The notes under the pieces are model-generated. The model did no database searches, had not been told where the DNA came from, and saw only the letters and a program-made list of their open reading frames with translations. Below, in pieces: positions 1 to 35,479 of a stretch of DNA of 35,479 nucleotides (positions within the stretch are counted from its first letter, which is position 1; each line of letters begins with the position of its first letter). Source of the DNA: an uncultured Bacteroidales bacterium (GTDB lineage Bacteria; Bacteroidota; Bacteroidia; Bacteroidales; Bacteroidaceae); NCBI GenBank assembly GCA_902785075.1, contig CACZXN010000021.1, positions 1 to 35,479 of the forward strand, in the 5' to 3' direction. The translations under genes and the position numbers were made by a program.

Positions 1-1896
1 CAACGTCTGTACATCGGTTTCTGCGATGGTCTTATGTCCGAGGGTGTAGGTAGGCTCTTGGTTGAGCAGTACGCTGAGTACGTCGCATGTGTTGTCGGGC
101 CATTCTGCACAATAGACCAGCGGTCCGCGCTCGATGGCAGCACGACCTTTGTCGGCAGCTACCTGACCATTTGCGCGTACGAGGCGTGCATCCATATCGA
201 AATGTACATCGACTTTGTCGCCTGCTTTCCACTTGCGGTCGATGACGAAATATCCATCGACTAATTCACTCTCGACTGGCTGACCGTTGAGCTTCACGCT
301 GTACTTCAGGTTCTTTCCGTCGGCATAGTGATAGAGGTCGCTTGGAACGACTTGTCCGCGTACCCACCCTGGGATACGGATCTTGAGTGCAAACTGGCTG
401 CTTGCCTTCTTCATGGTCATCGTGATGTCGCCATCCCAAGGGTAGTTGGTGGTCTGCTGCATGGTGACAGGCTTGCCTCCTACCTTCACGGTTGTTTCAT
501 TGCCGGCAAAGAGGTTTACGTAGAACGCATTGTCTTTCACGGCATAGATGTATTGTGGGAATGAAGGGATGAAACGTGCTGCGTTTGACGGACAGCATGC
601 GCATCCGAACCAAGCCTGACGTTGGTGCTGGCCCATTGACTGCAATGGGTTTGGATAGAAGAACTTACCTCCGTCGATTGAGATACCGCTGAGTACACCA
701 TTATATAATGTACGCTCGAGGGCGTCGTAGTATTTGCTTTCTCCATGAAGGAGGAACAGACGGTAGTTGAGATAAACCTGAGCGATTGCTGCACATGTCT
801 CGCAGTAGGCGCTCATGTTTGGCAGTTCGTAGTTGTCACCGAATGCCTCGCCTGATGAGGTTGCTCCGACACCTCCTGTGAGGTAGTACTTCTTGCCTAC
901 GATATTCTCCCAGATGCGGTCGATTGCCTCGATGTAGCCTTTATCGCCTGTGAGGGCTGCTACGTCGGCCATACCTGCATACATGTATCCTGCACGGACA
1001 GCATGTCCAACAGCCTCGTCCTGCTCGAGTACTGGTTTGTGGCTCTGAGCATATTCATCGAGCTTATGGAGATAGCCGTCTGCATCGCGCAATCCTCCAC
1101 GTCCGCGTGTCCAAGACGGATCGCGCTGACCACGTTGGTCGAGGAAATATTTAGCCTGCTCGAGGTATTTCTTGTCGCCTGTAGCGGTGTACAACTTTGC
1201 TAAGCCCATCTCTGCAATCTGGTGTCCAGGAACAACCTTTGCCTGACCTGGGCGGTTACCTACTTCCTTGCATACACAATCGGCATATTTCATGGCGATA
1301 TTGAGCAGGGTCTTCTTGCCTGTCGCATTGTAGTGAGCTACAGCTGCCTCGCAGAGGTGACCAAGGTTGTAGAACTCGTGTGAGAGGTCTTCGACCAATT
1401 CCCAGCGCTTTGTTCCTGCCCAGTTGTGAGGCTGTGCAGGATTCTGTGTGCGAGCCGTATAGAGGTATCCGTCAGGCTCCTGAGCAGAAGCGATGATGGC
1501 AATCACCTTATCGCAATATTTGTCGATTGGTTCACCATTGATTTTTGCGTTTGGGTGTGTCTGCATAAGGTATGCAGCACCTTCGAGGGTCTTGTATGGG
1601 TCGGTATCGTCGAACGAATAGCCCATTGTTACCTTGAATGTCTTGCTTGGATCTTTGATGTGTTGAGCAGCCTGTTCGAAGTTCTCGTAGCGATGCTCTG
1701 ATTCGCACTTGCTAAATGCCAAAGGAATGGTTACATCGCGGCTGGCTTGGAGTCGCTGACCCCAGAATGTGTTTGGAGTTACTTTTACAGCAGTGAAAGG
1801 AACGGGTGAGATAGGGTAGCCAGACTTGTCGCTTTGGGCATTCATGCTTCCTGTTGCCAGTACTGCTACTAAAGAGATTGTGATGAACTGTTTCAT
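1..1896 (-). CDS. GH127 beta-L-arabinofuranosidase (3' end beyond window)
   Basis: This is probably a secreted or periplasmic enzyme that releases beta-L-arabinofuranose from plant glycans. The frame is open from the ATG at 1894-1896 to the window edge, giving 632 codons and no stop. A signal peptide is visible (MKQFITISLVAVLATGSMNAQ, cut after NA). Family hallmarks of GH127 (former DUF1680) are present: E366 and C368 in AYCETCA, and the pair C434-C435 in FGCACCPSN. These match the Glu/Cys zinc site and cysteine nucleophile known from HypBA1. An (alpha/alpha)6 barrel comes first, then beta-sandwich sequence from about residue 450. A TAAATTTGC box on this strand (1948-1956) lies upstream. The neighbours (kduI, kduD) also point to pectin-derived sugars. 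The family is clear; the exact linkage cut is inferred. Confidence 0.9.
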   Translation of the reverse strand, partial: MKQFITISLVAVLATGSMNAQSDKSGYPISPVPFTAVKVTPNTFWGQRLQASRDVTIPLAFSKCESEHRYENFEQAAQHIKDPSKTFKVTMGYSFDDTDPYKTLEGAAYLMQTHPNAKINGEPIDKYCDKVIAIIASAQEPDGYLYTARTQNPAQPHNWAGTKRWELVEDLSHEFYNLGHLCEAAVAHYNATGKKTLLNIAMKYADCVCKEVGNRPGQAKVVPGHQIAEMGLAKLYTATGDKKYLEQAKYFLDQRGQRDPSWTRGRGGLRDADGYLHKLDEYAQSHKPVLEQDEAVGHAVRAGYMYAGMADVAALTGDKGYIEAIDRIWENIVGKKYYLTGGVGATSSGEAFGDNYELPNMSAYCETCAAIAQVYLNYRLFLLHGESKYYDALERTLYNGVLSGISIDGGKFFYPNPLQSMGQHQRQAWFGCACCPSNAARFIPSFPQYIYAVKDNAFYVNLFAGNETTVKVGGKPVTMQQTTNYPWDGDITMTMKKASSQFALKIRIPGWVRGQVVPSDLYHYADGKNLKYSVKLNGQPVESELVDGYFVIDRKWKAGDKVDVHFDMDARLVRANGQVAADKGRAAIERGPLVYCAEWPDNTCDVLSVLLNQEPTYTLGHKTIAETDVQTL

Positions 1897-1947
1897 ACGT
1901 TACATTTATTATTGGATTAGTATTTTGATTGCTGATAGAATCACGGT

Positions 1948-1956
1948 GCAAATTTA
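1948..1956 (-). promoter_or_regulatory. Likely -7 box of the GH127 gene
   Basis: The minus strand reads TAAATTTGC, a fit to the Bacteroidetes -7 consensus TAnnTTTGC, about 50 bp upstream of the GH127 start. No good TTTG element is found 19-20 bp further upstream, so the call rests on one box only. Confidence 0.5.
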
Positions 1957-2028
1957 CGACGATTTGTCGATACTGCATTGTGGTTTTTGCATCATTCTTT
2001 ATGGGTTATCGGTTCATTGGCATCAAAA

Positions 2029-4878
2029 TCAATGTGCTTCGAGCCAATTGACTCCCCATCCGGAATCGGCTTCGAGCGGTACACTCATCTTGAACGCATG
2101 TTCCATTTCCTCAACCACAAGCTGCTGGATCAGGTCTTTTTCCTCGGGAACCACGTTGAAGTTGAGTTCGTCGTGAACCTGAAGAATCATCTTTGAGCGT
2201 AATTGCTCTTTCCATAGTCGTTGTTGGATTCTTACCATCGCTACTTTGATGATGTCTGCTGCTGTTCCTTGGATGGGAGCATTGATAGCATTACGTTCCG
2301 CATAGCCGCGTACAACTGCATTGTGGCTGTTGATATCGGGCAGATGACAACGTCGTCCGAACAATGTCTCGGTATAACCTTTATCGCGCGCCATATTTAC
2401 AGATTTCTCCATATATTCCTTGACTTTGGGATAGGTGGCGAAATATTCATCAATCAGGTCTTTGGCTTCTCCTCGACTTACCTGCATGCGTTCTGCCAAT
2501 CCGAAGGTAGTGATGCCGTAGATGATTCCGAAGTTTGCCGTTTTGGCTTTGCGACGTTCGTCAGAGGTGATCTCTTCGATAGGTTTCTTGAATATCTTAG
2601 CCGCAGTTGCAGCATGGATGTCATATCCAGTGTTGAAAGCCTCAATCATATTGTGGTCGCCACTTAGGTGGGCCATAATGCGCAGTTCTATCTGACTGTA
2701 GTCGGCCGAGAAGAACAGGCATCCTTCATCGGGGATGAATGCCTTTCGGACTTCTTTTCCGTTCTCGTCGCGAATAGGGATGTTCTGCAGATTTGGATTG
2801 CTCGAACTGAGTCGTCCTGTTGCTGTCACAGCTTGATTGTACGAGGTGTGGATATGTCCGGTCTTGGGGTTGATGAGTTGCGGCAATGAGTCGATGTAGG
2901 TGGACAGCAGTTTCTTGTAGCCACGATAGTCGAGAATCTTCTCCACGATGATGTGCTTGCCTTTCAGACTTTGCAGCACCTCTTCGGAGGTTACATATTG
3001 CCCTGTTTTGGTCTTCTTGGCTTTCTCTACGATTCTCATCTTGTCGAACAGAATCTCTCCAACCTGCTTGGGTGAGGAGATGTTGAAACTACAACCAGCC
3101 AACTCGTACACCTCTTGTTCGATTTCGTTCATCTTGTCGGAGAATGCCTTAGAAGTTTCAGCTAAGGAGTTCACATCAATCCTTACTCCATTGCGTTCCA
3201 TCTGTGCTAACACAGGAACGAGAGGCATCTCGATGCTCTCAAACAGATTGAACAGGCCTTCTGCCTTCAGCTCGGCTTCGAGTTTCGACTTCAGTTTCAA
3301 AGTGATGTCAGCATCCTCTGCAGCATAATCGCAAACCTTTTCGGGTGCTATGTCGCGCATCGATAACTGACTCTTGCCTTTCGGACCAATCAGTTCGTCA
3401 ATGTGTATGGTCTCATAATTGAGATACACTTCGGCCATGTAGTCCATATTATGACGCATCTCGGGCTTGAGGATGTAATGCGCAATCATCGTGTCGAACA
3501 TCTTACCTTTCACTTCGACACCATAGTTGGCAAGAACCATGATGTCGTACTTCAGATTCTGTCCGACTTTCAGTGTTGACTCGTTCTCGTATAGGGGTTT
3601 GAGTTTGTTCACAATGCGCTGAGCTTCGACTTGGTCGGCTGGTACAGGGATGTAATAAGCTTCACCCTCTTGAATAGCAAAACTCATACCTACCAATTCA
3701 GCCAACATGGCTTCGGTATTGGTGGTCTCCGTATCAATACAAAGTGTCTCAGACGACTTGATTTTCTCGATGAAATCGTCAATTTTCTCATCAGAGTCAA
3801 TCAGCAGATATTGATGAGGAGTGTCTTTATAAGTGCTGAAAGTCGGAGTATCGAAGAGGCTTGCGGAATTGTTGGTCGCCTCCGGTTCTGCTCCCTTCTG
3901 CTCATTCGCATTCTTGGCATCTTGCGGCTCATAGGTTGCAAAGAGGTCGAGCTGTCCGCTCGAAGGAAGTGGTGCGAACTTGGGTTCAGCAGGCTTGCTT
4001 TCTGGTTTCCCGCCTGTGATTCGTTGAAGCATCGTGCGGAATTCCAGTTCCTCAAACAGCGGTTTCAGCAACTCTATATCAATTGGTTTTCTGCTGAGAA
4101 GATTCAGATCCAGCTCGATAGGTACATCTGTCTTGATGGTGACAAGCAGTTTTGAGAACCTGATGCCTTCGATGTTGTCTTCAACTTTTTGGCGCAAGGC
4201 ACCCTTGATTTCGCTCGAGCGGCTAATGAGTTGGTCGATGCCTCCAAAGTCGTTGATGAGTTTCACGGCAGTCTTTTCGCCCACTCCAGGACATCCTGGT
4301 ACATTGTCGGATGCATCACCCATCAGTCCCAAGAGGTCAATCACCTGGAGTGGTGACTGGATGCCATATTTCTCGCAAACCTCAGAGGGGCCCATCAACT
4401 CGAATTCGTTGCTTCCGTGTCGAGGACGCAACATCTTCACATTGTCCTTCACCAACTGGCCGTAATCCTTGTCGGGTGTCATCATGTAAGTCATGATGTC
4501 CCCGTTCTGGGATGCTTTTGTAGCTAAAGTACCTATGACATCATCTGCTTCGAAACCAGGGACTTCGAGCACAGGAATTCGGTAGGCTTCCAATATCTTT
4601 TTAATATAAGGTACCGCAATGCGAATGTCCTCAGGAGTCTCTTCGCGTTGAGCTTTGTAGGCAGGGTAGATTTCATGACGGAACGTACCACCCTTCGGGT
4701 CGAAAGCCACACCGATGAAATCAGGATTTTCCTTCTTCAGTACATCCTCCAATGTGTTTACAAACCCGAAAATGGCAGACGTGTTCATACGCTTGCTATT
4801 GATTCGTGGACTTCGAATCAAAGCATAATAAGCCCTAAAGATCAATGCGTATGCATCGAGCAGAATCAGTTTCTTCAT
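2029..4878 (-). CDS. polA: DNA polymerase I
   Basis: Fills gaps during lagging-strand maturation and excision repair. At 949 aa it has all three domains. The N-terminal 5'-3' exonuclease (about 1-290) begins LILLDAYALIFRAYY with D8. In the 3'-5' exonuclease, D382 and E384 sit in CIDTETT, with VGQNLKYD and YAAEDAD following, so proofreading residues appear intact, unlike Taq polymerase. The polymerase domain has motif A (DYSQIELR, D726), motif B (RRKAKTANFGIIYG) and motif C (QVHDEL, H902-D903). A linker rich in Pro, Glu and Asn lies around residues 290-350. Its ATG overlaps the TGA of kduD (ATGA, 4875-4878), so translation is probably coupled to the sugar gene upstream. Confidence 0.98.
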   Translation of the reverse strand: MKKLILLDAYALIFRAYYALIRSPRINSKRMNTSAIFGFVNTLEDVLKKENPDFIGVAFDPKGGTFRHEIYPAYKAQREETPEDIRIAVPYIKKILEAYRIPVLEVPGFEADDVIGTLATKASQNGDIMTYMMTPDKDYGQLVKDNVKMLRPRHGSNEFELMGPSEVCEKYGIQSPLQVIDLLGLMGDASDNVPGCPGVGEKTAVKLINDFGGIDQLISRSSEIKGALRQKVEDNIEGIRFSKLLVTIKTDVPIELDLNLLSRKPIDIELLKPLFEELEFRTMLQRITGGKPESKPAEPKFAPLPSSGQLDLFATYEPQDAKNANEQKGAEPEATNNSASLFDTPTFSTYKDTPHQYLLIDSDEKIDDFIEKIKSSETLCIDTETTNTEAMLAELVGMSFAIQEGEAYYIPVPADQVEAQRIVNKLKPLYENESTLKVGQNLKYDIMVLANYGVEVKGKMFDTMIAHYILKPEMRHNMDYMAEVYLNYETIHIDELIGPKGKSQLSMRDIAPEKVCDYAAEDADITLKLKSKLEAELKAEGLFNLFESIEMPLVPVLAQMERNGVRIDVNSLAETSKAFSDKMNEIEQEVYELAGCSFNISSPKQVGEILFDKMRIVEKAKKTKTGQYVTSEEVLQSLKGKHIIVEKILDYRGYKKLLSTYIDSLPQLINPKTGHIHTSYNQAVTATGRLSSSNPNLQNIPIRDENGKEVRKAFIPDEGCLFFSADYSQIELRIMAHLSGDHNMIEAFNTGYDIHAATAAKIFKKPIEEITSDERRKAKTANFGIIYGITTFGLAERMQVSRGEAKDLIDEYFATYPKVKEYMEKSVNMARDKGYTETLFGRRCHLPDINSHNAVVRGYAERNAINAPIQGTAADIIKVAMVRIQQRLWKEQLRSKMILQVHDELNFNVVPEEKDLIQQLVVEEMEHAFKMSVPLEADSGWGVNWLEAH

Positions 4879-5675
4879 GGTTGCTTACCGATATAAGCCA
4901 AGATACCACCATCGACATACAGCACATGACCGTTCACAGCATCTGAAGCGTGGCTTGCGAGGAATACTGCTGGTCCGCCAAGTTCTTCTGGATTGAGCCA
5001 ACGTCCTGCAGGAGTCTTGGCACAGATGAAGCTGTCGAATGGGTGACGGCTACCGTCAGGCTGACGTTCGCGTAGTGGTGCTGTCTGTGGAGTTGCGATG
5101 TAGCCAGGACCGATTCCGTTACACTGAATATTATACTCTCCGTACTCAGAGCAGATGTTGCGGGTGAGCATCTTCAAACCACCTTTTGCTGCTGCATAGG
5201 CGCTTACGGTTTCACGTCCCAGTTCGCTCATCATTGAGCAGATGTTGATGATTTTGCCTTCACGACGTTCCATCATCTCAGGGATGACTGCAGCGCTGAC
5301 AATATAAGGCGCTACGAGGTCCACATCAATCACTTGCTGGAACTCCTCGCGTTTCATCTCGTGCATTGGGATGCGCTTGATGATACCTGCGTTGTTCACA
5401 AGGATATCAATTTGACCAACTTCCTCATGGATTTTCTCCACGAGAGCCTTTACGGCCTTCTCGTCAGTCACATCACAAACGTAGCCTTTCACATTTGTGA
5501 TTCCTGCTTCCTTATAGTTGTTGAGTCCGCGCTCAAGCGCAGCTTCGTTGATGTCATTGAATACGATGTTCTTGATGCCTGCAGCTACGAAAGCTTTAGC
5601 AATGTTGAAACCGATACCATAGCTGGCACCAGTTATCCAGGCATTCTTGCCCTCTAATGAAAAAAGATTAGTCAT
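4875..5675 (-). CDS. kduD: SDR oxidoreductase, KduD-like (2-dehydro-3-deoxy-D-gluconate 5-dehydrogenase)
   Basis: A short-chain dehydrogenase of 266 aa. The NAD(P)-binding motif is TGASYGIG near residue 16, then NNAG, a catalytic Ser in NICSMMSE, and Y160-x3-K164 in SAYAAAKGG. The sequence alone would fit KduD or gluconate 5-dehydrogenase (Gno/IdnO). Its position 11 bp downstream of kduI makes KduD the better choice: in the pectin pathway KduI isomerises 5-keto-4-deoxyuronate and KduD reduces the product to 2-keto-3-deoxygluconate. The cytoplasm is the expected location, as no signal peptide is seen. The stop codon overlaps the polA start by 4 bp. Confidence 0.88.
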   Translation of the reverse strand: MTNLFSLEGKNAWITGASYGIGFNIAKAFVAAGIKNIVFNDINEAALERGLNNYKEAGITNVKGYVCDVTDEKAVKALVEKIHEEVGQIDILVNNAGIIKRIPMHEMKREEFQQVIDVDLVAPYIVSAAVIPEMMERREGKIINICSMMSELGRETVSAYAAAKGGLKMLTRNICSEYGEYNIQCNGIGPGYIATPQTAPLRERQPDGSRHPFDSFICAKTPAGRWLNPEELGGPAVFLASHASDAVNGHVLYVDGGILAYIGKQP

Positions 5676-5686
5676 GATGTATTCTC

Positions 5687-6529
5687 CTATTTCAAATCTG
5701 TTATTTTATAAAAGTCTTGATCTCCGTAGTCTTGGTTCTCGCCACCCATACCCCAGATGAAGGTGTAGTTGTGGGTTGCTGCAGCAGAGTGGATGGACCA
5801 CTCAGGACTGAGAACAGCCTGATCGCCCTTCATCCAGATATGACGAGTTTCCTCGATTTCACCCATGAAGTGGCATACTGCTTGGTCTTCAGGTACTTCG
5901 AAGTAGAAGTAAGCCTCCATACGGCGGCTGTGGATATGAGCAGGCATCGTGTTCCACACACTTCCTGGTTTCAGTTCAGTCATACCCATCTGGAGCTGAC
6001 AAGAGTCGAGTGTCTTTTGTACAATCATGCGGTTGATGACACGATCGTTGCTGTCTTCCAAGCAACCTAATGCCAACACGTCGGCATCAGCTTTCGTCAC
6101 CTTCTTACAGGGATATTCCTTGTGAGCAGTCGTAGAGTTAATGTAGAACTTTGCAGGTTGTTGGGCATCCTTGCTCTCGAACACCACATCGCGGTCGCCA
6201 CGACCAATGTAAAGCGCCTCCTTGTAGTTCAACTCGAACGTCTCATTACCTACGCGGATAGTTCCAGCACCTCCTACATTGAAGATGCCCAGTTCGCGAC
6301 GAGTGGTGAAATAAGGAGCTTTCAGAGGATCGATAGCTTCCAGCTTCAATGCTTCCTTTACAGGCATAGCCCCACCTACAATCATACGGTCGTACATCGA
6401 ATAAACCAAGTTCACTTCGTCGGTAGCAAACACTTTCTCTATCAAGAAATCACGACGCAACCGCTTTGTGTCATAATGCTTTGCATCCTCTGGATGAGCA
6501 GCATAACGAATTTCATAATTAGTTTTCAT
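5687..6529 (-). CDS. kduI: 5-dehydro-4-deoxy-D-glucuronate isomerase
   Basis: A zinc-dependent cupin isomerase converting 4-deoxy-L-threo-5-hexosulose uronate to 3-deoxy-D-glycero-2,5-hexodiulosonate in pectin and glycosaminoglycan breakdown. It is 280 aa, the usual length. The metal ligands known for the E. coli enzyme are present with a +2 offset: H198 and H200 (AHIHSRR), E205 (MEAYFYF) and H247 (SIHSAAATH). The start is ATG at 6527-6529, preceded by a weak GAGG. It is followed closely by kduD and lies 39 bp downstream of a 43-aa membrane peptide gene that has a promoter, so 6700-2029 may be one transcript. Confidence 0.95.
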   Translation of the reverse strand: MKTNYEIRYAAHPEDAKHYDTKRLRRDFLIEKVFATDEVNLVYSMYDRMIVGGAMPVKEALKLEAIDPLKAPYFTTRRELGIFNVGGAGTIRVGNETFELNYKEALYIGRGDRDVVFESKDAQQPAKFYINSTTAHKEYPCKKVTKADADVLALGCLEDSNDRVINRMIVQKTLDSCQLQMGMTELKPGSVWNTMPAHIHSRRMEAYFYFEVPEDQAVCHFMGEIEETRHIWMKGDQAVLSPEWSIHSAAATHNYTFIWGMGGENQDYGDQDFYKITDLK

Positions 6530-6568
6530 ACCTCAAAAATTATAGTTTAGTCACATTTTCTGCGAATC

Positions 6569-6700
6569 TTATTTGTCTTTCTTCTTTCGCCTTTTTAGTT
6601 CATACATCAATGATAAGGCAGCTATCACTACACCAATCAAGCCAATGATAAGGCTGACCAATTGAATATTTTCTTTTATATAAGTCCCAATAGCTTCCAT
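6569..6700 (-). CDS. Small single-pass membrane peptide, 43 aa
   Basis: A short ORF encodes a 43-residue peptide. It starts MEAIGTYIKENIQ, has a hydrophobic stretch at about residues 14-33 (LVSLIIGLIGVVIAALSLMY), and ends in a strongly basic tail, KRRKKKDK. By the positive-inside rule the C-terminus should face the cytoplasm. A good promoter (TTG, 19 bp, TAACTTCGC; 6728-6759) sits 28 bp upstream of the ATG, and kduI follows 39 bp after the stop. I do not recognise the family. The coding call rests on the textbook membrane-peptide layout plus the promoter; there is no Shine-Dalgarno, which is normal for this phylum. The role is unknown: a free-standing peptide or a partner of a transporter or sensor are both possible. 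Confidence 0.6.
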   Translation of the reverse strand: MEAIGTYIKENIQLVSLIIGLIGVVIAALSLMYELKRRKKKDK

Positions 6701-6727
6701 ACGTTCCGATACATTTTGGCTATCGAC

Positions 6728-6759
6728 TGCGAAGTTAGTAATAAAATCTCAATCTGCAA
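6728..6759 (-). promoter_or_regulatory. Promoter for the 43-aa peptide and perhaps kduI-kduD-polA
   Basis: On the minus strand there is TTG (6757-6759), a 19-bp spacer, then TAACTTCGC (6729-6737), close to the Bacteroidetes TTTG-N19/20-TAnnTTTGC pattern with one substitution in the -7 box. No other promoter-like pair was seen between here and kduI. Confidence 0.6.
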
Positions 6760-7113
6760 TGCATAACCAATGATAATTTGATACAATTTCTGATATTTGT
6801 GAATAAAAATCGCCTATCTCCTTTGTTCGTGTTAAAAAATGGCAAGGATATAGTAGTTGACACAAAAGCATCATCTTTATCTTCATATTCATCTTTTCTA
6901 CACCCTAAACCTTAATTTTTACGACCTTCTCTGCAAGCGACTTTTTTTGTTACCCCTAGGGGCTGCAAAAATTCCCCTTAAGGGAAACAATTTTTTTGCT
7001 ATTTTTCAGGGGTTGACTTTCAAGGGGTATAAAAATGGACAATCATTGATTGTGCTGTTCATTGATTGTTGACTTTTCTGACCAATTACTATAACACTTC
7101 CAAAATTTTTTCG
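6760..7113. other. Intergenic region with GC-rich palindromes
   Basis: No convincing gene in about 350 bases. The part 6950-7040 has perfect palindromes CCCCTAGGGG (6953-6962) and CCCTTAAGGG (6975-6984), followed by two AGGGGT-type words near 7009 and 7022, in otherwise AT-rich DNA. They precede the GH29 gene and could be a regulatory or repeat remnant. No function can be assigned. Confidence 0.4.
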
Positions 7114-7122
7114 TAACTTCGC
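7114..7122 (+). promoter_or_regulatory. Possible -7 box of the GH29 gene
   Basis: TAACTTCGC, the same variant of the -7 box as in the 43-aa peptide promoter. No clear TTTG is found 19-20 bp upstream. If it is used, transcription would begin near 7127-7130, which favours the ATG at 7157 over the one at 7130. Confidence 0.4.
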
Positions 7123-7156
7123 ATCGATAATGTACCAATCAACTCAATACTTCATT

Positions 7157-8947
7157 ATGACAACAAGAATTAACCTACATATCACAAGAGTCAACCTACT
7201 TATCATAGCATCTGTACTATTGTTTGTGTTTACTGTCAATATTCAAGCTCAGAAGCCTAAGCCTTATGGACCTGTGCCAACAGAGGACCAGTTGCGTTGG
7301 CAAGAAATGGAGATGTATGCGTTTATCCATTATTCGATGAATACATATACGAATGAGGAATGGGGATTCGGTAATGAGTCTTTGGAGTTGTTCAATCCTG
7401 CTGATCTCGATTGCCGCCAATGGGCTCGTGTGTGTAAGCAGTCAGGGATGAAAGGCATCATATTCACGGCGAAGCATCATTGCGGATTCTGCATGTGGCC
7501 TTCAGCATATACGGAGTATTCTGTGAAAAACACACCTTGGAAACAGGGAAAGGGTGATGTGGTGCGTGAATTGGCTGATGCTTGCAAGAAAGAGGGGCTG
7601 AAATTTGCTGTCTATCTCTCGCCTTGGGATCGTAACCACCCAGAGTATGGGCGTCCTGAGTATGTTACTTATTTCCGTAATCAGCTTCGTGAGTTGCTGA
7701 CACAATATGGTGACATCTTCGAGGTTTGGTTCGATGGTGCCAACGGAGGTGATGGATGGTATGGGGGAGCGAACGAACGTCGACGTATCGATGGAAAGAC
7801 ATACTATGGATGGGCTGAGACGTTCCGCATGATTCGTGAGTTGCAACCTCATGCGGTCATCTGGAATGACGGAGGAGACAGAGGTGATCTTCGCTGGGTG
7901 GGAACAGAAGCTGGAAACGTAGGCGAGACAAACTGGAGCCTGTTGAACAAAGTGGGCGATACACCGTTCCACATGCTTCATTTTGGTTTGGAGGATGGTG
8001 ACTCATGGGTGCCAGGCGAGACCAATACAAGCATCCGACCAGGTTGGTTCTATCACCCTACAGAGGATTCGAACGTGAAGAGCCTGTCGAAACTCATGGA
8101 TACCTATTATAAATCTGTAGGGCGAAACTCCACACTGCTTCTGAACTTCCCAATCATGCCCAACGGACGTATTCATCCGACTGACAGCTTGCGAGGTATC
8201 GCGTTCAATAAAATGATACACGAGGTGTTCAAAACAGATTTGGCAAAGAAAGCCAAGAAGACGAAACTGCTCCCATCCGAAACAACAGGTAAGTGGGGCG
8301 GAACACTCATCACTTTCAAACGTCCAACTACGTTCAACCGCTTTGTGGCGGAGGAAGATATCCGCTACGGTCAGCGTGTAAAGGCGTTCAAGCTCGAAGC
8401 AGAGGTTGACGGACGATGGGTTTCGCTCAAGGACGAATTGGTGGAGAACGGTGATGGATTGACCACAATAGGTTACAGACGCATCATCTGTTTCCCAACC
8501 GTATGTGCTACTCAATTGCGATTCTCCATTGTGGACGCTAAGGCTGAACCGCTCATCAAACGTTTAAGTGTGTACAATGCTCCAGCTCTTACTGCAGATA
8601 TCCCTGATTCGGGTGAAAAGTTGTCATCGAGTCTTCACATCTTTTTCCCCAATCCGAAGCAGATGTTCATAGATTACGACCAAGAACAGAACATCACAGC
8701 CTTCCGCTATCTGCCTCCGCAAGGAAAACGTGACGGAGTTGTTACCCATTACACCCTTTGGGCGTCGAACGATTGGAGCAATTGGCAGAAGGTGGCATCG
8801 GGTGAGTTTTCGAACATCGTGAATAACCCTATTTGGCAAACAATCAGGTTTGCCCCGATCAAAGCGAAGATTTTGCGACTTGATGCAGAACGCTTGGCTG
8901 AAGGGGAGCGCATAGGGTATGATGACATAGAAGTGGTGACAGAATAA
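7157..8947 (+). CDS. GH29 alpha-L-fucosidase with C-terminal discoidin-like domain
   Basis: A secreted exo-enzyme removing alpha-L-fucose from glycans. The frame is open from an ATG at 7130, but the -7-like box at 7114 would put the transcript start on top of that codon, so I chose ATG 7157 (596 aa). A hydrophobic signal (LLIIASVLLFVFTVNIQA) is cleaved before QKPKPYG. The catalytic domain begins EMYAFIHYSMNT and has GIIFTAKHHCGFCMWPS and the nucleophile Asp in FEVWFDGANGG (residue 202 counted from 7130). A beta-sandwich follows, and the last roughly 110 residues (ITAFRYLPPQ, YTLWASNDWSNW) resemble an F5/8-type-C/discoidin carbohydrate-binding fold. It stands alone, with no transporter beside it. 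Confidence 0.93.
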   Translation: MTTRINLHITRVNLLIIASVLLFVFTVNIQAQKPKPYGPVPTEDQLRWQEMEMYAFIHYSMNTYTNEEWGFGNESLELFNPADLDCRQWARVCKQSGMKGIIFTAKHHCGFCMWPSAYTEYSVKNTPWKQGKGDVVRELADACKKEGLKFAVYLSPWDRNHPEYGRPEYVTYFRNQLRELLTQYGDIFEVWFDGANGGDGWYGGANERRRIDGKTYYGWAETFRMIRELQPHAVIWNDGGDRGDLRWVGTEAGNVGETNWSLLNKVGDTPFHMLHFGLEDGDSWVPGETNTSIRPGWFYHPTEDSNVKSLSKLMDTYYKSVGRNSTLLLNFPIMPNGRIHPTDSLRGIAFNKMIHEVFKTDLAKKAKKTKLLPSETTGKWGGTLITFKRPTTFNRFVAEEDIRYGQRVKAFKLEAEVDGRWVSLKDELVENGDGLTTIGYRRIICFPTVCATQLRFSIVDAKAEPLIKRLSVYNAPALTADIPDSGEKLSSSLHIFFPNPKQMFIDYDQEQNITAFRYLPPQGKRDGVVTHYTLWASNDWSNWQKVASGEFSNIVNNPIWQTIRFAPIKAKILRLDAERLAEGERIGYDDIEVVTE

Positions 8948-8963
8948 GAAATTTGACGAAAAG

Positions 8964-8996
8964 TTTGGTAGTTTCAGAATAATCTGCTATCTTTGC
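8964..8996 (+). promoter_or_regulatory. Promoter of the TM2-ATPase-DUF4435-DUF3109 unit
   Basis: TTTG (8964-8967), 20-bp spacer, TATCTTTGC (8988-8996): a full match to the Bacteroidetes housekeeping promoter pattern. It is 35 bp upstream of the first ATG. It is the only such promoter seen before the terminator at 11821, so the four genes are probably one transcript. Confidence 0.85.
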
Positions 8997-9031
8997 ACAC
9001 GTAAATAACTTTCATTAAACTATACACAATT

Positions 9032-9376
9032 ATGGATGCAGAAAAAGTAAATTTGTTTTTGTCAACAAAAGGTGAAAAATTCCCAGCAGATGCGCTTCCA
9101 ATGATTAGAGAGCGTTTGGAAAATCTTCCAGCAGATCGTGAAATGGCAGTTTCAGCAATGGAGGTAAAAGACCCAACAACAGCCCTTTTGCTGTCGTTTC
9201 TGGTGTTCTTTGGCTTTAGTGGTGTAGATCGTATTTTCATTGGTGATATCGGTTTGGGTATTGCAAAATTCTTGACAGGTGGAGGATGTGGCATCTGGGC
9301 TATCATCGACTTCTTCCTGATTATGGATGCTACGAAGAAAAAGAACTTTGAGAAATTCATGCAGACAATCGCATAA
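9032..9376 (+). CDS. TM2 domain membrane protein
   Basis: 114 aa. The N-terminal half (1-48) is soluble and charged. It is followed by the TM2 signature: helix 1 (TALLLSFLVFFGFSG), the G-x-DR-x(3)-G turn (GVDRIFIGDIG), a short amphipathic link ending in TGGGCGIW, and helix 2 (AIIDFFLIMDA). TM2 proteins are small bitopic-hairpin inner-membrane proteins without a settled biochemical role in bacteria. The stop is only 3 bp before the ATPase start, so it is the first gene of a four-gene unit and may tether the other products to the membrane; this last point is inference. Confidence 0.9.
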   Translation: MDAEKVNLFLSTKGEKFPADALPMIRERLENLPADREMAVSAMEVKDPTTALLLSFLVFFGFSGVDRIFIGDIGLGIAKFLTGGGCGIWAIIDFFLIMDATKKKNFEKFMQTIA

Positions 9377-9379
9377 CAA

Positions 9380-10207
9380 ATGAAACAAGCAGAATACATC
9401 CAAAGCATTGAGATCAAGGCACTGTGGAAGGGAGGCAAACACATAAAGTGGGAACTGAACCCTACGGTGAACATCCTGAGTGGTATCAACGGGGTGGGAA
9501 AGAGCACCATTATCAATCACTCTGCCAAGATGCTGAAACTCATCGACAGTGGTGAGTTCCAGTCGGGTGAAGTGATGGAGGGTGTCATCATAAAACTATT
9601 CCCAGAAGATGCAACGAGTATCAAATTCGATATCATCCGTTCGTTCGACCGTCCGCTTCTTAATAGTAATCTGCTTGAAAAACTTGCTGATTCAAGGGTA
9701 AAGACAGAACTCGACTGGCAAATCTACAAGCTGCAGAAGCGGTTCTTGGACTATCAGGTAAACATAGGCAACCAAATCATTGAACTCCTAACCAGTGGAG
9801 ATCCTGAAGACCAAATGAAGGCCGCACTGGTATCATCTCCGAAGATGAAGTTCCAGAACATCATGGATGAGTTGTTTAAGGATACCAACAAAACCATTGA
9901 CCGTAAGAGCAACGAGATTCAGTTTTCTCAAAATGGAGAGGTGCTCACACCTTATCAGTTGTCTTCTGGCGAGAAACAGATGCTGGTCATCATGCTGACC
10001 GTGCTTGTGGAAAACAATGAACACTATGCCCTGTTGATGGATGAACCTGAAATCAGTCTCCATATAGAATGGCAGAAAGGTTTGCTCAATCTCATCCGTG
10101 AACTTAACCCTAATGTGCAGATCATCCTTTCAACCCATTCACCTGCCCTCATTATGGACGGGTGGATGGATATTGTGACTGAAGTGGAAGATGTGACGGT
10201 GAAGTAA
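9380..10207 (+). CDS. Compact SMC/RecF-like AAA ATPase, AriA-like partner of DUF4435
   Basis: 275 aa, an ABC-type ATPase head with little insertion. Visible motifs: Walker A SGINGVGKST (residues 34-43, K41), ABC signature LSSGEKQ (194-200), Walker B ALLMDEPE (D221-E222) and H-loop STHSP (H253). The order and spacing fit the AAA_15/AAA_21 group found in OLD-like and PARIS systems, where the ATPase forms a scaffold and sensor. Two bases separate its stop from the DUF4435 gene. I see no long coiled coil, and the protein is short for its class. The ATPase fold is sure; a role in defence is inferred from its partner. A conserved housekeeping role in nucleic-acid metabolism is the alternative. Confidence 0.88.
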   Translation: MKQAEYIQSIEIKALWKGGKHIKWELNPTVNILSGINGVGKSTIINHSAKMLKLIDSGEFQSGEVMEGVIIKLFPEDATSIKFDIIRSFDRPLLNSNLLEKLADSRVKTELDWQIYKLQKRFLDYQVNIGNQIIELLTSGDPEDQMKAALVSSPKMKFQNIMDELFKDTNKTIDRKSNEIQFSQNGEVLTPYQLSSGEKQMLVIMLTVLVENNEHYALLMDEPEISLHIEWQKGLLNLIRELNPNVQIILSTHSPALIMDGWMDIVTEVEDVTVK

Positions 10208-10209
10208 AC

Positions 10210-11211
10210 ATGCCCAAGCGATTAGTAGATAATGTCAATTCGCGCTACTTTGAGGCAGCTAACCACATGCGGCCAAAGTGGAAGAAGCATAAAGTCATCG
10301 TATATGTAGAAAGTTACGATGACATATTCTTTTGGCGCGATGTGTTGGCAGAGTTCGAAACGGACGAATTGGGTTTTGAAATTGTTCTTCCTTCACGTTC
10401 TAATCTCAGTAGAGGCAAGAAGTCTGCGATTACCAATAATCTGGGCAAAGGGCTTGGTACAAGCATGATTGCCTGTGTGGATGCCGACCTCGATTATCTG
10501 CTACAGGATAGTACCTCAACCAGTCGTGAAATCAACAACAACCCCTTTATCGTCCACACCTACGTTTACGCAATAGAGAACTATCAGTGTTATGCTGAAA
10601 GTCTGCATAACGTATGTGTGATGGCTACACTGAACGATAAGAAGGTGTTCGACTTCGTTGCTTATCTTTCTGCCTATTCGCGTACCATCTACGATCTCTT
10701 CGTATGGGCTATGTGGCTCTATCGGAACAATCGTGCCAGCATTATGCCTCTTACCACTTTGTGCAATATAGCGACGATTCATAAAGTTAATATCTTCAAT
10801 CCCGAGGAAGGGTTGGAACATTTGCGTCATAAGGTTAATCAGAAAATAGCCTGGTTACAGAAAGAGGTGCCCGAAGCGAAAGGTAAGCTGCAAGCTTTGA
10901 AAGAGGATTTGGAGAGGTTAGGACTGACTCCAGACAATGTATATCTCTTTATGCAAGGACATCACATCATGGACAACATTGTGATGGATGTGGTGAATCC
11001 TGTCTGTACGATTCTGCGAAGGGCTCGTGAAAAAGAAATTAAACAACATGCAGCTCATGCTCAGCAGATGGATAACGAACTCTCGTGTTACCAGCATAGT
11101 CAGGCTGCAGTAGAGCAGATGATTCGACGAAATACCGACTTTAAATCTTCTCCGCAATATCATCAAATGCGTCAGCGGATTTTGAGCGTGATTGAAAAAA
11201 TAAATGTGTAA
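10210..11211 (+). CDS. DUF4435 (TOPRIM-like) protein, AriB-like
   Basis: 333 aa. The N-terminal third looks like a TOPRIM fold: a beta strand ending in the conserved acid, VIVYVESYDD (E34), then IACVDADLDYLL with D91, D93 and D95, the DxD metal-binding motif. In PARIS systems the DUF4435 protein AriB is the effector nuclease, kept silent by the ATPase AriA. The middle (about 120-200) is rich in Tyr, Trp and aromatic residues (NYQCYAES, FVWAMWLYRNN). The C-terminal part is helical and charged, with coiled-coil potential near 205-235 and 275-330. No signal peptide or membrane span. The possible catalytic acids are intact, so activity is plausible but not shown. Confidence 0.85.
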   Translation: MPKRLVDNVNSRYFEAANHMRPKWKKHKVIVYVESYDDIFFWRDVLAEFETDELGFEIVLPSRSNLSRGKKSAITNNLGKGLGTSMIACVDADLDYLLQDSTSTSREINNNPFIVHTYVYAIENYQCYAESLHNVCVMATLNDKKVFDFVAYLSAYSRTIYDLFVWAMWLYRNNRASIMPLTTLCNIATIHKVNIFNPEEGLEHLRHKVNQKIAWLQKEVPEAKGKLQALKEDLERLGLTPDNVYLFMQGHHIMDNIVMDVVNPVCTILRRAREKEIKQHAAHAQQMDNELSCYQHSQAAVEQMIRRNTDFKSSPQYHQMRQRILSVIEKINV

Positions 11212-11217
11212 TCTCCT

Positions 11218-11802
11218 ATGCTCGAAATCCAAGACACTCTCGTCTCTCTAGATCTTTTCTCACAGCATTTTTGTTGCGACCTCGCTGTGTGTAAGGGATG
11301 TTGTTGTGTTGAAGGTGATGCAGGGGCGCCTGTAGAAGAGGACGAAATTGCAGAGATAGAGGAAGCAATGGAAGTCGTTTGGGATGAACTCACTCCAGAG
11401 GCTCGTGATGTCATTCATCAACAAGGAGTGGTATATGCCGACCCTTCGGGCGAACTGGTTACCAGTATAGTTAATAATCGGGATTGTGTGTTTGCTAACC
11501 ACGATGCAGATGGAACTTGTTTCTGTGTACTCGACCGAGCCTATCGGGATGGTCGTACTAAGTTCCAGAAACCCATCTCCTGTCACCTCTATCCCGTTCG
11601 CTTGAAGAACATCGCAGGTACCGTAGGAGTGAATTACGATAGATGGGACATCTGCCGATGTGGGGTAGAGCTAGGATGTAAACTCTCTTTGCCTCTCTAT
11701 CGATTCCTCAAGGAGCCTCTCATCCGCAGATTCGGTAAGTCTTGGTGGGATGAATGCGACCTTGCTTACAATGAACTGAAGAAGGCAGGCTATTTGGATT
11801 AA
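11218..11802 (+). CDS. DUF3109 family Cys-rich protein
   Basis: 194 aa. Cysteines cluster at C19, C20, C25, C28, C29 and C30 (HFCCDLAVCKGCCC), then GTCFC, PISCHLYPVR, and DICRCGVELGC. This pattern is that of DUF3109, related to the YkgJ-type proteins thought to bind zinc or an iron-sulphur cluster. It has no signal peptide. It follows the DUF4435 gene by 6 bp and is the last gene before a terminator. The substrate or partner is unknown. The metal-binding idea follows from the cysteines only. Confidence 0.87.
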   Translation: MLEIQDTLVSLDLFSQHFCCDLAVCKGCCCVEGDAGAPVEEDEIAEIEEAMEVVWDELTPEARDVIHQQGVVYADPSGELVTSIVNNRDCVFANHDADGTCFCVLDRAYRDGRTKFQKPISCHLYPVRLKNIAGTVGVNYDRWDICRCGVELGCKLSLPLYRFLKEPLIRRFGKSWWDECDLAYNELKKAGYLD

Positions 11803-11820
11803 CCCAATACTTATCAAAAC

Positions 11821-11853
11821 AAAAAGCGACACCCTCATGGATGTCGCTTTTCT
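11821..11853. terminator. Bidirectional Rho-independent terminator
   Basis: AAAAGCGACA and its complement TGTCGCTTTT flank a short loop, with A-rich and T-rich sides, between the convergent DUF3109 and pckA genes. It can end transcription from both directions. Confidence 0.88.
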
Positions 11854-11870
11854 TTGTGCTGAGTGAGCTA

Positions 11871-13484
11871 TTAGAGCTTTGGACCAGCAGCAACAAGTGC
11901 TTTACCTGCTGCGTTGGTAGTATATTTGTCGAAGTTCTTGATGAAACGACCAGCAAGATCCTTAGCTTTCTCTTCCCAAGTCTTAGGATCTGCGTAAGTG
12001 TCGCGAGGATCGAGGATTGCTGGGTTTACGTTTGGCAGAGATGTTGGTACTTCGAAGTCGAAGAATGGAATCTTCTTTGTTTCAGCCTTGAGGATTGAAC
12101 CGTCGAGGATTGCATCGATAATACCACGAGTATCAGGAATAGAGATACGCTTGCCTGTTCCGTTCCAACCAGTGTTTACGAGGTATGCCTTAGCACCAGA
12201 CTTCTGCATCTTCTTTACGAGTTCCTCCGCATATTTAGTTGGGTGAAGCTCAAGGAATGCCTGGCCGAAGCAAGCAGAGAATGTAGGAGTTGGTTCAGTG
12301 ATACCACGCTCTGTTCCTGCCAACTTAGCAGTGAAACCAGAGAGGAAGTAGTACTGAGTCTGCTCTGGAGTAAGGATAGATACTGGAGGCAGAACTCCGA
12401 ATGCGTCAGCAGAAAGGAAGATTACGTTCTTTGCAGCAGGACCTGCGCTCTTACCGGCAACCTTCTTTACGATGTTCTTGATGTGGTCGATTGGGTAGCT
12501 TACACGAGTGTTCTCAGTTACGCTCTTATCAGCAAAGTCAATCTTGCCATCCTTATCTACTGTTACGTTCTCAAGAAGAGCGTTGCGCTTAATAGCACCG
12601 TAGATGTCAGGCTCATTCTCCTTAGAGAGGTTGATCACCTTTGCGTAGCAACCACCTTCGAGGTTGAATACACCTTCGTCATCCCATCCGTGCTCATCGT
12701 CACCAATGAGCAGACGCTTTGGATCTGTAGAAAGAGTAGTCTTACCTGTACCAGAGAGACCGAAGAAGATAGCTGTGTTCTTACCTTCCATATCTGTGTT
12801 AGCAGAGCAGTGCATAGATGCGATGCCCTGAAGTGGAAGGTAATAGTTCTGCATTGAGAACATACCCTTCTTCATCTCACCACCATACCAAGTGTTGATG
12901 ATAACCTGTTCGCGGCTTGTTGTGTTGAATGCAACACAAGTATCTGAATTGAGGCCGAGCTCTTTGTAGTTCTCAACCTTAGCCTTTGATGCGTTGAAGA
13001 TAACGAAGTTTGGCTCAAAAGTAGCGAGTTCAGCTTCTGTTGGCTGGATGAACATGTTCTTAATGAAGTGTGCCTGCCATGCTACTTCTACAATGAAACG
13101 TACTGCAAGACGAGTTGCTTCGTTTGCTCCACAGAATGCGTCAACTACATAGAGCTGCTTGTTTGAAAGCTCCTTGATAGCGATGTCTTTAACCTGTGCC
13201 CAAACAGCTTCTGTCATTGGGTGGTTGTCGTTCTTGTAACCTTCAGTGGTCCACCAAACCTTATCGTGGCTCTGAGCATCGTCTACGATATATTTGTCCT
13301 TAGGTGAACGACCTGTGAAGACACCTGTCATCACGTTTACTGCACCAAGTTCAGTTTCCTGACCTACCTCATAACCAGTAAGAGAAGGGTCAACTTCTGC
13401 CTTGTAAAGATCCTCGAAAGAAGGATTGTGAGCAATCACTGTTGAACCAGTGATGCCGTACTTTGTTAAGTCTAATGCTGCCAT
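11871..13484 (-). CDS. pckA: Phosphoenolpyruvate carboxykinase (ATP)
   Basis: Interconverts oxaloacetate + ATP and PEP + CO2 + ADP. In succinate-producing Bacteroidales it usually runs in the carboxylating direction to fix CO2 and make ATP. 537 aa, typical length. The phosphate-binding loop is [11 protein letters not shown] with K248-T249. The metal-binding kinase-2 motif is [10 protein letters not shown], followed by [22 protein letters not shown] (substrate arginine) lies near residue 58. Codons look optimised, as expected for a highly expressed gene. A TAACTTTG box lies about 100 bp upstream. Confidence 0.98.
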
Positions 13485-13580
13485 AATAATTTATATGCTT
13501 TAAGTTGTTAAAAATTAATTCCTTTTTGAGTGATTGCTTGTCTTCAGAGAAGGCAACGATTCGCAAATCCTAAAAATCAA

Positions 13581-13590
13581 TACAAAGTTA
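13581..13590 (-). promoter_or_regulatory. Likely -7 box of pckA
   Basis: The minus strand reads TAACTTTGTA, a good -7 box, leaving a leader of about 90 nt before the pckA ATG. No TTTG was found at the normal distance upstream, so the -33 element is weak or absent. Confidence 0.55.
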
Positions 13591-13668
13591 CGCATAATTA
13601 ATAAGATGGCCATTTTCTATTGATCATTTTTTATGTTTCGTTCTTCACTTTTTGATTTTTTTACTCAC

Positions 13669-13700
13669 TTTGCTACACTGATTTTGCAAATGTGAGCAAA
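13669..13700. promoter_or_regulatory. Inverted repeat upstream of the GH31 promoter
   Basis: TTTGCTACAC (13669-13678) and GTGAGCAAA (13692-13700) are near-complementary arms (one extra A) just upstream of the -33 element at 13704. An operator is possible, but the sequence is short and AT-rich. Confidence 0.3.
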
Positions 13701-13703
13701 TTG

Positions 13704-13736
13704 TTTGGTCATTCCCGTAATTTGCATTATCTTTGC
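13704..13736 (+). promoter_or_regulatory. Promoter of the GH31 gene
   Basis: TTTG (13704-13707), 20-bp spacer, TATCTTTGC (13728-13736), leaving a leader of about 80 nt before the ATG at 13826. Full match to the Bacteroidetes pattern. Confidence 0.85.
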
Positions 13737-13825
13737 AAACGGATTAAAAACTGAAGCATTTCTTTTAGCCGGCAGGCTTAATTCTTTGCGAAGTATAACT
13801 AATCAAAAAAATAAACAACCCATTT

Positions 13826-16156
13826 ATGAAGAAAAGTCTTTTCGTATTATTAGGAACATTGCTGATAGCAACTGTCAGCAAAGCTCAGGATGTGAAGATT
13901 GAGTTCATCACGCCAAACATTGTACATGTTGTAAAAGGAGTACCCACGAAAACATTGGTCGTTACGGCAAAACCAATGGACAAAAGTCAATGGTCTACGT
14001 CCAAAGGTCAATGGAAGAGTAAGGCGCTGACTATACGTCAGGACGCGCAGGGAAATCTGACATTTCTCACTGCTAAAGGTGCAGTTTTGCTTCAAGAGAA
14101 GAATTGCGACGTCAGTGGTGCTCGTCAGACCTTCACCCTCGACGCGGATGAGGCTGTCTATGGTTTGGGAACCATCCAAAATGGTAAGATGAACCGTCGT
14201 GGTGAGAAAAAACGTATGGAGCAGTCTAACCTTGAGGACTTCCAGAATGTGTTGCAGAGTATCAAGGGATGGGGTCTCTATTGGGAGAACTATTCTCCTA
14301 CAGTTTTCGAAGATAACGCTCAAGGTATGTCTTTCGACTCTGAGGTCGGTGAGGGAGTGGATTATTACTTTATGTATGGAGGCAGCGCCGATGGTGTGAT
14401 TGCTCAGATGCGTTATCTCTCTGGTGATGTGCCGATGTTCCCTCTGTGGACCTTTGGATACTGGCAGTCTAAGGAGCGTTATAAGACTGCTGCAGAAACA
14501 GAAGGTATTGTTGACAAGTATCGCGAACTCAATGTGCCACTCGATGGTATTATTCAGGATTGGCAGTACTGGGGCTCGAACTACCTATGGAATGCGATGG
14601 ACTTTCTTGCAGAAGACTTTTCAAATGGCAAACAGCTCATTCAGAATGTACATCGTAAACATGCTCATTTCATGATTTCCATTTGGGCAAGCTTTGGGCC
14701 TCAAACCCAACAATTCCGTGAGTTGGATGAAAAAGGTTTGTTGCTCCCTATCGAGACTTGGCCACAGAGTGGTATCTCGCATATTTGGCCACCTGACATG
14801 AAGTATCCTTCTGGTGTGAAGGTTTACGATGCTTTCAGTCCTGTCGCTCGAGACATCTATTGGAAATACCTTAAGACTCTTTACGATTATGGTACGGATG
14901 CGTGGTGGATGGACTCAACAGATCCAGACTTCTTCAATCCGAAAGAGAGCGATTACGCCCATCCTGTGACAGGCGGAACATGGCGCTCACTCCGCAATGC
15001 TTTCCCATTGGAGACCGTTCGTGGTATTTATCAGTCGCAGCGCAAGGACGACCGAGGTAAACGTATTTTCATTATGACTCGCTCATCGTTTGCAGGTCAG
15101 CAGCACTATGGCTCAAATATGTGGAGCGGTGATGTCAATTCATCGTGGGATATGCTACGTAAGCAAGTACCTGCGGGACTGAGCTTCACACTCACAGGTA
15201 ATCCAAATTTCAATACTGATATTGGCGGTTTCTTCTGCGGCTCTTACAACACTCGAGGTGGAGGCTCTGCTCCTCGCAATCCGCAGTTTCAGGAGCTTTA
15301 TGTTCGTTGGATGCAGTATGGCCTATTCTGCCCTGTATTCCGTAGTCATGGAGCTGATGCTCCACGTGAGATCTGGCAGTTCGGTAAGAAGGGTGAACCC
15401 GTTTATGATGCCATCGAAAAACAGATACGCTTGCGCTATAGGTTTATACCTTATTTATATAGTATAGCTTGGCAGGTGACTTCAAACAACGACAGCTATA
15501 TGCGTCCACTTTTCGCAGACTTTGCTGCGGATAAGACGGTTTGGGATATGACAGATGAATTTATGTTTGGTCACAGTATTCTTGCTTGTCCGATTGTCAA
15601 TCCTCAGTATACTGAGGAGCGTATCATCCGCACCAACGAAATGACAGGTTGGAACCGTCAGAATGCTACTGAGAGTGGTGCTACGGGAGCTGTTGATTTC
15701 ACAGCCACAAAAACTGCTACAAAATATCTGCCTAAGGGAGCTGAGTGGTATGACTTCTGGACCGGTAAACGCTATCAAGGAGCACAGAATATCGAGTTGC
15801 AGACATCGCTAGATCGCGTGCCGATGTTCGTACGTGCAGGTAGCATATTGCCCCTCGGACCCGAGATGCAGTACGTAGGCGAGAAGACTTGGGATAATCT
15901 TGAGATACGGGTTTATCCTGGAGCTAATGGTCAGTTCGTACTCTATGAAGATGAGGGTGATAATTACAATTACGAGAAGGGTACCTATTCTACCATTACT
16001 TTCGATTGGAGCGATAAAAACCATACGCTCACGATAGGTTCACGTCAAGGCAACTATCCTGGTATGCTGCAGTCACGCAAGTTCACGGTTGTCACACCTG
16101 ATGGCCGTCAGAAGACTGTTGACTATCGTGGTGTTAAGACCCAAGTGCGACTCTGA
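13826..16156 (+). CDS. GH31 alpha-glycosidase (alpha-glucosidase or alpha-xylosidase)
   Basis: 776 aa, with signal peptide MKKSLFVLLGTLLIATVSKA cut before Q. An N-terminal beta-sandwich (about 20-215) leads to the catalytic barrel: PLWTFGYWQSKERY (the usual entry motif), nucleophile D363 in AWWMDSTDPDF, acid/base D436 in MWSGDVNSSW, and TGNPNFNTDIGGFF. A C-terminal beta region (from about 590) ends the protein. The DSTDPD form of the nucleophile loop is closer to alpha-xylosidase-like GH31 members than to classic alpha-glucosidases with DMNE. No PA14 insert is apparent, unlike some xyloglucan enzymes of Bacteroides. A start at 13705 in another frame is spurious. Substrate uncertain. Confidence 0.92.
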   Translation: MKKSLFVLLGTLLIATVSKAQDVKIEFITPNIVHVVKGVPTKTLVVTAKPMDKSQWSTSKGQWKSKALTIRQDAQGNLTFLTAKGAVLLQEKNCDVSGARQTFTLDADEAVYGLGTIQNGKMNRRGEKKRMEQSNLEDFQNVLQSIKGWGLYWENYSPTVFEDNAQGMSFDSEVGEGVDYYFMYGGSADGVIAQMRYLSGDVPMFPLWTFGYWQSKERYKTAAETEGIVDKYRELNVPLDGIIQDWQYWGSNYLWNAMDFLAEDFSNGKQLIQNVHRKHAHFMISIWASFGPQTQQFRELDEKGLLLPIETWPQSGISHIWPPDMKYPSGVKVYDAFSPVARDIYWKYLKTLYDYGTDAWWMDSTDPDFFNPKESDYAHPVTGGTWRSLRNAFPLETVRGIYQSQRKDDRGKRIFIMTRSSFAGQQHYGSNMWSGDVNSSWDMLRKQVPAGLSFTLTGNPNFNTDIGGFFCGSYNTRGGGSAPRNPQFQELYVRWMQYGLFCPVFRSHGADAPREIWQFGKKGEPVYDAIEKQIRLRYRFIPYLYSIAWQVTSNNDSYMRPLFADFAADKTVWDMTDEFMFGHSILACPIVNPQYTEERIIRTNEMTGWNRQNATESGATGAVDFTATKTATKYLPKGAEWYDFWTGKRYQGAQNIELQTSLDRVPMFVRAGSILPLGPEMQYVGEKTWDNLEIRVYPGANGQFVLYEDEGDNYNYEKGTYSTITFDWSDKNHTLTIGSRQGNYPGMLQSRKFTVVTPDGRQKTVDYRGVKTQVRL

Positions 16157-16289
16157 TTCTAGCTAACTCTATTGTTAGTCTTGCGTGTCAAAAAACGATT
16201 TTTAATTTTCGTTTTATTCATCACAATATGTGGTTTTGCAAGTAATGTGAAAAAAAAGTGAATGGAGGTGAATTATTTTCTTAAAATTG
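16157..16289. other. Spacer after GH31, no gene
   Basis: AT-rich, no ORF of note. A weak 5-bp hairpin (CTAAC/GTTAG, 16163-16178) follows the GH31 stop without a T tract beside it, so it is not called a terminator. The word TGCAAGTAATGTGA (16237-16250) resembles words upstream of two other promoters in this region. Confidence 0.4.
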
Positions 16290-16321
16290 TTTGTCATTAC
16301 AAATAATTATTGTATTTTTGC
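16290..16321 (+). promoter_or_regulatory. Promoter of the DUF2795 gene
   Basis: TTTG (16290-16293), 19-bp spacer, TATTTTTGC (16313-16321). The transcript would have a leader of about 85 nt before the ATG at 16414. Confidence 0.8.
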
Positions 16322-16400
16322 GGCTCAAAAGAAGAGGATGATCTTGTGAGACGTATCAAAAACAAAGAAATTAATAACCTAAATTTACCATAAATCACAA

Positions 16401-16407
16401 AAGGAGG
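16401..16407 (+). promoter_or_regulatory. Unusually strong Shine-Dalgarno of the DUF2795 gene
   Basis: AAGGAGG, complementary to the 3' end of typical 16S rRNA, 6 bases before the ATG. Most genes in this window have no such site, as is normal for Bacteroidetes, so it stands out. Confidence 0.75.
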
Positions 16408-16413
16408 AAGCCT

Positions 16414-16635
16414 ATGTATTGGACATTGGAATTGGCTACAAAATTGGAAGATGCTCCTTGGCCAGCAACTAAAGACGAACTGATTGACTATGCAACTCGT
16501 TCAGGAGCACCGCTTGAAGTGCTTGAAAACCTTCAAGAGATAGAAGATGAGGGCGATGTTTATGAGAGCATAGAGGAAATATGGCCAGACTATCCGTCTA
16601 AAGAGGATTTCCTTTGGGACGAAGAAGAATATTAA
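16414..16635 (+). CDS. Small acidic DUF2795 protein
   Basis: 73 aa and very acidic towards the C-terminus (DYPSKEDFLWDEEEY). The central part, WPATKDELIDYATRSGAP then LEVLENLQEI, is the DUF2795 pattern: a short helical domain with a conserved (P/A)-x-(T/S)-K-x-EL start. Function unknown; related domains occur in small stress-associated or DNA-linked proteins, but nothing here proves that. It has its own promoter, a strong Shine-Dalgarno and a terminator, so it is a stand-alone gene that may be highly expressed. Confidence 0.88.
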   Translation: MYWTLELATKLEDAPWPATKDELIDYATRSGAPLEVLENLQEIEDEGDVYESIEEIWPDYPSKEDFLWDEEEY

Positions 16636-16666
16636 CAGACTCCCTAAAGTCTATTTGAACGATTAT

Positions 16667-16710
16667 CAGCGAGACGAACTAGAATGGTTTGCCTCGCTGG
16701 TGTTTTTTTT
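16667..16710 (+). terminator. Terminator of the DUF2795 gene
   Basis: Stem CAGCGAG (16667-16673) and CTCGCTG (16693-16699), loop of 19 nt, then a run of eight T (16703-16710), 32 bp after the stop codon. Confidence 0.85.
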
Positions 16711-16820
16711 ACAGCAGTCTGTTCGCTTGATTATTATTGTGAATAATTTGAATAATATGGCATAAACAGCTGAAGTTGGTTCACATACGCACTGCAAAAT
16801 GTGAGATATTGTTATTAAAA

Positions 16821-16852
16821 TTTGCTTTTTGTCGTACAATTCCGTACCTTTG
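16821..16852 (+). promoter_or_regulatory. Promoter of the DUF4421 gene
   Basis: TTTG (16821-16824), 20-bp spacer, TACCTTTG (16845-16852), about 28 bp before the ATG. Upstream, TCACAT (16781-16786) and ATGTGA (16799-16804) form an inverted repeat that could bind a regulator. Confidence 0.75.
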
Positions 16853-16880
16853 TATCACAAACTAATATAATCTGTTACGA

Positions 16881-18116
16881 ATGAAGCATACTTTGATAGA
16901 ATTTGCTATTTGCCTCTTTGTGTTGTTGATGCCTGCCTCGCTGATAGCCCAGCAAGACACACAAGGGAGTAACGTCATTAGTAAAGTAAAGAAAATAATT
17001 GAGTCCACTGGTTCGAGCAAGGTTGATACGAACTACATCCAAAAGCCTGCACGACCTTGGCAAGTTAGCGTGAAGAGCCGTGTTGCACAGACTGACTTGA
17101 ATATGCATTCAACGATTAATGGTAACGCTGTTTACGCTTCGGTTCTGGAAGGGACTGGGTATCAAATAGAAGGACCCTTACGTATTACTCCGCGTGTGAC
17201 AACTCCCATATCGGCTTCTGTTGGTATAAAGGTTGGATACAGAGGCCTCAGTGCAAGCTACACCTTTCCTTTAAAGGGCTATAATGGGCAAAGTCTCTCG
17301 TTTAGAAGTATGGGTAATTACTACAGCATAAACCTTCGATGGCACAAGTTTGAGGAGAAATCGCCCGAGGCGCCATCTTCTTTCGCCCTCAAGAATGTAG
17401 ATGTAAATACGGGGGAAGATTTGGGAGGAGTGAAAGAATATAACATGCCTGGCAAATGGAATCTGGAATCTCCTATTAAGATAAAGACATTAGTGTTTGA
17501 TGGCTTTTATATTTTCAACTATAAACGCTTCTCTTATGGTGCAGCCTACAATCAGAAAACCATCCAAAAACGTTCTGCAGGGTCACTCATCGCTGGCATC
17601 ATGGCCTATTATGCTGACTTCCGTTTTGATGATAGTCGCAATGCAGAGTTAATTACCTATATGGGTGAAATAGGTCGTATCCGTCAGTGGCAAGGAAGCG
17701 TTGGGGCAGGATATGCCTATAATTATGTTCCAGCTAAGGGATGGCTTATTGGCGTTACTGCCTTGCCGATGGTAACATTGTTGAACCGCATGAAGATGAC
17801 ACAATATGACACCAACTATCTCGAGGTTGCTGCTGCTGAGATGCAAAAAACTACAGTTGATGATTATATTAATGACTATACAGATTCACAGGTTGACAAT
17901 TATATCATTCAAAAGAAAGGAGATATTACGCATTCCAATCGTGTGGCGCTAAATTTCACGACACGTCTCTCTGTCACTTATAATTGGAGCCGCTATTTTG
18001 TGAATGTGAATGGTCAGTTCAATAATTTTCATTACAGCCATAAATCTTCCAACAACACCATGCATGGCTATCTAAACGATTGGTACATCAATGCATCGGT
18101 AGGAGTGAGACTGTGA
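16881..18116 (+). CDS. DUF4421 family outer-membrane beta-barrel-like protein
   Basis: 411 aa, with signal peptide MKHTLIEFAICLFVLLMPASLIAQ. The mature part alternates short strands rich in Tyr, Phe and Gly with polar turns (YRGLSASYTFPLKGY, GNYYSINLRWHKF, RFSYGAAYNQKT, WQGSVGAGYAYNY), as in an outer-membrane barrel. It ends in a strand, YINASVGVRL, a reasonable barrel-end signal. DUF4421 is a Bacteroidetes family with no established function. It stands alone with its own promoter and is convergent with the gamma-carbonic-anhydrase-like gene. Confidence 0.82.
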   Translation: MKHTLIEFAICLFVLLMPASLIAQQDTQGSNVISKVKKIIESTGSSKVDTNYIQKPARPWQVSVKSRVAQTDLNMHSTINGNAVYASVLEGTGYQIEGPLRITPRVTTPISASVGIKVGYRGLSASYTFPLKGYNGQSLSFRSMGNYYSINLRWHKFEEKSPEAPSSFALKNVDVNTGEDLGGVKEYNMPGKWNLESPIKIKTLVFDGFYIFNYKRFSYGAAYNQKTIQKRSAGSLIAGIMAYYADFRFDDSRNAELITYMGEIGRIRQWQGSVGAGYAYNYVPAKGWLIGVTALPMVTLLNRMKMTQYDTNYLEVAAAEMQKTTVDDYINDYTDSQVDNYIIQKKGDITHSNRVALNFTTRLSVTYNWSRYFVNVNGQFNNFHYSHKSSNNTMHGYLNDWYINASVGVRL

Positions 18117-18170
18117 TCGGGCGAACTATCTTAGTCGTAGGGGGTATAAGGAGGAATTGTTGTTCCCTGC

Positions 18171-18692
18171 TTATTGTTCTTCTTTGTACCAATCTTTATA
18201 CATAATGTAGTGACTGGCAATTCCTTGATTTAGTTCCTTTGCTTGTTCGGGGTCAACTCTTTTGATAAACTTTGCAGGAACACCTCCCCACAATTCACCT
18301 GGACCAACCTTTGTATTTTGGAGTACAAGTGCTCCAGCTGCAATGATGGCTCCTTCGCCTATGTCTGCGTGATCGAGAACAGTGGCTCCCATTCCGATGA
18401 GAGCGCAGTTGTGAACCGTGCATCCATGTAGGGTAACATTGTGTCCGATGGTAACATCGTCGCCTATTTCTATTGCTGCTTTCTGATAGAGCGTGTGGAG
18501 GCAACTTCCGTCTTGAATATTGACTCGATTGCCGATTCGGATGTAGTTGACATCACCTCGCACAACAGCATTGAACCACACAGTACATTGGTCGCCCATC
18601 GTGACATCGCCTACGATGGTTGCGTTTTCTGAAAAATAACAGTCCTTGCCCCATTTGGGAGTCAGACCGCATACAGTTTTGATGAGGGCCAT
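18171..18692 (-). CDS. Gamma-carbonic-anhydrase-like hexapeptide-repeat protein (YrdA family)
   Basis: 173 aa, almost entirely hexapeptide repeats of a left-handed beta-helix (IGDDVTIGHNVTLHGC, ADIGEGAIIAAGALV). The three histidines that hold zinc in gamma-class carbonic anhydrases are at H66 (SCLHT), H84 and H89 (IGHNVTLHG). Trimeric and cytoplasmic by family. Many members have no measured carbonic anhydrase activity, so the reaction is uncertain. Five tandem heptamers lie just upstream of its start (18701-18735), and waaA ends 63 bp upstream. Confidence 0.9.
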   Translation of the reverse strand: MALIKTVCGLTPKWGKDCYFSENATIVGDVTMGDQCTVWFNAVVRGDVNYIRIGNRVNIQDGSCLHTLYQKAAIEIGDDVTIGHNVTLHGCTVHNCALIGMGATVLDHADIGEGAIIAAGALVLQNTKVGPGELWGGVPAKFIKRVDPEQAKELNQGIASHYIMYKDWYKEEQ

Positions 18693-18700
18693 AGTTCTTG

Positions 18701-18735
18701 TTGATAATTGACAGTTGATAGTTGATAATTGGCAA
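18701..18735. repeat. Five in-phase heptamers (TTGATAA type)
   Basis: TTGATAA, TTGACAG, TTGATAG, TTGATAA, TTGGCAA in a row without gaps, between waaA and the hexapeptide protein gene, in the likely leader of the latter. The same family of heptamers recurs at 30953-30987 on the other strand. Confidence 0.8.
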
Positions 18736-18755
18736 ATAACATCTAACCTAAGTCG

Positions 18756-20063
18756 TTAGGTGTTCTTGGGAGTGTTGAAGATTGCATCATAACATTTTTC
18801 GACAGCTCCTGCATTGCCGTAGATATATTGGCTTGCAGCTTCACCTGCTGCATGCATCTTGTCGGGATGGAGTATGAAGTCATCAACGAGTGCGGCAAAC
18901 GATGCTGCATCTGTATATTCAAATGAGCCTTTGCATTCGAGCAGCGCTTGTGCTTCTTGGAACTTCTTGTTGTTAGGACCGAACAATACTGGGATTCCGT
19001 AGACAGCAGCTTCGGGTACGTTGTGTATGCCGGCTCCAAATCCGCCCCCTACGAGGGCGAGACTACCATAGCGATAGATGGACGATAGTTTGCCAAAACA
19101 ATCGACAATCAGCACTTCCGCTTCTCGGAGTACGTTGTCATCTACGGCTTGTTGTCCGTCTTCGGTTGCGATGTCGGAATAGAAAATAACACGTCGATCG
19201 CCCAACCAGTTGAGAAGTTCGTTTAAACGGTGACCTGTAATCTTATGGGGCGCTATGATGAGTTTCCAATCGCGGTGATTAGCGAAGTAGGGGATATAAA
19301 TTTGCTCGTCAGGTTGCCAGCTACTTCCAGCAATGAAGGTCGATTTTCCGTCAACAAAGGTCTTGACAATTGGTAGGTTGGCTGACCGTTGTTTGATTTT
19401 GATGACGCGATCGAAGCGGGTGTCACCCACAATCATGACATTGTCAATGCCGAGACGTGCAAGCAGTTCTTTCGACTCTTGGTTCTGAACGAAGAAATAG
19501 TCGAATTGATAGAGTGGTTGGGTCATGCCGTACCACTTGAAGTAATGTTGATCTTCACGGAAGATGCTGCTGACACTATAGACCTTCACGCCTCGCTTAT
19601 GAGCTCGATGGAGATAATGATACCAGAACTCATATTTGATGAAGATGGCGATTTCGGGGTGGGTCATCCTCAAGAATGAGGCTGCATTGGCTGGGGTGTC
19701 GAACGGAAGATAACAGACGATATCGGCACCTTCGTAGTCTTTCCGTACTTCGTAGCCAGAAGGAGAGAAGAAGGTGAGCAGTATCTTGTATTCGGGTAGC
19801 TCCTTACGTACACGTTCCATGAGAAGACGGCCCTGTTCGAATTCTCCTAGCGAGGCTGCATGGAACCAAACAACCTTATCGTCCTTCTTGATGTATTTGT
19901 GGAGTTTAATCCATGTTCCCGCCTGTCCCTTTACTTGGTGACGTATTTTCTTCACGAAGAAGGTTGCAATGATGGCTCCCATGGTGAAGATATACATACC
20001 AATGGTGTAGCAGACAATCTGGATGTTCTGATCAATTTTCGACAGTATGGTTTGCTTTCTCAT
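18756..20063 (-). CDS. waaA: 3-deoxy-D-manno-octulosonic acid (Kdo) transferase
   Basis: Transfers Kdo from CMP-Kdo to lipid A precursor on the inner face of the inner membrane, a step of LPS core synthesis. 435 aa, with a membrane anchor near residues 15-38. The glycosyltransferase domain shows [14 protein letters not shown] with the catalytic-type E74, [10 protein letters not shown], and in the C-terminal half [19 protein letters not shown], the nucleotide-sugar site of GT-B enzymes. The ATG overlaps the gltX stop (ATGA, 20060-20063). A start at an internal Met near residue 23 would also leave a workable protein, but the overlap favours the first ATG. Confidence 0.95.
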
Positions 20064-21625
20064 CCTAATTTCTCAATTGCATTCTGCATACGACGGATGG
20101 TTTCTGCCTTGCCGAGGAAGGCTGCGAGTTCGTACATGTCTGGACCTTGCCCGGTACCTACGAGACATACGCGCCATGCGTTCCATGGTTTATGACCTGT
20201 GGCTTCGCACCATGCTTCTACCAAATCTTTCATCTCTGTAACTGTGAATTCACGGTCTTCAAGGGAGGAGAGCACTCCGATGAGTTCGTCCATCTCTTGA
20301 GCAGTGTCTTCTTTCCAGTTCTTGCGAACAAATTTGTCTTCTGTGTCATAGGTTTCAGGAGCTACGAAGAAGAAACGGCATAGTGGCCAAAGGTCGCTAA
20401 CGAAACTGATGTTACGTTTCTTCTTGTTATTGTCGTTGTCAACATACTCAATGACCTTTGTCTTCATCATCTCTACCACTTGAGCCTCACGTTCAGGGGT
20501 TGACTCGATGCCTTCAGCCTTAAGGATGCGGTCGAACTCAGGTGTCCAATCCATCGCTGGGCGCATTAAGAGGTATTGGTGGTTGAACCACATACCCTTG
20601 ATGTAGTCGAACCGAGCGCCTGCCTTGCTGCATTTTGAGAGGTCGAACAGACGTATCATCTCATCCATTGTCATGATTTCCTGATCACCGCCGGGGTTCC
20701 AGCCAAGAAGGGCGAGGAAGTTAACAACAGCTTCAGGTAAATAGCCTTTCTCACGATAGCCTGAAGAAACTTCGCCACTCTTAGGGTCGTGCCACTCAAG
20801 TGGAAATACTGGGAATCCGAGTTTGTCGCCATCACGTTTTGAAAGCTTACCATTGCCTACAGGTTTCAGTAGCAGAGGCAAGTGGGCAAATCGTGGCATG
20901 GTATCTGTCCATCCGAATGCTTCATATAGGAGTACATGGAGTGGGGCACTTGGCAACCATTCCTCTCCTCGAATAACGTGAGTTACTTCCATGAGATGGT
21001 CGTCCACGATGTTTGCCAAATGGTAGGTTGGTAATTGATCTGCACTTTTGAAGAGTACTTTATCGTCAAGGATGGACGAGTTGATGTTTACGTCGCCTCG
21101 TATAATATCATCGACATGAACGTCGCGTCCTGGTTCAATCTTAAAACGCACAACATACTGATGGCCTTCGGCGATGAGGCGTTCTACCTCGTCCTTGGAC
21201 AATGTGAGTGAATTGCGCATCATGCTTCGGGTGCTTGCGTCATATTGGAAATTCTCAATCTCTGCGCGTTTGGCATCCAGTTCTTCTGGGGTGTCAAATG
21301 CGATATATGCCTTCCCGTTGTCCAAGAGTTGCTGAACATATTTTTTGTAGATATCGCGTCGTTCAGACTGACGATAAGGACCATGATTGCCTCCAAATGA
21401 GACTCCCTCGTCGAACTTGATACCTAACCAGCGGAATGCTTCAATGATGTATTCTTCTGCACCAGGCACGAATCGGGTGGAGTCGGTATCCTCAATGCGG
21501 AAAATCAAGTCGCCACCATGTTGCTTGGCGAACAGATAGTTATACAATGCTGTACGTACACCTCCGATGTGGAGCGGTCCTGTTGGACTTGGTGCGAAAC
21601 GTACTCTAACTCGTCTTTCTGTCAT
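20060..21625 (-). CDS. gltX: Glutamate--tRNA ligase
   Basis: Class I aminoacyl-tRNA synthetase charging tRNA-Glu, 521 aa. HIGH-type motif [13 protein letters not shown] with H19, and KMSKS-type KLSKR (K260-R264). The frame is open 18 codons further upstream, but a TAACTTTGC -7 box (21648-21656) lies inside that extension and would start the transcript near 21640. [13 protein letters not shown] is also the normal beginning for the family. Translationally coupled to waaA downstream through a 4-bp overlap. Confidence 0.97.
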
Positions 21626-21647
21626 AGTGATAAAATGAAATGATGGT

Positions 21648-21656
21648 GCAAAGTTA
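21648..21656 (-). promoter_or_regulatory. Likely -7 box of gltX-waaA
   Basis: The minus strand reads TAACTTTGC, a consensus -7 box 22 bp before the gltX ATG. The upstream -33 element is not obvious. It decides the gltX start, because the upstream in-frame ATG lies outside the predicted transcript. Confidence 0.65.
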
Positions 21657-21716
21657 CGAAAAAAATCATAATGCATCATTCATATTGCATCATTATTTGG
21701 TTTTTTTAAGGAAAAA

Positions 21717-23102
21717 CTAACCGAACAACTCGCGCAGTGCCTCTTCAACGCGGCGTACTCCCTTCACCTCAATCTTGAAGTGGGTATGTTCCAAAGTGCT
21801 GAGATTTGCACTTGGAACGAGTATCTTGCTGAACCCCAGTTTCTCTGCTTCAGCGATTCGTTGCATAATGCGGCTTATAGGACGTATTTCTCCACTAAGT
21901 CCAACTTCTCCTGCCATACAGACATCGCGATCAATGCCCGTGTCGACATTACTCGATAGTACTGCTGAGATAACACTGAGATCGATAGCAGGGTCGGTCA
22001 CACGTATACCTCCTGCTATGTTGAGGTACACATCCTTTTGTCCCAGTTTGAAGCCTACACGTTTCTCAAGTACTGCTAACAGCATGTTGAGGCGTCGAAG
22101 GTCGAAGCCTGTCGCAGAACGCTGAGGAGTGCCGTAAGCAGCTGTACTGACGAGTGCTTGTGTCTCAATGAGTAGCGGACGTACCCCCTCTATAGCCGAA
22201 GCAATGGCTACTCCGCTAAGCTCTTCGCTATTCTTAATGTCTGAGAGCAGCAACTCAGAGGGGTTTGTTACTTCGCGTAGACCGTTTTGCCGCATCTCGT
22301 AAATGCCGAGTTCGGCTGTACTCCCGAAGCGGTTCTTGATGGCTCGGACAATACGATACATGTAGTGTTGGTCTCCTTCGAATTGCAGGACTGTGTCAAC
22401 CATGTGTTCAAGAATCTTAGGTCCTGCGATGCTTCCTTCTTTATTGATATGCCCAATGATAATGATAGGGGTACCAGTTTCCTTTGCATATTTCAGCAGC
22501 AATGCAGCACATTCTCGTATCTGACTGACGCTTCCTGGGCTACTCTCTACATCTTCCGTCGCCATTGTTTGGATTGAATCGACCACCACTAGGTCGGGAA
22601 GTACGGCCTTGATATGATCGAATATCCGTTCTATCATCACTTCGCAGACAACGTAAAGGTTCGTGGTCTGAGACGTGAAATCTGGTGACAGACGATCCGC
22701 ACGCATCTTTAGTTGTCGTGCACTCTCTTCTCCACTGACATAGAGCACCTTCATATTTTGAAGTCGCAGTACGGTCTGAAGAATCAGAGTGGACTTCCCA
22801 ATGCCTGGTTCTCCACCTAATAGCGTAAGTGAACCAGGAACGAGACCTCCACCAAGAACTCTATTGAGTTCGTTGTCAAGCATGTTGATACGTGGGTCTT
22901 CCGATGTCTCAATCCGACTGATGGATATCGGTGAAGAGGAATTGGACGTTAGAGGTGAGAGACTTGAGGGGAGAGAAGATTTCTTGCCGAGTTTCTGCTC
23001 AACGAAAGTGTTCCATTCTCCGCACGAAGGGCAACGGCCAATCCATTTCGGGGAGTCGTAGCCGCAAGAACTGCAGACGTATGCTGTTTTTTCTTTTGCC
23101 AT
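21717..23102 (-). CDS. radA: DNA repair protein RadA (Sms)
   Basis: A DnaB-like helicase that processes recombination branches. 461 aa with the three parts expected: N-terminal zinc finger C10-x2-C13 ... C24-x2-C27, RecA-like ATPase core with Walker A GGEPGIGKST (K103) and the RadA-specific KNRFG motif (K256), and a C-terminal Lon-protease-like domain (about 330-461). A Ser-rich linker (SSLPSSLSPLTSNSS) joins the finger and the core. No TAnnTTTG promoter is seen in the 71 bp after tamL, so it may be co-transcribed with tamB-tamL. Confidence 0.97.
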   Translation of the reverse strand: MAKEKTAYVCSSCGYDSPKWIGRCPSCGEWNTFVEQKLGKKSSLPSSLSPLTSNSSSPISISRIETSEDPRINMLDNELNRVLGGGLVPGSLTLLGGEPGIGKSTLILQTVLRLQNMKVLYVSGEESARQLKMRADRLSPDFTSQTTNLYVVCEVMIERIFDHIKAVLPDLVVVDSIQTMATEDVESSPGSVSQIRECAALLLKYAKETGTPIIIIGHINKEGSIAGPKILEHMVDTVLQFEGDQHYMYRIVRAIKNRFGSTAELGIYEMRQNGLREVTNPSELLLSDIKNSEELSGVAIASAIEGVRPLLIETQALVSTAAYGTPQRSATGFDLRRLNMLLAVLEKRVGFKLGQKDVYLNIAGGIRVTDPAIDLSVISAVLSSNVDTGIDRDVCMAGEVGLSGEIRPISRIMQRIAEAEKLGFSKILVPSANLSTLEHTHFKIEVKGVRRVEEALRELFG

Positions 23103-23113
23103 ATTTTTTTTTG

Positions 23114-23137
23114 TCGTTATATCGTTATGACGTTATT
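23114..23137. repeat. Three octamers in the tamL-radA gap
   Basis: TCGTTATA, TCGTTATG, ACGTTATT in direct succession, just upstream of radA. Similar in style to the heptamer tracts in other spacers, but with a period of 8. Confidence 0.6.
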
Positions 23138-23173
23138 TCGAATGTTTTTTTGATTTCTGCATTCTGATTCAAC

Positions 23174-25504
23174 TTAGAATGGATAGCCCACTGCAAAATG
23201 GAATCCGAGACTGTCCCAGAATTTTGGCATGTTGTAGTAACTTTTCTTGCCTGTATCGTAGGGGGCATGGATTCCGATTCCTAAATCGAGACGCAGGACG
23301 AGGAATTCGAGGTCGTAGCGGAATCCGAATCCTGTGCCGAGTGCGATGCTTTTGAGCAGGTTCCCCGATGATAGTTCGCCCAACGGATGACTATCTTCTT
23401 TCTTTAACATCCAAACGTTACCTGCATCTATAAATAAAGCTCCGTGGAGGTTGCTGACGAGGTTGAATCGGTATTCGATATTTGCCTCCAACTTGAAATC
23501 TCCTGCTTGGTCGAGATAGGTACCACGCCCTTGGGAGTCGTAATAACGGCCTGGTCCAATGGCTCGTGCAGCAAACGCACGAATATCGTTTGCTCCACCA
23601 ACGTAGAACAACTCGCTGTAGGGAGCATAGCTACTGTTTCCATAGCTCCACAGCGCACCTGCATAGAGTCGGGTAGCTAGCAGACTCTTGTCTGTTAGTT
23701 TGTACTTGTTGCGTAGGTCGAACGATAGTTTGAGGAACTGTGAATAAGGGCTGCTAAACATCTTTTTGCCTTTTTCGTCGAACTTCTTTCCAAGAAAGGT
23801 TGAAACTCCGCTGATGAGGTTCGATGCTTCTTTGAAGGAAATTTCCATCCATGTGTTGAAGCGACGATGAGTGTCCCAATTATTGTCGTAAGTGATGACG
23901 TATTGCATAGCAGGAATGAACTGGTCCTGCAAACTGACAAGCAAAGCGCGGTTCTTCGAAGCAATGGAGTCGAACTTGGCGGTGGTATGTTCCAATCGGT
24001 CGTAGGTGAGCGAAAGTGGTGTGACGCGATGAATGAATGACTTTGAGGTTTGGAACGTATAAGTGGCCTCAGCATTGAACGAGAGTAGTCGGTAGTAGCC
24101 AGAACGGTTTAGGTGGTCGAAGTCGAACTTGAAGGAGGTCGTGGTAGGATACTTGAATCGTTTTTTGCTCAATCCTGGGAATACCAACCAGGGGTAGGTA
24201 ATCGATACTCCTGCACCAGCCTCGTAGGAGTTGATTTGGTCTTGCCCCTTGACTATTTGTGCTCCTTTAGTCAACCATTCATACGACCCTTTCAGTTTCA
24301 GCGCAAAGGTCTCTCCATGTCCAAACGCATTACGTTTTGAAAGCATGATGGCTGCATTTGGACCGATTTGTGAATTGCTCTTTTGGGTGATATTGAAGTC
24401 GAATTCTGCTTCGATGGGTTGATCCATTGTCACATCCAATCGTACATCTAGTGTATCACAGGTCTGTGTTGTGTCGCGTGGAGTACAAGTGAACTGCAGA
24501 CGTGAGAATATTTTCATGTTGCTGAGGTTCGCTAGCGTTTCTTCAAGTTTGCTTTGGCTGAATTCCTGACGGCGCCAGAAGCGGAAATTGCGGAACATAA
24601 CCCGCGGACTGATGGGGTTCTTGTCGCCAGTCCATACAATCTTTAATCCTCGCAGGTCAGTTGAGTCTGTAAAGGCAGTCCTTCGACTTTCTGTTCCTCC
24701 TTGACGGGTACGGATGTATGTGCTGATATTGCCAATATACCATTTGTGCTGAGCACGTTCAGGTGTGTCATAGTCTTGTGCCACAAGTAGTTGTACCTTT
24801 TGTGGTACCATCATTGAGTCGGCAATATATCTGATGTAATCAGGACGATAGAAGTAATAGCCCTGATTGCGGAACTCATTGGTCAGACGCTCTTTCTCCA
24901 TCTGGAGGTCTGCCACACTGAATTGTCCTTCATCCTTGAGGTAGGAGTTGTCTGCTGTAGCTCTCACAACACTATCCTGTCGTTCCGGGAAGTTCCACAC
25001 GATGGTATCGAAGGTGTAAGGTTCACCCAGTTTGATCGTATAGTTGATTTTTGCCTTTTTGGGATTTTTGTGTGGCACAATGTCATACGAGACCTTACCT
25101 TGGAAGTAACCGTAGTTCTGTAGCGTGTTTGTAGCTACCTGAACACGTGTCTCAGGATTCACCATCGTTAGTGTAACAGGGGTTGTACTGAAGGTGTCGA
25201 ACATCCATTTCGAGAAGCCGCTCTTGTGGTTGTTAACATATTTATTGTAAACCCATAGGCCCACGGAGATAGGGAATCGTATGGAGCTACTGCCCATAAA
25301 CGAACTGTTGGGTGCATAGGCTAATGCCGCCTCGACTTCTGTGAGTGCCACACTCTCAGCATACGTGTTCTTCTTGTCTTCTACACGTATCTTCTTGATG
25401 CCCGTATACAACACTTCGTCCTCTTGCAATCCGCTGGTGGTAGAACAAGCGGTCAGTATTGACAATGCAACTAGGTAGATAATATATTTACTGCTTCTGA
25501 TCAT
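23174..25504 (-). CDS. tamL: TamL: lipoprotein-type TamA/Omp85 outer-membrane protein
   Basis: 776 aa from ATG 25504. The signal peptide ends in a lipobox, LSILTAC with C20, so the N-terminus should be lipidated. POTRA-like repeats occupy about residues 30-380. The last part is a 16-strand Omp85 barrel (LYAGALWSYGNSSYAPYSELFYVGGANDIRAFAA in outline) that finishes in FAVGYPF with a terminal Phe. Bacteroidetes have such a lipidated TamA, named TamL, which works with the inner-membrane protein TamB in outer-membrane assembly or lipid transport. The gene overlaps the end of tamB by 17 bp. An in-frame start 30 bp upstream (25534) would hide the signal peptide behind a polar extension, so I rejected it. 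Confidence 0.9.
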   Translation of the reverse strand: MIRSSKYIIYLVALSILTACSTTSGLQEDEVLYTGIKKIRVEDKKNTYAESVALTEVEAALAYAPNSSFMGSSSIRFPISVGLWVYNKYVNNHKSGFSKWMFDTFSTTPVTLTMVNPETRVQVATNTLQNYGYFQGKVSYDIVPHKNPKKAKINYTIKLGEPYTFDTIVWNFPERQDSVVRATADNSYLKDEGQFSVADLQMEKERLTNEFRNQGYYFYRPDYIRYIADSMMVPQKVQLLVAQDYDTPERAQHKWYIGNISTYIRTRQGGTESRRTAFTDSTDLRGLKIVWTGDKNPISPRVMFRNFRFWRRQEFSQSKLEETLANLSNMKIFSRLQFTCTPRDTTQTCDTLDVRLDVTMDQPIEAEFDFNITQKSNSQIGPNAAIMLSKRNAFGHGETFALKLKGSYEWLTKGAQIVKGQDQINSYEAGAGVSITYPWLVFPGLSKKRFKYPTTTSFKFDFDHLNRSGYYRLLSFNAEATYTFQTSKSFIHRVTPLSLTYDRLEHTTAKFDSIASKNRALLVSLQDQFIPAMQYVITYDNNWDTHRRFNTWMEISFKEASNLISGVSTFLGKKFDEKGKKMFSSPYSQFLKLSFDLRNKYKLTDKSLLATRLYAGALWSYGNSSYAPYSELFYVGGANDIRAFAARAIGPGRYYDSQGRGTYLDQAGDFKLEANIEYRFNLVSNLHGALFIDAGNVWMLKKEDSHPLGELSSGNLLKSIALGTGFGFRYDLEFLVLRLDLGIGIHAPYDTGKKSYYNMPKFWDSLGFHFAVGYPF

Positions 25505-28500
25505 TCTTTTTTCGTTTCCAGATGAATAACTCACTTAGGCTGTCGAGTTTCTTACGCAAGACGACACCCGCACCATTTTCCGTCAGTTCACCCTCTAAGA
25601 GGTTGTCGTAGTTCTTGTCGTGGAAGATACGGATGTATTGTGTGCCTCCCTTATCGAGTCGCCATTCAAGCGAGATGTCGTCTATATATGCGCCCGATTC
25701 GTTGCTGTTGTTGTTTCCGTCGGCATTGATACGTCCACCCACAACCACGTTGAGCCGGTCGCTAAAGAACCGTTTTGTGAACTTGAATGAATAGTCGGTA
25801 CGAGTGGTTCCGTCGTCGCGTTTGGTCTGCTCCATACCTACACTCATGTCAACATTGACAGCACTGCTGACAGCTTTCCCTGCGATGTTGTTGATTTCAT
25901 TCTGCAGGAAGTTGTTGAGGGCATTCGTGGTGCTGAATCCGTTCTCGTTCGTACTTGAGAGATACATGCCTGTAGCCAATAGGGCAACGGCCAGTTTGTT
26001 TTTCTCTTCTGCTGTGAGTCCTGCCAGTTCATTCTGTACGGATATGTCCTCGGGCGCATCTATTGTGAACTCAAGTCCCATGTTTTCCAACGTGTTGAAA
26101 ATTCTCAATCCTACATTAAACAAAACCGAGCGGCTTGAGCCATCAGCATTGCTGACGCTTGCTTTCGTCTGTTCTGTAGCTGAGATATTCATTGTCGGGT
26201 TACTTGGACGACCCGTAAATTCGATGTAGCTGCCTTTCTCCAGTTCGAAAGTCTTGAGAGGAATGACTGGTAGCGTGTATTTCATCTCACCTTCGTTGAT
26301 GGTATATCTTCCGAGAAGGTTAATGACTCCTTCAGGTGAGTAGTTCATCGTCATACTGCCGTTTCCCTGAACATTCACATAACTCTGTTTATCGGCACTG
26401 AATTCACATCGAACCTGCACTCCGTCCTCAATTTCGAGGTTGAGTTGCATATCGATACCTGTAAAGGTTCGTGGCTCACGTTTCGATGCATCTGGCGGTG
26501 GTGCCGAGAAGTCGACGAATGTGACGATGTCATCCAATCGATAGTCAACCGACAATGGGGTGTTGGTCATGATATATGTGATGTCCGTAGAACTCAGTAC
26601 ATTGACAAGTCCACGAATCTTCAGATCGTTGGTTGTTCCGTTGACGCGAGCAAAGAAATCTCCGTAAAGCTTTCCGAATAATGCTGATTTGCGAGTGCGT
26701 GAAGAGTCGAACACCAGGAAGTTCTGTCCATACAGACTGAGGTTCATGTCAATATTATTGAGGTTGGCAAAGTTCACAAATCCGTTGATAGTGAGTGGAT
26801 TCTGTCCTGCACCAAGAATCTTGATATTGTTGAACGTGATATAGCTGTCGTTGAAGGTGATTGGTTCGTCTGCAATGGCAAGGTTGAACGAGTAGATCTC
26901 ACTATAAACGTGTACACCTTCTGGATTGAGGTTTCCATTAAACAACAGGGTATCGATAGGTCCTGAAGCAGAGACCATACCGTTAACAATACCGTCAAGT
27001 GCACAGATATTGCCAGTGATGAACGGATTCACGGTTGCAAGTGGAAGGTGGTCGAGAATGAGTGATGCGTTCAAGTGTTTCTGTCCCGTGACATTGTAAT
27101 TGCCTTTAATGATACCGATATGTTCGTCATCGTGATAGAGCATCGCATTGATGTCATGTCCCTCTTCTCCCATTGGTTGGTAGTTGAAGATTGTCATCAA
27201 GTCACCCATACCAATTCCCTCGTATGCGAATCGGTTCGCTTGCACGATTCCTCCTACCGTAAATCCTTCGTTGGTTTGGATATAGTTCACACTGAGATTC
27301 AGCAAGCCTGCCATTTGAGGAGCAAACGGAATCACCTTCAGCAGTTCCTCAATGTTCAGGTTGTTGATGACGGCTTCGATGTTCTGTAACTGCGAGTCAA
27401 CTGGATTCGCATAGACGGAAATGCTACAGCTATCCGAAGTCGACATCATCAGTACATTGGCTTTCAACCTATTCTTTTTATAGAGTTCAATATAGTTGTC
27501 GTCATTCACTTCAAACGATCTGAAAGCAATGATTGGCTGCTTAGGATAGAGACTCAACTGGAGCAAACTGTCTGTTGTGATGACACCTCTCACACCAACA
27601 TCTATACCTTTCTCTTTCTTGTCGTTGAAGAATGTGAGGTGGCTGTCGAGGTTGTGAGGCGACAGGAAACCGTCAAGATATGCGGTGAATGCCGAACAAA
27701 CTTCTTGTTTAGGACATGAAACCGCTACGTTATATGTGATTTGAGTCGTATCTTGGTAAAGGTCAAAGCTGACCGTATCGATTTTGATGGAGTCGTTGGT
27801 GATGAAGTTATAGACATGGGCGTTTCCTTGCAAACCGTATTCTTGCGATGTGCGTATGTTTGCTGCGACTTCTTCGTATCTGAATCCTTGCATAAACAAG
27901 AATTTACTGATGGGGTTTTGGTTACCGACAGAGGCTCTCAATGTAGTCTGTGGCATCATTTGTTTCAGCAGGTTGATGTTCAGACTACGTTCCTCTAATT
28001 GCTGTTGGGCTGTTTCTGCCACTTTGCTAAAGTCTTCCATCAATGAGAACAGGTTGTTGGGCGAATGGAAGTCAAAATCCATATCGCTGGTGGTCAGCTG
28101 GATAGACGTGGAGTCCATCGTTGTTTCGGCATGAAGGTCGAACTTTTCTGTGACCAGACTATCGCCTTTGAGCACTACTTCCACACCTTCGATGGCTGCA
28201 TCCATCAGGAACAACTCTTTGTAGTTGCTGCTTGCCTTAAATTCTCCGTGGGTGGCGTGTGCCGTCAGGGGGTCGGCAGACAACCCCAGTTCATGAAGGT
28301 CGGAGAACGGTAGGTCGAGTTTCATGTCGGCATCTACGCCTTTCCTGTTCATGGTGCCCTCTACGATCAATTTTCCGTCAAGTCGTTCGTCTCCGAATTG
28401 TGTTTCTGATTTGATGATGGTGTTCTTGAGCGAAGCCACCATGTCAGTATTGTCAAGGTAATAGGTGCCGTAATCAACGTGCTCGAGATTCAACTTGGCA

Positions 28501-30104
28501 TCCGTATAGGTAGCAGGGGATGTGAAATCAAATCCTCGTCCCTTGGCCTTCAATCTGCCCGTCAAGTGGCAGGGATCGCTCAAGGCGATAATCGCATTTA
28601 CATTGAAGTTACGTGCAGTCAGGTCAATGTCGTATGCCTCGTTGTTCATGTTGTAATTAGCCTTCACCACAGCATTCGATGCCCCGTAGTTGAGCGATGC
28701 GTCTGCTTTCAATTGATTGTCAGCCATATTGATAGAGCCGTTCATTCTCATGCCTGCAGGCAGTCTCAACATTGAAGCCACATCTTTAGGAAGGAATCCT
28801 TTGACAAACGACAGGTTCTGTCCGCTGAGGTCCATACGGCTTTCTATGCCGATGTTGCCGTTTGGATCCATCAGATTGGTTAAGACGGCATCACCTTTGA
28901 AGTCGAACGCACCATCCATCTTTGCTTCGAGGTGGTGCACATCGAGTTGGTGCATATTCCCTTCAGCAGCTAATGCTATTGTGATAGGACGGTCTGGTAA
29001 GGAGTTCTCAAACTGATCGGCCATGTCTGCTGCAAATCTGGCAAGGTCGGATTTCCCTACGGTTCCATTAGCGTCAACACGTAGTGTGCCTGCAAGGGAA
29101 TCCGGACTGAACGTATCCATATCCATTCGCAGATCAAGGTTCAAATCCGATGATGGAGTCTTCAGATGTGCCTGGTTGAGATAAAGGGCTTTGTTGTCCA
29201 TTCTGAATACCCCGTTCAGTGTGTCTAATTGCAGACCGCTTCGATCCTGCCCCGATAACTGTACAATACCAACGTATAGGTTTCCGTTGCTGAGATACGA
29301 TAGCGAGTCAATATTCAGGTTCACGTCCTTCAGGTTGATGTGGCTGGGGTCGAACCCTCGAACTGGTATTGCACCTCCTGTGTCGTAATTGATAGCGGTT
29401 TGCTGCATCTTTAACGGAGCGACATAATAGTTGCCGCCATCCAGATCCAAACGTGCACTTGTGGTGGCTGTACCCATTTGGGTATTGATTGTCATACTGT
29501 CTCGAGGTGCCATATTCAGGGTGAACCCTACATCGTTCAGAACAACCTGTTTGAGGTCGATGGTCTTGAGCATGCTGCTTTCTTCCTCTTCCAGCGTGTC
29601 TTCAGCCACACTATCAGCTAAAGAGATGATGAGGTCAGAACGGTCGAATGTGAGGGAGGGGACAGTCATGTGTCCTTGATTTAGGTTCCATTCCACATTT
29701 TTTACTTCTAACAGCTTGCCTCTGAACTGTAATTGCATCGATTCAACCAGGTCGAGCGTGTTGACTTGCGTGTCCGTCAGACGAACCTCATCAATCATCA
29801 CCTCGCCCTTGAAAAGCGGGAGCAACCTCACGTCGGCTATCAGTTCCTTAGCATGAAGTACCGTATCAGACGGCGCTATCATCAATACTCCACCCATTGA
29901 GAGGTCGAGCGGGAACTTCAGTCGCACACGTTCCACGCTCACCTCCATTCCTGTCTCTTTGCTGAGATAGTCAGCAGTCAGGTCAACTGCCCATTTCTGT
30001 ACAGGGGGAATATAGAGCGCAACAAACAGCAACAGCAAAAGGATAAGCGGTAATGCAACCACCCATCCTATGACTTTCAATATGCGCTTTGTCGTTTTGC
30101 TCAT
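25488..30104 (-). CDS. tamB: TamB (translocation and assembly module, DUF490)
   Basis: 1538 aa, anchored in the inner membrane by a helix near residues 13-32 (WVVALPLILLLLLFVALY). The periplasmic rest is a long succession of short beta strands, expected to form a lipid-conducting groove like AsmA/VPS13 proteins. The C-terminal DUF490 region (about 1090-1500) holds the conserved strand-rich stretch with INLLGRYTINEGEMKYTLPV and GSYIEFTGRPSNPTMNI. The start is ATG 30104: the promoter box (30119-30127) overlaps the in-frame ATG at 30122, which therefore cannot be used. The downstream tamL overlap indicates coupled synthesis of the TamB-TamL pair. Confidence 0.94.
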   Translation of the reverse strand: MSKTTKRILKVIGWVVALPLILLLLLFVALYIPPVQKWAVDLTADYLSKETGMEVSVERVRLKFPLDLSMGGVLMIAPSDTVLHAKELIADVRLLPLFKGEVMIDEVRLTDTQVNTLDLVESMQLQFRGKLLEVKNVEWNLNQGHMTVPSLTFDRSDLIISLADSVAEDTLEEEESSMLKTIDLKQVVLNDVGFTLNMAPRDSMTINTQMGTATTSARLDLDGGNYYVAPLKMQQTAINYDTGGAIPVRGFDPSHINLKDVNLNIDSLSYLSNGNLYVGIVQLSGQDRSGLQLDTLNGVFRMDNKALYLNQAHLKTPSSDLNLDLRMDMDTFSPDSLAGTLRVDANGTVGKSDLARFAADMADQFENSLPDRPITIALAAEGNMHQLDVHHLEAKMDGAFDFKGDAVLTNLMDPNGNIGIESRMDLSGQNLSFVKGFLPKDVASMLRLPAGMRMNGSINMADNQLKADASLNYGASNAVVKANYNMNNEAYDIDLTARNFNVNAIIALSDPCHLTGRLKAKGRGFDFTSPATYTDAKLNLEHVDYGTYYLDNTDMVASLKNTIIKSETQFGDERLDGKLIVEGTMNRKGVDADMKLDLPFSDLHELGLSADPLTAHATHGEFKASSNYKELFLMDAAIEGVEVVLKGDSLVTEKFDLHAETTMDSTSIQLTTSDMDFDFHSPNNLFSLMEDFSKVAETAQQQLEERSLNINLLKQMMPQTTLRASVGNQNPISKFLFMQGFRYEEVAANIRTSQEYGLQGNAHVYNFITNDSIKIDTVSFDLYQDTTQITYNVAVSCPKQEVCSAFTAYLDGFLSPHNLDSHLTFFNDKKEKGIDVGVRGVITTDSLLQLSLYPKQPIIAFRSFEVNDDNYIELYKKNRLKANVLMMSTSDSCSISVYANPVDSQLQNIEAVINNLNIEELLKVIPFAPQMAGLLNLSVNYIQTNEGFTVGGIVQANRFAYEGIGMGDLMTIFNYQPMGEEGHDINAMLYHDDEHIGIIKGNYNVTGQKHLNASLILDHLPLATVNPFITGNICALDGIVNGMVSASGPIDTLLFNGNLNPEGVHVYSEIYSFNLAIADEPITFNDSYITFNNIKILGAGQNPLTINGFVNFANLNNIDMNLSLYGQNFLVFDSSRTRKSALFGKLYGDFFARVNGTTNDLKIRGLVNVLSSTDITYIMTNTPLSVDYRLDDIVTFVDFSAPPPDASKREPRTFTGIDMQLNLEIEDGVQVRCEFSADKQSYVNVQGNGSMTMNYSPEGVINLLGRYTINEGEMKYTLPVIPLKTFELEKGSYIEFTGRPSNPTMNISATEQTKASVSNADGSSRSVLFNVGLRIFNTLENMGLEFTIDAPEDISVQNELAGLTAEEKNKLAVALLATGMYLSSTNENGFSTTNALNNFLQNEINNIAGKAVSSAVNVDMSVGMEQTKRDDGTTRTDYSFKFTKRFFSDRLNVVVGGRINADGNNNSNESGAYIDDISLEWRLDKGGTQYIRIFHDKNYDNLLEGELTENGAGVVLRKKLDSLSELFIWKRKKNDQKQ

Positions 30105-30118
30105 GTGCCTGAACTTCT

Positions 30119-30150
30119 GCAAAATTACGGATAATTCTCAATACCACAAA
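30119..30150 (-). promoter_or_regulatory. Promoter of tamB-tamL (and probably radA)
   Basis: On the minus strand: TTTG (30147-30150), 19-bp spacer, TAATTTTGC (30119-30127), 15 bp before the ATG at 30104. A full consensus match that also fixes the tamB start. Confidence 0.85.
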
Positions 30151-30180
30151 ATTATTTTATAATTTTTGCATATAAAATGT

Positions 30181-30217
30181 AAAAACAGGCCCATCCTTCC
30201 TTCGATGAGCCTGTTTT
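30181..30217 (-). terminator. Terminator of the Tyr-rich lipoprotein gene
   Basis: On the minus strand AAAACAGGC and GCCTGTTTT, extended inward by CATC/GATG with one mismatch, form a long stem followed by a T tract. It lies 42 bp after the stop of the gene at 30259-30912 and before the tamB promoter. Confidence 0.85.
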
Positions 30218-30258
30218 GATGTACGATTTAGTTATTTTTCGATTTTCGTTCTTAGCTC

Positions 30259-30912
30259 TCAATCCTTAGCTTTCAGAAACCTTGAACCACGTTCCACAAT
30301 TCTCACTTCGCCCTTCACCATATCGCTCTTCGTCGAGTCAGCTGCTTCGCCACGTGTCGGAGCATAGTAGTATGGGTAGCCGTTATTGTAATAGTAGTCG
30401 TAGTTGTCGTAGTAGCCATAGCCATAATAGTTGTCATAATAACCATAGCTGTTCCAATTAAAGTTATCCAACTTGAAGAGGGTGAAGCGTGTTCTGTTGT
30501 TGAGATAGCCGGCAAACACATCTGTGTAAACGCGAGTGTACGGGTTATAGTCGCTCGTGATGCTCCATTGATAGATGTCGCAGTCGAGATTGCTGTCGTA
30601 GTGGTAACGCAACTGAATGACACCATTAATCACTCTCCAGTCGAAGTAATAGCTCTGATAGCGGTATGGACCATCATTGTAGAAGTCAATCTGGTCTCCG
30701 TGTCCGTATGTACTGCCATCGCGGAAGAACCGAATGTTGGTATAAGCAGCATCGACTTCCCAGACTCTGTCATATCTGTCGGCAAAGCTATAAAACATAC
30801 CCATGTCACCTGTCCATTCTCCCCTGAGGTTGTATGCGGTTGTGACATCCTCATCGCATGATACGAACATCATGGCGAGGATTCCAATCAATAGTGTAGA
30901 AATCTTTTTCAT
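30259..30912 (-). CDS. Putative lipoprotein with Tyr/Asn-rich C-terminus
   Basis: 217 aa from ATG 30912. Signal MKKISTLLIGILAMMFVSC has a lipobox with Cys at 19, followed by DEDVTTAYN. The middle (about 30-130) contains alternating aromatic strands (RGEWTGDMGMFYSF, YQSYYFDWRVI, IQLRYHYDS), resembling a small lipocalin-like beta fold. From about residue 150 a low-complexity part is dominated by Tyr, Asn and Gly (NSYGYYDNYYGYGYY), then a polar tail. Acidic residues after the lipid Cys are common for surface-exposed lipoproteins in this phylum (inference). I do not recognise the family. Five heptamers lie in the leader, and the promoter box is at 31000-31008. Confidence 0.78.
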   Translation of the reverse strand: MKKISTLLIGILAMMFVSCDEDVTTAYNLRGEWTGDMGMFYSFADRYDRVWEVDAAYTNIRFFRDGSTYGHGDQIDFYNDGPYRYQSYYFDWRVINGVIQLRYHYDSNLDCDIYQWSITSDYNPYTRVYTDVFAGYLNNRTRFTLFKLDNFNWNSYGYYDNYYGYGYYDNYDYYYNNGYPYYYAPTRGEAADSTKSDMVKGEVRIVERGSRFLKAKD

Positions 30913-30952
30913 AAGCGGATATTTTTTAGGGTTTGTAAATTCTTTTGTTTTA

Positions 30953-30987
30953 ACTCTCAACTCTCAACTGTCAACTGTCAACTGTCA
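30953..30987. repeat. Five in-phase heptamers (ACTCTCA/ACTGTCA)
   Basis: ACTCTCA twice, then ACTGTCA three times, without gaps, ending in ACC. The tract lies between the -7 box (31000-31008) and the ATG (30912) of the lipoprotein gene, so it is in its transcribed leader. Confidence 0.85.
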
Positions 30988-30999
30988 ACCATCCACGCT

Positions 31000-31008
31000 G
31001 CAAAGGTA
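31000..31008 (-). promoter_or_regulatory. Likely -7 box of the Tyr-rich lipoprotein gene
   Basis: The minus strand reads TACCTTTGC, a consensus -7 box about 88 bp before the chosen ATG. No clear TTTG at the usual distance. It is compatible with start 30912 and leaves the alternative start 30960 with a short leader. Confidence 0.6.
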
Positions 31009-31115
31009 CGGCTTTTTTTGTATTTCTCATTAGGAAAATGCATAATTTGTGGAGGATTTTCCCCAAAACCGCAATTAATTGCTGTATTGTGTGTGATAAA
31101 TTATAAATTATTTAC

Positions 31116-31124
31116 TATCTTTGC
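31116..31124 (+). promoter_or_regulatory. Likely -7 box of the 136-aa lipoprotein gene
   Basis: TATCTTTGC, 27 bp before the ATG at 31152. The -33 element is poor (TTG at 31087-31089 is too far). Confidence 0.6.
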
Positions 31125-31151
31125 GCCACTTACAATCAAAACCAAAACAAC

Positions 31152-31562
31152 ATGAACAATTGGATTAAGAGAGTGCAACGCAAACTTGCTTGCTTTGCCG
31201 AACGTGAGAATTTTGGCCAGAAAGGCAGTATCGTCATACCTTTGTTTGCCTTTGTGGTGCTGTTATCAGCTTGTGGAGCCAACGAACCCTCTGTGGGTGA
31301 GAAGGAAGCCGCCATCTACCGAGAGTACTTCGAGAAAGTGAAGAAAGCTCAGTCGATAGAGGACATCGCACAGATTCAAAACGAATCGGGATTCGAAGAA
31401 CGTATTGCTGAGTTGGTGCCCGAATGGAGAGTGCTCATCAACGGAACCGACTCAAGTGCCTACTATGCCGAGCAGGCTAAGGCACAAGGGGCGAAAGACT
31501 CTTTGAAGGCCATCACAGAGGCCAAACTGACAGAGTTTATCAAGAACATCAAGTTTGAGTAA
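31152..31562 (+). CDS. Putative lipoprotein, 136 aa, with long N-terminal extension
   Basis: The first 24 residues are polar and basic (MNNWIKRVQRKLACFAEREN), followed by a hydrophobic stretch and lipobox SIVIPLFAFVVLLSAC with C41. If lipidated at C41, the signal has an unusually long n-region; no later Met could replace the start. The mature part is helical and charged (VGEKEAAIYREYFEKVKKA, AKLTEFIKNIKFE), with a coiled-coil look. I do not recognise the family. It lies 35 bp upstream of the GH9 gene on the same strand, so the two may be co-transcribed, although that gap also holds the heptamers TGACCTC and TAACCTC. Confidence 0.75.
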   Translation: MNNWIKRVQRKLACFAERENFGQKGSIVIPLFAFVVLLSACGANEPSVGEKEAAIYREYFEKVKKAQSIEDIAQIQNESGFEERIAELVPEWRVLINGTDSSAYYAEQAKAQGAKDSLKAITEAKLTEFIKNIKFE

Positions 31563-31597
31563 TCATTCTGACCTCTAACCTCTAAAATAGACTTAAT

Positions 31598-34276
31598 ATG
31601 CAACGAAAAGCATTATCGGTTATCGCCTTCACGATTTGTGTGCTCTTCATGCAGGCACAGGGTGTTTTGCCTTTCGGGAATTGGTTCAACAAACCCGACC
31701 AATCGCGCATCATTGAGAATCAGATAGCATCCCGCCCCGACCAATTGCGCATTCTCAAAAATCAAGTGGGGTATTACCCCGATCAGGAGAAGTATGTCGT
31801 TGTTGAGGGCGACAATCCCCTTCCATGGGCCGTCAAGGTTCCCGACAATTACACGTTTCCTGGTAGCAAGGTCAAGTGGCCCAAAGGTAAGACGCTGGCT
31901 TTGAGTCGTATACGTCCGATTGTCTCACCTTTGTCGGGCAAGATCCGTTATGTAGCCAAGCTTGCTGATATGACGACACCCGGACGTTATCAAATCGTTT
32001 ATGGTGACCAGACGACTGACATCCTGGTGTCCGAACGTCCCTATAGCGACATCGCCAAGGCTTCGCTGCGTCTGTTCTACCTCATCCGCTCGGGTGTGCC
32101 AATCGAACGGGGTGGGGTTTACAACCGTCCGCTCGGTCATCCCGACACGCAGGTACTTGTCCATCCTTCGGCTGCGACCGAGAAGCGTCCAGCAGGTACA
32201 GTCATCAGTTCGCCCTATGGTTGGTACGATGCCGGCGACTACAACAAGTATGTGGTGAACTCCGCGTTCAGCATCGGCTTGATGTTTGCTGCCTACGAAC
32301 AGCTTACTGCCTATTTCGCAACTCTCGATACGGACATTCCTGAAAGCACCAACCAGACACCCGACTTCCTCGACGAGATGATGTTCAACCTCCGTTGGCT
32401 CCTCACAATGCAGGATCCCGATGATGGCGGTGTGTATCACAAGCTTACAACGCCCAACTTCGAGGCGTTCATCATGCCGACGGAGTGCAAGCAGCAACGC
32501 TATGTGGTGGCGAAAAGCACTACGGCAACGCTCGACTTCGCAGCTGTGATGGCTGATGCAGCCCGTCTGTTTGCTCCCTATCAGCGCGACTATCCTGGCT
32601 TTGTGGCTCAGGCCGAGAAGGCTGCGAAACTGGCCTATCAATGGGCGAAGGAACATCCGCAGGCCATGTACAACCAGAACCAACTGCGCGACCCAGCCGT
32701 AACGACCGGCACCTACAGCGATTTCAATTCGCGCGACGAATTCTTCTGGGCAGCCTCGGCCCTCTACCGCCTGACTAAAGATATGTCGTATCTCTCCGAC
32801 GCAAGGCAGTACGAGCCTCGTCAGTTCTCTACGCCCTCTTGGGGAAATGTGTCGGCACTCGGAGCCTTCGAGTGGCTGGCAGAGCCGTATGTGGGGACTG
32901 TTCAGTCGGTTGACGAGTCGGGTCTTCCTATGAATATTATAACGTTGAGTGACGAGTTTCATGTTCGCATGCTCAATCAGCTGACAGCCTACTGCGACAA
33001 CGCCATCAAGGGTGTCGACGAGTCATCGTTCCAGTCGCCCTACGGCAACAGCGCCGGCGACTTCGGGTGGGGCTGTCTGGCCGAGAAATGCTGTTGTCAA
33101 GGCCTTGCACTGCTCTATGCCGACAAGATGTCTGGCACCGACAAATACCGTCAGTATGCCCTTATGAATGCCGACTATCTCCTGGGCCGCAATGCGACGG
33201 GCTATTGCTACGTCACGGGCTTCGGCGAGCTTAGTCCGATGCATCCCCACCACCGCATCAGTTCGGCTGACGATGTTGAGGCTCCTTTCCCAGGCATGTT
33301 GGTCGGAGGTCCCAATCCTGGTCAGCAGGACAAGAAAGATTTGAAGAAGGCGGTCTATCCGTCGAATGTCCCCGACGAATCGTACATCGACGATGAGGAG
33401 TCATATGCCTCCAACGAGATTGCCATCAACTGGAATGCCTCACTCGTCGCCTTCCTTTGCTGGCTCGATGCGCTCGCTTTGCCAGAAAATCCCGTCGTCC
33501 TGAAAAGCGGAGATGTCAGCATGACGATCGATGTCCAGCAAGGTGGAAAAGTGTTGTCCCTCAAATATGGAGAAAAAGAAATCATCTCCCAACTGCAACG
33601 TCCCGAATGGTTCGGAAGCACCTTCTGGACAAGTCCGCAGCGTGAATGGAACTGGCCCCCAGTACAGGAGTTCGATAAGCGGCCCTATGCCGTCGATCAC
33701 TACAACGCCGAGCACCTCATCATCAGCAGCCCTGTCTCCCAGCGATTAGGTCTGCGAGTAGGTAAGGATTTCAGTGTCGGCAAGAACGGCTCCTTCGTCA
33801 TCACCTATTCCATCAAGAACGAAGGCACGGAGCCACGAAGTGTGGCACCTTGGGAAATCACCCGTGTCATCAACGACGACGGCATCATCTACTTCGATGC
33901 ACCCATCGACAGCATCTGGCCTGCTGATCTCATGACCTTCACATCAGCCCATGGTGCCTCATGGTATAAGACCGATGAAGCACCACAGAACCGCAAGGTC
34001 AATGCGAACGCACGAGGATGGTTAGCCTATTCTGCAGACGGGTTAATACTGCTGAAGCAGTTCAAGGATCTCAAAGCAGGCGAGGCAGCACCAGGCGAAG
34101 CCGAGGTGCAGGTATATGTCAACCAAGGTAAGACCTACATCGAACTCGAGAGCCAGGGAGCCTACACCCTCCTTCAGCCAGGCGAGCAGCTCACATGGAC
34201 CGTATGCTGGTATCTCCTCCCCACCAACGCATCACCAGTCCCCTCCCAGCAACTGATGAAACTACCCAAACCCTGA
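31598..34276 (+). CDS. GH9 endoglucanase with C-terminal DUF4380-like domain
   Basis: 892 aa, secreted (signal MQRKALSVIAFTICVLFMQAQ). Layout: an N-terminal Ig-like cellulase domain beginning ILKNQVGYYPDQEKYVVV; the GH9 (alpha/alpha)6 barrel with catalytic aspartates D211 and D214 (GWYDAGDYNKY), the C-terminal signature LLGRNATGYCYVTGFG then MHPHHR, and the acid E607 in YASNEIAINWNAS; then about 250 residues (from about 635) resembling DUF4380, a galactose-mutarotase-like sugar fold (GGKVLSLKYGEKE, FWTSPQREWNWPP). It should cut beta-1,4-glucan or xyloglucan. Before the Ig-like domain is a short repeated motif (PDQSRIIENQ, PDQLRILKNQ). Several sampled rows are GC-richer than polA or DUF4421, which hints at different origin or strong codon bias. 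Confidence 0.92.
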   Translation: MQRKALSVIAFTICVLFMQAQGVLPFGNWFNKPDQSRIIENQIASRPDQLRILKNQVGYYPDQEKYVVVEGDNPLPWAVKVPDNYTFPGSKVKWPKGKTLALSRIRPIVSPLSGKIRYVAKLADMTTPGRYQIVYGDQTTDILVSERPYSDIAKASLRLFYLIRSGVPIERGGVYNRPLGHPDTQVLVHPSAATEKRPAGTVISSPYGWYDAGDYNKYVVNSAFSIGLMFAAYEQLTAYFATLDTDIPESTNQTPDFLDEMMFNLRWLLTMQDPDDGGVYHKLTTPNFEAFIMPTECKQQRYVVAKSTTATLDFAAVMADAARLFAPYQRDYPGFVAQAEKAAKLAYQWAKEHPQAMYNQNQLRDPAVTTGTYSDFNSRDEFFWAASALYRLTKDMSYLSDARQYEPRQFSTPSWGNVSALGAFEWLAEPYVGTVQSVDESGLPMNIITLSDEFHVRMLNQLTAYCDNAIKGVDESSFQSPYGNSAGDFGWGCLAEKCCCQGLALLYADKMSGTDKYRQYALMNADYLLGRNATGYCYVTGFGELSPMHPHHRISSADDVEAPFPGMLVGGPNPGQQDKKDLKKAVYPSNVPDESYIDDEESYASNEIAINWNASLVAFLCWLDALALPENPVVLKSGDVSMTIDVQQGGKVLSLKYGEKEIISQLQRPEWFGSTFWTSPQREWNWPPVQEFDKRPYAVDHYNAEHLIISSPVSQRLGLRVGKDFSVGKNGSFVITYSIKNEGTEPRSVAPWEITRVINDDGIIYFDAPIDSIWPADLMTFTSAHGASWYKTDEAPQNRKVNANARGWLAYSADGLILLKQFKDLKAGEAAPGEAEVQVYVNQGKTYIELESQGAYTLLQPGEQLTWTVCWYLLPTNASPVPSQQLMKLPKP

Positions 34277-34284
34277 ACCTTGAA

Positions 34285-34354
34285 TAGTTGATAGTTTGCC
34301 GTTTACAGTTTACCGTTTTTGACTTTTGAACTCTAACCTCTAACCTCCAACCTC
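34285..34354. repeat. Ten in-phase degenerate heptamers
   Basis: TAGTTGA, TAGTTTG, CCGTTTA, CAGTTTA, CCGTTTT, TGACTTT, TGAACTC, TAACCTC, TAACCTC, CAACCTC. The seven-base phase holds while the unit drifts from TAGTTGA to TAACCTC. Confidence 0.75.
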
Positions 34355-34484
34355 TTCCTCCCCCTAAAAGGGGGTTGGGGGGCTTCTTAGCTCTTTTCAT
34401 ACGCCCCCGCCCTGAAGGGCACCCCCTCTATCTTAAAGGGGGAACTTTTTTTGGGGTTATTAGCTGCTCCCCTAAGATAGGGGA

Positions 34485-34505
34485 CCGAGCGAAATCGTAG
34501 CTCGG
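34485..34505. other. Hairpin CCGAGC/GCTCGG
   Basis: Six-base perfect stem (34485-34490 and 34500-34505) with a 9-nt loop, without a T tract on either side, so not called a terminator. Confidence 0.45.
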
Positions 34506-34596
34506 TTTGCGACGACGGAAGGTTTATCTTCCCAAAGGAGTGAAACGAAGTGTACTTTCGTCATGAAATGACTGAGGAGTGTGTCTTTGCTTTTGA

Positions 34597-34656
34597 GTCC
34601 CAGTATGGGACCGCTTCAGTCCCAATATGGGAACGATACAGTCCCAGTGTGGGACC
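34597..34656. repeat. Three 22-bp spaced palindromic repeats
   Basis: GTCCCAGTATGGGACC (34597), GTCCCAATATGGGAAC (34619) and GTCCCAGTGTGGGACC (34641). Each is an imperfect palindrome, and the starts are exactly 22 bp apart, about two helical turns. Such an arrangement can bind a dimeric protein repeatedly on one face of DNA; it can also be a mobile repeat. Function not known. Confidence 0.85.
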
Positions 34657-34793
34657 GTTTCGACATACTGTGTGTCAGATCCCTCGTAAGATTCGATGAA
34701 AAATGCAGAATAATATGAAATTTGCAAAGACCTAACACAAAAAGCCTCGAAAATGGCTTTGCAGATACTTGTGGTCGTGTTTTTGGTTCTCCA

Positions 34794-34859
34794 AAGAGGT
34801 AACTAAGACCTAACTAAGAGGTAACTAAGACCTAACTAAGAGGTAACTAAGACCTAACA
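34794..34859. repeat. Six 11-bp units, left arm of an inverted pair
   Basis: AAGAGGTAACT and AAGACCTAACT alternate three times (the last ends CA), giving a 22-bp super-period. The reverse complement of the same unit forms an array at 35184-35227. An extra AAGACCTAAC lies outside, at 34726-34735. Confidence 0.92.
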
Positions 34860-34878
34860 TGAATTTACGATTTCTCTC

Positions 34879-34908
34879 CCCCAACGGGGCGAAATTATTT
34901 AGGATAGG
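34879..34908. repeat. REP-like 30-bp repeat, copy A
   Basis: Starts with the hairpin CCCCAACGGGG, followed by an AT-rich part ending AGGATAGG. Identical at 28 of 30 positions to copy B, 102 bp downstream. Confidence 0.8.
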
Positions 34909-34980
34909 ACCTATTTATTTACGATTTGACCATTGACCATTTACGATTGATTTTAATTGATTTATTTACAAATTTCTTAG

Positions 34981-35010
34981 CCCCAACGGGGCGGAATAAT
35001 TTAGGATAGG
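34981..35010. repeat. REP-like 30-bp repeat, copy B
   Basis: Same unit as copy A. It continues into a 7-bp perfect stem ATAGGGC/GCCCTAT with a GGAA loop (35006-35023), of the GNRA type, which copy A lacks. Confidence 0.8.
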
Positions 35011-35085
35011 GCGGAAGCCCTATTTCGTTTTAAACACCCCACCCATCGCCCTGTAGGGGCGAAATATCTTATAATATGTCTTTCC

Positions 35086-35105
35086 GATAGGGTTGACACC
35101 CTATC
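35086..35105. other. Eight-base perfect hairpin
   Basis: GATAGGGT and ACCCTATC around a TGAC loop, within the REP-like cluster. No T tract follows, so it looks like part of the repeat family rather than a terminator. Confidence 0.55.
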
Positions 35106-35183
35106 CTTTGTTATGTCACCCCTACGGGGTTTCTAAGTTCCCTCGTCCTCCCCCTAAAGGGGGAGTTAGAGGTGGTCTGTTCT

Positions 35184-35227
35184 AGTTACCTCTTAGTTAG
35201 GTCTTAGTTAGGTCTTAGTTAGGTCTT
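35184..35227. repeat. Four 11-bp units, right arm of an inverted pair
   Basis: AGTTACCTCTT, then AGTTAGGTCTT three times: the reverse complement of the units at 34794-34859. A lone GTTAGGTCTT follows at 35284-35293. Confidence 0.92.
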
Positions 35228-35435
35228 TTTGCGCGTTTTTTGCTTGTAACTGTCTAACGGAGAGCAACTTGCGAGTTTTCTATGTTAGGTCTTGAGAAAA
35301 AACGCAAAAAAAATATTTTTTTCCCGTTCCAATAACCCAGCATTATCGGAGCATAACCCACGCTTATTCGCAGTAAACCATCCCCTAATTCCTCAGCGAA
35401 ACTTGTTTACTCCCCCAAATAATTAATGATACATT
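35228..35435. other. Spacer at the right edge, no gene seen
   Basis: AT-rich, with a run of A and T near 35295-35325 and no ORF of note. It contains the lone outer 11-bp-like word at 35284-35293. Confidence 0.45.
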
Positions 35436-35460
35436 AAAGAAAGGAGAGCCAAAGCCCTCC
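35436..35460 (-). terminator. Terminator of a gene beyond the right edge
   Basis: On the minus strand GGAGGGC, loop TTTG, GCTCTCC (7-bp stem with one G-T pair), then TTTCTTT. This implies a leftward gene ending just beyond the window. Confidence 0.65.
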
Positions 35461-35479
35461 TGTCTTTCTTCTACAGCTC

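Follow-up and report, generated by a model that had tools for sequence, protein, structure and literature searches.

A PARIS-type ATPase-TOPRIM gene pair is an almost universal, inherited part of the genomes of a family of gut bacteria

Introduction

PARIS has been placed among the OLD systems as their class 4 in the accessible parts of two papers (PMC10568477; PMC12796447). In PARIS the ATPase AriA binds and silences AriB until a trigger frees the latter, upon which AriB dimerises and nicks tRNA, and translation stops, as described in the available sections of the studies concerned (PMC11455837; PMC12409363). In the complex, six AriA bind up to three AriB, which are thereby kept inactive (PMC11455837). 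The AriB active site reportedly resembles that of RNase M5, a TOPRIM nuclease of rRNA maturation, as far as the accessible text of one of these studies goes (PMC12409363). For the search of PARIS in genomes, profile thresholds of 32 bits for AAA_15, 27 bits for AAA_21, and 27 bits for DUF4435 are given in the portion at hand of another paper (PMC9122126). A further member of the OLD family, the ATPase-nickase Cran1, is a core archaeal protein that is conserved in the Sulfolobales, serves the progression of the cell cycle, and apparently has no role in antiviral defence, according to the extracts available from its description (PMC12796447).

This paper describes two adjacent genes, encoding an ABC/SMC-like ATPase and a DUF4435 protein, in a stretch of 35,479 nucleotides from an uncultured Bacteroidales bacterium (hereafter the window), as well as their counterparts in other genomes of the same GTDB family and beyond. 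To our knowledge, no fixed or non-defence PARIS is known, and a search of openly licensed papers for core PARIS in this family retrieved none. The pair was compared with PARIS at the level of profiles, predicted folds, and active-site residues, and its distribution, phylogeny, neighbourhood, and selection were determined across the family. Moreover, the accessory copies of DUF4435 genes that are encountered in some of the same genomes were read alongside the core pair.

Materials and methods

The distribution of the pair was determined in a draw of 199 genomes belonging to the GTDB family of the window, all of which were at least 90% complete except the window's own genome. For alignment, 85 loci were used, comprising all 25 family members of a draw of relatives (window included) and 60 loci chosen to span genera, the latter being picked among the DUF4435 matches listed and not from all 192 matching genomes. 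Trees of AriA and AriB were built from these 85 rows, representing 20 genera; the genera g26, g28, g33, and g38 are part of the genome counts and absent from the trees. A distant pair (locus L050, genome G023) was kept in the 85-row counts and trees, and the variability profile was calculated without L050 and L037. Neighbouring genes were clustered for 80 loci, after removal of L001, L018, L021, L023, and L024 for their short flanks. Trees of core and accessory copies were constructed without fused and long-AriA copies, the AriA tree also without L256 and L260, and with L050 set apart from the core rows. A profile of the helical arm of AriA was built from core rows. The structures of AriA and AriB were predicted as single chains.

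Results

Layout of the locus

The ATPase and DUF4435 genes of the window are 2 bp apart and form a tight same-strand run with a TM2-domain gene in front and a DUF3109 gene behind (Table 1); the gene boundaries and the gap given for the pair in an earlier, sequence-only reading of the window were correct. The TM2 gene is perhaps in one transcript with the pair. It was linked to the pair in 10 of the 80 compared loci, all belonging to the window's genus (g1), and the DUF3109 gene in 13 of them, 12 from the window's genus and 1 from g39. The TM2 protein is fast-evolving, its copies in eight relatives being 55-93% identical to that of the window. A fucosidase-type gene is located upstream of the TM2/AriA/AriB run, and the convergent downstream gene (positions 11871-13484) is, judging by its sequence, presumably pckA. 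A promoter scan yielded 4 candidates, compared to 5.9 in shuffled sequences, and a search of the window for tRNA genes found none. The nearest named records of the DUF4435 protein were MAGs titled Bacteroidales, Bacteroidaceae, and Prevotellaceae, with identities of 92%, 89%, and 72%, respectively. Core AriB was also encountered in MAG records titled Roseburia sp. (L160) and Clostridium sp. (L188), titles that look wrong.

Table 1. Positions in the window of the gene pair, its motifs, and the adjoining genes.
Feature	Positions	Strand	Details
TM2-domain membrane protein gene	9032..9376	+	PF05154, 4.5e-13; 3 bp upstream of AriA
Core AriA-type ABC/SMC-like ATPase gene	9380..10207	+	275 aa
Walker A GINGVGKST, residues 35-43	9482..9508	+	G35, N37, G38, G40, K41 each in 85/85 loci
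Helical arm of core AriA, residues ~108-140 (best conserved to ~135)	9701..9799	+	predicted helix 110-138
ABC signature LSSGEKQ, residues 194-200	9959..9979	+	L194, S195, G197, E198 in 85/85 loci
Walker B and EPEISLHIEWQ segment, residues 216-233	10025..10078	+	D221, E222, H228, W231 in 85/85 loci
H-loop H253	10136..10138	+	85/85 loci
Core AriB-type DUF4435 TOPRIM protein gene, presumed RNase	10210..11211	+	333 aa
TOPRIM E34	10309..10311	+	85/85 loci; 6/6 other aligned DUF4435 proteins
TOPRIM D91-x-D93	10480..10488	+	85/85 loci; 6/6 other aligned DUF4435 proteins
DUF3109 gene	11218..11802	+	PF11307, 6e-73; 6 bp downstream of AriB

Both proteins belong to the PARIS families

The window ATPase matched the Pfam families AAA_21 (1.5e-17, 65.1 bits) and AAA_15 (5.1e-16, 59.7 bits) and the PADLOC AriA model (1.1e-54), and its partner matched Pfam DUF4435 (1.9e-45, 155.9 bits) and PADLOC AriB (4.5e-56); in view of these E-values, the family assignment is not a chance match. 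All three Pfam scores lie above the published PARIS thresholds. Moreover, the PADLOC AriA model PDLC04164 matched all 45 sequences in the AriA alignment, and the PtuA profile scored lower than AriA with the window ATPase, which does not support an assignment to PtuA/Septu. For both proteins the closest solved fold was that of their PARIS counterpart, AriA and AriB, respectively. Taken together, profile, fold, active site, and operon bear out the proposal of the sequence-only reading that the pair is a PARIS relative, including the profile searches that it had recommended.

The ATPase motifs are intact: the full set of Walker A, signature, Walker B, and H-loop described earlier is present, and K41, G197, E198, D221, E222, and H253 are invariant in all 85 aligned loci. 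In the alignment, AriA of the Escherichia coli PARIS carries EPEISLHIDWQ where the window protein has EPEISLHIEWQ. The suggestion that the ATPase is much smaller than usual did not hold, since the PADLOC AriA model of 253 positions spans it and, among 18 extra copies that were read in the family, 12 encode an AriA with a length of 239-308 aa. Compact AriAs are common, and the idea of an unusually small ATPase was rejected.

The TOPRIM site of the DUF4435 protein is likewise intact, and the residues named for it earlier, E34 and D91-x-D93, were correctly numbered and are invariant. The residues E34, D91, D93, and E123 are present in each of six other DUF4435 proteins that were aligned, two of which are from enterobacterial plasmids, and G250-H251 in four of these six. 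With VIA-align, residues 26..327 of the predicted single chain of the window AriB were aligned to residues 18..307 of the solved E. coli AriB. Sequence searches with the window protein, profile A2, and two plasmid AriBs gave no match to the solved AriB, and a Foldseek search with AriB returned nothing significant. Because VIA-align alone displayed the match to the solved protein, the presumed correspondence of E34 to E26 of E. coli AriB is read from the register of the aligned range and not from a residue-level alignment. A search for residues special to core AriB gave no clear candidates, as C89, C127, and C266 are shared with the accessory copy L029 and with L025.

The pair is near-universal in the family

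A DUF4435 gene was found in 192 of the 199 family genomes, representing 22 of 22 genera, and a matching AriA (E<=1e-40) was also present in 192 of the 199. In the draw of relatives, DUF4435 was detected in 28 of 41 genomes, including 25 of 25 members of the window's family. In a draw of 392 genomes from the phylum it was found in 21, 16 of which are outside the family, and with a looser cut-off of 1e-15 the AriA profile matched 35 of 295 genomes from the order, 5 of these in the family. As an accessory control we took Abi_2, an abortive-infection family, which was present in 101 of the same 199 genomes, with some copies broken. AriA is located directly upstream of the DUF4435 gene in all 85 aligned loci, at a distance of -23 to 357 bp, and the linkage of the two genes is therefore constant. 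The patchy, accessory distribution that is usual for PARIS was not found.

Among 50,697 phage records no match was detected. Eleven plasmid records had a match, only two of them at an identity of about 49%; of these two, the record that was read has the chromosomal gene order. In this record (L236, NZ_OY725943.1), titled Bacteroides finegoldii 'plasmid 41', the pair is embedded in the same series of genes as on the g3 chromosomes, i.e., DUF1573, meaB, DMT transporter, AAA, DUF4435, and mechanosensitive channel, and the record is probably a chromosome fragment.

The pair can be lost

Both genes were absent from six of the 199 family genomes (G076, G120, G129, G146, G172, and G202), of which G076 is a MAG split into 320 contigs, so that a gap may be the cause there. 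In G196, AriA ends 241 bp from a contig end, so that absence of the DUF4435 gene is not sure, and the pair in G023 (L050) is a distant one, with identities of 27% and 33%. Four of the genomes that lack the pair belong to g3 (G120, G129, G146, and G202), and in these the EamA and MscS genes are spaced by about 5.05 kb. A run of aconitase, isocitrate dehydrogenase, and citrate synthase genes lies between them in G129 and G202 (L273 and L275), Pfam having been consulted for the genes of G129, and a citrate synthase gene is found at the corresponding place in G120 and G146. Replacement of the pair by another defence system in g3 was considered and rejected, the TCA run being there instead in the two gaps that were read (G129 and G202). 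Among 24 pair-carrying g3 genomes searched, 14 had a citrate synthase match, which was located elsewhere in each of the 14. G172, from another genus, contains the EamA gene without an adjoining pair. The g3 gaps and the six genomes without both genes establish that the pair can be lost; it is dispensable, and such loss fits a defence gene equally.

Phylogeny, neighbours, and selection

The AriA and AriB trees follow the genera, with 20 changes of genus label versus a minimum of 19 and a mean of 62.5 after shuffling, and the pair has thus descended vertically. The window's genus g1 has 3 changes in the AriA tree and 2 in the AriB tree, g6 has 2 in both, g30 has 2 in AriA, and g40 has 2 in AriB. 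An odd g1 row, L037 (contig C34 of G014, an 8.7-kb MAG contig), is placed inside g6 in the AriB tree and probably represents a binning error. In the trees with accessory copies, 31 core rows are united in a single clade that excludes these copies, with support values of 99 (AriB) and 95 (AriA); several outer branches of these trees are long, and their order is unsure.

The genes surrounding the pair are household genes, though not at one fixed place. An EamA transporter gene is its neighbour in 27 of the 80 loci and in nine genera, and dxs, TrkA, TrkH, Mur-ligase/alanine racemase, GSCFA, MscS, and helicase genes are other recurrent neighbours. Between genera, AriA is about as conserved as several of these neighbours, with identities of 62% vs 54% for EamA (305 pairs), 60% vs 64% for TrkA (46 pairs), and 62% vs 62% for Mur/Alr (36 pairs); MeaB, a further neighbour, is clearly better conserved (AriA 70% vs MeaB 81%, 8 pairs). 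AriB, with 49-61% identity between genera, is less conserved than AriA in every comparison. Both genes are under strong purifying selection. Since dN/dS values against the window were mostly saturated, close same-genus pairs were used. Of 301 such pairs, the 14 in which dS was not saturated gave a median dN/dS of 0.050 for AriA and 0.047 for AriB.

These results strongly support the hint in the sequence-only reading that the system may be a resident one, being near-universal, vertical, and located beside housekeeping genes. That reading had also reasoned that its proposal would be refuted by a pair found at the same place in all related genomes under strong purifying selection and without a phage phenotype. 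Selection is indeed strong and almost every genome has the pair, but the neighbours differ between genera, and the place is therefore not the same; this partial agreement tells against a mobile defence gene and not against fixed defence.

A conserved helical arm in core AriA

Core AriA contains a predicted helical arm (Table 1), the columns of which are filled in 81 of the 85 loci, including L050, which scores 5.7 bits on the arm profile. The mean column entropy of the arm is 0.8-1.1 bits (to residue ~135), similar to the value for the C-terminal motif region, and is well below the 2.1-2.5 bits of the neighbouring stretches 46-75 and 136-150. The arm profile scored 88-92 bits in two armed core AriAs and 15-16 bits in L021 and L023. 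In 22 accessory and outgroup AriAs that were scored the arm was not detected, the values being at most 4.8 bits; the L257 row of the accessory set is a restriction gene and was not counted. In L021, L023, L024, and L119 these columns are empty or incompletely filled. The four AriAs have a length of 227-246 aa, and the adjoining AriB is of normal length. A conserved arm in the presumed sensor would be unexpected after an arms race with one phage protein.

Accessory DUF4435 copies in the same genomes

DUF4435 matches beyond the first were found in 24 of the 199 family genomes, and the extra match is distant: the scores in these genomes are 144-206 bits for core copies and 23-78 bits for the 25 extra matches, which include one below the DUF4435 family cut-off (G205) and one with a stop (G075). 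Besides the copies with a compact AriA mentioned above, the 18 that were read comprise three with a long AriA (456-460 aa), two that look like fusions, and one cut by a contig start. The compact accessory pair L269 (G184) is inserted in a BREX operon, with BrxC and PglX on either side, and the fused copy L257 adjoins a type I restriction gene. L259 (G178) and L260 (G059) lie beside a gene of DUF4133, a conjugative-element family, and a ParA-like ATPase gene, as verified with Pfam for L259, and L268 shares the ParA side with them. The AriB sequences of L259 and L260 are identical although the genomes belong to different genera (g30 and g9), and a recent transfer is likely. With the PADLOC AriA and AriB models, the accessory copy L029 (G011) scores 349 and 388 bits, versus 184 and 118 bits for the core pair of the window.

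Discussion

The new fact that emerges from these data is the distribution, in that a PARIS-type pair is an almost universal, inherited part of the genomes of a family of gut bacteria. The locus is probably best described as a compact AriA-AriB module (PARIS-type, OLD class 4) whose fixation dates from early in the history of the family, with vertical inheritance as a core pair ever since. In this family the switch would be either a permanent immune sensor or a device that was given another job. If it is immune, abundant gut bacteria possess innate immunity of a fixed kind; if not, the pair illustrates how a suicide switch becomes physiology. The published PARIS rule, in the part of the paper at our disposal, counts the core pair as PARIS (PMC9122126), and PARIS counts in Bacteroides, Phocaeicola, and Prevotella relatives may therefore mix the core pair with accessory systems.

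By analogy with PARIS, in which the residues of known importance are the same as those retained here, the ATPase would bind ATP, assemble, and hold the TOPRIM protein inactive, and a signal that alters the ATPase would release the TOPRIM protein, which could then dimerise and cut RNA. The RNA would most likely be host tRNA, the substrate in PARIS, so that translation would stop. Since the arm and the ATPase change about as fast as the household genes around them, the signal or docking partner is expected to be stable, and such stability would make a signal from the host, or one of stress or infection in general, likelier than one fast-evolving phage anti-restriction protein. We tentatively propose, as a possibility short of an even chance, that a PARIS module was domesticated once near the base of the family, with an arm that reads a host signal and a TOPRIM nuclease that controls translation in a core switch for stress or growth arrest, and that accessory PARIS still come and go.

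The pair could also be PARIS in the strict sense, i.e., an abortive-infection system that is set off by phage upon sensing an anti-restriction or similar phage protein and was merely fixed in the family. The published profile definition, the fold and active site shared with PARIS, and the joint absence of both genes from six genomes agree with this, but near-universality, vertical descent, a dN/dS of about 0.05, and household neighbours set the pair apart from the accessory copies, and of the two partners it is the ATPase, presumably the sensor, that is better conserved; we regard strict PARIS as rather unlikely. A different explanation holds that the pair has become a housekeeping RNA- or DNA-processing enzyme from which the toxin-guard role is gone. 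Core status, the slow evolution of AriA, and the conserved arm point in that direction, as do the precedent of Cran1 (PMC12796447) and the reported resemblance of the AriB site to RNase M5 (PMC12409363), both as given in the accessible text. However, six genomes have neither gene, and both partners are kept together with their active sites, which a stand-alone processing enzyme would not need, and full domestication of this kind seems rather unlikely, to the same degree as strict PARIS.

A recently acquired mobile defence module is ruled out for practical purposes by the presence in 192 of 199 genomes, the trees that follow genera, and the household neighbours. Accessory relatives do look mobile, with an identical AriB in g30 and g9 next to conjugative-type genes, but the core pair has no match in the phage records, and the two plasmid matches of about 49% identity include, in the one read, a chromosomal gene order.

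The core pair differs to various degrees from the systems described. The partner of PtuA, the ATPase of Septu and retron effectors, is an HNH nuclease, whereas that of the window ATPase is a DUF4435 TOPRIM protein; the PtuA profile scores are lower. Cran1 is similar in combining an OLD-type ATPase with TOPRIM as a conserved chromosomal gene of one clade, but is a single fused archaeal protein that was reported to be not deletable in the sections available to us, whereas the window pair is absent from six genomes (PMC12796447). The accessory compact PARIS of the same family (PDLC04164/PDLC04165, e.g., L029) shares with the core pair a compact AriA adjoining AriB and the same TOPRIM residues, and differs in its placement apart from the core clade, in that the arm was not detected, in its patchy occurrence, and in the BREX or conjugative-type surroundings of some copies. 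With PARIS itself the core pair has in common two adjacent genes, an AriA with EPEISLHIxWQ, a DUF4435 TOPRIM protein with E and D-x-D, and the closest solved folds; it differs in an ATPase of 275 aa versus 464 aa in the solved E. coli AriA, in its conserved helical arm, and in being core, vertical, and chromosomal in one family.
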